Positions 1 through 64,000 of a DNA stretch of 64,000 bases are shown in pieces. The notes below the pieces were generated by a model. That model had not been told where the DNA came from, did no database searches, and was given only the letters and a program-made list of their open reading frames with translations. Within the stretch, counting starts at the first letter, position 1; the number at the start of each line of letters is the position of its first letter. Location of the stretch: contig JAFGIX010000022.1 of assembly GCA_016929395.1 (NCBI GenBank), positions 1 to 64,000 on the forward strand. The letters are read 5' to 3'. The position numbers and the translations under genes are program-made. This DNA is from Candidatus Zymogenus saltonus. GTDB taxonomy: Bacteria; Desulfobacterota; Zymogenia; Zymogenales; Zymogenaceae.

Positions 1-26
1 AGAAAAGAAACGAGATACCAAAGGAA

Positions 27-44
27 GCCGCCTAAATCGGCGGC
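27..44. other. GC-rich hairpin at left edge
   Basis: GCCGCC (27-32) and GGCGGC (39-44) form a 6-bp stem with a 6-base loop. No T-tract follows on either strand, so it is not a clear terminator. The rest of bases 1-182 is AT-rich and carries a TTGACA at 126-131 that could be a -35 element for the next gene. I see no convincing -10. Confidence 0.35.
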
Positions 45-182
45 CCCGAGAGGACATACTGTACGGAAGGTGCTTGACTTTTACATATAAATAAATTTAC
101 AGGTTGTTTAGTATGGTTTATTATCTTGACAATTTATACTATTTTTTGATTGAATAATAGTAAAAATATTTGAAGAAAGAAA

Positions 183-1478
183 ATGGACATTTCAAAGCTA
201 ACAGAAAAAGACATTAGAGACCTTATCGAGCGGAGAACAGAGCCTAAAAACCTCGATTACAAAGAGAGGTTCAAATGGGTTAAGAATAATAAAGATGGAA
301 TGCTAAATATAGTAAAAGACATTCTTGCTATGGCTAATACTCAAGATGGCGGGAAAATTATCTTTGGCGTTAGAGATAGTGATTACAACTTTGTAGGATT
401 ATCGCAAGAAGATTATGAATCCTTTGATCAGACAGAAGTTAACAATTTTCTTCAAAAATATGCAGAGCCAAAATTTGCATGTCAAGTCTATAAAATGGTA
501 ATTGATGGAAAGAATGTTGTTGTAATAGATATACCCGAATTTGAAGTGGAGCCAATAATTTGTAAAAAGGACGCCCATTCAACAGATAATCCTAAAGAAC
601 ATATTTTAAAAGAAGGTCAGGTATTTATTAGGACAGATAAAGGAACGACAGAATCTATTAAATCAGTTGAGGACATGAGAGATTTATTAAGAAGGGCTAC
701 GGTTAAAAAAGGTGAAGAATTACTAAATAGTATTAAGCTTTTAATATCTGGGAAACCAATGAAACCAACTGACGAATCTTTGAAAAATTACAAAGCAGAA
801 ATTGAGGAAGTAAACAATTTTTTTGATGATAAGTTCGGCGATAGATACAAAAAATACGGATATTGGAATGTTATTTCATATCCGAACATTTATATACCTG
901 ATAGGATATTAAATAAAGAGGAAATAAGAAATTTAGTAGAAAGCTCTGAAGTAAGGTTACGTGGCTGGTATTTTCCATATACTAATAGAAATAGTGCTTC
1001 TTTTTTTAAAAAAGGTAGACGATCATATATTAACTTTGAAGATCATGTTGAAGGTTATAGTGCATTCAAAAGCGGTTTATTTTATTGGAAAGGATACTTT
1101 TGGAAAGATATTGATGAAGATAAAATTACGGATATAAACTTCATAGATACAATTTACTCTATTATGGAATTTCTGCTTTTTATAAAAAGATATTTCGATA
1201 AAATTTGTCTTAATGAAGATGACTTATTTATCGAAATATCATTATACGGTATAAAGGATCGTTCTTTAGTTTCAGATCATAGTAGTAGACAAATATCAGG
1301 CTTTTATAAAACAGAAGAGACATCAATACAAAGTGATATAAATATCAAACTATTTGACTTAAAAACCAATTATGAAGATTTAGTAAAAAGATTAGTAAAA
1401 GATATCTTTTTATATTTCAATTGGGAAATACCTGATGATACAATAGAACATTGGCAAAAAAGATTACATGAAAGATAG
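183..1478 (+). CDS. AlbA_2/Schlafen-type putative DNA-binding protein
   Basis: The N-terminal 150 residues look like the AlbA_2 (Schlafen AAA_4-like) domain: an acidic/aromatic lead-in (residues 15-35), an ILAMANTQDGG segment near residue 50, then IIFGVRD and a run of short strands ending at GQVFIRTDKGT. This family includes putative nucleic-acid-binding regulators and several phage-defence or toxin-like proteins. The remaining 280 residues (431 in all) are not recognised and are rich in aromatic and lysine residues. The gene is strongly AT-rich compared with the aromatic-biosynthesis gene that follows, and it stands alone, which suggests acquisition. The ATG at 183 follows an A/G-rich stretch but no strong Shine-Dalgarno. 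The domain call is from motif recognition; a defence role is inference. Confidence 0.7.
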   Translation: MDISKLTEKDIRDLIERRTEPKNLDYKERFKWVKNNKDGMLNIVKDILAMANTQDGGKIIFGVRDSDYNFVGLSQEDYESFDQTEVNNFLQKYAEPKFACQVYKMVIDGKNVVVIDIPEFEVEPIICKKDAHSTDNPKEHILKEGQVFIRTDKGTTESIKSVEDMRDLLRRATVKKGEELLNSIKLLISGKPMKPTDESLKNYKAEIEEVNNFFDDKFGDRYKKYGYWNVISYPNIYIPDRILNKEEIRNLVESSEVRLRGWYFPYTNRNSASFFKKGRRSYINFEDHVEGYSAFKSGLFYWKGYFWKDIDEDKITDINFIDTIYSIMEFLLFIKRYFDKICLNEDDLFIEISLYGIKDRSLVSDHSSRQISGFYKTEETSIQSDINIKLFDLKTNYEDLVKRLVKDIFLYFNWEIPDDTIEHWQKRLHER

Positions 1479-1625
1479 AACAAGCACATATTTTTAGAAC
1501 ACAATTATAAGTTTGGTAACGAACTACTTCTTCTAACAGATCTAAATTATTCAATCCCTCTATCCTAGCAATCAATTGACATTTCCCCCTCCTTCGTGTA
1601 AAGTGCGGTTTGGTAAGTCAACGTC

Positions 1626-1631
1626 AGGAGG
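1626..1631 (+). promoter_or_regulatory. Shine-Dalgarno fixing a GTG start
   Basis: A perfect AGGAGG lies six bases before the GTG at 1638, which settles the start of the DAHP synthase fusion. Confidence 0.75.
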
Positions 1632-1637
1632 CAAATC

Positions 1638-3533
1638 GTGATCCTCGTTCTAAAGAAAGAAATCACACCGAAACAAAAGGAGGGGCTGATCAAGGCCCTC
1701 AAAAAGGACGACTGCATGATAAGGGAGATCGTCGGCGTCGAGGACACCATTTTGGGCGTCGTCGGGAAGGTCAAGAAAGACCTCAGGTACTTCGAGACGC
1801 TGGAGGGGGTCGCCAAGGTCATCCCTATCTCGAAGCCGTACAAGCTCGTCAGCAGGGAGCTCCACCCGGAGCCGTCGATAATCATGGTCAACGACGTGGC
1901 CGTCGGGGGGGACAGGCTCGTCGTCATCGCCGGGCCGTGCGCCGTGGAGGAGAGGAAGAGAACCCTGGAAATAGCCCGGGTCGTCAAGAAGAGCGGGGCG
2001 GTCCTCTTTCGGGGGGGCGCCTTCAAGCCCAGGACCTCCCCCTACTCGTTTCAGGGGCTGGAGGAGGAGGGGCTCAAGATACTGGCCGAGGTGAGGGAGG
2101 AGACCGGCCTCGGGATAGTGACCGAGATGACCTCTCCGAGTCAGGCGGACCTGATGATGAAGTACGTGGACGTCGTTCAGGTGGGCGCCAGGAACATGCA
2201 GAGCTTCGAGCTCTTGAAGTCTATCGGCAGGATCGGAAAGCCGGTTCTTTTGAAGCGGGGGATATCTGCGACCATCGAGGAGTGGATGATGGCGGCCGAG
2301 TATATTCTATCGGAGGGAAACGACAAGGTCATCCTCTGCGAGCGGGGGATCAGGACGTTTGAGACCTACACAAGAAACACCCTCGACCTCACCGCCATAC
2401 CGGTGATTAAGAAACTGACGCACCTCCCCATAATAGTCGATCCGAGCCACGCCACCGGCATCCGGGAGAAGGTGAGCCCAATGGCGAGGGCCGCCATCGC
2501 ATCGGGGGCGGACGGGATAATGGTCGAGGTTCACACGGAGCCGGAAAAGGCCCTCTCCGACGGTCCCCAGAGTCTCTACCCGGAGCAGTTCGAGAAGCTG
2601 ATGCGCGACCTTCACGTGATTGCGCCTGTGGTCGGAAAGCAGCTCGACTACGACTACATCGAAAAGGCGAAGATCATGCGGGCGCCCGTAAAAGAGGGAA
2701 GGGGAGAGAAGAAGGTCGTATACAGGGGCGTCCCCGGCTCTGCAAGCCACAAAGCGTGCATCCAGTTCTTCGGGTCGGATGTAAAGCAGAAAAGCGTTGA
2801 CAGCTTCGAGGAACTCTTCGATGCCGTGGCGGGAGGGGAGGCCTATCTCGGGTTGATTCCCCTTGAAAACTCCCTCTCTGGGAGCATCCACGAGAACTAC
2901 GATCTCTTGTTGGAGCACGACCTCAAGATAGTGGGCGAGCTGACGCTGCGCATAGTCCACAACCTGATCGGAAACAAGGGGGTCGACCTGAAGGAGATCA
3001 GGCGCGTCTACGGTGTGCCCCAGGTGTTCGAGAGGTGCAAGGAGTTCCTGGACGAAAACCCGAAGTGGGACCTCATCGCGGTCAGGGATTCCGCCGCCGG
3101 GATAGCCCGCCTGAAAAAGTCGGGGGACAAGACGGATGCGGTTATTGCCGGCGAGGAGGCGGCGATCATCTCGGGGCTGTCCATTCTGAAGGAGGGGATA
3201 GAGACCAGCCCTAAGAACTTCACGAGGTTCGTTATCATATCGGCCGGCGGTTTTGTCGAGGGGCCGGCGGACAAGACCTCGATGATCTTTGCGGTAAGCG
3301 ACAGGCCGGGGGCGCTCTTCAAGACGCTCAAGGTCTTCGCCGAAGAGGAGATCAACATGGTCAAGCTCGAATCGAGAAAGGCGCTCGACACCGACTGGGA
3401 CTTCATGTTCTACGTGGACATCGAGATGGGCGACAAGGACAAGCGCTACAAGAAGGTCATAAAGGGGCTTGAAGAAAACACCGACTTTGTGAAGGTCCTG
3501 GGGAGCTACAGGACCGGCTCCGTTTTGACGTAG
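1638..3533 (+). CDS. DAHP synthase / prephenate dehydratase fusion protein
   Basis: This bifunctional enzyme should catalyse the first step of the shikimate pathway (PEP + erythrose 4-phosphate to DAHP) and the prephenate-to-phenylpyruvate step of phenylalanine synthesis. Residues 1-75 resemble the ferredoxin-like regulatory domain of TM0343-type DAHP synthases. Residues 80-335 are the DAHPS barrel ([24 protein letters not shown]). Residues 358-535 are prephenate dehydratase ([23 protein letters not shown] and the catalytic NFTRF near 527). An ACT domain follows from 547, with PGAL and ESRK in place of the usual ESRP. No chorismate mutase domain is present. ACT suggests feedback control by phenylalanine, and the fusion would let one effector act on both steps. 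GTG start with a strong ribosome site. Family assignment is firm; the allosteric coupling is inference. Confidence 0.93.
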
Positions 3534-3655
3534 ATTTGGGGCGGAAATTGATGGAGTGGTCGTTGGTCATCATAACGTGTTCAATGTTTTAATGGGCCGT
3601 ATCCGTCGATGGGTAGTTCCGTTAAAAGAGCTTTTGGTTGGATCGCTATAAAGGT

Positions 3656-3684
3656 TTGACATTTGTAATTCTTTAGGGTATTTT
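3656..3684 (+). promoter_or_regulatory. putative sigma-70 promoter for the permease
   Basis: TTGACA (3656-3661), a 17-base spacer and TATTTT (3679-3684) precede the permease by about 65 bases. Found by eye only. Confidence 0.4.
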
Positions 3685-3748
3685 TTGACGGCATAATTGG
3701 TATGACGTCTCATATTTGATAATAGTTTAGATTAACAGGAGAAATATT

Positions 3749-5128
3749 ATGGAGATACACGAATCGGAAGCGAGGCTGAAAAAGGAGATAAGCTTTCTGG
3801 GACTGGTGGCGGTTTTCGTCGGGATGAACATCGGCGGGGCGCTCTTTTCCCTCACCATCGTGGCGGCGGACATCACCGGCCCTTCGCTTCCTATAGCCAT
3901 GATAATGGCGTCGATCCCGTCGCTCCTGGCGCTTGTCCCCTATTCGATGTTTTCAACTGCTTACCCTACGACCAGCGCCACATACCGCTACTGTCAGCTT
4001 TTAAATCCCCAGCTTGCTTTTATCGCAATGTTTACCCTTCTCCTCTGTATGCTGGTGGGGGCGCAGCCCCTCTTCGCGATGACCTTCGGGCAGTACTTTG
4101 ACGATCTCTTTGCCGCCGATATAAATCCGGCCGTCGTGGGGGTTATTGTCTTGGCCGTTTTTTATGTGGTGAACCTGCTTGGGATAAAGTTCACAGCACA
4201 GCTACAGACCATCCTTTTTATCGTGATGATGGCGGCCCTAATCCTTTACGTGGTGCTCGGTGTTCCCCACGTTAGGGTCGAGAACTTCACGCCCATGTTT
4301 CCAAACGGCGTGGGGAAATTCATAGCCGCAACCGGGATGCTCTTTACCTTTTGCGCTGGGGGGCTCTTTGCCGTGGATTTGGGCGGCGAGGTGATAGACG
4401 GCTCCAGGAGGTACAAGAGGGCCCTCGTAACAGGGATGGGAATAGTGGTTGGAATATATCTGTTGATCCACATCGTTACCGTGGGCGCCGAAAGGTGGGA
4501 CGCGCTGAAGGCCAAGGGGACGCTCACCACCGTTGCGGGGAATTTCATGAGTCCGGGATTGGTGGATTTTTTCATCATAGGCGGGGCGCTTGTGGCGTGC
4601 GCCACCACCATCAATATAATCTTCACCGTCATCTCCAGGGGGTTCGTGGTGATCTCCGGCGAGAAGATATTTCCCGACTTCATGGGAAAGGTGGGGGAGA
4701 AATCGGGCACTCCGTACTGGGGCCTGACGTTTATCTTTATCGTATGTGCCGCATCCCTCTTGATCCTTGCAAGTATCGGGCAAAAACCCGTAACCATCTT
4801 CGGGGCCATGACAAACTTCGGGCTGATCTTCCCGATTACTGTGGTATGTTTGGCGGGGGCGATAGTCCCCTTCAAAATGAATGCCATATACGAAAAATCC
4901 CGATTCAAGATATCGAAGAGGCTGGTGGCGGCGGTAAGCTGGACGGCGGTAATTCTGAACACGGCTATTTTTCTCCTCCTCTGCATGTTGATGATAAGCA
5001 TAAAGCTTCATTTGACCGTTATCATGTTCTTCGTCTTTATGGCGATTTCCGCCCTCTACTACTACGGTAGGAAGATGGTTTTGAAAAAGCGCGGGATAAA
5101 GATGCCGGGACGGCCGATGTTTAAGTAA
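3749..5128 (+). CDS. APC-superfamily amino acid permease
   Basis: A 459-residue integral membrane protein with about 12 hydrophobic helices. The first helix carries the APC-type glycine-rich break (GLVAVFVGMNIGGALFS, residues 18-34), which in this superfamily forms the substrate site. A second conserved region near 200-215 (FCAGGLFAVDLGGEV) matches helix 6 of APC transporters. It probably imports or exchanges an amino acid or amine. The position next to aromatic amino acid synthesis hints at, but does not prove, an aromatic substrate. AGGAG lies just before the ATG. The superfamily call is good; the substrate is unknown. Confidence 0.82.
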   Translation: MEIHESEARLKKEISFLGLVAVFVGMNIGGALFSLTIVAADITGPSLPIAMIMASIPSLLALVPYSMFSTAYPTTSATYRYCQLLNPQLAFIAMFTLLLCMLVGAQPLFAMTFGQYFDDLFAADINPAVVGVIVLAVFYVVNLLGIKFTAQLQTILFIVMMAALILYVVLGVPHVRVENFTPMFPNGVGKFIAATGMLFTFCAGGLFAVDLGGEVIDGSRRYKRALVTGMGIVVGIYLLIHIVTVGAERWDALKAKGTLTTVAGNFMSPGLVDFFIIGGALVACATTINIIFTVISRGFVVISGEKIFPDFMGKVGEKSGTPYWGLTFIFIVCAASLLILASIGQKPVTIFGAMTNFGLIFPITVVCLAGAIVPFKMNAIYEKSRFKISKRLVAAVSWTAVILNTAIFLLLCMLMISIKLHLTVIMFFVFMAISALYYYGRKMVLKKRGIKMPGRPMFK

Positions 5129-5428
5129 CGGCCCTGTTTTCTTTACCCCTTTCTGTGGTTGATATTCGGTTCCGTAACGGGGCAGGAAATTGTCGGCGGC
5201 GGTCTGTCGGTTTTTTTGTAACGGATGAGAATGAGGAGGGGGCCGACCGGAGGCGTTTCTTGTCTTGGGTAACGATGCGGGGAGAGGGGATTCCCCCCTC
5301 CCCCGCTGTTTCTAAGCGGGCCGCCCACCATATTTGTCGGGGGGGAGGGTTTTACAGTTAACGGCCTTAAAGGTTTGTTGAGAGAAGTTTTACGGGTCAT
5401 TTTTAAATATTTCGGGAAAGGATAGACA
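5129..5428. other. 300-base intergenic stretch with GC-rich hairpin
   Basis: No gene is supported here. A long hairpin at 5279-5304 (GGGGAGAGGGG pairing with CCCCCCTCCCC around ATT) could end the permease transcript although no T-run follows. A related G/C hairpin occurs at 32727-32752. Confidence 0.4.
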
Positions 5429-6514
5429 ATGAACGGATTGGAAAGGGCGAAGACCGCCCTTGCCGTCAAGGTTCCCGACAGGGTTCCCCACTTCGAGCTT
5501 GCCTACAACGAGTCTTCGATAATAGGGATCGCCAGGCACTTCACCGACGACCTTCCCGCTATAGGCTATTTCCAGAAGATGAGTATCGAGGACAAGATAA
5601 AGCTCATGGAGGCGCTTATCCTCTTTATAGAGGAGCTCGACGTTGATGGAGTTGTGGTCAGGCTCTTTTCCGAGGTGAAGTTCATAGATGACTTGAGGTA
5701 TGTGGACGATTGGGACGTGACCTATAAGCTCGACCCCAGCGGCGAGGCCTTAGTGGTCGACGGCCCGATAAAGACCCCGGGCGACCTCAAGGGGTACAAG
5801 GTGCCGAGGCCGAAGGAGACCGACATCCTGTCCCTCAGCTACTGCGCCCAGAGGTTCGGGGGGGAGCGGGCGGTCATCATGAGCATAAGGTGTCCCTTCC
5901 GGCTGAGCTGGAACCTGCTGGGCGGGATGGATAAGCTCCTAATAGCCTTCAGGAGAGACCCGGATCTTGTCAATACGCTGATGCGCTTAAGCGCCGACTA
6001 CATAAAGGAGGAGATCGGGCTCGCGATAAAGATGGGCGCCGACATCATCTCGCTGGACGGGGACCTCGCCTACGACAGCGGGGCCTTCATGGCGCCGGAG
6101 CTCTTCGAGAGATACATTCATCCCCTCTATAACGAGATAGTCAAGTTGACCCACGATAGTGGCGCCATGATCTTCAAGCACTCCGACGGGAACGTCTGGA
6201 AGCTCATCGACTACTGGCTCGAATCCGGCTTCGACGGCATCCACCCGTTCCAGCCCCAGTGTATGGACATAGCCGAGGCGAAGGAGAGGATCGGCGACAG
6301 GGTCTGCCTCATGGGGAACATCGACTGTATCGAGACCCTCGTTACAGGAACGATCGAGGATGTCGAGGAGGAGGTGAAGCAAACCATCGAGATCGCCGCC
6401 CCCAACGGCGGATATATCCTGGCCTCGTCAAACACGATCCACCCGGGCGTCAAGCCCGAAAACTACATCGCCATGGTAAAGGCCCTCCATAAATACGGCT
6501 CATATATTGATTGA
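5429..6514 (+). CDS. uroporphyrinogen decarboxylase (URO-D) family protein
   Basis: The 361-residue protein fits the URO-D superfamily, in the branch that includes corrinoid methyltransferases of the MtaA/CmuA kind rather than true HemE. Signs are the N-terminal RAKTALAVKVPDRVPHFE, a middle GADIISLDGDLAY segment, IFKHSDGN, and a C-terminal MGNID...GGYILASSNTIHPGVKPEN. Such proteins act on methyl-corrinoid or tetrapyrrole substrates in the cytoplasm. No other haem or methyltransferase gene lies nearby, so the substrate cannot be given. A purine-rich AAAGGA precedes the ATG. Transcription probably ends at the hairpin at 6585-6608. Confidence 0.85.
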   Translation: MNGLERAKTALAVKVPDRVPHFELAYNESSIIGIARHFTDDLPAIGYFQKMSIEDKIKLMEALILFIEELDVDGVVVRLFSEVKFIDDLRYVDDWDVTYKLDPSGEALVVDGPIKTPGDLKGYKVPRPKETDILSLSYCAQRFGGERAVIMSIRCPFRLSWNLLGGMDKLLIAFRRDPDLVNTLMRLSADYIKEEIGLAIKMGADIISLDGDLAYDSGAFMAPELFERYIHPLYNEIVKLTHDSGAMIFKHSDGNVWKLIDYWLESGFDGIHPFQPQCMDIAEAKERIGDRVCLMGNIDCIETLVTGTIEDVEEEVKQTIEIAAPNGGYILASSNTIHPGVKPENYIAMVKALHKYGSYID

Positions 6515-6584
6515 GCCGTATCGCTCTGTTGCTGGAAGGGTCGACCGATCGTTATATCTCACCTTCAAAGGACGATGACCTAAA

Positions 6585-6608
6585 AAGGGGGTTGGGACAA
6601 TCCCCCTT
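6585..6608 (+). terminator. probable Rho-independent terminator
   Basis: AAGGGGGTTG pairs with CAATCCCCCTT with one bulged T; a short T-run follows after CCCTTGA. It lies 70 bases after the URO-D-family gene. Confidence 0.55.
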
Positions 6609-6687
6609 CCCTTGATTTTTAGGATGACGCTGTAAATCCGCCCGTTATTCGCCTGAAATCAGCGCTTCAATCGGAAAAAATGAAAAT

Positions 6688-6704
6688 TGTATAAAAATTT
6701 TGCA
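6688..6704. promoter_or_regulatory. operator-like palindrome, imperfect copy A
   Basis: TGTATAAAAATTTTGCA is a 17-base imperfect inverted repeat that shares its half-sites with the 16-base palindromes at 6733, 8343 and 8443. Confidence 0.45.
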
Positions 6705-6732
6705 TTTTTTTCTGGTATTTTTACCCTATTTT

Positions 6733-6748
6733 TGTATAATATTATACA
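6733..6748. promoter_or_regulatory. perfect 16-bp palindrome, copy B
   Basis: TGTATAATATTATACA is its own reverse complement. It lies about 80-95 bases before the sigma-54 activator and differs by one base from the copy at 8343. It may be an autoregulatory site of that activator. Confidence 0.55.
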
Positions 6749-6829
6749 TAACTTTGCATCATTGTGTTCTATTATATTATATTGAAAAATAGTTTAGTGT
6801 AATTTTATATTAAAATATATATCGTGTCG

Positions 6830-8203
6830 ATGGATACAACAATTCTCATCGTTGAGGATGACAGGGGTTTCAGCGGATTCCTTACGCAATCGTTGGAGGG
6901 AAGCGGCTATATTGTATACAGCGCCTTCACCGGTTCGGAGGGATTAAAGCTAATAAACAGCGTAAATCCCGATCTGGTTTTGTTGGATCTGATGCTGCCT
7001 GATATGAGCGGAATGGATTTATTGAGGGAAGTCAACGAGATGTACGAGCGTCCGCAGGTCGTGATGATGACCGCCCACGGTACTATCGAGACGGCCATCG
7101 ACTCCATGAAGCTCGGAGCGGGTGATTACCTTATAAAGCCGATAATAGAGGACGAGCTTCTCATTGCCATCAAGAAGAATCTCAAGCACCTCGAGCTCTT
7201 GAGGGAGATAGAGTATCTGAAGGAGGTTGACAGGAAGAAGTACAAGTTCAATTATCTGGTGGGTCGCTCTCAGAAGATGTGGGAGATTTACCGTTTGGCG
7301 CTGTTTGTTGCGGGGTCGGACACCGCCACGGTCCTGATTGAAGGGGAGTCCGGGACGGGAAAGGAATATCTCGCAAGGTTCATCCACTACCGTTCGAGAC
7401 GCCGTGACGAGCCCTTTGTGGAGATAAACTGTGCGGCGATACCCGAAAACCTTATAGAGACGGAGCTTTTTGGTTATGAGCCCGGCGCCTTTACCGATGC
7501 CAGGGTGAGGAAGAAGGGGCAGGTGGAGCTGGCCTCCGGGGGGACAGTCTTTTTGGACGAGATCGGGGAGATGTCCGTTCAGCTTCAGGCAAAGCTCTTG
7601 AGGTTTCTGGACACCATGACCTATAAGAGGGTAGGGGGAACGATGGATATAAAGCTGGATGTCAGGGTCATCGCTGCCACGAACAAGGACCTCGCCCTTG
7701 CCGTAACGAAAAACGAGTTCAGAAAAGACCTTTACTACAGGCTCAAGGTGATGCACCTGGTGCTTCCGACATTGAGGGAGCGGAAAGAAGATATAGAGCT
7801 TTTTGTGGCGGCCTTTTTGGAGGAGTTTTCAAAAAAGCTCAAAAAGAGGGTCAGCGGGATTTCCGAAGAGGCCATGGAGAAGATCATCGGTTATTCATGG
7901 AACGGCAACATCAGGGAATTGAGGAATGTCCTCGAGCGCGCCGTAATCGTCTCCGACGGTCCGCAGATAAGCGCAAGGCATCTGGCTATTGAATCCGTCA
8001 AAAAATCTTCAGATGATTACATTATACCGGCGGTTATACCTGAAGACGGAATAGATTTCAATGAGACAATAGACAAGGTGTCTTCCGAGATGATCTTGAA
8101 GGCCTTGAAGCAAACGGGCGGGAACAAATCCCGGGCCTCGCGTCTTCTGAAGATTCCCCGACAGGTGCTTCTCTATCAGATGAAGAAGCTGGGATTGAGG
8201 TAG
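6830..8203 (+). CDS. sigma-54-dependent response regulator (NtrC family)
   Basis: An enhancer-binding activator with receiver, AAA+ and Fis-type HTH modules. The receiver has ILIVEDD and the acceptor Asp in LLDLMLPD. The AAA+ domain has Walker A GESGTGKE and Walker B GGTVFLDEIGEM; the sigma-54 contact loop reads GAFTDA (residues 219-224) instead of GAFTGA. The C-terminus (NKSRASRLLKIPRQVLLYQM) is a Fis-like HTH. A GTG at 6824 is possible, but the ATG at 6830 puts the loop at the same residue number as in the paralogue at 33064 and matches its MDT start, so I prefer it. No Shine-Dalgarno is visible and no histidine kinase is adjacent. Palindromes before the gene and before the chemosensory operon suggest that it controls both. 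Confidence 0.9.
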   Translation: MDTTILIVEDDRGFSGFLTQSLEGSGYIVYSAFTGSEGLKLINSVNPDLVLLDLMLPDMSGMDLLREVNEMYERPQVVMMTAHGTIETAIDSMKLGAGDYLIKPIIEDELLIAIKKNLKHLELLREIEYLKEVDRKKYKFNYLVGRSQKMWEIYRLALFVAGSDTATVLIEGESGTGKEYLARFIHYRSRRRDEPFVEINCAAIPENLIETELFGYEPGAFTDARVRKKGQVELASGGTVFLDEIGEMSVQLQAKLLRFLDTMTYKRVGGTMDIKLDVRVIAATNKDLALAVTKNEFRKDLYYRLKVMHLVLPTLRERKEDIELFVAAFLEEFSKKLKKRVSGISEEAMEKIIGYSWNGNIRELRNVLERAVIVSDGPQISARHLAIESVKKSSDDYIIPAVIPEDGIDFNETIDKVSSEMILKALKQTGGNKSRASRLLKIPRQVLLYQMKKLGLR

Positions 8204-8342
8204 AAAAGGAGTGGGGCGATTTTTGTTGTTTCTTATTTATGATATAGGGAATTCTTTAAATAGATCATAAAATATGGTAATTGAGATGGGGAGAAAGAGC
8301 ATTATAAGTTTCAATGGGAGGATATTTTATAGGTATTTTTTT

Positions 8343-8358
8343 TGTAAAATATTATACA
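8343..8358. promoter_or_regulatory. operator-like palindrome, copy C
   Basis: TGTAAAATATTATACA differs by a single base from the perfect palindrome at 6733-6748. It lies about 240 bases before the -24/-12 promoter at 8581, a usual distance for an upstream activating site. Confidence 0.5.
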
Positions 8359-8442
8359 CACCATTAGATTATCCCACAGATTGCTGATCTTATTGAAATT
8401 ATTAAGGAAAAGAGGAAAAGATGGGATGTGGATATTTATGTG

Positions 8443-8458
8443 TGCAAAATATTTTGCA
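8443..8458. promoter_or_regulatory. perfect 16-bp palindrome, copy D
   Basis: TGCAAAATATTTTGCA is a perfect palindrome sharing the TGnAwAATATTwTnCA frame with copies B and C. It lies about 135 bases before the -24/-12 promoter. Confidence 0.5.
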
Positions 8459-8543
8459 TTAACTGTTTTTTGTCAAATAGGGGGTAAATCCGAGTTTTTC
8501 TATAAGGCTTATAAGTTATTGAAAAAATTGCCAAAATTAGATT

Positions 8544-8570
8544 CTCCTCTCCGGTTGAGAGGGGATTCTT
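8544..8570 (+). terminator. probable hairpin terminator
   Basis: TCTCCTCTC pairs with GAGAGGGGA around CGGTT, followed by TTCTTTC. It sits just before the -24/-12 promoter and could insulate the operon from upstream transcripts. Confidence 0.45.
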
Positions 8571-8580
8571 TCGCTATTTA

Positions 8581-8594
8581 GGCATAAAAATTGC
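8581..8594 (+). promoter_or_regulatory. putative sigma-54 (-24/-12) promoter of the chemosensory operon
   Basis: GGCATAAAAATTGC has the invariant GG and GC separated by exactly ten bases and keeps the TTGC of the -12 box. Transcription would start near 8606, about 125 bases before the first gene. The palindromes at 8343 and 8443 lie at activating-site distance. Confidence 0.6.
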
Positions 8595-8730
8595 GTATTT
8601 ATTATATCAATATGTATTATTGCACTTTTTATTAAAAGATTGGCATCTTTGGAATACGTGATTCATCTTCTCAAACCGTGAACGCACAAAAAAAGGGGAT
8701 TCTATCTCTTGTAGAAATTAGTGTATAAGG

Positions 8731-9126
8731 ATGGCTGTCGGTAAAAAAATGGCTGACAAAGGAAAAGCAATATTAATCGTGAATGATGAATCGACCTACG
8801 CTGATTTCCTGAAAAGTGATATTGAGGGGGCGTTTCCTGCGGTAGAGGTGAATATTGCCGACAGTGGAGAGAGCGCCCTGAAGATGACAGAAGAACATAT
8901 GTATGATATTATAATAGCCGATACGGTTCTCCCGGGGATGGGGGGTGTAAACTTATTCCTTGAGATAAAGAAGCTCTTTCCCGATGTAAGAACGATTCTA
9001 CTTTCCAATCACATCAATTCGAAAGAGAAGAAGCTTCTCGAAAAGGAGGGTCTCTTCGGTTATCTCGAAAAGCCGTTTTTGATTGAGAGCCTTGCGAAGA
9101 TGATAGTGGAGGCAATGGAAACATAG
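8731..9126 (+). CDS. single-domain response regulator (receiver)
   Basis: A 131-residue receiver protein without an output domain. The metal/acid pocket reads NDES, the phosphoacceptor Asp is in IIIADTVLPGMGG, and the conserved lysine is in YLEKPF. It is the first gene of the chemosensory operon and is 13 bases from the next gene. An internal ATG at 8749 could also be used; neither start has a well-spaced ribosome site. It probably accepts phosphate from the operon's CheA and acts by protein contact. Family call firm, partner inferred. Confidence 0.82.
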   Translation: MAVGKKMADKGKAILIVNDESTYADFLKSDIEGAFPAVEVNIADSGESALKMTEEHMYDIIIADTVLPGMGGVNLFLEIKKLFPDVRTILLSNHINSKEKKLLEKEGLFGYLEKPFLIESLAKMIVEAMET

Positions 9127-9139
9127 GAAGATTATTTTC

Positions 9140-10192
9140 ATGTCGGACAAAAAGATAAGGGTCTTGATTGTCGATGATGCCGATTTTATGAGAAGGGCCC
9201 TTACGAGGATTCTTGAAGCGGATCCGGATATAGAGGTTGTCGGGTACGGAAAGACGGGCAGGGAGGGGATTGACGCGATAAGGGAGCTGAGGCCGGACGT
9301 GGTGACCCTCGATATAGATATGCCTGAGATGGACGGCATTACGGCGTTAAAGCATATAATGATTAAGTATCCAACGCCCGTAGTGGTGGTGAGCGCCCTC
9401 ACCCATCAGGGTCAGATTACCTTTGAGTCTCTGAGGCTCGGCGTTGTCGATTTTCTTCCTAAGCCGTCCGGTTCCGTCTCGAGGGATATGGAGCTTCAGA
9501 AGGAGGACCTTATAAGAAAGATTAAAATCGCCTCGGCCGTGGATATTGAAAAGGTAAGAAGGGCGAGGATAAGAGCTTTTGAAAAGAAGGGGAAACGGGG
9601 AGCTTGGTCGAAGAAGGGTATCCTTGTCATAGGGACCTCTCTCGGAGGGCCGAACAATCTGATCAGGTTTATCTCCAAACTGCCGGAGGATTTCCCGCTC
9701 CCTATTGTCGTAACGCAGGATATTTCACCGGTGATCCTCGAGTCTTTCGTGGAGAAGTTCGACAGCGTGTCTCCGATAAGGATCAGGAAAGCGGAGGACG
9801 GCGTGTGGCTAGATGCCTCCACCGCCTATATAAGTTCTTTGGATAAGGCCGTGACCTTCGAGAGAAACAGGTCAGGGGATGTGGTCTTGAGAGTCAATTC
9901 CTCCGAGGGAAATTCGATTGACAAAATGATGGTATCCGCTGCCGAAGTAATGCGCTCGGGGACCATCGGCTTCCTATTTGCCGGAGCGGAGGATGACGGC
10001 GTTAAGGGCCTTATGAAAATCAACGATATGGGCGGCGAGACGCTCATGGAGAACGGCAACAGCTATATTTTTCCGGAATCACAAATGGGGGCGTTAAAGG
10101 GGGCAAATGCTAAAAGTGTTCAAATCAGCGAGGATACCGTGTCTTTGATAATCGAACTGATCGGCAAGATCGAGCGAGGTGAAAGAGAATAA
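9140..10192 (+). CDS. receiver-CheB-like protein, catalytic His replaced
   Basis: Residues 1-125 are a receiver (VLIVDDADFMRR; acceptor in VVTLDIDMPEMDG; KPSG). Residues 155-345 are a CheB methylesterase-like domain. CheB uses a Ser-His-Asp triad. Here the Ser (GTSLGG, residue 167) and Asp (AEDDG, residue 286) remain, but the His motif QHM has become QDI, so residue 194 is Asp. Normal receptor demethylation is therefore unlikely. It may bind MCPs or act as a phosphorylation-dependent adaptor. Its stop overlaps the next ATG by one base (TAATG), which implies translational coupling. An intact CheB is encoded at 24264 in the same cluster. Confidence 0.85.
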   Translation: MSDKKIRVLIVDDADFMRRALTRILEADPDIEVVGYGKTGREGIDAIRELRPDVVTLDIDMPEMDGITALKHIMIKYPTPVVVVSALTHQGQITFESLRLGVVDFLPKPSGSVSRDMELQKEDLIRKIKIASAVDIEKVRRARIRAFEKKGKRGAWSKKGILVIGTSLGGPNNLIRFISKLPEDFPLPIVVTQDISPVILESFVEKFDSVSPIRIRKAEDGVWLDASTAYISSLDKAVTFERNRSGDVVLRVNSSEGNSIDKMMVSAAEVMRSGTIGFLFAGAEDDGVKGLMKINDMGGETLMENGNSYIFPESQMGALKGANAKSVQISEDTVSLIIELIGKIERGERE

Positions 10193-12000
10193 TGGAAGAC
10201 GGTAAGAAGTTAATCCTTGTTGTTGACGATGACGAAAACCTTCTCTTAGTAATTACCAAGTATCTGAAAGAGCTGTTGACGGAAGGTAAAGTCTTAAGCG
10301 CCATTTCCGGCGAGGATGCGCTGGAGATTATAAGGGAACACGAGATCGACCTTCTGATAACGGATATATATATGCCGGGATTGAGCGGTTTTGATCTCCT
10401 TATTGAGGCTAAGAGGAGGCTCCCCTCGATCAAGGTGATAATGATGACCGGATATTCCACGCCCGAGCTCCATAAGGAGGCGTTCGAGAAGGGATCGGTC
10501 GGCTTTATAGAGAAGCCTTTCCAGAATGAGGAGCTCCTAAGATTTGTGAGCAGCGCCTTTGAGCACGCGGGCAAGGGTTTCGCCGGGGCCATGGATGGAA
10601 TACAGATTGCCGATATAATTCAGCTGAACTGCATTGCGAGGCTTAAAAACGTCGTAAGGATAAATACGGGCACCGATCAGGGAGCGATTTACTTTGAAAA
10701 TGGAGACGTGGTTCACGCATCGACGGACAGGTTCGAGGGTGAAGATGCGCTCATGGCTATCCTGAATTTCCCCGGGGGGACCTTTTCAACAGAAAGGAAC
10801 GTCTCCGCTCCGAAGACCTCCATCCACAAAAAGTGGGAGTCTCTGCTCCTTGAGACCTTCATCTATATCGATGAGAAGAAGAGGGGGGACTTTGTCCTCA
10901 AGGAGGAGGTCTCCGTCGATCACCAAAAGGATACAGAGGCCAAAAAGGATAACGGTACCATCAGGGTGTTGGTCGTAGACGACTCGAAGATAATCTCAAA
11001 GGGGATATCCGACATTTTGTCGAAGGACTTAAATATAGAAGTTATAGATACGGCCGCCGACGGAGAGGAAGCTCTTTTAAAGGTAAATGAGCATAATCCG
11101 GATGTCATAACCCTCGATGTCAACATGCCCGGGATGGACGGCCTTACGGCCTTGAAGCACATCATGATCATGAAGCCCACACCCGTGGTGATGCTCTCCG
11201 CCTATACCCAGGAAGGGGCGAGTACAACCTTCGATTCCTTGAGGTTCGGCGCCATCGACTTCATCTCCAAGCCGAGCTCCCGTCAGGATCTTAACCTTGA
11301 CGACCAAAAGAAGATTATGATAGAAAAGGTCAAGAGGGCCGCCGGGGTCAAAACCAGCAGTATTCAACATATCCGGTTAAAACAGAACAAACGCCAAGAG
11401 GCAAGTGTTGACTCCCTGGAGAACACCAAGTATATAGTGGCCATGGGGGCGGCCCTGGGGGGGTACGGCGCTCTGCTCAAGATTCTCCCCTCGATTCCGG
11501 ACGATTTTAATGCCGCGATCATAGTCGTGCAGTATATGCCGAAGGAGGTCGTCGAGCCGTTCTCGAAGTACCTGAGTCAGTTTTCACCGATTGTAGTGAA
11601 GTCCGCCGAGGACGGTGATATAATAAAGAGCGGAGTGTGTTACATTTCGTCCGACAGCGATTATATCACCGTTGAGGGGGGGAGCGAAGGGGCAAGGCTT
11701 AAGATTCACGACCGACCATTTGACTTCGATCATCCCAACTCGTTCAACATGCTTTTGATCTCACTTACCGAGTCCTTCGGCGACAAGACTCTCGGCGTGA
11801 TCCTGACGGGGGAAGGAACGGATGGCTTGGAGGGCGCGGCGGAGGTGAAAAACGTCGGAGGAAAGGTCTTCGCCCAAATGCCCGAGACATGTCTGTCTCC
11901 CGATATGTCCAAAAAGGTGATTGACTCCGGCCTCGCCGATAAAGTGGTATCGGATGTCAGACTTGCCCACGAGATTGCCGCGGCATTAAAAAATATATAA
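10192..12000 (+). CDS. receiver-PATAN-receiver-CheB-like hybrid, catalytically dead
   Basis: A 602-residue four-module signalling protein. Receiver 1 (1-125) has acceptor Asp58 in LLITDIYMPG. Residues 130-235 resemble a PATAN/DUF4388 domain (IQIADIIQLNCIARL, then GAIYFENGDVVHA), known from cyanobacterial and deltaproteobacterial motility regulators. Receiver 2 spans 255-375 (VLVVDDSKIISKG; ITLDVNMPGMDG). Residues 405-602 are CheB-like, but the nucleophile motif GASTGG is GAALGG (Ser to Ala421) and QHM is QYM (His to Tyr448); only Asp544 of the triad is kept. It should be a pseudoesterase that integrates phosphorylation signals. The gene is coupled by one base to the preceding CheB-like gene. 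Confidence 0.85.
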   Translation: MEDGKKLILVVDDDENLLLVITKYLKELLTEGKVLSAISGEDALEIIREHEIDLLITDIYMPGLSGFDLLIEAKRRLPSIKVIMMTGYSTPELHKEAFEKGSVGFIEKPFQNEELLRFVSSAFEHAGKGFAGAMDGIQIADIIQLNCIARLKNVVRINTGTDQGAIYFENGDVVHASTDRFEGEDALMAILNFPGGTFSTERNVSAPKTSIHKKWESLLLETFIYIDEKKRGDFVLKEEVSVDHQKDTEAKKDNGTIRVLVVDDSKIISKGISDILSKDLNIEVIDTAADGEEALLKVNEHNPDVITLDVNMPGMDGLTALKHIMIMKPTPVVMLSAYTQEGASTTFDSLRFGAIDFISKPSSRQDLNLDDQKKIMIEKVKRAAGVKTSSIQHIRLKQNKRQEASVDSLENTKYIVAMGAALGGYGALLKILPSIPDDFNAAIIVVQYMPKEVVEPFSKYLSQFSPIVVKSAEDGDIIKSGVCYISSDSDYITVEGGSEGARLKIHDRPFDFDHPNSFNMLLISLTESFGDKTLGVILTGEGTDGLEGAAEVKNVGGKVFAQMPETCLSPDMSKKVIDSGLADKVVSDVRLAHEIAAALKNI

Positions 12001-12019
12001 TCGTGCGTCGGGAGTAAAT

Positions 12020-12403
12020 ATGAGTTATAATATATTGGTTGTCGACGATTCAAAAGTTATAAGGGATTCCTTGAGAGTAATATTTGAGGCGGAGGGATAC
12101 AAGGTCGATTCGGCGGAAAATGGTGCGGATGCCCTGGACAAGGCAAGGGAAAATAAATACAGCGGAATTATTACGGATGTCTTTATGCCGGTCATGGACG
12201 GATATGAATTCATAAAGCGGGTAAGGGGCATTGACGGATATAATTCAGTGCCGATCATAATCATCACCGTGGAGGAGGAGATCAGGATGCACCGGGAAAA
12301 GGGACTCCATGCCGGGGCGAACATATATCTCGCAAAGCCTACGGAGCCTAAGAAACTTGTGACGAATATGAAGATGCTCTTGGGGGAAAGCCTTGAACGT
12401 TGA
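12020..12403 (+). CDS. CheY-like response regulator
   Basis: A 127-residue receiver with the DD pocket (ILVVDDSK), acceptor Asp in IITDVFMPVMDG, a conserved Thr in IIITVEEE and Lys in LAKPTEP. There is no output domain. The end overlaps the cheR start by 11 bases, so the two are probably translationally coupled. In this cluster it is one of at least three stand-alone receivers that could act as outputs or phosphate sinks for CheA. Confidence 0.87.
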   Translation: MSYNILVVDDSKVIRDSLRVIFEAEGYKVDSAENGADALDKARENKYSGIITDVFMPVMDGYEFIKRVRGIDGYNSVPIIIITVEEEIRMHREKGLHAGANIYLAKPTEPKKLVTNMKMLLGESLER

Positions 12404-13226
12404 TGGTTTCAAATTAGTGACAGATTACATGAAAGATACGCTGGGCCTCGAATTTTCCAACGGGCAGGAAAAGGTCTTCGAGAAGAAAATCGCCGAGAGA
12501 ATAGAGGAGCTTCAAATGGCCGACATCTTCAACTACTACCTCGCCCTGAAACACAGGTACAAGGAGATCGAGCTCATCAACCTCCTGGAGAGGCTCAATA
12601 TCAACGAGACCTATTTTTACAGGGAAGAGGATAAACTGAAGGCCTTAAAAAACCAGGTGTTCCCGGGTCTCATTGACAGTAAGTCCAACGCCGACAGGTT
12701 TATCCACATCTGGAGCGCCGGATGCTCCACCGGTGAGGAGCCCTTTACGATCGCGATGATGCTGAAGGAGAAGATCGAGGAGAACCCCGACGCTGAATCG
12801 ACTCAGGTCAGGATCATGGCCACCGACATCAACAGGTTATCCCTTGCCGCGGCAAGGAGGGGGGTATACGACGAGTGGTCGGTAAGACACCTTCCGGAGA
12901 TTTATATCGAAAAGTACACGACCAGAAGAAACGGGACTTTCGAGGTTTCCGATGAATTGAAGAAGATGATCGAGTTTTTGCCCCTTAACCTCAACGACAC
13001 CGAATCGTGGATAAAAAAGCGGGGTTTTTTCTTTGACATTATCTTTTGCAGAAACGTGTTGATGTATTTTTCTCAGGACAGGGCCAGGGCGGTTATCGAT
13101 GGATTCGCCAAGGTCTTGCGCAAGGGGGGATTCCTCTTCGTGGCCTCGACGGAGTCGGTGACCAGGCACTCCGACCTCTTTGCGGCAAGGAAGATAGAAG
13201 GCAGTTTCATTTATGAGAAAGTCTGA
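12393..13226 (+). CDS. cheR: CheR-type MCP methyltransferase
   Basis: CheR transfers methyl groups from S-adenosylmethionine to glutamates of chemoreceptors, setting adaptation with CheB. The 277-residue protein has the all-alpha N-terminal CheR domain (residues 1-75) and the SAM-binding segment HIWSAGCSTGEEPFTIAM, then ATDIN and DIIFCRNVLMYFS, all typical. The start is a TTG overlapping the preceding receiver by 11 bases and preceded by GGGGGAAAG; the next in-frame ATG (near 12430) would cut the N-terminal domain. The likely substrate is the MCP at 13951. Confidence 0.93.
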   Translation: MNVDGFKLVTDYMKDTLGLEFSNGQEKVFEKKIAERIEELQMADIFNYYLALKHRYKEIELINLLERLNINETYFYREEDKLKALKNQVFPGLIDSKSNADRFIHIWSAGCSTGEEPFTIAMMLKEKIEENPDAESTQVRIMATDINRLSLAAARRGVYDEWSVRHLPEIYIEKYTTRRNGTFEVSDELKKMIEFLPLNLNDTESWIKKRGFFFDIIFCRNVLMYFSQDRARAVIDGFAKVLRKGGFLFVASTESVTRHSDLFAARKIEGSFIYEKV

Positions 13227-13278
13227 TATTATATTATTTTGGATTGTAATATTTTCATCTATTTAGGAGGTGATTATA

Positions 13279-13782
13279 ATGGCAGAAGCCGAAAGGAGCG
13301 ATCTCTCGATAGGTAGGGGCGGCGATTCTCAGATCGTGACCTTTTTCCTTGCGGATGAGGAGTTCGGCGTGGACATACTCCTTGTCAAGGAGATAATAAG
13401 GCCCGCTCCCATCACGGAGGTTCCCAACACGCTATCTTACGTAGAGGGGGTTATCAACCTCAGGGGGAAGGTGGTCCCCGTGGTCGACCTTAGAAAGAGG
13501 CTCTATCTACCCGCCTCCCCGCAGGACAAGTCGACCAGGATTATGATTATCGAGATGCAGGAAAGGACAACCGGCTTTATTCTTGACAGCGTCTCGAAGG
13601 TTATTACGCTCCCAAAAGATTCCATACAGGCCGCGCCTGACATGATCACGGTAGGAGTGGATAGTGAATACATACTGGGAGTCAGCAGGGTGGAGGATGG
13701 GGGAGACAGACTGATCATACTGCTCGATTTCTCCAAGATACTCACGGAGACGGAGAGGGATGAGATCGGTCATCTGGAATAG
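13279..13782 (+). CDS. cheW: CheW coupling protein
   Basis: A CheW adaptor that links receptor to CheA kinase. The fold markers are QIVTFFLADEEFGVDI, the VEGVINLRGKVVPVVDLRKR strand pair, and GFILDSVSKVITLP. The ATG at 13279 is chosen because AGGAGG (13265-13270) lies eight bases before it; the upstream GTG at 13270 overlaps the ribosome site itself. It precedes the only full-length MCP in the window. Confidence 0.92.
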   Translation: MAEAERSDLSIGRGGDSQIVTFFLADEEFGVDILLVKEIIRPAPITEVPNTLSYVEGVINLRGKVVPVVDLRKRLYLPASPQDKSTRIMIIEMQERTTGFILDSVSKVITLPKDSIQAAPDMITVGVDSEYILGVSRVEDGGDRLIILLDFSKILTETERDEIGHLE

Positions 13783-13950
13783 CGTGAGTTGCGGGATACC
13801 GGGAGTGTTTTAGTGATATGGCGTCCCGACCAAGGGAGGGGAAGTAATGGAAGGCGCCGCAAGGTCTGGATAAAAAATCTTATTGTTATAGTTATTTGAG
13901 AAGTTTTTGGAATAAAAGAGTTTAAGAAATAAAAATATCAGGAGGATAAA

Positions 13951-16260
13951 ATGCGATTTACGATCAGAACAAAATTGTTGTTTTGGTTTTCTATACTGGC
14001 TACAGCGGGCATTCTTAGTTTTGCTATCCCGAGTTATTTGAGAAGTGCTTCTGACATCGAAAAACTCGTACAAGAAGAACTATCAGTATTGCTCGATTCA
14101 GCTGACAGCGCCGTTACAATCTTCTTCTATGAAAGGGAGAAGGACCTGGAAACGGCGGAGAAAATCGATTCATTAGATAACGCCCTTGCGGGGATCGGCA
14201 CCTGGGAGGAATACAGCGCATATTTAAGAAAGTTCAAGGAGGTCAGGAAAGACGTTGTTGACGATTTCCGTTTTTTTGACAGAGACGGAATCCTCGTAGC
14301 ATCATCGTCGCCGGACTTGATGGGAGAGAGCTTTACAAGGCGAAAGTACGTAACGGAGCCGCTGAAGGGAGAGGTGGAGTTCTGGATCCAGCCTTACGTC
14401 AGCACGGAGACCCTGGGCCCGAGGATCGCCGTGTCCAAGCCGGTCAAGAGGAACGGAAGGGTCGTTGGTGTTCTCGTGGAATACGTCTCGTGGAAGTACC
14501 TTGACGAAAATCTTTTTATACACGCCCGTATTGGAGAGACCGGCGAGGCCTATATAGTCGATGTGAAGACAGGGCTGATGGCTACGGAGTCTCTATTTGT
14601 AGATGACTTGAAAAAAGAGGGGCTTGTGAAGGAGAGCGCCATCTCAGAGCTCAACCTGACCGATACCGAGGGCTACGCAAAAGTCTTGAAGGAATCTACG
14701 GGACACAATGACCCTGTAAACGGGGAGTGGAAAAGTTACAGGGGCGTGGATGTCTTCGGGGCGGGCGTCTATCTCTCGGACCTCGGCCTTATTGTTATGG
14801 TGGAACAGGATGTTAATGAGGCATTGGCAATACTTAAAGCCACGAGGAACTACTACATTGTTGCCGGAATACTGCTTTTCATTGGTATTTGGATTTTCAT
14901 CTTTCTTATCTCCGCTGTTATTACAAGACCCATTGTGAGGGCGACCGAAGAGATTAGAAGGGCCACCGATACCGCCGACCTGACGACGAGGCTTGAGGTT
15001 ACAACAAAGGACGAGATAGGCGATCTTATTGAGGGGTATAACGCTTTTGTCGAGCGTCTCGAAAATATCGTGGCGAGGGTGGCCAAGGGGGCCGGAACGG
15101 TTCGGGGCCTTTCTGAGGAAGCGGGGCCTGTTGCCGCGAGGAATGCGGAGATCATGGCGGGACTCAGGAGAAGGATGGAGGAGATATCCTCCATTACTGA
15201 GACGGAGGTGGAGAGTTCAAGAAACGCCCTTAACATCATAACGGAAATGGCCCGGGGTGCTGTAGGTGTTCAGGACAGGGCGCAGGCTCAGGCCACAAAC
15301 GCCGCCCAGACTTCTTCGGCCATCAACGAGATGGCAACATCGGCGAAAGAACTCTCAAACGAAGCGGAAAGGGTCCGGGCGACCGGTCAAGAGTCGCTCG
15401 AAAGGCTAACGGAGGCCTTGGGGCTTGCGCGTAATGTTGCCGAGAACGCCGCCCGTACGGCGGAGAGGGCCGCCGGTACGCTGGAACTCGCCGAGGAGGG
15501 CCGTGAAGCCGTCCGCAGAACGGAAGAGGGTATAAACTCGATAGCCGAATCTACAAACCAGGTGTTTGAGATCGTCGAGGTTATCGACGACATCGCCGAG
15601 CAGACGAACCTCCTCGCTCTAAACGCCGCGATCGAGGCCGCCAGGGCAGGGGAGCATGGCAAGGGTTTTGCGGTCGTCGCCGACGAGGTAAGAAAGCTCG
15701 CCGAGCGAAGCGGTGAGGCCACGAAAGAGATCACGGAGCTCATCAAGACGGCAAACAAGGCTGTCGATGAGGGAACTAAACTGGCCGGCGAGATTGCCAA
15801 GGAATTCGAGACAATCCGTGAAAACGCCGAGCAGGCGGCCGGTACCGCAAGGGGCAACGTGGAGGCGGCAAGGCGGGCCACGGAGGACCTCGAGGTCGGT
15901 GTGGCGGGCGGTAAGACCGCAAACGAGATCAACGAGGCGGTCTCCGAAGCCATGAGCCAGCAGCTCAAGAGCATCGAAGAGGTTCTCAGGTCGATGGACG
16001 AGCTTGCGTCCCTCGCCCAGGAGATCGTGGAAGTTACCACCGAGCAGGCACGAAGAGCCCGGACCATTGAAGATACGATTCAGGGGATTGTGGAAGGCTC
16101 CGCGGAGATCAATACATCCATTATAGAGGGCGTTAAGGAGACGGAGACTGTGGCCGAGGGTGCCGGTATAGTCAGGGATGGCCAGTTGACAATCACCGAG
16201 CTTTCCGGCGCCAACGCCCAGCTCATGGCCCAGTTTAAGTTCAGAGGGCTCGTGGAGTAG
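13951..16260 (+). CDS. methyl-accepting chemotaxis protein with dCache-like sensor
   Basis: The only complete chemoreceptor here, 769 residues. TM1 is near residues 8-30, the extracytoplasmic sensor 31-300 looks like dCache ([27 protein letters not shown]), TM2 is near 302-325, HAMP about 326-380, and the cytoplasmic coiled coil runs to the end. The hairpin tip ([20 protein letters not shown], about 551-570) is canonical. No C-terminal CheR-docking pentapeptide is seen. AGGAGG precedes the ATG by six bases. The ligand is unknown; its nearest clue is the pair of TauE/SafE transporters downstream, suggesting an organosulfur, sulfite or anion stimulus (inference). Confidence 0.92.
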
Positions 16261-16715
16261 GACAAATAAGGACAGGTGGTTAAAGGAACCCCCATTTTTG
16301 GGCGCTGTATCTCCCATTGCCTTGAGGCACAACGGCGGAGATGGGGGAATCTCTTGCACGCACCCAATCTAAACTTCCCGCCGGCCGTTGTTGTATGGCT
16401 CGGGGTGGAGATGCAAAGGCAAGATGCAAAGGGGCTTGGATGATAATAAGCAAGAGGGGACCGGCGGGGCGACTAGTTGGGGAGGAGGGGGAGCTGTCAA
16501 TGGTGCTGTCTCCGTTAGCGGATACGGCTTTATGGGGATCTTGGGTTGAATAATTGATATGATGGGGCGGGATCGCGATGGGGAGTAAATTGCGGTTGAG
16601 GCGGATGGTTTTTCAAGTTCTGTGATGGGGCGTACCGAATCAGAGGGGGCCGAACCGTTATAGTGTTTTTTAGAGGGGAGTTTAAAAGAGGATAAAAATT
16701 TCAAGGAGTTCATGC
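16261..16715. other. 455-base intergenic stretch without a supported gene
   Basis: Between the MCP and the CheY-like gene I see no coding region that looks real, no tRNA and no recognisable riboswitch. Short inverted repeats exist (TGCC-TTGA-GGCA near 16319), but none has a terminator T-run. The spacing is unusual for an otherwise compact cluster and may contain an internal promoter. Confidence 0.4.
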
Positions 16716-17090
16716 ATGGCCAGAACAGTGTTGGTGGTAGACGATTCCACGTTTATGCGAAATCGCATAAAAGAGGCCCTCGAAGGGGATGAATTGACCG
16801 TAGCCGGTGAGGCCAAAGATGGTGACGAGGCGATAGCCCTTTATAGGGAGCTTAGGCCGGACCTGGTCACAATGGACGTAACTATGCGAAACACCGACGG
16901 TTTTACCGCCGCCGAGGTCATTCTCAAGGAGTTTCCGGATGCAAACCTGGTGCTTTTGACCCTGCGTCAGGAGGCGGAAAAACACTTCCTCGAGGAGGCG
17001 GCAAAGAAAATGGGTATTAAGGCGGTGATACTGAAACCCTTCAAACCGGAGGAGCTGAAGGCCTCGATTCTTGGAATATTGAAGGATTGA
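16716..17090 (+). CDS. cheY: CheY-like response regulator
   Basis: A 124-residue receiver: VLVVDDSTFMRN pocket, acceptor Asp in LVTMDVTM, Thr in VLLTLRQE and Lys in LKPFKPEE. The usual MPxMDG after the acceptor is MRNTDG, a small departure in the loop that normally shapes phosphorylation. The length and sequence are close to classic CheY. It precedes the first HAMP/TauE pair, so it may be the phosphorylated output that reaches these membrane proteins, though flagellar or pilus targets are equally possible. Confidence 0.87.
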   Translation: MARTVLVVDDSTFMRNRIKEALEGDELTVAGEAKDGDEAIALYRELRPDLVTMDVTMRNTDGFTAAEVILKEFPDANLVLLTLRQEAEKHFLEEAAKKMGIKAVILKPFKPEELKASILGILKD

Positions 17091-17191
17091 CCCACGTCTC
17101 TGATTTTTAAGATCAATGGGCGGCTGAACGAGGTTGTGGTGTTGTTCGTAAATGGTTCTCGGTTCAATCAGTTTTTTTAGGAAGATTATCT

Positions 17192-18007
17192 ATGGGGACA
17201 AAAAAGGGCGATTTTCAGTGGGATGGTGTAAATCGGAGAAAGGAAAAAAAGCGAAAGATAGAAAGGAGACAGTACAGCTGGCGCTCGATCCAGCTTGGCG
17301 ATGCGATCAGGAAATACGAAAGGAGGAAAGAAGAGAGAAGGAAAAGCATCAAAGAGAGGAAAAAATACGCCATCTTTACAAACCTGAAGAAGAAGCTCTT
17401 GATATACTTCCTGTTGATTGTCTTTGTTTCCCTCTCCATAAGCCTGGAGTTGATTTGGGAGGCGGGAGAGACGAAGCTTAAGGATGAACTGAAAAGCGGT
17501 GTAATAACGGAGGCGCCTGAGGGGGAGGTCAGGGATGCGGTATCGGCGATAGACTACGACCAGGCCTTCAAGTCCTTGCATAGGCTTCAGATTAGAATGG
17601 TAATCATCCTTGCCATTGTTGCCTTTGCTGTGTTTCTCACCTTGTATTTCTTTATAAAGGACGTCGCCGATCCCCTGGACGAAATGGTCAAGACGGCAAA
17701 AGAGGTATCGAAGGGGAACCTGGGAAGGACGGTCCCCGTATACTCCAAGGACGAGATAGGGCAGCTTGGCTCCATCATAAACGATATCACCGCGGATTTT
17801 CAGGAGGTACTCCTAATGGTTGGGAAGATCAGCCTTTCCGCCTCCGACGCCACGGATATTATTCACAACAAGGTGGAGGTGTTGAAGGAGAAGAAGATAA
17901 GCGACGATATTCAGAAGCAGCTAAATGTTTTATACAAAGATATAAGCGAGTTGAAATCACTGGTGGAATCCTTCAGCTTCTACCATATCGACCTGGACAA
18001 GCTGTAA
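17192..18007 (+). CDS. HAMP-domain membrane protein without output domain (first copy)
   Basis: A 271-residue protein with a very basic N-terminal 65 residues (many KKRK, ERRK and KERKK runs), TM1 near 68-88, a short extracytoplasmic loop of about 40 residues, TM2 near 132-153 and a HAMP domain (ADPLDEMVKTAKEVSKGNL... KDEIGQLGSIIND). After HAMP only a helical tail of about 65 residues follows, with no kinase, cyclase or MCP domain. It is paralogous in layout to the protein at 18880, and each copy sits directly before a TauE/SafE transporter. I infer that it passes a signal between the transporter and the chemosensory array. Function not established. Confidence 0.75.
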   Translation: MGTKKGDFQWDGVNRRKEKKRKIERRQYSWRSIQLGDAIRKYERRKEERRKSIKERKKYAIFTNLKKKLLIYFLLIVFVSLSISLELIWEAGETKLKDELKSGVITEAPEGEVRDAVSAIDYDQAFKSLHRLQIRMVIILAIVAFAVFLTLYFFIKDVADPLDEMVKTAKEVSKGNLGRTVPVYSKDEIGQLGSIINDITADFQEVLLMVGKISLSASDATDIIHNKVEVLKEKKISDDIQKQLNVLYKDISELKSLVESFSFYHIDLDKL

Positions 18008-18047
18008 CTCGCGATATCAAATACTTTTTTAAGGCGTTTTTTTCATA

Positions 18048-18857
18048 ATGGAATACATTTTAGATTTCTGGGCCTCGGCATCCGGCAATTTATTTATGTT
18101 TCCGGTTGCCATCTGCGTGGCGGCCCTGGCTACGGGGAGCGGATTCGGCGGCGGAATAATATTTCTGCCCATCTTCGTCTACGTCCTTGATATGACGATA
18201 CCCCAGAGCATAGGAACCAGCATGGTAACGGAGCTTTGTGGAATGACCTCGGCGATGATCGGGTATGTGAGACAGAGGCAGATCGAGTACGGGATGGCCT
18301 TTCCGATGGTTCTTCTCTCCATTCCGGGAGTAGTCATCGGTCTCCATCTGGCTATGGTGATAAACGAGGCGATTTTGAAGGTTTTTTTTGGATTGCTCGT
18401 TGTAGGATGTGCCGCGTGGACATTTGTATCGATGATTGAGAGGAAATATGGAGACAGGGAGGGACTTAACGTGGAGGAGATGTATCCCTTCAGCTGGGTT
18501 CCCTTTATCGGCGGCATATCAAGCGGATTGAGCTCTGTTGGTACGGCGGAGACCATTTTCCCCCTTCTGGAAAGGATCTACAAAATCAACGTCCACAGAG
18601 CGATCGCCACGACCATTGTGGTAGAGGGGCTGGTGGGGTGGGTTGCCACGTCGATAAATATCTGGGAGGGACAGATCCGGTGGGACGTGGCCGTCTTCAC
18701 CATGACGGGCGTTCTGATAGGCGGACAGCTGGGGCCAATCGTAAACAGGATTACCCCGGTCTCGGTCCTAAAGGTTATATTCTCGGTATTCGTATTCTTG
18801 ACAGGATCGAAGATGGTTTACGATAACATCCCGAAAATTTTAGGTCTTTTTAAGTAG
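18048..18857 (+). CDS. TauE/SafE-family membrane transporter (first copy)
   Basis: A 269-residue protein with about eight hydrophobic helices and the two TauE/SafE signatures: an N-terminal GSGFGGGIIFLPIFV and a central GGISSGLSSVGTAETIFPLL. Family members move sulfite, sulfoacetate, taurine-related or other anions across the inner membrane. It lies 40 bases after a HAMP protein and 22 bases before a second HAMP protein, inside the chemosensory operon. TauE genes are not standard chemotaxis partners, so this may be a transporter-sensor arrangement. Substrate unknown. Confidence 0.83.
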   Translation: MEYILDFWASASGNLFMFPVAICVAALATGSGFGGGIIFLPIFVYVLDMTIPQSIGTSMVTELCGMTSAMIGYVRQRQIEYGMAFPMVLLSIPGVVIGLHLAMVINEAILKVFFGLLVVGCAAWTFVSMIERKYGDREGLNVEEMYPFSWVPFIGGISSGLSSVGTAETIFPLLERIYKINVHRAIATTIVVEGLVGWVATSINIWEGQIRWDVAVFTMTGVLIGGQLGPIVNRITPVSVLKVIFSVFVFLTGSKMVYDNIPKILGLFK

Positions 18858-18879
18858 TGTTCTTAAATAGTGTTCGATA

Positions 18880-19500
18880 ATGGCAGTTTCAAAAAAGGGA
18901 GCCTCCTCGATTTCGAGGAGGATGACGATATATATATTGATCATCGTCTTTACAATGCTGATCCTCGGGGTGGAGTTCTTCGTGGAGATAAACAGCGGCG
19001 ATTTGAAGGGGGAGCTGGTAGAGAACTTCCAGAGGCTCAACAGGGGCGAGATCACGGAGACCGCGGCGGTCGCTCCCCTCGTTCACGTGAGGAACAAGGT
19101 AATGCTTTTGCTTGCGATTCAGGTTTTGGTTACGGGCGTGGTTTTCATGCTGTTCGTCAAGAAGATAAATATCCCCCTAAAGAGGATGTTCACCGTGTCG
19201 TCGAAGATCGCCGCCGGAGACATGAAGGAGCCGATGCCTGTCTACATGACCGATGAGATAGGGAGGATGAGCGAGTTTATAAACGACCTTGTGAGCGACT
19301 TCGGGGAGGTCGTGGCCCATGTGAGGCTGTTCGCAAATTGCGGAGTGGAATCGATCGAAGACATTGAGGAGGCGATCTATAAGGAAGACCTGAAAAATGC
19401 GAAAATAATGATCGAGGTCATGAAGGGAGATATCCTGCAGCTCAACGATATGATGAAGGACTTTAAGCTCTTTACCGTTGGGCCAGAGCGGAAACGGTGA
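18880..19500 (+). CDS. HAMP-domain membrane protein without output domain (second copy)
   Basis: A 206-residue relative of the protein at 17192: TM1 near 13-34, a short loop, TM2 near 73-94, then HAMP (NIPLKRMFTVSSKIAAGDM... TDEIGRMSEFINDL) and a short helical tail. It lacks the long basic N-terminus of the first copy. Its end overlaps the following TauE/SafE gene by four bases (GTGA), strong evidence that the two are made together. No catalytic or kinase domain is present, so it should work through contacts with the transporter or with receptors. Confidence 0.75.
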   Translation: MAVSKKGASSISRRMTIYILIIVFTMLILGVEFFVEINSGDLKGELVENFQRLNRGEITETAAVAPLVHVRNKVMLLLAIQVLVTGVVFMLFVKKINIPLKRMFTVSSKIAAGDMKEPMPVYMTDEIGRMSEFINDLVSDFGEVVAHVRLFANCGVESIEDIEEAIYKEDLKNAKIMIEVMKGDILQLNDMMKDFKLFTVGPERKR

Positions 19501-20270
19501 CGGCGAAGATGGAGGATTTTTATTTTCTGTCGTTTTTCGCGGGCGTGTTGATCGCGATGATGGTTACGCTGACCGGAATTGGGGGAGGAATCTTGTGGTC
19601 CCCGTTTCTGATGGTGGTTTATAAATTTTCCCCGGAAAAGGCGATAACCACCGCCCTCTTCATTCAGATGGTGGGGATGCTCGGGGGCGCGTATCAATAC
19701 TTGAGGTCGGGAAGGGTGGACATAAGGCTTGCCCTACTTTACACGGCCTTCGCCCTTCCGATGGTGGTTCTGGGGTCGTTCCTCGGGGAGAGAGTGGGAG
19801 AAAAGGTACTTACGGTTTCCCTTGGACTTGTGGCGATAGGCGTTGCCGTCCTTTTCATCTCCGGCGACGACTGGTACGGGGAGGAGGTGAAAAAGAGGGC
19901 CGAGATCAAAACAGCGCTCAGATACGGAGTGGTACCCCTTGTGACCTCGGTCTTGAGCGGCATGCTCTCCGTTGGAGTGGGGGATTTTATAGTTCCGGTG
20001 ATGGTAAAGAAGTTGAAGCTGTCTATGGAGGTCGCAATAGGGACGGCCCTTGCGATTATGTTTGTAGTTGTTGCGTTCGGGGCGTTTTCCCACCTCCTCT
20101 TTGAGGGGAGCGCATCTTGGCCGGTTCTATTGTGGGCGGCGGGCGGGGTGCTTTTAGGTGGGTTTTTAGGATCGAATATCTCGGAGAGGATAAATGACGC
20201 CCACTTGAGAGAGCTCTTTATATTTATTTTGCTCTTCATAGGGATTCATATGATATATACCGGTGTTTGA
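19497..20270 (+). CDS. TauE/SafE-family membrane transporter (second copy)
   Basis: A 257-residue TauE/SafE protein with about eight hydrophobic helices, the N-terminal GIGGGILWSPFLM and central SVLSGMLSVGVGDFIVPVMV signatures. The GTG at 19497 overlaps the HAMP gene stop; an ATG at 19509 is an alternative. Together with the gene at 18048 it forms the second of two HAMP-then-TauE modules, which implies duplication of the pair and perhaps heteromeric transport. Substrate unknown; anions or sulfonates are typical for the family. Confidence 0.83.
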   Translation: MTAKMEDFYFLSFFAGVLIAMMVTLTGIGGGILWSPFLMVVYKFSPEKAITTALFIQMVGMLGGAYQYLRSGRVDIRLALLYTAFALPMVVLGSFLGERVGEKVLTVSLGLVAIGVAVLFISGDDWYGEEVKKRAEIKTALRYGVVPLVTSVLSGMLSVGVGDFIVPVMVKKLKLSMEVAIGTALAIMFVVVAFGAFSHLLFEGSASWPVLLWAAGGVLLGGFLGSNISERINDAHLRELFIFILLFIGIHMIYTGV

Positions 20271-20440
20271 GATATTATAATATAGTTGGGATTAGTGGGA
20301 ACAGGATGGTGTAAAGGGGACGTTATGGTGGTATCGATGGAGACAAGAGGGCATTAGAACGGGCGAAAAGGGTTTAAAGTGGGGCGTTTTGAGTTAAGCA
20401 GGATTGGAATAAAAATATTTAATAAAATATAGGTGAAACC

Positions 20441-23400
20441 ATGATTGACGAAGAACTTTTAAAGGAATTTATTATAGAGGGCAACGAGCATCTTTCCGAT
20501 TTCGAGGTGAACCTTAACAGACTTATAGATGAGCCTGAAAATCGAGAGGTACTTAATCAGGTTTTCAGGGCGGTCCACAGCATAAAGGGCTCGGCGGATT
20601 ACCTGGGACTTTCCAAGACCGGCGGTTTCCTTCACTCCCTGGAGGGGATATTGGAGAAGCTGAGGGGAGGGGATATGAGGCTTACTAAGGAGGTCCTGGA
20701 CGTACTCTTTCTGGGGATGGATACAGTCAGGTCGATACTTAAGGACCTCTCTCAGTCAGGGGAGGAGATGACCGATATTTCTGCGATTCAGGCCAGGGTC
20801 GAGAGTGTTCTTGAGGGAGTGGGTGAGGATGACGAGGTGCTCGAGCTTGACGAGGTAAATGACAAAGATGTCGACATCTACGAGGGGCTCGAAGAACTGG
20901 ACGAGGCCTTTAAGGAATACGAGGAGAAAGAGGAAGGGGAGGATATCTACGAGGGGCTGGAAGATGTGGACGGTATTTTTGAGAGAGAAAAGAGGGAGAA
21001 AGAGGAGTTGGATATTTACGAGGGGCTGGAAGATGTTGACGACATTTTTGCGAGGGAAAAGGAGAAAGGGGAGGAGGTGGATATATATGATGGGCTTGAG
21101 GATATAGACTTCGAGGGGGAGTCCGGCGTTGCAGGGGAGAGGTTCGATGAGAAGGAATCGACGCAAACAGATTTCTTCGATGACGAGATAGAGGTGGTGT
21201 TGGAAGAGCACCTCACGGAGCTTGAGAGGTCGGTAAAGAAGCTCGAGGATACAAAGACCCTCGATGAATTGGATAACTTCCTGAAGCTTGTCAACAGCTT
21301 CAGTACGTCCATAGAATATTTCGGATTTGACGAGCTAAACACAATACTGTCGGGAATAATCAGGACGGTTCAGCTTATGCTGGATGAGGGCGAGAGGGTG
21401 AGCGATACCGAGGTCCTTTATTTTTACAATGCGTTGGATCAGATAAGGGGATTTGTCAAGGGTGAGGGCTTTTCCGAGGTTATTGAGCCGAAGAAGTCTA
21501 AGACGTCGGAAATCTTTTCAAGAGTGCTCACCCTTGAAGAAGCGGTAAGGGAGTTTACGATTATCCCTGGGGTGGGGGGATCGAAGGCAAAGGATATCTA
21601 TGAGGCCGGCATAAAGAGCCTTAAGGCTCTGTCCGAGATCCGGGTGGAGGAGCTGGAGGCGATCAAGGGGATAAACCTCAATCTCGCCAGAAATATAAGG
21701 GCCTATTTCCGGGAGAGGGGAGATGTTGTAAAGGAAGAGCCGAAGCCCGCTAGGGTTGAGCCGAGACCGGCCAAGGAAGAGCCGAAACCCGCTAGGGTCG
21801 AGCCGAAACCGTTTAAGACCGAGCCGCCCAAGCCTGGGGTATCGGACGATGTATCGCTCAAGTTAAGGGAAGAGGTGAAAGAGGACTTTAAGGAAGGCTA
21901 TGACGTCGAGTTGGTGGACATTTTTCTGACGGCAACGGTCGACCTCTTTTCACTTCTGGAGATAGATCTCGGAAGCATAAGGAAGATGGAGGCGGATGAG
22001 AATACATTGAGGGAGATAATCGATGTTACGTGGAAGCTTAAGAGGTCAGCCAAGTATATGGAATATGAAAACATCTCTAAACGGCTCGACGAGGTCAACA
22101 GGCTTACCACAAAGTATCTCGATAACAGAGATGAATTTACAGTCGATGACGTGAGCCTCCTCGTCAAGGGGCTCTTGGAGTTGAGGGAGGGCTTAAGAAA
22201 ATCAAAGATTATATCCGGAGGCGAAGAGGCGGGAGATGTGGATTACGAGGAGTTATCGGAGGAGGATAAGGAGCTTGTCCAGATATTCCTCTCAGCCGCC
22301 GACCAATACATAGACACTTTATCGACGTGTCTTACGAATTTCAGGGAGGGCAAGAACATCGAGGAGACCGTCGAGATTTATCAAAAGGCATTGGAAAGTC
22401 TCAAGTCTTCCGCAAAATTCATGGGATACGATAACATTATCGACAACCTTGACAATCAGCTGGGCCTCATAGACAAGAACGTCATCGAGGATAAGAGTGG
22501 GTCCCAGCTTTACGGCGATCTTGTGGTAAGCTTTAATAAACTCAAGGAAGAAGTGGAGGAAGTGAGCGATATCATAAAAGAGATTTCCACGGAGAAGATG
22601 GAGATAAAGACGTTGTACCTGAAAAAGGAGCCGGCCGCTCGATTGGAGGATGTGGAGGTCAAGAGGAAAGATGTCATCGAGAAGCTCCCTCCCAAACCGG
22701 AGCCGGTTGTAAGGAGGGAGCCGGCGGCAGCGCCTCTCGACAGAAGAGCCGTGCCGACCGGCCAGCCGGGAGCTCAGCCGACCGGCCCGTCGGGAGCTCA
22801 GCCGACCGGCCCGCCGGGCGGTGCGACACCGCCTGATGGAACCGGCGGCATGATGCCTCCCGGGGACGAAGGCGAACCCCCCGGAACTGACTTCGCATAT
22901 TCCAAGCAGACCCTCAGGGTGGAGACCGATCGGGTCGATAATATAATGAACCTCGTCGGGGAATTGGTGGTAAACAGGGCGAGCTTCTCTCAGCTTCTTT
23001 TGACCTTCAAAGAGGCATACAGAGATATTCTGGAATTGAAAAAGCTGGACAAATCGGAGATAGCCCTATTAAGACAGCTTTCATTGAACATGGAATCCTC
23101 GACCATGGAGCTGGGAAGGGTGGCAAATGAGCTTCAAGAGGGCGTTATGCGCGTCAGGATGGTCGGGATAAACCAGCTCTTCAGCAGGTTCCCGAGGCTT
23201 GTCAGGGACCTTGCCGACAAGATGGACAAGAGGGTCAAGCTGGCCATAACCGGCAGGGAGACGGAGCTCGATAAATCGGTGATAGAAGAGATAGGAGACC
23301 CCCTTATTCATATAATCAGAAACGCCATCGACCACGGAATAGAGTCCGTTGCCGAGAGGAGGAAGAATGGGAAGCCAGAGATGGGGACCCTCGCAATTTC

Positions 23401-24235
23401 CGCCTATCACCAGGGAAACCAGGTGATCATCGAGGTGACCGATGACGGAAGCGGCATCGACCAGGAGGCAATCAAGGACCGTATGGTCGTAAACGGGGAG
23501 ATAACGGAGGCGGAGAGGATCAGGGTCTCGGAGCGGGAAGCCCTGAACTACCTGTTTAAGCCCGGAATATCCATGGCGAAGAGGATAAGCAACGTCTCTG
23601 GACGAGGTGTGGGGCTCGATATAGTCAAGAAGAACATAGACAAGTTGAACGGTACGGTGGACGTTGTAACCGAAATGAATGTCGGCACCAAGTTTCTAAT
23701 AAAGCTGCCGTTGACCCTTGCCATTATTCAGGCCCTTATAGTGGACATATCGGGGAAAAATTATTCAATCCCCCTGTCGGCGGTAACGGAGACCGTAAGG
23801 GTAAATCTGGGCGAGATAGACACCATAGAGGGCCATCAGGTGTTGAGGATAAGGGACAAGGTACTTCCCCTCTTGAGTCTGAAGGATGTTTTCAAGATGA
23901 ACTACGACCTTGAAGGCGAGGGTTTTGTTGGAGAAAAGCAGGTCTTTGTAGTGGTCCTTTCGGCGGAGGGTCGAGAGGTGGGACTTATCGTCGACAGGCT
24001 TGTGGGAGAGGAAAATATCGTTATCAAGTCTCTCGAAGAGTACCTCTCAGACACCAAGGGTGTCTCAGGAGCTTCGATTATGGGGGACGGCAAGATCTCG
24101 CTTATCCTTGACGTGATAGAGCTTGTAAACCTCGCCATAGATAAGGAGAAGAGTATCAGGAGAAGGCAGATGCAGGAGCGCCTGAAGAGGAGAAACAGCA
24201 GCCGGAGGGGCAATGATACGACTTCCCCGGCTTAA
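20441..24235 (+). CDS. cheA: giant CheA-type histidine kinase with four Hpt-like modules
   Basis: At 1264 residues this is about twice the usual CheA. Module 1 (1-125) is a functional-looking Hpt with His46 in HSIKGSADYLG. Residues 145-230 hold four 23-residue acidic repeats starting DIYEGLE or DIYDGLE. Three further Hpt-like bundles (about 245-350, 490-595 and 610-710) align at the same place but have Asn, Trp and Glu instead of His. Residues 368-427 contain a helix-hairpin-helix-like pair (IIPGVGG; IKGINL). Pro-rich linkers follow, including PTGxxGAQ repeats. The kinase core begins near 817: dimerisation, HATPase (VIEEIGDPLIHIIRNAIDHG, DDGSGID, GRGVGLDIV) and a C-terminal CheW-like domain. 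It should phosphorylate the operon's receivers in response to the MCP. Confidence 0.92.
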   Translation: MIDEELLKEFIIEGNEHLSDFEVNLNRLIDEPENREVLNQVFRAVHSIKGSADYLGLSKTGGFLHSLEGILEKLRGGDMRLTKEVLDVLFLGMDTVRSILKDLSQSGEEMTDISAIQARVESVLEGVGEDDEVLELDEVNDKDVDIYEGLEELDEAFKEYEEKEEGEDIYEGLEDVDGIFEREKREKEELDIYEGLEDVDDIFAREKEKGEEVDIYDGLEDIDFEGESGVAGERFDEKESTQTDFFDDEIEVVLEEHLTELERSVKKLEDTKTLDELDNFLKLVNSFSTSIEYFGFDELNTILSGIIRTVQLMLDEGERVSDTEVLYFYNALDQIRGFVKGEGFSEVIEPKKSKTSEIFSRVLTLEEAVREFTIIPGVGGSKAKDIYEAGIKSLKALSEIRVEELEAIKGINLNLARNIRAYFRERGDVVKEEPKPARVEPRPAKEEPKPARVEPKPFKTEPPKPGVSDDVSLKLREEVKEDFKEGYDVELVDIFLTATVDLFSLLEIDLGSIRKMEADENTLREIIDVTWKLKRSAKYMEYENISKRLDEVNRLTTKYLDNRDEFTVDDVSLLVKGLLELREGLRKSKIISGGEEAGDVDYEELSEEDKELVQIFLSAADQYIDTLSTCLTNFREGKNIEETVEIYQKALESLKSSAKFMGYDNIIDNLDNQLGLIDKNVIEDKSGSQLYGDLVVSFNKLKEEVEEVSDIIKEISTEKMEIKTLYLKKEPAARLEDVEVKRKDVIEKLPPKPEPVVRREPAAAPLDRRAVPTGQPGAQPTGPSGAQPTGPPGGATPPDGTGGMMPPGDEGEPPGTDFAYSKQTLRVETDRVDNIMNLVGELVVNRASFSQLLLTFKEAYRDILELKKLDKSEIALLRQLSLNMESSTMELGRVANELQEGVMRVRMVGINQLFSRFPRLVRDLADKMDKRVKLAITGRETELDKSVIEEIGDPLIHIIRNAIDHGIESVAERRKNGKPEMGTLAISAYHQGNQVIIEVTDDGSGIDQEAIKDRMVVNGEITEAERIRVSEREALNYLFKPGISMAKRISNVSGRGVGLDIVKKNIDKLNGTVDVVTEMNVGTKFLIKLPLTLAIIQALIVDISGKNYSIPLSAVTETVRVNLGEIDTIEGHQVLRIRDKVLPLLSLKDVFKMNYDLEGEGFVGEKQVFVVVLSAEGREVGLIVDRLVGEENIVIKSLEEYLSDTKGVSGASIMGDGKISLILDVIELVNLAIDKEKSIRRRQMQERLKRRNSSRRGNDTTSPA
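20873..21130 (+). repeat. four 69-bp in-frame tandem repeats inside cheA
   Basis: Units begin at 20873, 20942, 21011 and 21080, exactly 69 bases (23 residues) apart. Each starts D-I-Y-[ED]-G-L-E and continues acidic and lysine-rich; the fourth unit is degenerate after its first half. Confidence 0.85.
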
Positions 24236-24263
24236 TGTAGTTTTTATGTGATCTATTTGAGCC

Positions 24264-25379
24264 ATGGCAGACAAGATCAGAGTTTTGGTCGTAGACGATT
24301 CCGCGGTGATCAGACGCGCCGTAATCCAGGCAATGCAGGAGGTGGACGACATAGAGGTTGTGGCCGTTGCGAGCGATGGTCAGGAGGCTATTGCCAAATA
24401 CAAAGAATATAGACCCGACGTCGTTACGATGGACGTGATTATGCCGAAGATGGACGGTCTTTCAGCCCTCAGGATTCTTGTAAAGGAGCATAGGGCGCCG
24501 GTTATCATGCTCAGCGGATTGACAAAGGAGGGAGCAAACATCACGCTTCGCTCCCTTGATGCCGGCGCGGTTGACTTTATTACAAAACCCCAGAAGGGAT
24601 CGATGCTTCTGAACTTCCAGTTCTTGAAGGATGAGCTGTCGTCAAAGATCCGAACTGCGGCAAAGGTAAATTTTGATTCCAACCTTACCCTTTCCAATGA
24701 AATAAGTGCCGCAAGAGCAGATCTGGATGTCGACAAGAATGTCAAGAGCAAATCGATCGAAGGATATACGAAGGAAGAGCTTAACAGGCTCTCTGAAAAC
24801 AAGGTCGTGGTAATCGGGGCCTCCACGGGGGGGCCCAAGGCTATCGAGTATATCCTGTCCAAGATGAAGAGGAAGTTACCGGCGGGGATAGTAGTGGCAC
24901 AGCACATGCCTCGGTTTTTTACGCGCTTTTTCGCCGACAGGCTGAACAGGATAACGTCGCTCAGCGTTGACGAGGCGAGAAACGGCGATATAATCGAGGA
25001 GGGGAGGGTTCTCGTAATCCCGGGGGAGCACGATGTAAGGATATCCAGGGTTTTTATGGCACCCCAGATCGAGCTGGAGGCGAAGGAGGTTGAAGACAAC
25101 TCACCGACTCCCTCGATAGACACCCTGTTCTACTCCGCCGCGGCGACCTTCGGCAAGAAGACCCTCGGAGTTATACTTACAGGGATGGGGAGGGACGGAT
25201 ACAAGGGGCTTAAGGCGATAAAGATAATGGGGGGCAGGACCATCGCCCAAGACGAGAGGTCGTCTTTGGTCTTCGGAATGCCTAAATTCGCGATAAACGC
25301 GGGAGTGGTGGACAGTGTAATGTCCCTGTACCAGATACCGGGAATGATCGAGAACGTTATAAACAATGATTCAAATTGA
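24264..25379 (+). CDS. cheB: CheB protein-glutamate methylesterase (intact)
   Basis: A canonical receiver-linker-methylesterase. The receiver (1-120) has VLVVDDSAVIRR, acceptor Asp in VVTMDVIMPKMDG, and Lys in FITKPQK. The esterase domain (about 175-368) keeps the full triad: Ser187 in GASTGG, His214 in AQHMP and Asp311 in LTGMGRDG. It removes methyl groups from chemoreceptors and may deamidate them. It lies 28 bases after cheA. Unlike the two CheB-like genes at 9140 and 10192, it should be active, so this cluster has one working and two non-working CheB copies. Confidence 0.94.
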   Translation: MADKIRVLVVDDSAVIRRAVIQAMQEVDDIEVVAVASDGQEAIAKYKEYRPDVVTMDVIMPKMDGLSALRILVKEHRAPVIMLSGLTKEGANITLRSLDAGAVDFITKPQKGSMLLNFQFLKDELSSKIRTAAKVNFDSNLTLSNEISAARADLDVDKNVKSKSIEGYTKEELNRLSENKVVVIGASTGGPKAIEYILSKMKRKLPAGIVVAQHMPRFFTRFFADRLNRITSLSVDEARNGDIIEEGRVLVIPGEHDVRISRVFMAPQIELEAKEVEDNSPTPSIDTLFYSAAATFGKKTLGVILTGMGRDGYKGLKAIKIMGGRTIAQDERSSLVFGMPKFAINAGVVDSVMSLYQIPGMIENVINNDSN

Positions 25380-25428
25380 TCCTTAATGCTTTGGGGTGCT
25401 ATCTATCAGTAATGCTGTCGGCAAGGCC

Positions 25429-26199
25429 ATGAGTAAAGTAATAACAATAGCGAGCCAGAAGGGGGGGGTCGGCAAGACGACGACCGCGGTAAACCTGGGG
25501 GCGTCGTTGGGAGTTTTCGAGAGGAAGACCCTCGTTGTCGGGATCGATCCCCAGTGTGGGCTCTGGTTGAGCTTCGGGCGAAACAAGGAAAACCTGAGGG
25601 GCGGGGTCTATGACGCCGTAGTCAACTCGACGGAGCCCGCCAAGATAATACACGGCACCGAGATAGAATTTCTCAATTTTATCCCGGCCAATATATGGTC
25701 AAACGAGGAAGAGACAAGATACCTGACCACGATAACCCAGGATATCCTGTCGATAAAGAGGATCATAGACAAGATCAAAGACGACTACGAATATGTCTTG
25801 GTGGATTGCCCCCCGTCTCTCGGCGCCGTAACGGTGGCGGGAATGGCCGCGGCGGACTACCTTTTGGTTCCGGTTCAGAGCGAATACTTCGCCCTGAAGA
25901 CCATCGGGAGGCTCATCAGGGCGGCGAGGGTGGTGGGACGAAAATACAATCCGAACCTGAAGCTTCTCGGGTTCCTGCTGACCATGGTCGATTCGAGAAC
26001 GGCGGCGTCCGTCGAGGTTGTCAAGAGCCTTCAGGATGACCTCAAGGGAAAAGTATTCAATACGAAGATCCCGAGAAACGTCCGCCTCTCCGAGGTGCCG
26101 AAGCTGGGCAAGCCGGTCGTGCTCTTCGATGTCGTGTGCCCCGGGGCGAAGGCCCACCTCGACCTCACAAGGGAGGTAATAGAAAAGACGAAGGGATAA
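25429..26199 (+). CDS. ParA/Soj-family ATPase of the chemosensory operon
   Basis: A ParA-type ATPase with the deviant Walker A KGGVGKTTTAVN, Walker A' GIDPQ, and Walker B YVLVDCPPSLG. Such ATPases placed at the end of chemotaxis operons (ParC or PpfA types) position cytoplasmic or polar arrays. No ParB gene is next to it, which favours array placement over plasmid or chromosome partition. The ATG at 25429 starts directly at the family N-terminus; a GTG at 25396 would add eleven residues. It is probably the last gene of the operon. Confidence 0.87.
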   Translation: MSKVITIASQKGGVGKTTTAVNLGASLGVFERKTLVVGIDPQCGLWLSFGRNKENLRGGVYDAVVNSTEPAKIIHGTEIEFLNFIPANIWSNEEETRYLTTITQDILSIKRIIDKIKDDYEYVLVDCPPSLGAVTVAGMAAADYLLVPVQSEYFALKTIGRLIRAARVVGRKYNPNLKLLGFLLTMVDSRTAASVEVVKSLQDDLKGKVFNTKIPRNVRLSEVPKLGKPVVLFDVVCPGAKAHLDLTREVIEKTKG

Positions 26200-26337
26200 C
26201 GGCCGATATGCATGGGGGATCGGGCTTGATCCAAAAGGTGGGGGCCGACGGCTGTATCCGGAACCTGGCTGTTGCCAGTAGGGTTGGATAATTCAACGGG
26301 GGGGATACGTTAAGATAAATCCCCAAAAAAAAGATAT

Positions 26338-26463
26338 AAGTGGGCCAAACCATTCAAATAGACCTTCCATAAGACAAAGAAGTGGGACAATCCATCCAGA
26401 CAGACCTTCCAAGAAACATCGAATTGAGCCGACCCATTCAGACGGATCATCCAAAAACATGGA
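26338..26463. repeat. three imperfect 42-bp tandem repeats
   Basis: Units start at 26338, 26380 and 26422 and share the pattern TGGGnCAA(n)CCATnCA...GACCTTCCA. The 42-base period equals 14 codons and the minus strand stays open across all three, giving related 14-residue blocks (for example WKVCLDGLSHFFVL and WKVYLNGLAHLYLF). They lie between the ParA-like gene and its terminator. The rest of 26200-26616 has no gene. Confidence 0.65.
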
Positions 26464-26475
26464 AGTAATATAGAG

Positions 26476-26503
26476 AAACGGGCGAAAGCGCCCGTTTTTT
26501 TTT
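26476..26503 (+). terminator. strong Rho-independent terminator
   Basis: AAACGGGCG pairs with CGCCCGTTT around AAAG (9-bp stem), followed by a run of T. It closes the chemosensory operon and separates it from the TetR promoter. Confidence 0.9.
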
Positions 26504-26552
26504 CGTCTCCTCTCATTATTTTCTATGAGAAATATCTCTTGAAAAATAGTCC

Positions 26553-26580
26553 TTGACAAAGGGCATGCCGCCCGTATAAT
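26553..26580 (+). promoter_or_regulatory. sigma-70 promoter of the TetR gene
   Basis: TTGACA (26553-26558), a 16-base spacer and TATAAT (26575-26580). Both boxes are perfect. Confidence 0.8.
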
Positions 26581-26583
26581 TGG

Positions 26584-26596
26584 TGAACCCCGTTCA
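26584..26596. promoter_or_regulatory. putative TetR operator
   Basis: TGAAC-CCC-GTTCA is a 13-bp inverted repeat directly after the -10 box, over the expected transcription start. The position suits autorepression by the TetR protein that follows. Confidence 0.5.
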
Positions 26597-26634
26597 TTTA
26601 ACATTCGGCCGGGGGGATGATTGGGGGAAGGGGG

Positions 26635-27288
26635 ATGAACAGAATACCTTTAAGGGCGAGAAACAAGATGGACAAGGAGCGGAAGAGGCGGCTCCTCATC
26701 GATTCCGCAAAATCGCTATTCGTCGAGCGCGGATACGGCAATACGACCGTGGATATGATAACCGAGAGGGCCGGGGTGAGCACGGGCACGTTCTACATTT
26801 ACTTCAAGAGCAAGAGCGAGGTCTACAAGGTATTTCAGGATGAGGGAATCGATATATTGACGGGTATGATAAAAAAGGCCGTCGCTAATCCCTCCATGTC
26901 GCCGATCTCGAAGGTGACGGCCGCGGTAAAAGCCTACTTCCGTTTTTACAGGGAGTGCAGGGAGTACTTCGATCTAATCGCCGTCATATCCCTCGGGGGG
27001 CAGGACGAGCTTAGGGAGCGGGAGAGCGAGATCGGGAGGCGGATCGACGACAAGACGCTCATCCTTTTGAGGGAGATCGAGGGGGTGATAAAGGAGGGGG
27101 TTGATTCGGGCGATTTTTACCCGGTGGACACCTGGGAGGTGACCAACGTACTCTGGGGGATGCTGGACGGCCTGATAATCCTCTCCGAGAGGGACAACGT
27201 CCGGGTGATTGAGCTTGACATCGAGGAGCTGATAAAGACCGCCCTCGAGACCGCCTTCTACGGCTTCGCCCGGCGCGGGAAGGATTAG
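26635..27288 (+). CDS. TetR-family transcriptional regulator
   Basis: The N-terminal 50 residues are a TetR HTH (LIDSAKSLFVERGYGNTTV, then GVSTGTFYIYFKSKSEV). The C-terminal domain of about 160 residues is the ligand-binding part; its ligand cannot be read from sequence. The ATG at 26635 has GGGGGA six bases before it; an ATG at 26617 would add six residues but abuts its G-run. It lies 107 bases before three symporter genes in the same direction and most likely controls them and itself through the palindrome at 26584. Confidence 0.9.
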   Translation: MNRIPLRARNKMDKERKRRLLIDSAKSLFVERGYGNTTVDMITERAGVSTGTFYIYFKSKSEVYKVFQDEGIDILTGMIKKAVANPSMSPISKVTAAVKAYFRFYRECREYFDLIAVISLGGQDELRERESEIGRRIDDKTLILLREIEGVIKEGVDSGDFYPVDTWEVTNVLWGMLDGLIILSERDNVRVIELDIEELIKTALETAFYGFARRGKD

Positions 27289-27395
27289 GCAAATTGTATT
27301 GGGTGGCTGAAAATAGTGTTTTTGGTGATATTAAAGAAAGCGTTTGGATCAAATCTTCGGCTTTCAATATGGATTAATATTTAAGGAGTTAAAAG

Positions 27396-28802
27396 ATGAA
27401 AGAGAGACTCTCCCTCGGGGCAAAACTCGGCTATGGAATCGGGGATTATTCCTTCAACCTCGCATATCAGACGGCGGCCCTTTTTTTCCTTTTCTATTTG
27501 ACGGATGTCTACGGCGTAGCCGCCGGCGTTGCGGGAATAGTAATAATGGTATCAAAGGTTTGGGATGCGGTGAGCGACCCGATGATGGGGTATATCACCG
27601 ACCACACGAAGTCCCGCTGGGGGAGCAAGAGACCTTACCTCCTTTTCGGGGCCATCCCCCTCGGCGTCATGTTTTTCTTGATTTTCTACTCCCCTGATTT
27701 TGCACAGCTTCTCGGTATCGATGATCCGGCAAAGATCGAAAAGTACAAGGTCATCTACATTACGGCTGTTTTTATACTCTTCTGCACCGCCATTACAATC
27801 GTCAACGTCCCATACGGCGCCCTGACCGCCGACCTCACGCAGGACTCCCACGAGCGGTCGGTTTTGACCGGCTACCGGATGGTGTTCGCCATAATCGGGG
27901 CGCTCTTTGCGGCGGCCGCAACCAAGATATTGGTGGGTCTCTTCGGCTCTACGGGGGTCGTGAAAGACGGGCAGGAAGTCGTTGACTCGATCTTCGGCTT
28001 TCGCATGATGGGACTTGTCTACATGGTATTGATCGTCGTTGTCGTCCTCGCCACGTTCTTTTCTGTCAAGGAGCGGGGAGGGGCCGCGAAAAAGGTGGAG
28101 GCCGAAAAGGAGTCGGTCATAGACAACCTCAAGGTCATCTTCACGAATAATCCCTTTTTGATCCTGATATCGGGGACTATCCTGAATCTCACGGCGGTCC
28201 TCATCATGGCGGCGGTGGTCAACTACTTCTTCAAATACAACCTCGACAGGGAGGATATGGTCCCCATTGCTTTCTTGTGCCTCTTCGTCACGGCGATCTT
28301 GTTCATGCCCTTTTTCGTCTGGCTCTCGAAGAAGACCAGCAAGAAATTTACGTATAATGTGGGGATGGGCAGTTTATCAGGGGTACTGGTGTTGATCTTC
28401 TTCTTTGGGGACAAAAGCATTGTTCTCACCATTGTCTTTTTTGTCATGGCCGGTGCCGGCATGGCCACGAATTGGCTCTCCGCCTGGTCTATGGTTCCCG
28501 ATACCATCGAGTACTCCGAGTGGAAGACCGGCATCAGGAGGGAGGGGGTCATATACGGGGCGTTCCTGTTCGGGCAGAAGCTGCCGGTGGCAATTGCCGC
28601 ATTCATAGCGGGCCAGACGCTGAAATTCGTTGAATTTGTGCCCAACGTAGCTCAGACGCCGGAGGCTCTTTTGGGGATAAAGGCTCTGCTTACGCTGGTC
28701 CCCATCGGTTTTATCCTCCTCGGGATTGTCATCATCTCGAGGTTTCCGATCAGTGCCGGGGTCCACAGGAAGATATTAGAGGAGATTGAGGCGAAAAGGT
28801 AG
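27396..28802 (+). CDS. GPH-family (MelB-like) sugar:cation symporter, copy 1
   Basis: A 468-residue, 12-helix transporter of the glycoside-pentoside-hexuronide:cation symporter family within MFS. Typical features are KLGYGIGDYSFNLAY at the start, the cytoplasmic loop SDPMMGYITDHTKSRWGSKR with RPYLLFG, a second PYGALTADLTQDSHERS, and IEYSEWKTGIRREGV in the C-terminal half. Members import glycosides or sulfoquinovose-type sugars with Na+ or H+. Directly followed by two paralogues, 74 and 177 bases apart. AAGGAG precedes the ATG. Substrate unknown. Confidence 0.9.
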   Translation: MKERLSLGAKLGYGIGDYSFNLAYQTAALFFLFYLTDVYGVAAGVAGIVIMVSKVWDAVSDPMMGYITDHTKSRWGSKRPYLLFGAIPLGVMFFLIFYSPDFAQLLGIDDPAKIEKYKVIYITAVFILFCTAITIVNVPYGALTADLTQDSHERSVLTGYRMVFAIIGALFAAAATKILVGLFGSTGVVKDGQEVVDSIFGFRMMGLVYMVLIVVVVLATFFSVKERGGAAKKVEAEKESVIDNLKVIFTNNPFLILISGTILNLTAVLIMAAVVNYFFKYNLDREDMVPIAFLCLFVTAILFMPFFVWLSKKTSKKFTYNVGMGSLSGVLVLIFFFGDKSIVLTIVFFVMAGAGMATNWLSAWSMVPDTIEYSEWKTGIRREGVIYGAFLFGQKLPVAIAAFIAGQTLKFVEFVPNVAQTPEALLGIKALLTLVPIGFILLGIVIISRFPISAGVHRKILEEIEAKR

Positions 28803-28876
28803 CGGTTCTTTTGGATGCGGAGCTGTCTTGATTGAGACAATCATTGTGCTGACCTGTTTTTCAAGGAGATAACGGA

Positions 28877-30298
28877 ATGGAGCAAGGGGCAAAGAGAGAC
28901 GTTGTGCCGGTGGGTGTAAAGCTCGGCTACGGCGCCGGGGATTTCGCCATGAGCATGGCGTTCAACCTGCCGGCGTTCTATATGATGTACTACTTCACCG
29001 ACGTCTTCGGGGTAGCCGCCGCCGCAGCCGGCATGATAATGTTTTCATCCAAGATTTGGGATTCCCTCGTCTCCCCAGCGATGGGCTACATCTCGGATCA
29101 CACAAGGAGCCGTTGGGGGAGCAAGAGGCCCTACATCCTCTTCGGGGCCGTTCCCGCCGGAGTGTCGATAGCCCTCCTATTTGCTACACCGAACATCGCC
29201 TCTGAGGGGCTTCAAATAGCCTACGGGCTCGCCATGTTCTTCCTCTTCTGCACGGCCATGACGATGATGGTCGTCCCCTACGGGGCGCTCACCGCAAACA
29301 TGACCTCCGACTCCAGGGAGCGGACGGTCATCTCCGCCTACAGGATGGCCTTTGCCGTTGTCGGGACGCTGGTGGGGGCCGGGGCAACGATCCCCCTGGT
29401 CAAGAGATTCGGGGGGGCTTTATTCGAGAGGTTTTACGGATTTGCCGATGTCGCCTCCGAAAAAGCGGAGATATTGGTAAACGTCCTCGGCTTTAGATCG
29501 GTCGGAATCCTCTACGGAGTCGTCCTGGCCTCGATCGTCCTGGTAAGCTTCTTCTCGGTGAGGGAGCGCCCCAACGCGGAAACGAATTTGGGCGATAATC
29601 TCACCTTTAAAGATAACGTCAGGCTCATACTGAAAAACAGGCCATTCCTGATATTGACCTGCGGCGTCCTCATGCACCAGACCTCCATAAACATAATGTC
29701 GGGGGTAATGGTCTACTTCTTCAAGTACAACCTCGGAAACGAGCTGATGGTCCCCGTTGCCTTCATGATAATCTTGGGGGTCGGCGTCTTGATGCTCCCC
29801 GTCTATATTTACATCTCCCACAGGAAGGGTAAGAAGTTCGCCTACAATATGGGGACCGGTATCATGGCGTCCATGTCGATTCCCATATTCCTCTTCGGGG
29901 ATATAAGCATCGGGCTGACGATGCTCCTCCTTGTTCTGGTCGGCTTCGGTATATCCACGGCCTTTCTGTCCCCCTGGTCGATAATCCCCGATACGGTGGA
30001 GTACTCCGAGTGGAAGACAGGGATCAGGAGGGAGGGGATACACTACGGCTTTTTCCAGTTCGCCTTCAAGCTCTCCGGCGCCATAAGCGGCCTGGTTATA
30101 GGGGTCGTCTTGAGATTCTCCGGGTATATAGCGAACCAGCCGCAGACGCCGGGAGCGCTCCTCGGGATAAAGACGCTTCTCACACTTATCCCAATGGTTT
30201 TGTGCATTGTTGGGATAACCTTGATATCACGGTTTCCGATAGACGCCGAGATGCACGAGCGGATGGTGGCGGATATTAAAAAAAGGGGGCAAAAATAG
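28877..30298 (+). CDS. GPH-family (MelB-like) sugar:cation symporter, copy 2
   Basis: A 473-residue paralogue of the preceding transporter, with the same landmarks: KLGYGAGDFAMSMAF, GYISDHTRSRWGSKRPYILF, PYGALTANMTSDSRERT and VEYSEWKTGIRREGI. Copies 1 and 2 are close to each other and differ more from copy 3. The tandem layout suggests duplication followed by substrate divergence or a heteromeric carrier. AAGGAG lies before the ATG. No sugar catabolic genes are nearby, so the solute is open. Confidence 0.9.
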   Translation: MEQGAKRDVVPVGVKLGYGAGDFAMSMAFNLPAFYMMYYFTDVFGVAAAAAGMIMFSSKIWDSLVSPAMGYISDHTRSRWGSKRPYILFGAVPAGVSIALLFATPNIASEGLQIAYGLAMFFLFCTAMTMMVVPYGALTANMTSDSRERTVISAYRMAFAVVGTLVGAGATIPLVKRFGGALFERFYGFADVASEKAEILVNVLGFRSVGILYGVVLASIVLVSFFSVRERPNAETNLGDNLTFKDNVRLILKNRPFLILTCGVLMHQTSINIMSGVMVYFFKYNLGNELMVPVAFMIILGVGVLMLPVYIYISHRKGKKFAYNMGTGIMASMSIPIFLFGDISIGLTMLLLVLVGFGISTAFLSPWSIIPDTVEYSEWKTGIRREGIHYGFFQFAFKLSGAISGLVIGVVLRFSGYIANQPQTPGALLGIKTLLTLIPMVLCIVGITLISRFPIDAEMHERMVADIKKRGQK

Positions 30299-30475
30299 TT
30301 AGTAAAAAGGGGGGGGCAAAAAGGGGGGGGGAGGGGAAATAGTAGTTGACTAAAGCTGACTTTTTGATATAAAGCTTCGTATGCCTCTTAGATTTTCGGC
30401 AAGGAGCGGGATACCATAGTCGATTACTGCCGAGGAGGGGACTCTTTTAAACAAAAATGTTTTCAGGGGGGATCT

Positions 30476-31861
30476 ATGAAATCCGATTCGAATAGCAATA
30501 ACGGCGGGGTGATTAGGGGGGCGCTCCCCTTAAAGATTAAGCTGGGCTACGGCCTGGGCGATATCGGGAGCAACCTCTTTATCGTCACCACGGGGATGTT
30601 TCTCCTTTACTTCATGGTCGAGGTGATGGGGATAGACCCGGCCCTCGCGGGGACGGCGCTCCTCTTCCCGAAGCTGTGGGACGTCGTGTCCGATCCGATA
30701 ATGGGGACGATCTCCGACGCCACGAGGTCGAAACACGGCAGGAGGAGGCCCTACCTCCTTTACGGCTCGGTGCCGTTCGGCCTCACTTTTTTAATACTCT
30801 TCATCGCCCCCCACTATGCATCTGAGATGGCAAACACAATCCACGTGGCGCTGTTGTTCGCCCTGGGGTGCACCGCCTTTACCGTAATCAACGTCCCCTA
30901 TTCAAGCATGGTGGCCGAGATGTCGGACAACTACAACGAGAGGATGTCGATAACCGCCTTTCGGATGTCCTCGGCGTCGGTGGGGGCGTTGATCGCCGGC
31001 GGGGCCGCAATGCCGCTGGTCAAGCTCGGCGGCGGGGGGGAGACGGGATTTGTCTTCATGGCGGAAGTTTTCAGCGTCCTCATTATAATTTCGTGTCTCA
31101 TATGTTTCTACTCCACAAAGAGGGCCCCGGCGCTCCCGCCGAAGGAGGATACACCTCCCATCTTTGAGCAGATAAGGATCGCCTTTAAGAACTTTCAGTT
31201 TTTTATGCTGATGTCGAGCTATTTCTTTCAAGCCCTGGCGGTGGGGGTCATGATGGCCGGGTTCGTCTTTTTTATAAAGTACGTCATGGGGCAGACGGAG
31301 GAGTCGATGGGGATCGCATTCCCGATATTCCTCGTGACCGGAATCCTCTTTATACCGGTCTGGAATGCGGTGGGAAAAAGGTTCGGGAAGATAAGGTCCT
31401 ATTATATCGGGCTTGCCATCTTCACGGTCATGCAGCTCTCCCTCTTCTTTTCAAAACCAGATCTCATCGTTTTTTTCTATATTCAGATATTTATCTTAGG
31501 CATCGGCTTTTCCAGCTTTCAGCTCTTCCCCTTCTCGATGCTCCCCGACACGATAGAGTACGACCAGATGCGCTCCGGGATGAGGAGGGAGGGGGTCTTC
31601 TCCGGCATGTGGTCTTCGGGGCAGAAGATAGCCTATTCCGTGGGGCCCCCGATAGTGGGCCTGGTGCTGGCGGCTTTTCATTACGACAAGAGCCTCGAAT
31701 ACAATCAGCCGGACAGCGTCGCCCTTGGCGTCAGGCTTGTGTTCTGCGTATTTCCCGCCGCCATGATATTTTTAAGCTTCATCCCGTTCAGCAGGTACGG
31801 CCTTACGGAGAAGAAGTTCGAGGAGATAAAGAAGGTGATAGCCAAAGAGGGCGGCTCATAA
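30476..31861 (+). CDS. GPH-family sugar:cation symporter, copy 3 (divergent)
   Basis: A 461-residue, 12-helix GPH transporter. It keeps KLGYGLGDIGSNLF, DPIMGTISDATRSKHGRRRP and NVPYSSMVAEMSDNYNERM, but the C-terminal motif is DTIEYDQMRSGMRREGVFSG rather than the SEWKTG form of copies 1 and 2. It is preceded by a G-rich 177-base spacer and followed after 179 bases by a small membrane protein gene. Likely coregulated with the other copies by the upstream TetR regulator. Confidence 0.88.
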   Translation: MKSDSNSNNGGVIRGALPLKIKLGYGLGDIGSNLFIVTTGMFLLYFMVEVMGIDPALAGTALLFPKLWDVVSDPIMGTISDATRSKHGRRRPYLLYGSVPFGLTFLILFIAPHYASEMANTIHVALLFALGCTAFTVINVPYSSMVAEMSDNYNERMSITAFRMSSASVGALIAGGAAMPLVKLGGGGETGFVFMAEVFSVLIIISCLICFYSTKRAPALPPKEDTPPIFEQIRIAFKNFQFFMLMSSYFFQALAVGVMMAGFVFFIKYVMGQTEESMGIAFPIFLVTGILFIPVWNAVGKRFGKIRSYYIGLAIFTVMQLSLFFSKPDLIVFFYIQIFILGIGFSSFQLFPFSMLPDTIEYDQMRSGMRREGVFSGMWSSGQKIAYSVGPPIVGLVLAAFHYDKSLEYNQPDSVALGVRLVFCVFPAAMIFLSFIPFSRYGLTEKKFEEIKKVIAKEGGS

Positions 31862-32040
31862 AGAAAGGGGATATGGGATAACGGAGTAAATTTTGCGGAG
31901 ATAGACATGAAGGAGATCGACGGCCGCTTCCGGCAACTCGACGGGAGACAAGATGCGGCAGTTCGAGTTATGCGGGATTATGCGGGATTGAGGAGATAGC
32001 GATTAGTATTTAAACCTTAACTTATAAAGGAGGAAGAAAG

Positions 32041-32697
32041 ATGTTCAATATTCCCGATCTGATTGCGGTGCTGAACCGACCGGAGCTGACCCAGCAGACC
32101 TGGGATACTCTTTTGAGAAAGCCCGAGCCGTTCCAGTGGTACATAGCGCCTATCCTGGTGTTTGTCTTCTACATATATTTCAACGAGATCTCAAAGAAGA
32201 ACTGGAAGGGTGTCGCGGCGGGCCTCTCGTTTTACATGATCCACTGGTTCTTCGAGATAATGAACTCGCTGATCCAGCACTTCTCCGGGCACGCCCTATG
32301 GCTCGTCCCGACGGGGACGTCGTTTCTGCTCCTGATCGGCGTGTGCATCGAGATAAGCCTCGCATTTTCGGTCACCGGTCTCGTCTTTTCAAAAATACTG
32401 CCGGAAGACCCAAAGGTGAAGATTCTGGGCATACCGAACAGGCTCTTCTTTGCGGTGGTCAACGCCGCCCTCATCTCGATAATCGAGATATTTCTGGCCT
32501 GGACGCCGGCGTTCCACTGGGTATACCCCTGGTGGGGGGCTCTACCAGTCTTCATCACCGTCTACATCCCGTTTTTCTACGGGGCGTTTCTCTGCTACGA
32601 CTGGAAGCCTAAGACCCAGAAGATTTTTATCGGCACGCTGTTTTGCATCGATGCGCTGATGATAGTGATATTTGCCGGTGTGCTGAGATGGATATAG
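32041..32697 (+). CDS. hypothetical six-helix membrane protein
   Basis: I do not recognise this family. The 218 residues contain about six hydrophobic segments (near 38-52, 61-80, 92-118, 132-152, 165-185 and 193-216), with short charged loops and conserved-looking aromatic runs (FQWYIAP, HWFFEIMNSLIQHF, FHWVYPWWGALP). No signal peptide, catalytic motif or metal site stands out. AAGGAGG precedes the ATG, so it should be well translated. It follows the three symporters in the same direction and may belong to that unit. Confidence 0.7.
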   Translation: MFNIPDLIAVLNRPELTQQTWDTLLRKPEPFQWYIAPILVFVFYIYFNEISKKNWKGVAAGLSFYMIHWFFEIMNSLIQHFSGHALWLVPTGTSFLLLIGVCIEISLAFSVTGLVFSKILPEDPKVKILGIPNRLFFAVVNAALISIIEIFLAWTPAFHWVYPWWGALPVFITVYIPFFYGAFLCYDWKPKTQKIFIGTLFCIDALMIVIFAGVLRWI

Positions 32698-32726
32698 TCC
32701 AACCCCGCTGATGTTTATTGATCAGT

Positions 32727-32752
32727 CCCCCTCCCCCCCTGCGGGGAGGGGG
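32727..32752 (+). terminator. GC-rich hairpin, possible terminator
   Basis: CCCCCTCCCC pairs with GGGGAGGGGG around CCCTGC, 30 bases after the membrane-protein gene. No T-run follows. The rest of 32698-33004 shows no gene. Confidence 0.45.
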
Positions 32753-33004
32753 GCAATATTCTTCTTTACGATTGCAGCTTTGGAATAGAACCAATCCGCC
32801 GAAAATTCCCTTCAGATTAACCAAATCAAACGGCATTTATAGTCTAATATGCCCCGCTTTGACCCGGGCGAAGGCTGAGAAAATTTTTTAAAACTTCAAG
32901 AAATGTGAAAAATCGCTTGGATTACTGTTGTCAAAGTCGAGATTCAGGGCACTACGCGCTACCAGAAGCGGATGAATTATGGATAACTATTCTTGATAAA
33001 ACCC

Positions 33005-33033
33005 TTGTAAAATGAAAAAATTTACATTATAAT
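33005..33033 (+). promoter_or_regulatory. putative sigma-70 promoter of second activator
   Basis: TTGTAA (33005-33010), a 17-base spacer and TATAAT (33028-33033). An inverted repeat TGTAAA-N9-TTTACA (33006-33026) lies between the boxes and could be an operator. Confidence 0.55.
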
Positions 33034-33063
33034 GGGAATATCTTTCACTTTTTACTAAATTTC

Positions 33064-34446
33064 ATGGACACAAAGATACTCATAATTGACGATAACGAAG
33101 ACCTGAACATTATGCTTCGGAGAATCTTGTCCGATGCCGGATACAAGGCCTTCTCGGCGTTAAATGGTCAGGAGGGGATGGAAAAGCTGAGGGATTTGAG
33201 GCCCGACCTTATGATCCTTGACCTTCAGTTGCCGGACACTTCGGGGCTTGAAATTTTAAGGGAGATAAACGAGGGATTAGATGACATTCAGGTGGTTGTC
33301 CTCACCGGCTATGGGAGCATTGAATCCGCGATCTCGGCGATGAAGCTTGGGGCGTCGGATTACCTCACAAAGCCTATATCGAACGACGAGCTCCTAATAT
33401 CAGTAGAGAAGAACCTGAAACACCTGAAGCTGCTGAGGAAGTTAGAGAGCATCAGGGAGGTGGACAGGAAAAAGTACAAATTCGATTTTATCGCCGGCAA
33501 TTCGGGGATGATGAAGGAGATAAACAGTCTTGCGCTCTCCGCCGCCGAATCGGACCGCTCCACGGTCTTGATCGAGGGGGACTCCGGGACCGGCAAGGAA
33601 TACCTCGCCCGCTTCATCCATTATCGATCCGAGAGGAGGGACGCCCCCTTTGTGGAGATCAACTGCGCCGCCATCCCCGAAAACCTCATGGAGTCGGAGC
33701 TGTTCGGGTACGAGCCGGGCGCATTTACCGACGCAAAGACGTCCAAGAAGGGGCAGATCGAGCTCTCAAGGGGCGGGACCATCTTCCTGGACGAAATAGG
33801 CGAAATGTCACCTATGTTGCAGGCGAAATTGCTGCGGTTTCTCGATACAATGACCTTCAAGAAGGTGGGGGGCGTGACCGACATCTCGATGGACGTAAGG
33901 GTAATCGCCGCTACGAACAAAAACCTCAACGAGGCCATGAAGCGGGGGGAGTTCAGGGACGATCTCTACTTCAGGTTGAAGGTACTCCATATCAAGCTCC
34001 CCCCGTTGAGGGAGAGGAAGGAGGAGATTGAGGTCTTCGCCACGGCGCTGCTCGATCAATACTCGAAGAGCCTCAAGAAGAATATCAAGGGTTTTTCGGA
34101 ATCTGCCTTGGAGAGGTTAATGGAATATCCCTGGCCTGGGAATATCAGGGAGCTGAAAAACGTCATCGAACGGGCCGTCATCGTCTCGGACGGGGATAAG
34201 ATCTACCCAAGGCATCTGGCCCTGTCAACCTTCAGTCGAGACAAGATTCACCCCCGTCTTCCGGATACATACCCCAACAACGGCATCCAATATCAGGATG
34301 TCCTGGACGAGGTGGCGAGAGATATGTTGGTCAATGCCCTAAAACAAGCCAATGGCAACAAGTCCAGGGCTGCCCGATTTCTGAATATCCCCAGACATGT
34401 CCTCCTCTATCAGATAGAGAAGCTGAAGATCCCCGAATATAGTTAA
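33064..34446 (+). CDS. sigma-54-dependent response regulator (NtrC family), second copy
   Basis: A 460-residue paralogue of the activator at 6830 with the same module order: receiver (ILIIDDNEDLN; acceptor in MILDLQLPD), AAA+ (GDSGTGKE; FLDEIGEMSP) and Fis-type HTH (NGNKSRAARFLNIPRHVLLY). The sigma-54 loop is again GAFTDA at residues 219-224, and the linker segment VDRKKYKF is shared, so the two are recent paralogues with a common departure from GAFTGA. No sensor kinase is adjacent. The leader is short and lacks a Shine-Dalgarno. The target genes are unknown; I found no -24/-12 promoter close by. Confidence 0.9.
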   Translation: MDTKILIIDDNEDLNIMLRRILSDAGYKAFSALNGQEGMEKLRDLRPDLMILDLQLPDTSGLEILREINEGLDDIQVVVLTGYGSIESAISAMKLGASDYLTKPISNDELLISVEKNLKHLKLLRKLESIREVDRKKYKFDFIAGNSGMMKEINSLALSAAESDRSTVLIEGDSGTGKEYLARFIHYRSERRDAPFVEINCAAIPENLMESELFGYEPGAFTDAKTSKKGQIELSRGGTIFLDEIGEMSPMLQAKLLRFLDTMTFKKVGGVTDISMDVRVIAATNKNLNEAMKRGEFRDDLYFRLKVLHIKLPPLRERKEEIEVFATALLDQYSKSLKKNIKGFSESALERLMEYPWPGNIRELKNVIERAVIVSDGDKIYPRHLALSTFSRDKIHPRLPDTYPNNGIQYQDVLDEVARDMLVNALKQANGNKSRAARFLNIPRHVLLYQIEKLKIPEYS

Positions 34447-34494
34447 TTGTTCCCTCCAGTCCGTTTTTTCTGCCGCCGACGCTATTAGGATGTT

Positions 34495-34870
34495 CAACTT
34501 GTAATTACGGCCCGGTCGGTGAAAAGTGGATTCGGGCGCCCTTTCTTCCGTCTTCTTCTGCCGGCACCGTCTAGGCGCACAGCTTCGCATGACAGCTTCA
34601 TCGAGTGAATAGATTTTCGGGCGCCCCGCAAATCGCTTTTATCCGATACGGCCTCGATTTATCGGCATGGATTCAACAGGTTGTTAGAGAAAACGTATCT
34701 TGGGTGTTCCCCATCCATTTTCATCTTACTCCGGCTCAGTCTTGATACAGACTCTCGCGTGACGGCCCGGTCGGCGCGGCTCCCGGCGGGCCGGTCGACT
34801 GAAGCAGCATTCAGTTGGCTTCCCGTCCCTTTTCATCCGACGTCGGCTCAATCCTGACACACAGCGGAAA
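34495..34870. repeat. degenerate repeats in a 453-base convergent gap
   Basis: No gene is supported between the activator and the amidohydrolase. Degenerate direct repeats are visible: about 44 bases around TTTTCATC...CGGCTCA at 34707 and again at 34820, GGCCCGGTCGG at 34509 and 34763, and CGGGCGCCC near 34533 and 34618. They may be remnants of a decayed intergenic array. Confidence 0.35.
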
Positions 34871-34899
34871 TGTCGGGGGCATCCCCTGAATCGGCTTCC

Positions 34900-35718
34900 T
34901 CATGCGAGGCCGAGGAGCGTCTTCGGGTTTGTCTCCGTCATGGCTTTAAAGGTCTCGTCCTTGAGTCCAAGCTCCCCCACCTCTTTTAATATCCTCGCGC
35001 GGGTCAGGAGGGGGTAGTCGCTTCCGAAGAGGACCTTTCCCCTCAGGTAGGAATCCGCCGCCTGGAAAACTCCCTTCGGGATGTGTTTCGGTCCCCAGCC
35101 CGCTATGTTGAAGTAGACGAACGGGTTTCTCCTGACCACCGCCAGGGCCTCTTCCCACCAGGGGTAGCCGAAGTGGGCGATAACAAGCTTGAGGCGCGGA
35201 AAATCGACGGCAACCTCGTCCACGAAGAGGGGACGGCAGTACTTGATCTTCGTCCCCGCGTGAAACTGCGTCCCTGTGTGGAAGAGGACCGGAACGTTCA
35301 TCTCCTGGGCGGCCTCGTAGAGGGGGTAGACCTTTTTGTCGTTGATGTCGAGCTCGTTTAGGTGGGGCAAAAGCTTCAACCCCTTGAGCTTCAGCTCTTT
35401 TATCCCCATTTCAAAATCCTTCACCGCCTTTTTCCCCTTGTTCGGGTCGGCGGAGGCGAATCCGATGAGCCTGTCCGGATACTGGGATACGGTCTTTGCC
35501 ACAAGCTCGTTGGACACCTTGTATTTGTGGGTCGTCTCGGCGTCTATGGCCACTATGACGGCCTTGTCCACCTTTGCGTCGTCCATGTCCTTCAAGGTTT
35601 GTTCGATGCTCGGCATCCCGATGTCCTTGAACATCTGCTTGTAGCCCTCCGCCATTGCCTTCGGAAAGCTCTCAATGGCCTCTTTCGTCCACAGCTGGGA
35701 ATGGGTGTCAATAATCAT
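34900..35718 (-). CDS. amidohydrolase-2 family metal-dependent hydrolase
   Basis: A 272-residue TIM-barrel hydrolase of the amidohydrolase-2 group, which includes decarboxylases and lactonases. Visible motifs are the N-terminal IIDTHSQLW, LKGLKLLPHLNEL, VLFHTGTQ, LVIAHFGYPWWEE and LFGSDYP near the C-terminus. The first motif normally reads DxHxH; here the second His is Gln, so metal binding may be altered. AAAGGAGAGG precedes the ATG on the minus strand. It is separated by about 140 bases from mobB and may be a single-gene unit. Substrate not predictable. Confidence 0.83.
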   Translation of the reverse strand: MIIDTHSQLWTKEAIESFPKAMAEGYKQMFKDIGMPSIEQTLKDMDDAKVDKAVIVAIDAETTHKYKVSNELVAKTVSQYPDRLIGFASADPNKGKKAVKDFEMGIKELKLKGLKLLPHLNELDINDKKVYPLYEAAQEMNVPVLFHTGTQFHAGTKIKYCRPLFVDEVAVDFPRLKLVIAHFGYPWWEEALAVVRRNPFVYFNIAGWGPKHIPKGVFQAADSYLRGKVLFGSDYPLLTRARILKEVGELGLKDETFKAMTETNPKTLLGLA

Positions 35719-35857
35719 CTTTTTCCTCTCCTTTCGATTATTATCTACTACAACGGTTAAGCGATATAACTATTTTGATTGGGCCGTGCCGAGCGGGACT
35801 CGCCCCTCTTTCGAGTTCGCCTTTCCACATTCAACTCGAGCGGGAGCCGTTCCGTCA

Positions 35858-36364
35858 TCAAGGATTTTTGAGAAAACGCTCCACTATCAGGTCGGCCATC
35901 TCACCGGCGTCGTCGAGGGGCATAACCGGAACGGCCGCATCGATTTCCGTGTCCGCAGCAACGGCAAAGAGCGTGTCGTCTCCCTTGCAGAGGAGATCAT
36001 CTCTCATTCCCTTTCGGAACACCTCTATCTTCGGGTGGATGTCCGACTTGTATCCCTCCGTTACTATAATGTCAATCTCGGTGGTCAGTCGATCGCGGAT
36101 CTCGGTGAGCTTCATCTCCCTTTCTACGTCCGATATTATGGCGATCTTTTCGGGCGACGAGATCAGGGTCGTGTGGGCGCCAGCCGCCTTGAGCCTGTAG
36201 CTGTCCTTTCCGGGGATGTCGATATCGAAGTTGTGAACATCGTGCTTTACGGCACATACCTTGTATCCCCTCGCCGAAAGCTCCGGGATCAGCCTTTCGA
36301 GATAGGTGGTCTTTCCGCTGTTGGAGTATCCAACCACGCTGATTATGGGGGTGTTTTTTCCCAT
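35858..36364 (-). CDS. mobB: molybdopterin-guanine dinucleotide biosynthesis protein MobB
   Basis: A 168-residue P-loop GTP-binding protein with Walker A GYSNSGKTT, then AVKHDVHNFDID and the TEIDIIVTEGYK segment typical of MobB. It assists MobA in attaching GMP to molybdopterin, a cofactor form used by formate dehydrogenases, nitrate and other Mo/W enzymes. It overlaps the end of mobA by 22 bases, so the two are one translational unit. Confidence 0.92.
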   Translation of the reverse strand: MGKNTPIISVVGYSNSGKTTYLERLIPELSARGYKVCAVKHDVHNFDIDIPGKDSYRLKAAGAHTTLISSPEKIAIISDVEREMKLTEIRDRLTTEIDIIVTEGYKSDIHPKIEVFRKGMRDDLLCKGDDTLFAVAADTEIDAAVPVMPLDDAGEMADLIVERFLKNP

Positions 36365-36966
36365 GGTGCTCTCTCCGCAAGAATCCGTCTTGCCGCCGAC
36401 AGGTCTTCGGGGTTGTTGATGTTGAAAAGGGAGAGGAGGTCCCTGTCGATTTTCCTCAAATCGGCTTCCGCTATCTCCCTCAGTCTCACATCCCCGAAAA
36501 AGGATTTTATCTGTTTTTCCCCCAGCCCTATCTGTTTCTCTATGCCCTCGATGCAGCCCTTTGAATAGGCGGCCATGAGGGGCTCGTAATTATTACCGAT
36601 AACCGGAACGGCCGCATCACATCCTTTTGCGGCATCGATGATGAATTTGACCAGCTTGGGGTTTATAAAGGGCATATCGCAGGCGCAAACGAAGACCAGA
36701 TCCTCGGCAGCGTGATGAATACCAGAATGAAGCCCGCCTAAAGCGCCCACGCCTGTGTGAATATCCTTGACCATTTTTATCGGGATATTGCCCGATTTGA
36801 GATGGGCGAAGCTCTCCAGATCGTTGGTAACCACGATGATTTCGGAGAGGATTTGTTCAATAGTCTTTATTACCCTTTCGATTATCGTGGCGCCGTCAAG
36901 AACGAGGAGGGCCTTATTCACACCCATCCGTTTGCTCTTCCCCCCCGCAAGAATTGCGCCGGAAAC
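36343..36966 (-). CDS. mobA: molybdenum cofactor guanylyltransferase MobA (start unresolved)
   Basis: MobA transfers GMP from GTP to molybdopterin. The body has KALLVLDG, VGALGGLHSGI, CACDMPFINPKL and NNYEPLMAAYS. The first in-frame ATG is at 36927, but that would begin inside the nucleotide-binding loop. Reading further upstream in the same frame gives VSGAILAGGKSKRMGVNKA, the canonical MobA N-terminus, so the real protein must start earlier. The frame stays open to a stop at 37065-37063, yet contains no ATG, GTG, TTG or CTG; only ATT or ATA codons are available. An ATG near 36968 lies one frame off. A rare start or a one-base indel would explain this. End coordinate given at the Val of VSGAILAGG. 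Confidence 0.85.
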   Translation of the reverse strand, partial: VSGAILAGGKSKRMGVNKALLVLDGATIIERVIKTIEQILSEIIVVTNDLESFAHLKSGNIPIKMVKDIHTGVGALGGLHSGIHHAAEDLVFVCACDMPFINPKLVKFIIDAAKGCDAAVPVIGNNYEPLMAAYSKGCIEGIEKQIGLGEKQIKSFFGDVRLREIAEADLRKIDRDLLSLFNINNPEDLSAARRILAERAPWEKTPP

Positions 36967-37062
36967 ATTCGCCCGAACCGCCCCTTCTGTCTTATCAGGT
37001 TTTTCAATCCTCTCTGAAGTTTTTTCTCGCCGTTTTAGAATTTTACCTATTCCGTCTATTGC

Positions 37063-37398
37063 TTATCCAAAAACGAGACATTCCATTATTGGACTTTTAT
37101 CGGAGATAAACATGAACAAATTCACTTTAGCCCAAATCTCCGATTTTGTCAAGGGCAGTTTAGCCTTCCGGTTGCGTATTAATCGGATGAGGGAGAACTT
37201 GTACATGTACTAAGAAAATGTTAAATCGCAGTTGGAGGGCTCAAGCTGCGTGCCCTAAAAATAATCCCCGTTCAATTAAAATCGCACCGAAATGCACCGA
37301 TCACTCTCAATATCCAAATCTCTTGGTTTCTTAGGAACCCCTTGTTCAGTTGGTTCAATAAATATCCCCTTCAAGCCTTCGTTCTTTCGGGGCGGGGA
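37063..37398. other. intergenic stretch without a supported gene
   Basis: Between the mobA open frame and the metallophosphatase I find no gene. A hairpin CGGGGA-TTAT-TCCCCG (37393-37408) overlaps the metallophosphatase stop codon, but there is no T-run. Confidence 0.35.
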
Positions 37399-38346
37399 TT
37401 ATTCCCCGACGGCGGCTGGATGGTGCTCCTTGAGCCAGTGGTAGTACTCGTTTTCTACCTTGCTTACCTTCGGATCCCTCTTGACCAGCAGCCCCGCGGG
37501 GAGGATCTCGCCTGTGTACGTCTTCTTTCCCGATCCGCCGAAGGTTACCGTCACCCTCCCTATCCTTTTCCCTTGCTTGTCTCCTGCAACCATTGTCGTG
37601 TTTCCCACCTCGATCGGCCTCGGAATCGGGTTGGGACGGCTTAGGGTGATTACGAGGTCGATTCCGGGGACGTTCTTGGCCAGGAGGTTTGCTTCGACCC
37701 TCTCCATCGCCAACAGCGCCACGACGAGGTCGCAGCTTCCGCGAAGCTCCTCAACCGCCTTTTTGGCCGCCCTCTCAGGGTCGGTGATGATAAAGGTATC
37801 AACATCGTGGGCTCCGGAGGCGGTCCCTCCCATGACGCCGAAAAAGCCGATCCGTTTTCCCTCCACCTCCTTTACAACCGTTGCCTTGAAGACCGGCTCC
37901 ATCGTCCCAACGGAGAGGAGGTTTGCGCTGATTGGTGTGAAGCTTGCCGATTCGGTAAGCTCCTTCAGGTAGTCGAGGCCGCCGGCGAGGTCGTTTTGCC
38001 CCACGTTTACGATGTCGTATCCTATCTCGCTCATCCCTAAGGCGGAGTACTTCGCCGAGGTCAGGTCCAGATCTTCGGTCAAGGACGAGACCCTTATCCG
38101 TTCAAAGAGGGAGTTACCCGCATCGACCACGATGACGTTCGGATAGCCGCTCTTTACGCCGTTTATCAGCGTTGCCCGCCGGGCGTACCCGCCCAGCCGC
38201 TTGTTTTCTCAGACGCAGGGGAGGACATCCCCGTAGGTGTCGCAGGAGAAAACGATCGTGACCGTGTTGCTCAGGGCCTTGACCGACAGGATAGCAATCA
38301 AGATCAGCGTCAGGGCCGTTAAACTCGTAAATATGCCCTTTTTCAT
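37399..38346 (-). CDS. exported metallophosphatase-like protein, candidate selenoprotein (in-frame UGA)
   Basis: The frame encodes a 315-residue protein if UGA at 38211-38209 is read as selenocysteine (residue 46). It starts at ATG 38346 with MKKGIFTSLTALTLILIAIL, a clear signal peptide. After it comes IVFSCDTYGDVLPCV, the UGA, then ENKRLGGYARRATLI and VIVVDAGNSLF. This is the pattern of 5'-nucleotidase/UshA-like metallophosphatases, in which I recall a PCGC-xxx-LGGLARRA region; the UGA falls on the second Cys. The later IVNVGQNDLAGGLDYL is the usual NVGNHE-like motif. A hairpin right after the UGA fits a bacterial SECIS. Without readthrough, a GTG at 38130 gives a 243-residue fragment lacking the export signal. 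It follows a lipoprotein gene on the same strand. Confidence 0.72.
38179..38201 (-). promoter_or_regulatory. SECIS-like hairpin after UGA
   Basis: On the minus-strand mRNA, CUGGGCG (38196-38190) pairs with CGCCCGG (38185-38179), seven pairs including one U-G, around a GGUA loop. The loop begins 19 bases after the UGA, inside the 16-37 base range reported for bacterial SECIS elements, and its first two bases are G. An outer AGCG/CGCU pairing (38201-38198 with 38071+100 region, i.e. 38171-38168) can extend it. Confidence 0.6.
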
Positions 38347-38368
38347 CTTAGCCTTGCCTCTATTGGGT

Positions 38369-38428
38369 TTGCTCTTGTATTTCATTTTGTGTTTGCTTTT
38401 GTATTTGCTTCTATATTTGCTTCTATAT
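38369..38428. repeat. five 12-bp tandem repeats
   Basis: Units of TTGCTTCTATAT type start at 38369, 38381, 38393, 38405 and 38417. On the minus strand they are in frame with the metallophosphatase and would encode KYRS/KYKS four-residue repeats, with an in-frame ATG at 38385 upstream of the preferred start. Confidence 0.7.
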
Positions 38429-38499
38429 TTGATATATCCGTTCTCATTTTTGTCTATTCAGCCGATACAGACATGGGGGTTTCAGTAATCTATTATACC

Positions 38500-39891
38500 T
38501 CATCTGTCCGACATCCGAACCACATTTTTTACGTCCTTCAGCGGCGCGTCGATCCTGAATGGGACGAAGGCGATGCTTATCTCGTCAATTCGGCATAGGT
38601 ATGAGGCGACCTTTAGAAGCTCCCCTTCCGCGATGGGGGCGTCTGTCTTCCAGTCGGTGACCTGGAGCTTGATAACGAGCCTCTCCGGCCTTCCCACAAT
38701 AAAGACTGCGTTGTTGCAGACGTTGTTTATCAGCGGCGCCACCTGCTTGAGATCGTTATACGATTTTTCCCTCATCATCTGGCGGTGGTACGCCATGATA
38801 AAGAAGTAGTCGACACCCTCGCCGTTTTTGTCAGTCTTGAACTCGCCGATGTCCTGGGAGAACCACGCCAGGGCGAGGTCCGGCCGTATTGCGGATTCGT
38901 AGGAGAGGTTTACGGCGAACCTGAGTCGGGGATTGATCCCCCTCGCCCCCGCCATTATCCTCTTCGCCACGAGGGCAAGGCGCCTCGACTTGAAGGAAGA
39001 CCATCTCCAGAACTCGTCTGTGTACTCCCTGACGTAATATTTCGTGCCGGCGGAGTTGAGGTACGGCGATACGTATAACGACTCGGGCCTGATCTTATTC
39101 CCGTAGAGCCTCGATGCGCCGTCTCCCATCCCCTCGGCGTGCCTGAGTATAAGGTCGTCCTGAAAGAGAATCCCGTCGATGTCGTATCGGGCAAGGTCTT
39201 CGTATATATTCACGAGCCTTGTGACCTCGCGGTCGTCGAAGATGTCCACGCCTAAGGAGGGGACTATCTTTTTGCTTTCAAAATCGTAGGAGTAGAGGTT
39301 GTTCTCGCTCCTCCCGTAGACCGCGTATTTCGTGGTCATCCATGCGTAGATCGAAAGCCCGTTTGCTCTGGCTGCTGTGATCATCGGCGTCAGGGCATCG
39401 GCCACCACGGGTGCGTGCCTAGTCCTGAAGTAGACGCCGGAGTCGGCCCCCGGCTCGACAAAGGGGTAAAAGCGGTCTCCCCTGTTGTGGAAGACCCTGA
39501 CGATTACCGTGTCGGCGCCCGCCTCCCTTATCTTTGACATCTCCTCAACGAGCCCCTCCTTCGTCTTTGAGGAGAAGAGGAGCACCTGAAAGCCGACGAT
39601 CCTTTCAATATCCTTCCCCTCTTTTTCTACACCCCACTCTGTCTCCGGCTTTTTCTCTTCAGTGATGTGGAGTTCCGTGGGCGCCGTTTCAGCCGGTGCG
39701 GTCTCCGCGGGCGTCGTCTCCGATATAGCGCCCCGGCAGCCCCCCTCCGTCACATCCTTGAGGTCGTTTGTGGCGCAGCTCGATCCCAGAAAGACGAGGC
39801 TTGCTATGAGGAGAGGAAACAGCGGCCGAGCCCTTGTGTCTTTAAATCCGGATGCTCTTGGTAAATTTGTTGATATTGCCATATTTGTCAA
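38500..39891 (-). CDS. PgaB C-terminal-like glycoside hydrolase, putative lipoprotein
   Basis: A 463-residue exported protein. The N-terminus has a hydrophobic stretch ending LVFLGSSCATND, a plausible though imperfect lipobox, then a Thr/Glu/Pro-rich linker (PAETAPAETAPTE). From about residue 95 the sequence resembles the C-terminal hydrolase domain of PgaB (GH153-like): GADTVIVRVFHNRGDRFYPF, LSIYAWMTTKYAVYG, DIDGILFQDDLILR and VDYFFIMAYHRQM. PgaB deacetylates and cleaves poly-N-acetylglucosamine in the periplasm; the deacetylase half is absent here. It may trim an exopolysaccharide. It lies upstream of the UGA-containing metallophosphatase on the same strand. Confidence 0.72.
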   Translation of the reverse strand: MTNMAISTNLPRASGFKDTRARPLFPLLIASLVFLGSSCATNDLKDVTEGGCRGAISETTPAETAPAETAPTELHITEEKKPETEWGVEKEGKDIERIVGFQVLLFSSKTKEGLVEEMSKIREAGADTVIVRVFHNRGDRFYPFVEPGADSGVYFRTRHAPVVADALTPMITAARANGLSIYAWMTTKYAVYGRSENNLYSYDFESKKIVPSLGVDIFDDREVTRLVNIYEDLARYDIDGILFQDDLILRHAEGMGDGASRLYGNKIRPESLYVSPYLNSAGTKYYVREYTDEFWRWSSFKSRRLALVAKRIMAGARGINPRLRFAVNLSYESAIRPDLALAWFSQDIGEFKTDKNGEGVDYFFIMAYHRQMMREKSYNDLKQVAPLINNVCNNAVFIVGRPERLVIKLQVTDWKTDAPIAEGELLKVASYLCRIDEISIAFVPFRIDAPLKDVKNVVRMSDR

Positions 39892-39959
39892 AGAGTGATT
39901 AAGGAGGTTCGGCCTTTGATGTCGTTAGGGTCGATTTAATCAAGCGCAAGCACTGAAAA

Positions 39960-40610
39960 CTACCTGAAATGAAACTTGAGATCGGAGAAGCTGTCTATGA
40001 TGATGTCGGCCCCCGCGTCTTTGAGGTCTTCCATCCGGCCGAAGCCGTAGGAAACCCCGCAGGAGATGACGCCCGCCGCCTTTGCCGAGAGGACGTCGTC
40101 CACGGTGTCGCCGACCATCACGGTCTTTTCCGGGGCGACGTTGAAGCTCTCGATGGTCAGGTAAAGGGGGGCGGGGTCCGGCTTCATCTTGGGGGTCGAG
40201 TCTGACCCGACTATGAGGTCTATATGGTCGGCCATACCCAAGGCGGTTACCACCCTCTCGGCCATCCTGACGAGCTTGTTTGTGACCACCGCCTTCCTCT
40301 TTTCGATGCCGGCGAGCGTCTCGATGACGCCGGGGAAGGGGACGGTAGTGTCCAGGAGGTGACTCTCGAGGTACTCGATGTAGGTCCTTATCGTCTCGTA
40401 TTTCTCCTCCTCGCTTTTGCCGGTCATGTTCTTAAATACATTTGTTATCCCGTTTCCCACAAGCTCCCTTGTCTCCGCATCGGTAAGGGCCTTCATACCG
40501 AATGACTTCAGGGTGTGGTTGATGGTCGCCTTGAGGTCGTCCTTCGAGTCCGCGAGCGTTCCGTCAAGGTCGAATATAAAGAGGTCGATTTCCCTAATGA
40601 TCTTTTCCAT
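39960..40610 (-). CDS. HAD-family phosphatase, phosphoglycolate phosphatase-like
   Basis: A 216-residue HAD hydrolase with all four motifs: FDLDGTLADS (nucleophile Asp), a Thr in VVTNK, Lys in KMKPDPAPLY and GDTVDDVLSAKAAG. The cap domain lies between motifs I and II, as in Gph-type phosphoglycolate phosphatases. Other HAD substrates (for example pyrophosphate or nucleotides) are possible. It stands about 225 bases from the divergent decarboxylase gene. Confidence 0.85.
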   Translation of the reverse strand: MEKIIREIDLFIFDLDGTLADSKDDLKATINHTLKSFGMKALTDAETRELVGNGITNVFKNMTGKSEEEKYETIRTYIEYLESHLLDTTVPFPGVIETLAGIEKRKAVVTNKLVRMAERVVTALGMADHIDLIVGSDSTPKMKPDPAPLYLTIESFNVAPEKTVMVGDTVDDVLSAKAAGVISCGVSYGFGRMEDLKDAGADIIIDSFSDLKFHFR

Positions 40611-40834
40611 TTCTTTTTTCTTTTTATTGCCTTTAGTTAAAAACCAGTATTGACCGCAGAGTGTAATAATATAGTAAAGCCTTTAAAAAGACAAATTAAA
40701 AAGTTAAAATTTTGGTTTTTCGCTCGACCCGTTTATGTCTTGGTTCCGCTTTTTAAGCCTTCAAACAGTTTTGTCTTTATAAATCTAAAGCTTTGTGATA
40801 GAATTCTCTGGTATTTTATAAAGGAAATAATAAA

Positions 40835-42274
40835 ATGAGTGATGAGGTAAATATAAACAGGACGCTCTCCTTTTCCAGGGAAGATATGCGAAGGATCGGC
40901 TACAGGGTGATAGACCTCCTTGTGGATCAATTGGCGGACCTTGGCGAAAAGCCGGCGTCAAGTACGGCCAAGAGGGCGGACATGGAATACATCATCTCGG
41001 AGTCGGTTCCCGAAGAGGGCTCAGACTTCGAGGTCGTCCTCGATACGGTTGTCAAAGACATCATGGGAAATAACATGTTCGAGAACCACCCGAGGTTTTT
41101 CGGCTTTATTCCGGGACCGGGAAACTTCGTGGGTACCATGGCGGACGCCCTGGCAAGCGGGTTCAATATAATCACCTGCACGTGGTTCGAGAGCTCCGGG
41201 GCGGCGGCGGTGGAGCTCGCGGCGATACGGTGGCTTGCCGAGCTCCTGAGGCTTCCCGCTGGGGCGGGGGGCATGTTCGTCAGCGGCGGCTCCGAGGCGA
41301 ACCTGACGGGCCTCGCCGTGGCGAGGCGGGTAAAGCTTGGAAACGACATAGGTAAGGGCGCCATTTACTTTTCCGACCAGACCCACTCCTCCGTGGAGAA
41401 GGGGTTGATGGTTCTGGGGTTTGGCCGCGATCGGATAAAAAAGATCGCAACGGACGACCTGTTTCAAATAAAAATCGACGCCCTCAAGGACGCCATAGCC
41501 GAGGACAGGAAGGAGGGGAAGCTCCCCTTTCTGGTAATCGCTAACGCCGGGACGACGAACACCGGGGCGGTAGATCCCTTGGTCGAACTTTCTGAGCTCT
41601 GCAAAGAGGAGGGATTGTGGCTCCACGCGGACGGGGCATTCGGGGCGTCTGCCGTAATAACGGAGAAGGGGGCCTCCATCCTTAGCGGGATTGAGCGAGT
41701 GGACTCCCTCTCCATCGATCCGCATAAGTGGCTCTTCCAGCCGTTCGGGATCGGGTGCGTCCTTGTCAGGGACGCGAACCTCTTGAGGGAGACCTTCCAG
41801 ATTCGGCCGGAGTATATGCAGGACGCTGAGGTGCTTCATGGCGAGGTCAACTTCTACGAGCTAGGGATTCATATGAGCCGGAACTTCAAGGCGCTGAAGC
41901 TCTGGATGTCGCTCAAGCTCTTCGGCCTCGATGCGTTCAGGGAGGCGATCTCCTGGGGGTTTACCCTTGCCGAGCACGCAGAGGAGGTTCTTAAAAAGTC
42001 CGGCAGGTGGCAGGTGGCGGCGCCCGCGAGTCTCGCCATCGTGGCCTTCAGGTTTGTTCAGAAGGATTTGTCCGAAGAGGAGGTAGACGAAGTGAACAAT
42101 AAGATTGTCGACATGATGGTAGACGACCGGTTCGCGATGGTAAGCTCAACGAAACTGAGGGGAAGGGTGTTCCTCAGGATGTGCACGATAAATCCGAGGA
42201 CGACCTTTGAGGACATCGAGGAGACGATAGCGAGGCTCGAGAGGTTCGGGGTGGAGATCGTGGAGGAGAAATGA
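40835..42274 (+). CDS. PLP-dependent group II amino acid decarboxylase
   Basis: A 479-residue fold-type I enzyme of the glutamate/aromatic amino acid decarboxylase group. The PLP lysine is Lys298 in SIDPHKWLFQPFG. Other landmarks are NHPRFFGFIPGP, GMFVSGGSEANLTGLAVAR, ANAGTTNTGAVDPL and WLHADGAFG. It releases CO2 from an amino acid to give an amine; aromatic amino acids are the likeliest by similarity, but glutamate or others cannot be excluded. The stop overlaps the next ATG (ATGA), so the GNAT gene is translationally coupled. Confidence 0.88.
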   Translation: MSDEVNINRTLSFSREDMRRIGYRVIDLLVDQLADLGEKPASSTAKRADMEYIISESVPEEGSDFEVVLDTVVKDIMGNNMFENHPRFFGFIPGPGNFVGTMADALASGFNIITCTWFESSGAAAVELAAIRWLAELLRLPAGAGGMFVSGGSEANLTGLAVARRVKLGNDIGKGAIYFSDQTHSSVEKGLMVLGFGRDRIKKIATDDLFQIKIDALKDAIAEDRKEGKLPFLVIANAGTTNTGAVDPLVELSELCKEEGLWLHADGAFGASAVITEKGASILSGIERVDSLSIDPHKWLFQPFGIGCVLVRDANLLRETFQIRPEYMQDAEVLHGEVNFYELGIHMSRNFKALKLWMSLKLFGLDAFREAISWGFTLAEHAEEVLKKSGRWQVAAPASLAIVAFRFVQKDLSEEEVDEVNNKIVDMMVDDRFAMVSSTKLRGRVFLRMCTINPRTTFEDIEETIARLERFGVEIVEEK

Positions 42275-42721
42275 TGAAATACATTGAGGGACTCAGACTC
42301 GTGCTCGCCGACGGGTCGGCTCTCAATACTATAAAGACGTTGCTTGGGGGAAACGGCCTTCCCATCGAGGATGTCCCCGAGAAGCTGGGGGGTGCTGTAC
42401 CTCGGCTATGCTGGCGAAGAGTTTATCGGCATTGGCGGGATTGAGGCCTTCGGAGGATGCGGGCTCTTGCGCTCGGTTGTCGTTGTCGAGGAGTCAAGGG
42501 GGAGGGGATACGGCTCCGGCCTCTGCGATCTCCTTATCGAGGAGGCGGTTGGGAGGGGAATATCGGAGCTTTACCTCCTGAAGACCACAGCCCCAGGTTT
42601 CTTCGAGAAGATAGGCTTCGAGCGAATTGCGAGGGCTGAGGCGCCCGGGGAAATCAGGGGAAGCACGGAGTTTTCCCTGCTCTGCCCGGAGACGGCAGTC
42701 TTGATGAAGAGGGCGATTTAG
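42271..42721 (+). CDS. GNAT acetyltransferase (ArsN2-like), apparently frameshifted
   Basis: Two frames together make one GNAT protein. The ATG at 42271 (GGAGGAG upstream) begins MMKYIEGLRLVLADG and continues to LPIEDVPEKLGG. The frame then breaks at a run of six G (42387-42392), and the rest continues one frame over: LYLGYAGEEFIGIGG, GLLRSVVVVEESRGRGYGSGL (acetyl-CoA loop), LYLLKTTAPGFFEKIGF and EFSLLCPETAVLMK. This is the pattern of ArsN2-type acetyltransferases linked to arsenic resistance, though no ars genes are near. Removing one G restores the reading frame. It may be a real mutation, a sequencing error or slippage on the G-run. Confidence 0.75.
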
Positions 42722-42805
42722 TGAGCGGTTATCCAGTTATGCCGGTTTCGTAAAACCGATGATCATCATCTTCCCTGAACCTGATTGTTTAAGGCATCAA
42801 TCCAC

Positions 42806-43543
42806 CTAACCCGCCCAGGGGAGGGATTCCAGCTTATCCGAAAGCGTCTTGAGCCTGACCCATCCGATGAGGCCGGTGTTTGTTTTTACCAGATACCAGT
42901 CGCAGAAGAAATCGCCGCCGTCTTCGCATTTAGGCGACGGGTCGCAGGCAATGATCAGGATTTTGCTTGTGGGGAGCGTTTCGGCCACGACGTTTTTTTC
43001 ACCGCGGGTCTTGTATACCGGGAAGCTCTCCTTGACGGTCGCTTCAATACCCACGTAGTAGAGTTCCTGGGAAACGTGGTTCAGCCTGCCAGAAGAGTCG
43101 TCGAGAAGATATTTCTCCTTCATAGACCAGAAGCCCATCCAGATATTCACCATAACGATCCCGTTTCCGGAATACGAAGGCAGGCCGGAGAAGCCGCCCA
43201 TCTCCTTTATTGTAGAGCCGTCGTACCGGAAGAGGAGGTATTCGTAGTCGTAGCCCTCCCCGTAGGAGATCACCGCTATCTCTTTGTACGGGTCATACCT
43301 TTTAACGTCCACGACAAAAAAGCCGTTGATATCGGCGTCCTTAAATTTTCCGATTACGGATGTTTCGTTTACGAAGAGCGCGAATCCCCCCATTGCGCGA
43401 TTTAGTGTAAAGGAGATTTTATCGGGGATCCCGTCCCCGTTCAGATCGGCGTTGGCGGTCTTCATCACCTCTTCGCCGAATCCGGCCGTTGCGGCGAAAA
43501 CGAGCAGCGAAAAAAACAGTGTTAAAATAGTAAGCTTTTTCAT
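42806..43543 (-). CDS. exported protein with calcium-loop segment and SH3-like C-terminus
   Basis: The ATG at 43543 begins MKKLTILTLFFSLLVFAATA, a classic signal peptide, and GGAG sits before it; the TTG twelve bases upstream overlaps that ribosome site and is not used. The mature part starts with ADLNGDGIPDKISF, an EF-hand or FG-GAP-like acidic loop, followed by beta-rich sequence. The last 60 residues (CDWYLVKTNTGLIGWVRLKTL) look like a bacterial SH3 domain. Function unknown; periplasmic or surface location expected. Confidence 0.75.
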   Translation of the reverse strand: MKKLTILTLFFSLLVFAATAGFGEEVMKTANADLNGDGIPDKISFTLNRAMGGFALFVNETSVIGKFKDADINGFFVVDVKRYDPYKEIAVISYGEGYDYEYLLFRYDGSTIKEMGGFSGLPSYSGNGIVMVNIWMGFWSMKEKYLLDDSSGRLNHVSQELYYVGIEATVKESFPVYKTRGEKNVVAETLPTSKILIIACDPSPKCEDGGDFFCDWYLVKTNTGLIGWVRLKTLSDKLESLPWAG

Positions 43544-43555
43544 ATGTGTCTCCAA

Positions 43556-43761
43556 TTATTTTCTATATATTCAAGATGGTCAACACTTTTTTTGTATTTG
43601 AACTTAAGATGTGGTTTTTTTTAGGATGGTGTTTAAGATGTTAAAAATACCTTATTATTTAGGTAATATAACCTATCAGGTAATTTATTACGTGTCAAAC
43701 CTTTTAATGACCTTTTTACAAAAATTCTCTTTATGCCTTAAAAAGGGGAAAAATTGCATTA
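43556..43761. other. AT-rich spacer
   Basis: About 200 AT-rich bases with an AGGTAATATAACCT inverted repeat near 43661 and no gene. Confidence 0.3.
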
Positions 43762-44316
43762 TTATGATTTGAATACTACACCCTCATTGAAAACAAAATT
43801 CGCTTCTATACTTACATCATCAGTATCTGTAATCCTCAACATTACATTTTTGTGCTTAAATTGATTGGTATCTTTATCATGCAACCTAAGCTCAACTTTC
43901 TCAAAATCCATAGGGTCTATATATACTTTTTTATGTTCTATTTCTCTGGGTGTTGGAGTATCTTTAAAAAATAAATCTATTTTTTTTACTCCAAGTGGTT
44001 TAGTGTTGTTACAATTTATAAGTTCTATAAATACGTTATGGAATGTTGAATGATATTGTATTTTTACTGTATTTATTGAAAAAGACATTTTAAAATCTTT
44101 ATCCCTTGCCTTTATTAAATATTCGATTTGAGATTCCTGTAAATTTAATTGTCTCTTATGTAATTCCAATTGTTTCTTCTGTATTTTAAATTTGTGCCAA
44201 TTCCATAAAAAAGTAGATATTGTGGCAAATAAGGCGGCTAATGCTGTAAGAAAAGCGTTTGTAACACTAGCTATCGAATTTAAATTTTCTAAATCCACAT
44301 CTAGTCCTACCTTCAT
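43762..44316 (-). CDS. hypothetical membrane-anchored coiled-coil protein
   Basis: Not a recognised family. The 184 residues comprise one membrane helix (about 18-40), a Gln/Lys/Leu coiled coil (about 41-75, with KQLELHKRQLNLQESQ) and a beta-rich C-terminal half with several D/T/N turns (HDKDTNQFKHKNVML). The gene is AT-rich and lies ten bases after another AT-rich membrane gene, so the two are probably one operon and a small acquired block. Confidence 0.65.
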   Translation of the reverse strand: MKVGLDVDLENLNSIASVTNAFLTALAALFATISTFLWNWHKFKIQKKQLELHKRQLNLQESQIEYLIKARDKDFKMSFSINTVKIQYHSTFHNVFIELINCNNTKPLGVKKIDLFFKDTPTPREIEHKKVYIDPMDFEKVELRLHDKDTNQFKHKNVMLRITDTDDVSIEANFVFNEGVVFKS

Positions 44317-44326
44317 GAAATTTTTA

Positions 44327-44842
44327 TTAAGGTTTCAATACTTCTCCAATTTCAACGCGACAACCATGAAGTTCAAACAAGCTTTTGTTCTTAACAGCTT
44401 TTTCTTTATCTGGATATTCAACAGTCATTCCCTCCTGTAGGTCAGAATTTATTCTTGAATATGGAATGCCTTTCATTTCAGAAAGTTTTTTTATTAAAAA
44501 ATGGGCTTTTTTTGTATCTTCTGGCTTATAGACAGTAAGTTGATAAATAGTGCTGTATCTGAAATTGCAAAAGCGGCACATTTTAGCTTCTTTTGGTATG
44601 CTTTCTCCACACTGTGGACATTGCTTTTTTGAAAGTCTTTCTTCTTCTGCGGCTTTTTCAAATTCCTGAAATTGCCTCTTAACTTGTTTCTTTTTTTTCT
44701 GTTCATTCTTAATGTAAAAGTGTCCACCTACAACGGAAGCTACACCTAAAATAAATGTTAGAATACCAATACCACCAACAAATAAAAGAAAAGGAGAAAC
44801 AACTATTAATACAACACCCAATAATTCAAGAAAGCATCCCAT
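44327..44842 (-). CDS. membrane protein with zinc ribbon
   Basis: A 171-residue protein with two N-terminal hydrophobic segments (about 5-27 and 29-43), a charged Lys/Gln/Glu helix (KKKKQVKRQFQEFEKAAEEE) and a zinc ribbon with two C-x2-C knuckles, CPQC and CRFC (about 75-92). The C-terminal part (VYKPEDTKKAHFLIKKLSEM) is unassigned. Zinc-ribbon membrane proteins of this kind recur in this window at 49938, 55552 and 61165. First gene of a two-gene AT-rich unit. Confidence 0.68.
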   Translation of the reverse strand: MGCFLELLGVVLIVVSPFLLFVGGIGILTFILGVASVVGGHFYIKNEQKKKKQVKRQFQEFEKAAEEERLSKKQCPQCGESIPKEAKMCRFCNFRYSTIYQLTVYKPEDTKKAHFLIKKLSEMKGIPYSRINSDLQEGMTVEYPDKEKAVKNKSLFELHGCRVEIGEVLKP

Positions 44843-45017
44843 TTTATCTTTCCTGTTTTCTATACTTTTATCATCAAGGCTTTTAATTGAGTCGTATAGT
44901 TAATAAAGAAAGTATACACAAAGTGACAAGTCTATTCAAGTGGAAAATATAACACAAAAAATTGTTAATATTGAAGATATTAGTACCACAGTCAGGACAA
45001 GTTGTTCAATAGCTTTT

Positions 45018-45845
45018 TTATTCCTCCCCCCAGGCCTTTTTACTCCTCTCTATCTTCTTCTTCTGGTTCTTCCACGTCTCGGTGGTGAGAAACGACTCCT
45101 CCCACCTGTTAAGCATCTTCTCGTATAGGGAGTAGGGGACGGCGAACGTCATCTCGTCGGTCTTGAGGAACTTCCTGCATGACGGGTCGAAGCCGCCGAG
45201 GACGGCGAATTCTTTATTGTCCTTCAGGTATTTAGCCGGCCATGTCACCACGTCGCTGCAGCCGGGGCCGAAGGGCGACCTCACAGCATCGATGTCGGCC
45301 GTTATGAAGGCGGTGAGGACCGCAAGGCCGCTCATCGCCTCGGGGCGCGCGAAGAAGACAACGGTGACCGGAACCTCCCCCTCCTTGAATTGGCCGATCC
45401 GTTTTACGACGCAGTACCTGGCGGCGGCTTTTGGCGGGTCCATGGCGTCGAAGAAGGCCTTTGCCGCCTCCGGGGAGGCGGCGTAGCGCTCCCCCTCAAT
45501 GATGCCGGGGATCCCTGTGGAGATGAAGGGGGGGTGCATGTGGAGGTAGGGGTTCATGAACCCGAGGTAGAAGGCCCCGCCAAGGCACCCGAACCGCTCG
45601 GCGTCGAAGCAGGCGGCGGCGTTTTTCTTCCTCGCCCGCCAGATGATCCCCAGGACGCAGGCGAAATTTTCCATTACCGACTGCCAGTCGATTTCCCCCT
45701 TCTCCTCCGCCTCGCGGCTTATAGGCGTCTGCGGTTTGGGGGAGACGCAGTCCTCCGGCTCCTCGTCGGTCCATATCACCCCCATCGGCTCCTCGTCGAG
45801 ACCCAGGGCAGACAGAAATTCTGCGAGCCTGTCATCGTTTTTCAT
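45018..45845 (-). CDS. DUF169 family protein
   Basis: A 275-residue protein matching the DUF169 pattern: an N-terminal LGLDEEPMGVIWTDEEP, a middle Cys-containing AACFDAERFGCLGGAFYLGF, and a C-terminal GPGCSDVVTWPAKYL. DUF169 proteins are common in strict anaerobes and archaea and have no settled function; the conserved cysteines suggest a cofactor or metal. It lies 27 bases after an exported propeller protein gene in the same direction. Confidence 0.8.
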   Translation of the reverse strand: MKNDDRLAEFLSALGLDEEPMGVIWTDEEPEDCVSPKPQTPISREAEEKGEIDWQSVMENFACVLGIIWRARKKNAAACFDAERFGCLGGAFYLGFMNPYLHMHPPFISTGIPGIIEGERYAASPEAAKAFFDAMDPPKAAARYCVVKRIGQFKEGEVPVTVVFFARPEAMSGLAVLTAFITADIDAVRSPFGPGCSDVVTWPAKYLKDNKEFAVLGGFDPSCRKFLKTDEMTFAVPYSLYEKMLNRWEESFLTTETWKNQKKKIERSKKAWGEE

Positions 45846-45872
45846 TTTGTATCCTTCGTTCTGGCTGAATAT

Positions 45873-47009
45873 CTACTTCAGCTTCGAATCCGCCAGCTCC
45901 TCGAGGCTTTTGACGCTGATCTTTGCCATCATTATGTCGGAGGGGGTAAACATCCCTATAACCCAGGGATAGTCCCGCTTGATGTTGCTGGTGTAGTAGC
46001 AGATGTAGACGTAACCGTCCTTTACGACCACCCCCGGATACGATGTGTCCCCGGCGCTGGGGAGGTCGGAGAGGTACATCAGCCCCTTCTCGGTAACAAG
46101 GAAGATGGAGGTTCGCTTTTTGCCGAGGATGCTCCCCGTCTCGGTAAGAGGCATGTTCCAGCCGGTGTGGAGACGGCCGACGGCGTAGACGTGATCGTTT
46201 ACGGTGAAGAGGTACGGGCCGTCGAGCCGGGTCACGAAGCTGTGCTCCTCCGTCCACTCCTTGTACGGCGGCTCGGAGACGGCGATTAGGGTGTTTCCCC
46301 GGTTGTCGCCGAAGTAGTAGCCGGCCACCTCGAGCCTCGCCGTGGCGAGCATCCTCCCGTCCTTAAGAAACTCGATGGCGGTCTCGTCGTTAAAGTCCCC
46401 CTCGTATATCTGGGAGACCTCGGTCCATCTTAGGCCGTCGGTCGATCTCAACAGGATCGATTTGCCGTGCTCGTTCCAGTAGGCGGGGATGTACCAACTC
46501 TTCCCGCCGTCGTTGCTCTTCGGCCGCCAGAAGAGCCACCCCTTCGGTTCGATATCGCGAAAAGGCTCCCAGTCGACGCCGTCCGCGCTCGTCGTCACCA
46601 CGGTGCCGTAGGGCTCCGCCGCAAAATCGACGTTCTTCAGGGCGTACATGAAGAGTTTTTCTCCTATGGCTGCGAGCTTCGGGTCTCTGATGTCTTCGCC
46701 CGGATTCTGAAACTCGGCGGTTTTCTCCCACTCCCTGGCGTCCTTCGATTTCATTAGCACGAGCCTCGTCGTCTCGCTGGCGAAGTGGTAGGGCGCGGCG
46801 GCGTGGATCATGTAAAACGAGCCGTCGTGGTAGATCATGTCGGTGTTGGAGTTGTGGAGCCCGTCGTGTACGGCGGGCCACGTCTCTATCTCCAGGAGTT
46901 CCGATACTTCGGAGCGGTTGGGCCGAAATGAGAAATGGGTTATAAGGACTATTAACGCAATAATAAGAAGGCAGACAATATTAAAAGACCATTTTAATAT
47001 CTTTTTCAT
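45873..47009 (-). CDS. membrane-anchored sialidase-like beta-propeller protein
   Basis: The N-terminus MKKILKWSFNIVCLLIIALI is a signal anchor. The remaining 350 residues carry repeated propeller blades with BNR/Asp-box-like turns (SADGVDWEPF, STDGLRWTEV, SNDGGKSWYIP) and TRLDGPYLF, as in glycosyl hydrolase families with five- or six-bladed propellers. The catalytic residues of true sialidases cannot be confirmed by eye. It is outward-facing and may act on surface glycans. Probably cotranscribed with the DUF169 gene. Confidence 0.7.
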   Translation of the reverse strand: MKKILKWSFNIVCLLIIALIVLITHFSFRPNRSEVSELLEIETWPAVHDGLHNSNTDMIYHDGSFYMIHAAAPYHFASETTRLVLMKSKDAREWEKTAEFQNPGEDIRDPKLAAIGEKLFMYALKNVDFAAEPYGTVVTTSADGVDWEPFRDIEPKGWLFWRPKSNDGGKSWYIPAYWNEHGKSILLRSTDGLRWTEVSQIYEGDFNDETAIEFLKDGRMLATARLEVAGYYFGDNRGNTLIAVSEPPYKEWTEEHSFVTRLDGPYLFTVNDHVYAVGRLHTGWNMPLTETGSILGKKRTSIFLVTEKGLMYLSDLPSAGDTSYPGVVVKDGYVYICYYTSNIKRDYPWVIGMFTPSDIMMAKISVKSLEELADSKLK

Positions 47010-47124
47010 AGCTTTTCCTCCCTTTTTTTTTCACAATATCATTATCTTTGAAATCAAACAAGGAAAATTCAGCCCTTTGGTTGGTTTTCAATTTCTTTGA
47101 AAGGGCGAAAAAAATCCCAACAAA

Positions 47125-47149
47125 ATACTTGACAAAACCACTTGGTTAT
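47125..47149. promoter_or_regulatory. IscR type 1-like operator
   Basis: Counting by eye, about 20 of 25 positions match the IscR type 1 consensus (ATASYYGAC...TAT): it begins ATACTTGAC and ends TTGGTTAT. It overlaps the -35 box of the sulfur-relay operon. Confidence 0.4.
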
Positions 47150-47157
47150 TATATATT
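47129..47157 (+). promoter_or_regulatory. sigma-70 promoter of sulfur-relay operon
   Basis: TTGACA (47129-47134), a 17-base spacer, TATATT (47152-47157), 34 bases before the ATG of the NifS-like gene. Confidence 0.7.
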
Positions 47158-47190
47158 TAATGTAATAGTAAGAATTATGGAAGAAAAAAG

Positions 47191-48372
47191 ATGAAAACAA
47201 TATATCTTGATCATGCGGCAGGAACCCCGGTTGACGACAAAGTCGTCGATGGGATGATACCCTATCTGAAGGGATACTTCGGAAATCCCCAAAGCATCCA
47301 CGTATACGGCGAGGAGGCCAAGGGCGCCATCGAGGCGGCGAGGGAAGTGATGGCAGACCTCATCTCCGCCGATCCTGGCGAGATATACTTCACCGCTAAC
47401 GGCACCGAGTCGAACAACATCGCGATAAAGGGTATCGCCCACGCGGCGAAGAAGAAGGGGAGCCACATCGTGGTCTCGGCGATCGAGCACCAGTCGGTCC
47501 TCCACTCTGTAAAGAGCCTTGTAAAAGAGGGTTTCTCGGTGACCCACGTCCCGGTGGACAAGCACGGCGTCGTGAGCCTCGAAGATGTAAAAAAGGCGAT
47601 GGTTGATGAGACGATATTGGTGTCCATTATGCACGCGAACAGCGAGGTGGGGACGATAGAGCCGATAGGTGAGATCGCGAAAGTGGCAAAAGAGCGGGGC
47701 GCAATTTTTCATACAGACGCCGTCTCCGCCGTGGGGAATATCCCCGTGGATGTGAATAAGCTCGGGGTCGACTCCCTCTCCCTCTCCGGCAGCCAGTTCT
47801 ACGGGCCGAAGGGCGCGGCGGCCCTGTACCTGAAAAAGGGGACGAGGATAGTGCCCTTTATCGACGGGGGGATACAGGAGGACGGCAGGCGTCCTGGGAC
47901 GGAGAACGTCCCGGGGATCGTGGGGCTGGGCCTTGCCGCCCGGCTTGCCAAGGATGAGATGGCGGATCGAGCAAAACACCTGACCGTGCTCAGGGATGCC
48001 CTTATATCGGGACTCACCTCTAAAATCGATCATATTTATCTCACTGGACACCCTGAAAAGAGGCTTCCGGGACACGCGAGTTTCGTTGTCGAGTTCATCG
48101 AGGGGGAGGCGATGCTCTTGAGCCTCAGCATGGAGGGGGTGTGCGTCGCCAGCGGCTCCGCCTGCACCTCGAAGGCCTTGAAGGCCTCCCACGTCCTCGA
48201 GGCGATGAAGGTGGAGACCGCCCTGGCCCAGGGATCGATCGTCTTCAGCTTCGGGATGATGAACACGATGGAGGATGTGGACTACGTCCTGGAGGTTTTT
48301 CCTCCCATCATTGAGAGGCTGAGGAAGATGTCCCCGTTATATACGAAATATTTGAAAGAAGGAAAAAAATAA
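47191..48372 (+). CDS. NifS/IscS-like cysteine desulfurase homologue lacking the PLP lysine
   Basis: A 393-residue class V aminotransferase-fold protein. Visible are the N-terminal YLDHAAGTPVD, NGTESNNIAIKG, AIEHQSVLHS (substrate His) and VASGSACTSKAL with catalytic-loop Cys325. The PLP segment, normally SAHKxYGPKG, reads SGSQFYGPKG: Gln202 (codon CAG) replaces the Schiff-base lysine and Ser replaces the preceding His. A normal cysteine desulfurase reaction is unlikely. Archaeoglobus IscS is a known case without this lysine. It could deliver sulfide-derived sulfur or act as a cluster-ligand partner for the IscU next door. First gene of the operon with iscU, dsrE-like and tusA. Confidence 0.88.
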   Translation: MKTIYLDHAAGTPVDDKVVDGMIPYLKGYFGNPQSIHVYGEEAKGAIEAAREVMADLISADPGEIYFTANGTESNNIAIKGIAHAAKKKGSHIVVSAIEHQSVLHSVKSLVKEGFSVTHVPVDKHGVVSLEDVKKAMVDETILVSIMHANSEVGTIEPIGEIAKVAKERGAIFHTDAVSAVGNIPVDVNKLGVDSLSLSGSQFYGPKGAAALYLKKGTRIVPFIDGGIQEDGRRPGTENVPGIVGLGLAARLAKDEMADRAKHLTVLRDALISGLTSKIDHIYLTGHPEKRLPGHASFVVEFIEGEAMLLSLSMEGVCVASGSACTSKALKASHVLEAMKVETALAQGSIVFSFGMMNTMEDVDYVLEVFPPIIERLRKMSPLYTKYLKEGKK

Positions 48373-48395
48373 CAGGAAAAGGAGGTATATAAGCC

Positions 48396-48896
48396 ATGTA
48401 CTCAGAAAAGGTTATGGATCACTTCAGAAATCCCCGAAACGTGGGGGTCTTGGATAATGCCGACGGAATCGGCGAGGAGGGAAATCCGGTCTGCGGAGAC
48501 ATGATGACGTTTTACATCAAGGTCAAGGACGACAGGCTCGAGGATATAAAATTCCAGACTTTCGGCTGCGGCAGCGCCATTGCCGTGTCGAGCATGATAA
48601 GCGAGATGGCCATGGGCAAGACCCTGGACGAGGCGATGAAGATAACCAACAAGGACGTTGCGGAGGAGCTGGGTGGTCTTCCCAAGAACAAGCTCCATTG
48701 CTCGAATCTCGGCGCGGACGCCCTCCACAGGGCTATCGAGAACTACAGGAAGGACGTCAAGGTTGAGCCTAAGGCGAAGAGGCCGGAAAAGCCGGCGGAT
48801 TCCGCCGCCCACTGTCATTGTCCCTACTGCGGCGAGGAGTTCGACTGCAAGGACAGTCACGTGGAGATGTGTCAGAACAGGCCAGCCTCCGAATAG
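48396..48896 (+). CDS. iscU: IscU-type Fe-S scaffold with C-terminal zinc-ribbon-like tail
   Basis: A 166-residue Fe-S cluster scaffold. The three ligand cysteines are Cys33 (GNPVCGD, with the conserved Asp), Cys58 (TFGCGSA) and Cys102 (LHCSNLGADAL). After residue 125 a linker leads to an extra Cys/His-rich tail (HCHCPYCGEEFDC, then CKDSHVEMC), not found in ordinary IscU and possibly metal-binding. It lies 24 bases after the NifS-like gene with AGGAGG upstream. Confidence 0.9.
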   Translation: MYSEKVMDHFRNPRNVGVLDNADGIGEEGNPVCGDMMTFYIKVKDDRLEDIKFQTFGCGSAIAVSSMISEMAMGKTLDEAMKITNKDVAEELGGLPKNKLHCSNLGADALHRAIENYRKDVKVEPKAKRPEKPADSAAHCHCPYCGEEFDCKDSHVEMCQNRPASE

Positions 48897-48968
48897 ATAA
48901 TTTCCGACACAGTTTGGGCCGGGAGTGTGGACACTGTTTTTGTCTGAATTTTGTTTTTGGAGGGAAAG

Positions 48969-49451
48969 ATGAGCGGCAAAGACAAGGCGACGATCATCGT
49001 CTTCAGCGATGATATAGACAAGGTCCTGGCGGCCTTCAACATCGCCACCGGGGCGGCGGCCATGGGGATGGATGTATCCATTTTCTTCACCTTCTGGGGA
49101 CTCAACGTTGTGAGAAAGGAGAGATCGGCTAAGAGCCCCAGGGAGTTTTTAAAGAAGACCTTCGGGATTGTAAACCGCGGCGGAGCAAGCAGGCTCAAGC
49201 TCTCGAAGTTTCACATGGGGGGGATCGGGACGTGGATGATGAAGATCCTGATGAAAAAGTCGATGATGTTAAGCGTAAAGGAGATGATAGGGATCGCCCA
49301 CTCCCTTGGTGTTACGATGATCGCCTGCACCACATCGATGGAGTTTATGGGGGTGGACAAGGAAGACATTATTGATGAAGTAACTCGCTTTGCGGGGGTC
49401 GCCACCTACCTGGCAATGGCCAGGGAGAGCAAGATCAACCTCTTTATTTGA
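48969..49451 (+). CDS. DsrE/DsrF-like sulfur-relay protein
   Basis: A member of the DsrE/F/H-like family (peroxiredoxin-like DsrE/DrsE group). The start MSGKDKATIIVFSDD, AAAMGMDVSIFFTFWGL and a C-terminal IACTTSMEFMGV with a single conserved-looking Cys match. These proteins carry persulfide sulfur or act near TusA. The ATG at 48969 with GGAGG just before it is preferred over the TTG at 48951. Its stop overlaps the upstream candidate start of tusA by four bases. Confidence 0.83.
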   Translation: MSGKDKATIIVFSDDIDKVLAAFNIATGAAAMGMDVSIFFTFWGLNVVRKERSAKSPREFLKKTFGIVNRGGASRLKLSKFHMGGIGTWMMKILMKKSMMLSVKEMIGIAHSLGVTMIACTTSMEFMGVDKEDIIDEVTRFAGVATYLAMARESKINLFI

Positions 49452-49468
49452 TGAGATGGGGTTTTAAT

Positions 49469-49708
49469 ATGGATTTCAAGAAAGACCAGACACTGGACTG
49501 TTACGGGATGCTCTGCCCGCTTCCGATAATCAAGATATCGGAGAAGATTAAGGGAATGAAGGAGGGGGAGGTACTGGAGACCCTCTCCACCGACGAGGGG
49601 ATAAAGGAGGATATCGTCGCCTGGTGCAGCGCCACCGGAAACGAGTATCTGGGCCTCAAGGAGGAGGACGACGTCTTCAAGGTCTTCGTGAAGAAGAGGG
49701 CGGACTGA
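49469..49708 (+). CDS. tusA: TusA/SirA-like sulfur carrier protein
   Basis: A roughly 79-residue TusA-fold protein. It carries LDCYGMLCPLPIIK with the CPxP motif whose Cys (residue 16) bears persulfide sulfur. The ATG at 49469 begins MDFKKDQT; a TTG at 49448 is an in-frame alternative. Last gene of the sulfur-relay operon, where it would pass sulfur between the DsrE-like protein and the NifS/IscU pair or another acceptor. Confidence 0.88.
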   Translation: MDFKKDQTLDCYGMLCPLPIIKISEKIKGMKEGEVLETLSTDEGIKEDIVAWCSATGNEYLGLKEEDDVFKVFVKKRAD

Positions 49709-49802
49709 CGTAAAAGAAGGGGCGGGCCGACATGAAAAGAACCTGATTGATTTTAAGGGGAAGGCAGGTCGACTAAAAGAAGGAGGGTTGACATTAAGAA
49801 GT
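49706..49802. repeat. degenerate direct repeat after tusA
   Basis: GAC-TAAAAGAAGG-(G/A)GGG-GACAT-AAGA occurs twice, beginning near 49708 and 49769, about 62 bases apart. No terminator hairpin is clear in 49709-49937. Confidence 0.4.
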
Positions 49803-49937
49803 CGGCTTAATGTGAATAAAGGCCGGGCTGACCTGATCCCATAATAGGGAAATCGGTCACATTAGCTTCGGGGCTTGGCTCTCTCGGACGACTCCAAGTG
49901 GCCGATGTAACTTGCAGGTTGGAAACAATGGGGTTGT

Positions 49938-51377
49938 CTATTTCACAAGGATGCCGTTAATAATTCCCACGGCGTCAATTTCGGCGCCGGGATAATTTCC
50001 GTATTTGCATTGATCTCCCAAATCCGTCAATCTTACATAACGAAATCTATTATAGAATTTTACTCTTTCTTCTTGACCGATATCGACGCAGAATATGCCT
50101 CCGTGTATCCTGCCGATATTAATCCAATGCTCGCCGTCTTCGCTTATCTCAAGGTAAGTCGCTTCGACGTCGTCCCCTACTTCAAATACACATATGTCGC
50201 AACCGTCTCCGTCGATCAGTCTCACCCTTGAAAATTCGAGGGTGATCGAGCCCCTGCATCCAAGGGTGACTTCATCGTTTGAGAGCATGATCCTGTAGTT
50301 CGGCAATCCGATCGCATTGGTCGGTATTTTGCTGTTGGGGTATACAGGTTGTGGAGATCCCATCCTATAATGAATGACCCTGTCGGCAAAGGAGTCGACT
50401 CCGTATTTGAAGATATGCTCAATGCCGTCCGAATCTGGACATTTTTCTTTTTTAATTGAATTTGAACTGCTTTCCGATTTTTTTTCAGCCCGGACGCATC
50501 TATTTTTAATGTCGTCCGCTATGAGTTCGGGCTCGTCAGTTTTTTCAGTTATCTGCCATATATCTTCATACTCATCTCTTTCTTTATCGATATTTACAAA
50601 AGCTCGGGCTACGAAACTATTTTTGTCTGCATGAGTAATGGCGAATTTGGTATTTTCCGGAATAGATAAAATGCCCATCTCCTTGGCTTTTGAACAGAAT
50701 TCATTTTTATTTCGACAATACTCATGTTCTTTATAATAGATATCTTGTAAAAACTCTTTTATTTCAGAACGAATTTTCTGTCTTTCAAAATAATCGAGAT
50801 TGCTTTTAGTAAAAAAAAGTACTAGTATAAGTATTAATACAAAAAAAACAATATATACTTTTTTAGTTTTTTCTGGTACCTTTTTGAGTCTTGAATCTAT
50901 TTGTTCAATAAATGATTTCTTTCTGCAATTAGCACAAAATTCTGCTTTATTGTTGCTTAACTCGGCGCCACAAATTATGCACTTTATCTTTTTCCCTTTA
51001 CTGGTTCTTGTCCTTTTTTCAATATCTAATTTAATTATATATAGTACATAAAAAAAACACGAAATTATAATTAAAACGGTAATTAAAAAAATAATACTTA
51101 ATGTGCTGATATGCTCCAGGAAAAAAATAGTCTTTGTTGAGGTAAATGATGTGATTTTCTTTATAAGAGAAATGGGATCTTTGTAGTGTTCGTATATAAA
51201 GAATAAAAAATGAACATATATAGAAATTATAAAACATATTGCAACAAAAAAAATAATAACTTTTTTATTTTCCAGTAGCAATGATAGTAGATTGCTAAGT
51301 TTGTTTTTTATTCTATCTTTTAATTTAAGCAAACATAATCGTAAGTTACTAAGTTTATTTTTTATATTTACTTTCAT
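49938..51377 (-). CDS. membrane protein with zinc ribbon and discoidin-like C-terminal domain
   Basis: A 479-residue AT-rich gene. Predicted helices lie near 37-62, 85-115 and 172-192. A zinc ribbon (CIICGAELSNNKAEFCANC, about 135-153) sits between helices 2 and 3. The C-terminal 170 residues form a beta-rich domain with GSITLEFS, GDGCDICVFEVGD, YLEISEDGEHW and GAEIDAVGIING, reminiscent of F5/8 or discoidin-type binding domains seen in exported proteins. The N-terminal 30 residues repeat KNKLSNL twice. It is divergent from the next gene across an AT-rich spacer. Not a named family. Confidence 0.68.
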   Translation of the reverse strand: MKVNIKNKLSNLRLCLLKLKDRIKNKLSNLLSLLLENKKVIIFFVAICFIISIYVHFLFFIYEHYKDPISLIKKITSFTSTKTIFFLEHISTLSIIFLITVLIIISCFFYVLYIIKLDIEKRTRTSKGKKIKCIICGAELSNNKAEFCANCRKKSFIEQIDSRLKKVPEKTKKVYIVFFVLILILVLFFTKSNLDYFERQKIRSEIKEFLQDIYYKEHEYCRNKNEFCSKAKEMGILSIPENTKFAITHADKNSFVARAFVNIDKERDEYEDIWQITEKTDEPELIADDIKNRCVRAEKKSESSSNSIKKEKCPDSDGIEHIFKYGVDSFADRVIHYRMGSPQPVYPNSKIPTNAIGLPNYRIMLSNDEVTLGCRGSITLEFSRVRLIDGDGCDICVFEVGDDVEATYLEISEDGEHWINIGRIHGGIFCVDIGQEERVKFYNRFRYVRLTDLGDQCKYGNYPGAEIDAVGIINGILVK

Positions 51378-51662
51378 TCTAAATAACCATGGTAGCAGTT
51401 AAAAAAAATATTCTAAAGTACTTTGTATTAATTTCATTTTTTGTATGATTAATTCGTTTTTGCTTAATACTATTTTTTTGTTTTTAATATGTCAATATAA
51501 AAATGACTGATTGCGCATTTATTTTTAAAACGACTATTATTTTCTTGATTTATTTTGTTATTTAAATATTATATGATTTATTAGTGAACTTTCTTCATGC
51601 TGTTTAAACGTTAAAAAGCGTTGAAAAAAAGTATTAAAGAATCAAAAAAACGGGAGAAAAAA
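51378..51662. other. AT-rich divergent promoter region
   Basis: An AT-rich stretch of about 285 bases between divergent genes with no gene of its own. Individual promoter boxes cannot be distinguished from background here. Confidence 0.35.
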
Positions 51663-52841
51663 ATGGGAAAGAAGTATCTATTTTCATTTGGCGCCGTTCC
51701 AATTGACCTGAGTGAAAAAATATATATACTCGAAGATAAAGCGGAAAAAATAGAAAAAAATATAGAATTAGCTACAATAACTGGAAAGAGATTAGAGAAA
51801 TCTCTCAAGCAATGCAAAAATTTTGTAAAAGACGTAGATTATAATGGCAAAATTACAAAAATTGACGATGTAGATTTAACTACAAAAATTGATGATCCTT
51901 TAGATACAGGAATCGATGAGATAGTAAAATTTGGTTTTAATAGTGAGTATCAAGTTCTTAATTTAGGTGATCCTATTAAAATTGGTTGTTTTTTTGTAGG
52001 CAACGGAAAGCAATTTAAACTACTCTATAACGGCAATTTTGTTTTGTATTACATGGAAGTTAATGATGAAAACAAGCACGATAATGAGTATGGAATGAAA
52101 ACGGCGCATAGTCTACTTAAGGAATGTATTGATAGCGGGTTTAAAGGCGAAGATGATTATGATGTTTTGGAAGTAAGTCCCGCTCCGTTAAATGATTTAT
52201 TTCTTGCGGAATTATTAACGAGTAAAAAGAAAGATGCCAATATTAGAATAAAGAATATGAATAAAGATAGCGACATTGTATATGTTTCAGGCAGAACTAA
52301 TCCGGAAATATTTTTTGAAGGTATATTTAAAAAGACAAAAGATGTTTTAAGGGAGTTCTACTCTTTGTCGAATAATAAAATTATGATTAGTAGAAAGAGT
52401 ATAGACTTTTTGAATGAAAAATGCAAAGACATATTAAACATTAGAACTGATTTAATAAAAACCTTAAAAAGTAAATTGATGCACAGGGCTAAATTAATTG
52501 CCAAGATTACAGATGAAATTCAAAACTTTTTTATACTGCTTATATCCTGGCTCATTTCAGCAAGGGGGCATAACCTAAAAGTCCAGGAATTTAAGAATCG
52601 CTTGAACGAGCTTCAAGGTTATTTCTTGAGAGATTCAACTAATTATCTGAATATAGAAGATATTCCAATTGAGTCCTATATGCATTTTGTTTCAATGGGC
52701 CTGAGAGAGTTGGTTGGTTATAGAAAAATGATAGATTTATGGGTTATGGTATTAACAATTATTTTTAGCACGTTGGTCGGTGCTGCTTTTGGATATTTCC
52801 TAGAGAATATTATTAGTCGTTTTTTAGTCTATTTTTTTTAG
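51663..52841 (+). CDS. hypothetical protein with C-terminal membrane anchor
   Basis: Not recognised. The ATG at 51663 is preceded by GGGAG; an upstream TTG at 51621 would add only a lysine-rich leader. The N-terminal 60 residues look coiled (LEDKAEKIEKNIEL). The middle is mixed alpha/beta with no motif I know. A hydrophobic segment near residues 290-305 and a strong C-terminal pair (VMVLTIIFSTLVGAAFGYFL, then IISRFLVYFF) suggest membrane attachment. The gene is very AT-rich and precedes the GTPase-like pair by about 580 bases, so association with that locus is possible but unproven. Confidence 0.65.
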   Translation: MGKKYLFSFGAVPIDLSEKIYILEDKAEKIEKNIELATITGKRLEKSLKQCKNFVKDVDYNGKITKIDDVDLTTKIDDPLDTGIDEIVKFGFNSEYQVLNLGDPIKIGCFFVGNGKQFKLLYNGNFVLYYMEVNDENKHDNEYGMKTAHSLLKECIDSGFKGEDDYDVLEVSPAPLNDLFLAELLTSKKKDANIRIKNMNKDSDIVYVSGRTNPEIFFEGIFKKTKDVLREFYSLSNNKIMISRKSIDFLNEKCKDILNIRTDLIKTLKSKLMHRAKLIAKITDEIQNFFILLISWLISARGHNLKVQEFKNRLNELQGYFLRDSTNYLNIEDIPIESYMHFVSMGLRELVGYRKMIDLWVMVLTIIFSTLVGAAFGYFLENIISRFLVYFF

Positions 52842-53424
52842 ACTTAAATAGTTTATACGAGTAGATATGAAAATTTTATTGTAAGTATCAGGGAAGTTTG
52901 TTACACTTTCTCATTAAAAATAATATAGTGTGGGTACCCGAGTCGATATGTCCTCAAAAAGTTTTTTCTATTGCTTTCACTATTGTGAAGTTTATTAGTA
53001 GTTTTAAAAGACGGCACCGAAAGTGAATATCCTCGGGAGGGCTTTTTATAGAGGCAAACGGGGGAACTTGCCGGGCGAATAACTTGTTTGCTAAAAATGA
53101 TCGAAGAAAGCATTACTTGCTTTGCAAAATATCTTAGATAATCAAGCGTGAAACGGTTTGCAGTTGATTTGTTGGAATTAATTGACAGGACCTCTGAGCC
53201 GATTGATGCCGTGTCCGCCGATTGCGTTTGGATTCTCGCCATACAAGAGATTGTCATAATCGCTGTAGATGAAGGAGTGGTTATAAGCAGACTATAGCAT
53301 TAAAAAATAGCCTATTAAAAAATGAGATATGTTTTTTGTTTGAAAAATTTTAAATTTTGTATTATAAATATGTATCTTCGTTGAAATTTCAGAGTGGTTT
53401 TTTCAAAGAAAGAGGAATATACAC
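52842..53424. other. 583-base gap without a confident gene
   Basis: No convincing gene. A minus-strand open frame (52901-53257) has no ribosome site or recognisable product. On the plus strand a short run near 53148-53297 (KRFAVDLLELIDRTSEP) looks protein-like but is interrupted upstream by a stop; it may be a gene remnant. Confidence 0.4.
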
Positions 53425-54306
53425 ATGGAAGAAAAAGAAAAGAAAGAGATACTGATTATTGGACCTTCACAGTCAGGCAAGACCGCAATGATAGCGTCTA
53501 TTCAGCGGGCGATACTAAACTGGAATGAAAAGAAAACCGGTACTAATTTAAGTATTTTCCCCGTCAATACAGAGATGGAAGAACTATTGGAATTGTATGA
53601 GATGCAAGTAATAGAAAATGGTTATCTGCCCAGAACTGGATCTGCAGGATTCTCAAATTATCTCTTTGACTTAGAGTTTAGAAGAACCGGTATAGGATGG
53701 TTATTAGGTAAGAAGGGGATACGTTTCAATTTTACTGATGGTCCTGGAGGAGATCTCATTCCTTCATTAGAAAAAAAATCTGATTTTGATAAACATGAGA
53801 TAGAGAAACGTAGAAATGATCTTATAAATCGTTTGGAAAAAGCGAGCAGCTTTATAGTATGCATAGATTCTACTGATGAAAAAAGCGCCTTTGATTTCTG
53901 GGCCATACTCCCTACTATTTTAAGAAAAAGGAAGAAAAAGTTTGATAGATTTGTAATCTGCCTTACAAAAGCAGACAGATATTTTGCTGAAAGATATATC
54001 AATCCATTAGAAGAAATAGAAAGTGAGGATCCCATAAAGAGGGGTACGGAGCTTTTGGGTAAAACAGGATTAAAGTTTATAGATATGCATTGTAAGGAAA
54101 CAAAGGTAGGCATATGCTGGACCTCTGCTTACGGCTTTATCGAGAGCGATGGAAACGCAAATTATAACAAAAAGGAAGACAAGTTACGATATTGGGGGGA
54201 GGGTTTTACGGAACAAGAAGTTATGGATAATTGGACACCCTATCAGATAGTTGAGCCCTTTTTATTTGTTGCCACCGGAATAAGCAGAGGGATTAAATTC
54301 CTTTAA
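53425..54306 (+). CDS. P-loop GTPase-like protein, intact P-loop (first of pair)
   Basis: A 293-residue NTPase with Walker A GPSQSGKT (residues 13-20), a DGPGG switch-like motif near 110, and LTKAD near 175, which resembles the G4 NKxD guanine-specificity motif. The sequence around FIVCIDSTDEKSAFDFWAILP fits a small-GTPase core. It is paralogous to the next gene. The arrangement recalls the double-GTPase (DO-GTPase) components of NTP-dependent conflict systems that accompany large GAP1-type proteins; I infer this from layout and motifs only. AT-rich, ATG preceded by AGAGGA. Confidence 0.72.
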   Translation: MEEKEKKEILIIGPSQSGKTAMIASIQRAILNWNEKKTGTNLSIFPVNTEMEELLELYEMQVIENGYLPRTGSAGFSNYLFDLEFRRTGIGWLLGKKGIRFNFTDGPGGDLIPSLEKKSDFDKHEIEKRRNDLINRLEKASSFIVCIDSTDEKSAFDFWAILPTILRKRKKKFDRFVICLTKADRYFAERYINPLEEIESEDPIKRGTELLGKTGLKFIDMHCKETKVGICWTSAYGFIESDGNANYNKKEDKLRYWGEGFTEQEVMDNWTPYQIVEPFLFVATGISRGIKFL

Positions 54307-54426
54307 GATCAATTTTATATTGCAGAAAAAAGCAAATAGTGGATATACTATTCCGAAATTGATAAAAAGAGAAGATGGTTTTTTGTGGGAGTTTTTTCAG
54401 AAATAACGATATAAGAAGGAGTTATT

Positions 54427-55425
54427 ATGAATAATAAGGTTTTTGAAAAGAAGTCTATTGTTCCAATAGTCAAGGAGATTAGAATCATCGGACCGCTCCA
54501 TTCCGGCAAGATGGCAATCCTTGGGTCTATAGAACAAGCTTTCTTAAATTGGAATAAATATGAATCCGGAGTAAATATAGGTTTTTTCCCGCAGAATAGT
54601 AATATGGAAAATCTCTGTTATCAATACAAAATAACAATAAAAAAGGGAGAACTTCCGAAATTAAATATAGATAAAATCACCGAGTACATTTTTGATCTTG
54701 AATTAAGGGGCTCTCGTCTTAAATGGTTTTTGGGTAAAAAGATGGTCCGCTTTCGTGTCCTGTATTTCCCCGGGACATTGTCTTTCCCCTCTACAGCAAA
54801 GAATGATCATGATTGGTCGAAGGCCTCAGGCTTTTCAAAAGAGCTGGTGGATTCTTTAGATAATGCGGATGGATTTATCGCCTGTCTCGATGCGAATGAC
54901 AACGACGCTGCCTTTGATTTTTGGGCCAATCTCCCAAGGATTCTGGGGAAGATCGAAAACAAACCTAAAAAGGTCGTTGTCTGCCTGAACAAGTCGGATA
55001 AGTTGTTTGCCGATAGAGAAGAGAAGGCATACGGCTCCTTATTGAACGAAAGTCCTCTGAAATATGGAAAGGATTTTATCCCGAAATCGGGATTGAATTG
55101 TCTTGATATGTACTGCAAAGGAGTTAAATTGGGGATTTGCTGGTCCTCGGTTTATGGATTTCTAAAAACAAAGGGCTATGCCAATTATAACTCAAATAAT
55201 GACCGTCTGCTTCTATGGGGCAAAGAGTACAATGACCAGGATGTAATTAATAATTGGATGCCCTATCATGTAGTCGAGCCATTTTTATTCATGGTATTGG
55301 GCGGTGTAAAAGGGGTAAAAAAGTATAGTGTAAACTCTCAGCAATTCAAAGAATGGATTATGGGAAAGTTCAGCGTCTTTTATCGTTTTCTATTTAGATT
55401 AAAGGCCGTTAAGGCGAAGGGTTAA
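54427..55425 (+). CDS. P-loop GTPase-like protein, degenerate P-loop (second of pair)
   Basis: A 332-residue paralogue of the preceding protein (matching ILNWN/FLNWN, FDLELRGSRLKWFLGKK, FDFWANLPRI, WMPYHVVEPFLF). Walker A reads GPLHSGKM (residues 22-29): the Ser/Thr that coordinates magnesium is Met, and the switch motif DGPGG is YFPGT. The G4-like CLNKSD is kept. It may bind but not hydrolyse nucleotide and could form a heteromer with the intact paralogue. An extra C-terminal tail of about 25 basic and aromatic residues is unique. AGGAG precedes the ATG. Confidence 0.72.
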   Translation: MNNKVFEKKSIVPIVKEIRIIGPLHSGKMAILGSIEQAFLNWNKYESGVNIGFFPQNSNMENLCYQYKITIKKGELPKLNIDKITEYIFDLELRGSRLKWFLGKKMVRFRVLYFPGTLSFPSTAKNDHDWSKASGFSKELVDSLDNADGFIACLDANDNDAAFDFWANLPRILGKIENKPKKVVVCLNKSDKLFADREEKAYGSLLNESPLKYGKDFIPKSGLNCLDMYCKGVKLGICWSSVYGFLKTKGYANYNSNNDRLLLWGKEYNDQDVINNWMPYHVVEPFLFMVLGGVKGVKKYSVNSQQFKEWIMGKFSVFYRFLFRLKAVKAKG

Positions 55426-55457
55426 AAATTTTAATACCTCGCTCAAGTCTACCGATA

Positions 55458-55478
55458 TAGTCTATAGTCTATAGACTA
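55458..55478. promoter_or_regulatory. operator-like 7-mer array TAGTCTA/TAGTCTA/TAGACTA
   Basis: Two direct copies of TAGTCTA followed by its inverse TAGACTA, without gaps; units 2 and 3 form a 14-bp palindrome. It lies 74 bases before the 1377-residue gene and after the GTPase pair. Confidence 0.5.
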
Positions 55479-55551
55479 TTGAAATTCTATAAGAATTTTG
55501 ACAGCTAAAGGTAGCTTCTAAGGTGGCGTTTCTGTTTTCATAGGTGTTTTG

Positions 55552-58500
55552 ATGTCAGAATCATTATCGTGGCACCAATATGTTTTTGGAAAGCTCGTAA
55601 AATATCCGGACGGTCCAATCCTTGGTCCGGACCATGATTGTATCGGAAAATCTGAGGGATTTCCTGAGGAGCTGGAAAGATATTGTCGTTACGACAGAGT
55701 CGGACTCGGTTCCGGTGACGTCTTCGAGTGGCACGAATATCCATGGCTGAACAGGGGCGGAGGGATTGTATGTCGCCCCCACATTATTGACGATAAGGCT
55801 TATGTTATCGTCGGCCGTATGCAAATGAGGTCGGAAGATGGAGGCCCGGCCAAACCACCTTTCAGGCTCTATCATCACAGGCACTATATCATTACAGATG
55901 CAAAGAGAGTTCTCTACCCCCCTGTTGTAATGTCTACCGATATCCCCTGGATGGAGCCGATGGTTGAAAAGGAGATGGCCCTGAAGCCTGTCACGACATC
56001 ATATAAACATTTGGACAAAAGACTTCCGGATGAATGGATTGAAGAGATATCCGAACCACTTAAGATCGTGATGTCCGGACAATCTTTGAGTGTGCAGGAT
56101 TGGGCAATGGAAGTGGATAATTTCCTCTCGACAGTCAACTTGGTTCTCTGCGCGCTTCCCTTGACCCTTGTGTGGCGTATTCCTTTCGGGGCGGGACTGA
56201 CCAATATGGACGGATCCGTTGCGATCGGGATGGGGATGTGGGCATTAAAGGGGGCCAGGATTATTAAGGGAGAGCGAAAAGACACCGAAGAGCATGATTT
56301 TTCCGATGGTGAGTACTACTACGGATGGATTGAGGAAAACTGCTCTGGTTGTTCGACCTATCGTGAGTTGGTGGACACGGTGGCGGAGAAGCTGCCCAAG
56401 TTTGAAAGCTATGACTCAATCCCCATTGGCTTGTCCTGGAAGGAAGTTTCCAAACAGATATCCGGAGTTGTATCCAAGTTGGAAAGAATTAAGGAATTTC
56501 GGAAATCTTCTGATATCAATGTGCCGGAAGAACGGGTGACCGGGATTGTAAATGTATTGGATGACTTGTTTGCCACCGTTAGAGAATACAACCCCTGGTA
56601 CGATTTGATCTCGACCGGCGGAAAGGCCAACTGGTTAAGGGAGTGGCTAAAGGATGCGGAACTCGAGCTTATCTGGTTTTCCCTTTTAGAGATAGTAGAT
56701 AAAAAAACTCAAAGATTTTTTAATTCGCTTCCCGAAGGGAAATATCAAAAAATTGTAAAGAGATTGTTATCGGGAGAAAAGTCCGACGATAATGAGCTGA
56801 TAAAATTTATTCGTTGTGCCACAAAAGACAATTTAGACAATCTAAATCTGCTGATTGGAAAAGCAAACATTTTTGACAGCTACTTGATGGCTGAAGAGTC
56901 CCGGAGAAGGGGACTGCATACCAAGTTGGAAATATTAATAAATCGGAAATATTCTGATACCGCTTCAAGTCTCGATCTGATCAAAGAGAGTAAGCGTTTG
57001 GCGGCTCAATTGGTCAAGTTGAACAAATTGCCCACAAAAACTATGTGTCGCATCTTGCTCCTTGGATGGGAGGAGATAGACCAAAGGGAGAAAGATGAGA
57101 TTTCACACAAGATAGAATCCCTGATCGGACAGCCGTATACTTACATTATTACCGGTTTTGAACGTGAAGATTTGAGGGGAGGTGATCATAGAAGAGTATT
57201 TTCAGAGGTAGGAATTTCGGCAATAAGGGAAAAGATTAGTATTGATCCCGAGGTATCTCAACGGCTTTTTATGACAATAAAAAGAAGATATAGTAAAGGC
57301 TCTTTTGCTAATGTCATTTCAAGGGAGTTGTTCGATATATTCAAATTCTGGCTTTGTAATGCAAAAAAGGCAGACATCAGATGGATGAAGGATGAGTCAT
57401 TAATATTGTTGTCGGATATTCTGAACGGCGAAAAGGTCGATATCAAAGGTTATCTCGGCGAGGAGATTGATACCGGATTTGTAAGGAAGGTTCTCGAATC
57501 TTTTGAGTCGAAGATAGAGATTAAAAATTTTGTGGTCAAGAACGTTTCAGAGTTGGAATTTTTAGAAGAGATTATGCCGAGTCATTGCGAATTGACCCTT
57601 TCCGATTCGCAAATAGGGCTTATGATTGACGAGGCATTTGTTGACGAATCGAATCTAAAGAAATATAAAGGTATTACTTCAAGGAGAAGGGACCTGCTCG
57701 ACAAACCGGGGTGGCGTCTTTTGTCTTTACCGGAGCATAATAAGATAAAGATCGGTCTGTACGATACGGAGTCGGATTCTTTGAAGTACTTAAATGCCTT
57801 TTCGATCTTGATGCTTGTCCTCAGGGGCGTGGATATGCCAAGGGGGGATTTGAATAAAATTACTCCGGAGATAATCGGGGATTTTTTTGAGCGGGATGAA
57901 TGGAGTAAATATTTCTATATAAAGCATTTACACTTCTTTTCCAAAGAGGCGAAGAGAAAAAAAGCCGACCGTTTTGGCGAAGCTCTCCTGACTTCAAGGC
58001 TCGGATTTGCAAAAGGGGCTTTATCAAGGAGTGAAGTTGAAAATGTAGTTATGAAGGAGCTTAAAAGGAGCATCTGGACGAGGGATTTGTTCTTCTCCAA
58101 TATATTAGATATTAATTATCACAGGGAGTTTATTGCAAACATATCTTGGACCGTCGGCAGGGAAACCATAATAGAGACATTCAAAGATATAAATTTTGTT
58201 GATGTATTTAGAGAGCCTGAATATTGTTTATTAGAAAAACAAAGAGGCAGTGCCATGAAAAAGTGTCCTGATTGTGGAAGGAGAGTAAGGGAAGCAAATT
58301 CCATATTTTGTCCTGACTGTTCGACAAGACTGGTTTCTGTTACCGCCGAGGATATTCTGGAATCGCAGCTCAGGGAATTGATCAAGGAAAAAGGATACTC
58401 TATCCTCGACGACAGGAATTGTGAAAAATTAATCAGTAATCTCGAATATAAATTTTTTTTGGAGGAAGAGGATAAGAATGATTATTGGCGTAAGAAAAAA

Positions 58501-59685
58501 TTCCTGATCAAGGCTTTGAAGGGCAATTTCCCACAAGAAATTTTGTCTCTAAGAGACGAACATACGGCAGACGAAATCATTGAAACGCTGAAGGACAAGC
58601 TTTTGGTCTACCAAAAGAACCTGAGTAAAGATAGTGCATACTGGGTAATTGCTACATGGATATACGCCTTTAAAGAAGATGATAACGGTAAAGGGCCAAA
58701 TGGTGACACCGAGGGCTATCTTTCAATAGAAAAGAATAAAGACAGAAACGAGATGCATCCTAAACATGGTTTTGTCGGTAAATCTGTCTATATTATTTTT
58801 GAACCGCAGCTTAACGATGCAAAGTGTTTTTCGGAGGGCCTTGCCGCCGTAAAAGTCAAAAAGAAATGGGGTTATGTAAATAAGGACGGTGAAGCCGTTA
58901 TTGAATCGAAGTACGACAAGGCCAATGATTTTTCTGAAGGGATTGCCGCCGTCTACATCGGCGGGAAGTGGCAGTACATTAACAAAAAAGGGGAGCCTAT
59001 TGTTGACTCTCTGTTCAATGACGCATCCAGTTTCTCCGAGGGGGTGGCCGGTGTGGATATGAAGGAGAAGATCTGCTACGTTGATAAGTCTTTTAAGATC
59101 GTCGCCACGCCTCATGTAGACCACAATTGGGAGGGTTGGGGCAGGTCTTTTTCCGAGGGTATGTGCATGGTGGCGAAAGGTAAAAATCTTGGATATATTG
59201 ATAAGGAAGGATTTTTTTGTATAGAGCCGAACTATCGCGAGGCAGGAGATTTTTCGAATGGCCTGGCGCCGGTGGTGCCATCCAAATTCCCTATAAAAAT
59301 ATGGGGCTATATTAATAACGTAGGTAAATATATTATATGGGCACGTTTTTTTGGGGCCCGTAATTTTTCTGAAAGACTTGCCGCGGTGAAATCGATTCGA
59401 AATATAAAGTGGGGATACATTGACGACAGGGGGAAGTTCGTTATCAAGCCAAGCTTCAAGGATGCCCTGGACTTTTCGGAAGGCCTTGCCGCTGTAAGGC
59501 ATTCGGGCGGAAAGTATTCGGGGAAGTGGGGTTTTATTGACAAGTCGGGAAAATATGTAATAGACCCACGATTTATAACCGTCAGGAACTTTTCCGAGGG
59601 GCTCGCACCGGTAATGATTGAGGGTAAATGGGGATATATCAGCCATCCTCTGAAGGTCGATTCTTACAGGGATGGGAGTGTTTGA
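55552..59685 (+). CDS. 1377-residue protein with GAP1-like N-terminus, zinc ribbon and WG repeats
   Basis: A very large cytoplasmic-looking protein. The N-terminal 250 residues (SWHQYVFGKLVKYPDGP, CIGKSEGFPEELERY) resemble GAP1-type N-termini of GTPase-associated systems, tentatively. Residues 250-900 are helical and unassigned. A zinc ribbon with CPDC and CPDC knuckles lies at about 903-925. From about 1073 to the end there are around seven WG beta-repeats (FSEGLAAVKVKKKWGYVNKDG and variants), often linked to ligand or peptide binding. It follows the two GTPase-like genes in the same direction. The ATG at 55552 is preferred over the adjacent TTG. It is the likely effector or sensor hub of the locus. 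Confidence 0.75.
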   Translation: MSESLSWHQYVFGKLVKYPDGPILGPDHDCIGKSEGFPEELERYCRYDRVGLGSGDVFEWHEYPWLNRGGGIVCRPHIIDDKAYVIVGRMQMRSEDGGPAKPPFRLYHHRHYIITDAKRVLYPPVVMSTDIPWMEPMVEKEMALKPVTTSYKHLDKRLPDEWIEEISEPLKIVMSGQSLSVQDWAMEVDNFLSTVNLVLCALPLTLVWRIPFGAGLTNMDGSVAIGMGMWALKGARIIKGERKDTEEHDFSDGEYYYGWIEENCSGCSTYRELVDTVAEKLPKFESYDSIPIGLSWKEVSKQISGVVSKLERIKEFRKSSDINVPEERVTGIVNVLDDLFATVREYNPWYDLISTGGKANWLREWLKDAELELIWFSLLEIVDKKTQRFFNSLPEGKYQKIVKRLLSGEKSDDNELIKFIRCATKDNLDNLNLLIGKANIFDSYLMAEESRRRGLHTKLEILINRKYSDTASSLDLIKESKRLAAQLVKLNKLPTKTMCRILLLGWEEIDQREKDEISHKIESLIGQPYTYIITGFEREDLRGGDHRRVFSEVGISAIREKISIDPEVSQRLFMTIKRRYSKGSFANVISRELFDIFKFWLCNAKKADIRWMKDESLILLSDILNGEKVDIKGYLGEEIDTGFVRKVLESFESKIEIKNFVVKNVSELEFLEEIMPSHCELTLSDSQIGLMIDEAFVDESNLKKYKGITSRRRDLLDKPGWRLLSLPEHNKIKIGLYDTESDSLKYLNAFSILMLVLRGVDMPRGDLNKITPEIIGDFFERDEWSKYFYIKHLHFFSKEAKRKKADRFGEALLTSRLGFAKGALSRSEVENVVMKELKRSIWTRDLFFSNILDINYHREFIANISWTVGRETIIETFKDINFVDVFREPEYCLLEKQRGSAMKKCPDCGRRVREANSIFCPDCSTRLVSVTAEDILESQLRELIKEKGYSILDDRNCEKLISNLEYKFFLEEEDKNDYWRKKKFLIKALKGNFPQEILSLRDEHTADEIIETLKDKLLVYQKNLSKDSAYWVIATWIYAFKEDDNGKGPNGDTEGYLSIEKNKDRNEMHPKHGFVGKSVYIIFEPQLNDAKCFSEGLAAVKVKKKWGYVNKDGEAVIESKYDKANDFSEGIAAVYIGGKWQYINKKGEPIVDSLFNDASSFSEGVAGVDMKEKICYVDKSFKIVATPHVDHNWEGWGRSFSEGMCMVAKGKNLGYIDKEGFFCIEPNYREAGDFSNGLAPVVPSKFPIKIWGYINNVGKYIIWARFFGARNFSERLAAVKSIRNIKWGYIDDRGKFVIKPSFKDALDFSEGLAAVRHSGGKYSGKWGFIDKSGKYVIDPRFITVRNFSEGLAPVMIEGKWGYISHPLKVDSYRDGSV

Positions 59686-59880
59686 AAGATGATGCAAAGA
59701 GGATCAAATCCTTGTCCGCCGATATGATTGAAGATGGAGCTGCGCTTGGGCAGGGATAATATTTTAAGATAATAGTGATTAAACATCGTTTTGGGGATGG
59801 GTCTCATTTAACAGGTTTGATATTGAATTACATGATCTGTTGATCGGTCCAAAACTAAAAGATTGTAAAATACAGATAAC

Positions 59881-60741
59881 ATGATCAATATTGAAATTGA
59901 GCCCCGGTTTGAACGGGCGGATTCCTTTTCCGAGGGATTTGCCGCGGTCAGGATAAAGGACAAATGGGGTTACGTTAACAAGATGGGAAACATTGTAATA
60001 AAGCCAAGGTTTGAAAAGGGGCTTTCTTTTTCGGAGGAATTGGCCGCCGTTTCCTTAAATGGCAGGTGGGGATACATCAACAGGGATGGAGACTTTATGA
60101 TTGAGCCCCGGTTTGATAAGGCCTATCGTTTTTCTGAGGGAGTAGCCGAAATAAAAATAAAGGATAGATGTGGATATATCAACAAGTCATCCGAGATGGT
60201 CGTTTATCCAAGCATCTCAAACGACTGGAGAAGTAAAGGCGCAATTTTTTCCGATCATTTGGCCCCTGCGGAGCTTGATGACAAAGTAGGGTTTATAAAT
60301 AAGGAGGGAAATTTTATGATCCGGCCCCAGTTTTTGGATGCAGAGGAGTTTTCGGAGGGACTTGCCGCCGTCTCTGTAAAGAGGTTTTTCTCCAAGATGT
60401 GGGGATTTATCGGCAAGGACGGTGTTTTTGTCATCAAGCCCGGATTTTTTGCCGTTTCCGCCTTCTCGGAGGATCTCGCCGCCGTGCGCACCTCTGTAAA
60501 TATGTACGGTTATATAGACAAAAAGGGGACACCCGTTATATTGGACAACTATGAAAGGGCCAAGATATTCTCGGAGAGGGTTGCTGCCGTTAAGGTTTTC
60601 GGTAGAGGGTGGGGATTTATTGATAAAAAAGGGGGTTATATCATCAAACCGCAGTTCTCGGATGCGGGCAATTTTTCGGAGGGATTGGCTCCCGTATTGT
60701 CTGATCAGAAATGGGGCTACATTAAAAATCCAATTGCCTGA
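59881..60741 (+). CDS. WG-repeat protein
   Basis: A 286-residue protein made almost entirely of WG repeats (FSEGFAAVRIKDKWGYVNKMG and about six related units ending KWGYIKNP). It closely resembles the C-terminal third of the 1377-residue protein upstream and could have arisen by duplication of it. There is no signal peptide and no clear Shine-Dalgarno, and a 195-base gap separates the two, so expression is less certain. It may compete with or complement the WG domain of its neighbour. Confidence 0.75.
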   Translation: MINIEIEPRFERADSFSEGFAAVRIKDKWGYVNKMGNIVIKPRFEKGLSFSEELAAVSLNGRWGYINRDGDFMIEPRFDKAYRFSEGVAEIKIKDRCGYINKSSEMVVYPSISNDWRSKGAIFSDHLAPAELDDKVGFINKEGNFMIRPQFLDAEEFSEGLAAVSVKRFFSKMWGFIGKDGVFVIKPGFFAVSAFSEDLAAVRTSVNMYGYIDKKGTPVILDNYERAKIFSERVAAVKVFGRGWGFIDKKGGYIIKPQFSDAGNFSEGLAPVLSDQKWGYIKNPIA

Positions 60742-61164
60742 AGAAATTGTTTTATATTCGGATGAAATTAAAGACACCTATATTGTATGGTTGTATGGTG
60801 ATTTGGGCGGCATAGAGATTTTTTACGTTAATCTGTTTTTGTATACATTAATGCGTTGAATGGATACAGGGTTTTTCTCGCAAATATGGAACTTGGAGGG
60901 AATGGGACATGTTATATAAAAGTGGGATAATTATTAAGTCTTAAGATGTCATAACTGAACATAGTGAGCAATTATATTATAATTTCAATAAAATACTTAA
61001 AATTTATATACAGGAAATTCTGTTGTGTTGAATCGTTTTTTGTGTTATACAAAATCTGTGATGCAGGTCACAAATCGCCCTCAACTTCGATTTTCTTTTT
61101 ATTATCCAATGATTAGCGACTAATTGAAGACTGACAGGAATTTATAAAGTTACAGGTAAACGTT
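60742..61164. other. 423-base gap with CRP-like site
   Basis: AT-rich with no supported gene. Its one clear signal is the palindrome at 61057-61072 listed separately. Confidence 0.4.
61057..61072. promoter_or_regulatory. CRP-type palindrome
   Basis: TGTGATGCAGGTCACA matches TGTGA-N6-TCACA exactly, 92 bases before the ATG at 61165. A CRP/FNR-superfamily regulator may bind. Confidence 0.55.
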
Positions 61165-62439
61165 ATGACAAAAATAACTTGCCAAGATCCGGAATGCGCT
61201 TTTGAAAACAGAGACACGGCCCTTTTTTGTGGGAATTGCGGGCATATTTTTTGTGACGACGGTTGGAGCGGATTAAACAGAAACAATATGATGAACAGAT
61301 ATATTCCTTTTAAATCAACTGGATTGAGCGAAAAAATTCCCCAAAGTACATACATACAATCGTTCGGCAATCCGTTAATCGATAAGAAAAGGTTGATCTC
61401 TTTTACCGGAAATGAGATTCGGATTACCCGCCTGAATAACATTCACGATATGAGTGGGGTGATAGATGACGTTTTTGCTGTTCCCGGTGGTGTTGTACAC
61501 AGTTCATCGGCCGTATTTATGCCACCTTATGTGTATTACCCCACAAACGGCAGCATAATAAGGTATCATATCGGGAAAAGCGATGCGGAGATAGAAGAGG
61601 CGGAAAAAAATGAGTTTATAAGTCATACTTACCCGATTGGAATAAAGAGCGGGGAAAAGAGTTTTCTCGTATTGCCCTATAAAAAAAACAGCGCCCTCTT
61701 TATTCTGACAATCAACAAGTATCATCAGATTGAAGATAGAACGGAGATTACAGTAGGGGAATTATTTGCCGCCAAAAATGACGCCATAGGCAAGATAGTA
61801 TATTCACCAAAAACAGATCAAATTATCGTCTTGAGCAAATCCCATAAGATCTCCAGGGTATCACTGCCTTCCCTTGGCGTGGACGGCTGTGACGAGGACA
61901 TTTTTGATGATGCTGAAATTATCGAATCCTCCGTGCCTTGTGTTATAGAAAACATGATGTATTTGTTGTGCTTGAGTGCAGGAAACAGCATATCCCTGAT
62001 AATCAAGGATTTAACCGGCGAGTTCAAGACCGGATATTCGGTAATTACAGAGGTTGATAAACTTTCAAGAAATCTAAAAACAAAATATTTTCTTCATCCT
62101 CCACTCCCTTTTAGTGACGGAGTTATTGTCTCAAAAGATGAAACCTGTTTCTGCACGATCAAGTATAATCCTGCAATCGGTGATACTCAAGCCAGGGCTC
62201 AAGCAATACCGGTAAAAAACAATGGCCACTGGAATGCCCTGTCGATAGCCGATGATGTCTTGTTTTTATGCGACGGCGAAGTGAAAATTTTGGATACAAA
62301 AAAATGTGAAGATACTTCACTATGGCAAATACGGGATAACAAGAACGACGATCTTTTCGTGGGTTTCTTTTTTTATGAAAAATATTTATATATGGTTTAT
62401 GAGGATTACATTTCATTTGTGGCTCTTGTAAATCCTTAA
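61165..62439 (+). CDS. hypothetical protein with N-terminal zinc ribbon
   Basis: A 424-residue protein whose first 35 residues carry a treble-clef-like zinc ribbon (CQDPEC, then CGNCG). The remainder is beta-rich and looks like a propeller or similar all-beta fold (FTGNEIRITRL, VFMPPYVYYPTNGSI, IVLSKSHKISRV, VLFLCDGEVKIL), but I cannot assign blades with certainty. No membrane segment. It lies between the WG-repeat genes and a vWA protein, and its zinc ribbon echoes that of the 1377-residue protein, hinting at a shared module. Confidence 0.68.
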   Translation: MTKITCQDPECAFENRDTALFCGNCGHIFCDDGWSGLNRNNMMNRYIPFKSTGLSEKIPQSTYIQSFGNPLIDKKRLISFTGNEIRITRLNNIHDMSGVIDDVFAVPGGVVHSSSAVFMPPYVYYPTNGSIIRYHIGKSDAEIEEAEKNEFISHTYPIGIKSGEKSFLVLPYKKNSALFILTINKYHQIEDRTEITVGELFAAKNDAIGKIVYSPKTDQIIVLSKSHKISRVSLPSLGVDGCDEDIFDDAEIIESSVPCVIENMMYLLCLSAGNSISLIIKDLTGEFKTGYSVITEVDKLSRNLKTKYFLHPPLPFSDGVIVSKDETCFCTIKYNPAIGDTQARAQAIPVKNNGHWNALSIADDVLFLCDGEVKILDTKKCEDTSLWQIRDNKNDDLFVGFFFYEKYLYMVYEDYISFVALVNP

Positions 62440-62620
62440 GGATTCTTATTACATTCGATAGCGAGAGATTCATAATTTTCGATTAACGCTTTGAAGCCCA
62501 TAATTGTGTGTTTTTTCAAGAACTTAACTTTTGTATTATGTTGTTTAATTAGACCTGAAGTAATTTGACAGTACAGTATCTTTTGGTTTTAAAGATTTAA
62601 CCTCAAGGAGGAGTAAAAAA

Positions 62621-64000
62621 ATGAATATCAGGGTTAAGAACCTCTCCGCAATTATTTTTGTATTTCTCGCAATTCTTTTCGTCCCCTTTGGCGCTTTCGG
62701 TGCCGATATAGCCATACTGTTTGACCACACGTCAAGCATGGCGGACAGGGCGTGTGATGTGGAGCTGCTTAAGGAGGTGAGAAGTGACATAGAGGGGCTG
62801 TTTTTAGAGGGGAAATGGGATTCACTCGGCACGATGTACGTTCCGGTGGATACCCATGATGAGGGATTGAAAGAGGTTTTGAATCAAATAGAGAACGACA
62901 GCTTTAACGGGTATGTGTTGACCGTCGGGTTCCACAGCACGAGCACGGCGATATTGGATTCGGAGACGGAGATCTTTAGGTACGACAAATCGAAGGTTAG
63001 GAGTTTCTTAAATTCTTCATATCCGGTTGGCGTCGATTTATCCGGCCCAACGGATGATGTCCCCTATAACGGGACGCACAGTAAGTTGACCAGGAATTTT
63101 GCCGCCGACCGGCTGATAAACAAAAACGGCATAGAAGAACCAAAGTACATTTTCATCCTGTCGGACTATTTCGATGACTATTCCGGGAGTCTTCCGCCGG
63201 AGTCGGAGGCGGTCCTGAATAAAATAACGAACAGGTATCGGATTACCGAAGTGCTGAACATGAAGCACCCCGGTTGGGGAAGCAGATGCAGGGGGCAGGA
63301 GATATATCTCAGCGTCTGGAAGGTTGAAAAAAAGAACGGTGAAGATAAATGTCAAGTCATGCTGTCGTCTCCGGACGACAACTACAAGCACGTCCTCGGG
63401 ACCGATCTGACGTTTAGGTGGAATCCCTCGATGGAATGCCCGTCCGGTTTGGAGTATACCTTTAAACTGAAGAGGGGCGAAGAGATTATAGAGACAAGGG
63501 AGGTTACAACCACCTCCTGTACCGTTTCGGGAGAAGAATTTGAAAAGAGCGGAAACTACAGCTGGGAGGTTGTCGCCTCAAGCCCCGACGGGAGGACTTC
63601 CAAGTCCGGGAAGAGGTCTTTTTCCGTGAAGGGGGGTGCCTGTAATGTCGTATATATATTCCCGCCCGACGGCTACCGGCTGAAGGGTGGAAAGGATCTT
63701 ACCTGCCAATGGAAGATTGTTGGGGATTGTCCTCCGAGCGTGACGTATCAGTTCAAGTTTAAGGTGAACAATAAAGAGATAGTGAATGTAGATAATATAA
63801 AAAAGACGTCCTATACCATCCCGGGCAGGAGCCTGAAGTCTTGGGGCAACTACTCTTGGGGCGTATATGTGAAAGACGCCGACGGAAACATTATAGCGGG
63901 TGATGATCCGAAAGGAATGATAACCAATTGGGGAAAGGTGTTTGGGATTATGTTATTGATCGGGGTGTTGGGCCTTGGAGGTTATTACTTCTTCACCATG
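62621..64000 (+). CDS. exported vWA-like protein with Ig/Fn3-like repeats (partial, runs off window)
   Basis: Open from the ATG at 62621 to the window end (460 codons, no stop). AGGAGGAG precedes the ATG. Residues 1-28 form a signal peptide (FLAILFVPFGAFGA). A vWA-like domain starts DIAILFDHTSSM; the MIDAS motif DxSxS is D35-H-T-S-S39, with FILSDYFDDY later. Two beta-sandwich, Fn3-like segments follow (about 245-340 and 345-435: FRWNPSMECPSGLEY; CQWKIVGDCPPSV), each with W and paired Cys. A membrane helix begins near 442 (GIMLLIGVLGLGGYYFF), so a cytoplasmic part probably lies beyond the edge. Confidence 0.78.
   Translation, partial: MNIRVKNLSAIIFVFLAILFVPFGAFGADIAILFDHTSSMADRACDVELLKEVRSDIEGLFLEGKWDSLGTMYVPVDTHDEGLKEVLNQIENDSFNGYVLTVGFHSTSTAILDSETEIFRYDKSKVRSFLNSSYPVGVDLSGPTDDVPYNGTHSKLTRNFAADRLINKNGIEEPKYIFILSDYFDDYSGSLPPESEAVLNKITNRYRITEVLNMKHPGWGSRCRGQEIYLSVWKVEKKNGEDKCQVMLSSPDDNYKHVLGTDLTFRWNPSMECPSGLEYTFKLKRGEEIIETREVTTTSCTVSGEEFEKSGNYSWEVVASSPDGRTSKSGKRSFSVKGGACNVVYIFPPDGYRLKGGKDLTCQWKIVGDCPPSVTYQFKFKVNNKEIVNVDNIKKTSYTIPGRSLKSWGNYSWGVYVKDADGNIIAGDDPKGMITNWGKVFGIMLLIGVLGLGGYYFFTM

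Follow-up and report, generated by a model that had tools for sequence, protein, structure and literature searches.

UshA-like selenoproteins have been listed since 2008, when a Global Ocean Sampling study tabulated the group "COG0737, UshA-like, CxU" with 76 sequences containing Sec and 92 containing Cys (PMC2398784); they are also found in the catalogues of 2022 (PMC9312934) and 2026 (PMC13188914). Two NCBIfam models cover such proteins, i.e., NF041198 (UshA_like_PCGU), in which a C-x-U motif follows the first metallophosphatase motif, and NF049981 (UshA-like family 2), which is haem-less and has the motif CxxU. The literature that we found assigns no function to the family: no biochemistry was found for any of its members, and literature searches on Zymogenia and on a possible link between selenocysteine and multihaem proteins yielded nothing assigning a function either.

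The window analysed here (the whole stretch of 64,000 nucleotides from Candidatus Zymogenus saltonus, contig JAFGIX010000022.1; host genome 3.76 Mb, 99.6% complete) contains a gene for a short, haem-less relative of these known UshA-like selenoproteins. Selenoproteins of this family are thus not new, given the 2008 survey, the later catalogues and the existing models, and the suggestion of the first-pass annotation that none was known has to be dropped. The best NCBIfam match of the window protein is NF041198, although its score (185.9 bits; 179-208 bits for the orthologues) is below the cut-off of 275; SoxB (TIGR04486, 61.9 bits) and NF049981 (50.0 bits, cut-off 140) come next, and Pfam gives zero matches for the protein. 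Annotation with the NF041198 model would therefore miss this clade and is likely to truncate the gene where the UGA stands. With NF041198 the window protein has in common the domain (homology over residues 12-274), the placing of the C-x-U behind the first metallophosphatase motif and the position of the SECIS element. It differs in lacking the C-terminal tetrahaem cytochrome c554-like region found in the full-length member examined, a PCGU paralogue of the same genome (contig C17; NF041198 558.5 bits, four CxxCH motifs, cytochrome c554 match). Indeed, the window clade has no CxxCH motif, whereas the haem-fused long forms have four, and it is ~200 residues shorter than they are. Further differences are an extra Cys35, Val, Ile or Ala besides Gly as the middle residue of C-x-U, and a more complete loss of the metal residues. 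With NF049981 it shares the UshA-like selenoprotein character without haem, but not the spacing of the motif.

The AF2 model of the protein (pLDDT 94.3, pTM 0.93) predicts the fold of the 5'-nucleotidase catalytic domain, as in E. coli UshA, the putative 5'-nucleotidase 3ivd and human CD73 (TM 0.81-0.85 over the query; 0.85 for E. coli UshA). In contrast to these three, the window protein lacks both the C-terminal substrate domain and most metal ligands. The metal columns were read from one MAFFT alignment of distant sequences, including two proteins from the host genome that keep their metal residues, and a pairwise alignment to 3ivd supports the reading. Six of the seven ligand positions are substituted and only the first Asp is kept: compared with the consensus, DxH became DTY, GD became GN, GNHE became GQND, the third His became Ala and GHxH retains no His. 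Of 53 family members, 0/53 have the GNHE His, 1/53 its Asn (L024), 5/53 the DxH His and 0/53 the last GHxH His. Note that E. coli UshA has Gln at this last position, and the column therefore carries less weight. The metal site is most degraded in the window clade, where the C-x-U follows the position of the missing DxH histidine by 6 to 8 residues. With almost all metal ligands and the C-terminal substrate domain lost, the protein is probably not a phosphatase. The term "metallophosphatase" in the first-pass annotation is misleading: it describes the fold, but hardly any dimetal ligand is left.

We regard it as likely that the window protein is an exported pseudo-phosphatase selenoprotein, in which Cys-x-Sec is the active site for thiol/selenol redox chemistry. 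A special case of this reading would be SoxB-related sulfur handling, with the Cys-Sec pair accepting sulfur from a partner-carried persulfide, thiosulfonate or polysulfide. SoxB is indeed the second NCBIfam match after the UshA-like selenoprotein model, for the window protein as well as for 2/3 orthologues, but this similarity to the thiosulfohydrolase is remote (62 bits, far below the cut-off of 550). Furthermore, SoxB needs its metal site, which is lost in the window protein, and SoxY was not found in the genome by a search whose control was silent as well. We consider sulfur handling of this kind conceivable but unlikely. A working metallophosphatase/5'-nucleotidase, with Sec modulating the activity or standing in for a structural Cys, would agree with the fold shared with UshA and CD73 and with the distant resemblance of its sequence to the UshA and SoxB models. 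However, a metal site reduced to its first Asp, the disappearance of the GNHE His from all 53 relatives examined and a length of 315 residues with no substrate-binding C-terminal domain make this quite improbable.

The reading of a selenol active site depends on how the in-frame UGA is decoded. The frame is open from the ATG through the TGA at residue 46 to the TAA, and the sequence from DTYGDVLPCV through ENKRLGGYARRATLI agrees with what the first-pass annotation had reported. This TGA is the only one in the 315-residue frame, and 269 codons are open 3' of it (the chance of a random open run of this length is ~1e-4, based on the local stop frequency). The protein is conserved on both sides of the UGA in several species. 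Purifying selection acts on the part 3' of the UGA (dN 0.12, dS ~2 for the window versus the homologue from the same genus), the part before it has dN ~0.10 and dS ~0.7 between the two nearest genomes, and residues 47-62 show zero amino-acid changes between these two.

The UGA is present at the same column in 4/4 genomes of the family (L011-L014; the relatives are 79, 50 and 52% identical to the window protein), and the four-genome clade has the motif SCDxxGxxxPCxU-ENK, with Val, Ile, Gly or Ala before U. In 50/50 aligned homologues this column is Sec or Cys. The Cys forms (L019, L057, L061, L063, L081, L088, L090, L094) read CGC, so that C-x-U replaces C-x-C, as the first-pass annotation had expected. 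Paralogues and members from other lineages likewise carry UGA or a Cys codon here, apart from rare exceptions. Within the phylum, Sec or Cys is thus not universal at this column, since a haem-type relative (L086, G111:C168) has PSGR instead of PCGU, with an Arg codon in place of the UGA and Ser in place of the first Cys. In the short haem-less relatives L023, L024, L026 and L030 the UGA is kept while the first Cys of the motif is replaced by Ser or Ala; the Cys-Sec pair is therefore not essential family-wide.

The four-genome clade itself is fully supported in the tree (100/100); its placement near other short forms, in a group with some short CxxU proteins, is weakly supported (93/62). A search of 395 genomes of the phylum revealed close orthologues in the window's own family only, and viral contigs contained no close relative. 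A first scan of public genome contigs gave zero matches; a second one gave two Zymogenaceae records (79 and 50% identical, named Candidatus Zymogenus and Candidatus Zymogenaceae), and as one of its two patterns had Cys at the UGA position and could not match TGA, it does not imply that the clade is confined to this family. The stretch SGAHDxDTF (residues 177-185) and Cys35 are invariant in the four-genome clade. This stretch was not seen among the other relatives read and may be a clade-specific functional site.

Sec decoding in the organism is supported by the presence of tRNA-Sec (anticodon TCA), selA (507 bits), selB (found by its C-terminal winged helix), selD (362 bits) and a formate dehydrogenase FdhA with Sec186 (contig C17). 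All four genes of selABCD, which the first-pass annotation had proposed to look for, are thus in the genome. The selD gene (L076, G000:C1:10871-11806) carries an in-frame TGA as well and therefore probably encodes a selenoprotein itself.

A hairpin follows the UGA. RNAfold of 47 nt from the UGA gives a helix of 8 bp (the first-pass annotation had counted 7, but was right about the GGUA loop and its distance of 19 nt) with -20.3 kcal/mol and z = -3.2 against shuffles. The published bSECIS model has a distance of 16-37 nt and a G in the first two loop positions (PMC13188914), and the window hairpin agrees with it in both distance and loop G. In this region Rfam gives chance matches only. Codons of the x-G-G-x-A-R stretch were compared between 59 Sec forms and 18 without Sec, all from the same phylum, with statistics that count related sequences as independent. 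The stem Ala codon is GCC in 53/53 Sec forms (2/8 forms without Sec), and the first Gly codon is GGC in 52/59 (8/18 without Sec; Fisher P = 3e-4). Among the 21 Sec forms with Leu...Arg stems, 12 combine T as third base of Leu with A as first base of Arg and 9 combine G with C, with no mixed case (P = 3e-6, without correction for common descent). Both the Leu (CTN) and the Arg changes are synonymous; the G-C version occurs in the window clade and in several further families. Pairing in the six-pair stem is seen in 89% of cells, compared with 19-46% if the partner is slid one to three bases. The hairpin is thus under selection as RNA, apart from the protein.

Taken with the UGA kept in relatives, the SECIS-like hairpin, the Sec machinery and the Cys homologues at the column bear out the selenoprotein call of the first-pass annotation. 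It had named a lack of Cys homologues, a lack of selABCD and a loss of the UGA without Cys in close relatives as arguments against itself, and none of these was found. On this comparative evidence the in-frame UGA appears to encode selenocysteine, presumably inserted at residue 46, in a putatively exported protein with a 5'-nucleotidase-like fold. That the UGA is a true stop, leaving a pseudogene or short peptide and a separate gene from the GTG at 38130, would follow the standard code and account for the 243-residue ORF beginning there; with the UGA present in four genomes, the protein conserved between UGA and GTG, the covarying hairpin, the full Sec machinery and the Cys forms at the same column, this is very improbable. 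Even less credible is a changed code reading UGA as another residue, e.g., Trp: an open frame across the UGA would by itself fit any amino acid, but homologues have Cys or Sec, not Trp, at this position, the orthologue in G003 ends at a TGA after residue 318, where similarity ends, and the genome has a tRNA-Sec whose anticodon is TCA.

Features of the selenoprotein locus in the window, in order along the reverse strand.
Feature	Position	Strand	Remarks
HAD-family hydrolase	39960..40610	(-)	first gene of conserved cluster
GHL13 / PgaB-like glycosyl-hydrolase-type protein	38500..39891	(-)	directly upstream of selenoprotein in 4/4 genomes
Short UshA-like selenoprotein CDS	37399..38346	(-)	315 residues, Sec46; ATG 38346, TAA stop at 37399
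Putative signal peptide, ~ residues 1-25	38272..38346	(-)	MKKGIFTSLTALTLILIAILSVKALS, read by eye
Cys35 codon	38242..38244	(-)	invariant in four-genome clade; absent from haem-fused paralogues
Cys44 codon, first residue of C-x-U motif	38215..38217	(-)	
UGA codon, read as selenocysteine 46	38209..38211	(-)	frame and orthologue comparison
bSECIS-like hairpin, 8 bp	38178..38197	(-)	GGUA loop at 38189-38186; folding and covariation
mobA (NTP transferase)	36343..36927	(-)	downstream of selenoprotein; true start probably upstream of listed ATG
mobB	35858..36364	(-)	
Amidohydrolase	34900..35718	(-)	last gene of conserved cluster

The window, G002 and G003 share the order HAD - GHL13/PgaB-like - selenoprotein - mobA - mobB - amidohydrolase (mobA and mobB of the latter two genomes were identified by sequence), and in G001, whose contig stops inside the selenoprotein gene, the upstream part of the cluster is kept. 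The mobA motif LAGGKSKRMG starts 5' of the first ATG (window 36927-37061), and no in-frame ATG, GTG or TTG was seen ahead of it; hence either the start of mobA is unusual or the program-made start cuts the motif. The haem-fused PCGU selenoprotein gene of the host (L044) adjoins, on G000:C17 (3211-10512), genes for an AOR-like protein (~654 aa; the name was read by eye from the N-terminal sequence) and the Sec-containing FdhA, and similar AOR-like genes adjoin the haem-fused form in G003:C40 and G002:C56. By association, the mobA/mobB neighbours together with the AOR-like and Fdh genes by the long form hint at a connection with molybdenum or tungsten enzymes. A haem gene as candidate redox partner was looked for next to the window selenoprotein gene and not found, and the electron partner of the short form is therefore a guess.

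In the redox mechanism that we propose, the hairpin just 3' of the UGA would recruit SelB, and SelB would put selenocysteine at residue 46, giving C44-x-U46. The product would have the fold of the UshA/5'-nucleotidase catalytic domain with few metal ligands and no C-terminal substrate domain, and the C-x-U pair, just past the former DxH metal motif, would be its new active centre, performing thiol/selenol redox chemistry in the periplasm. The fused haems of the relatives suggest electron transfer by analogy. In the long form electrons may pass to the fused tetrahaem domain, and the short form would use a separate electron partner instead.

The phosphatase site is degraded family-wide in the alignment, and the window clade retains hardly any of it but keeps the C-x-U; this points to redox chemistry, for which the clade offers a small haem-free test protein. 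With rather less confidence, we lean towards extending this reading to the whole UshA-like (seleno)protein family, as a retired metallophosphatase with a decayed dimetal site and the adjacent Cys/Sec pair as active centre, connected to haems in the majority of members but working alone in the Zymogenaceae clade. If this is true, the phosphatase-derived name of the family misleads about its function.
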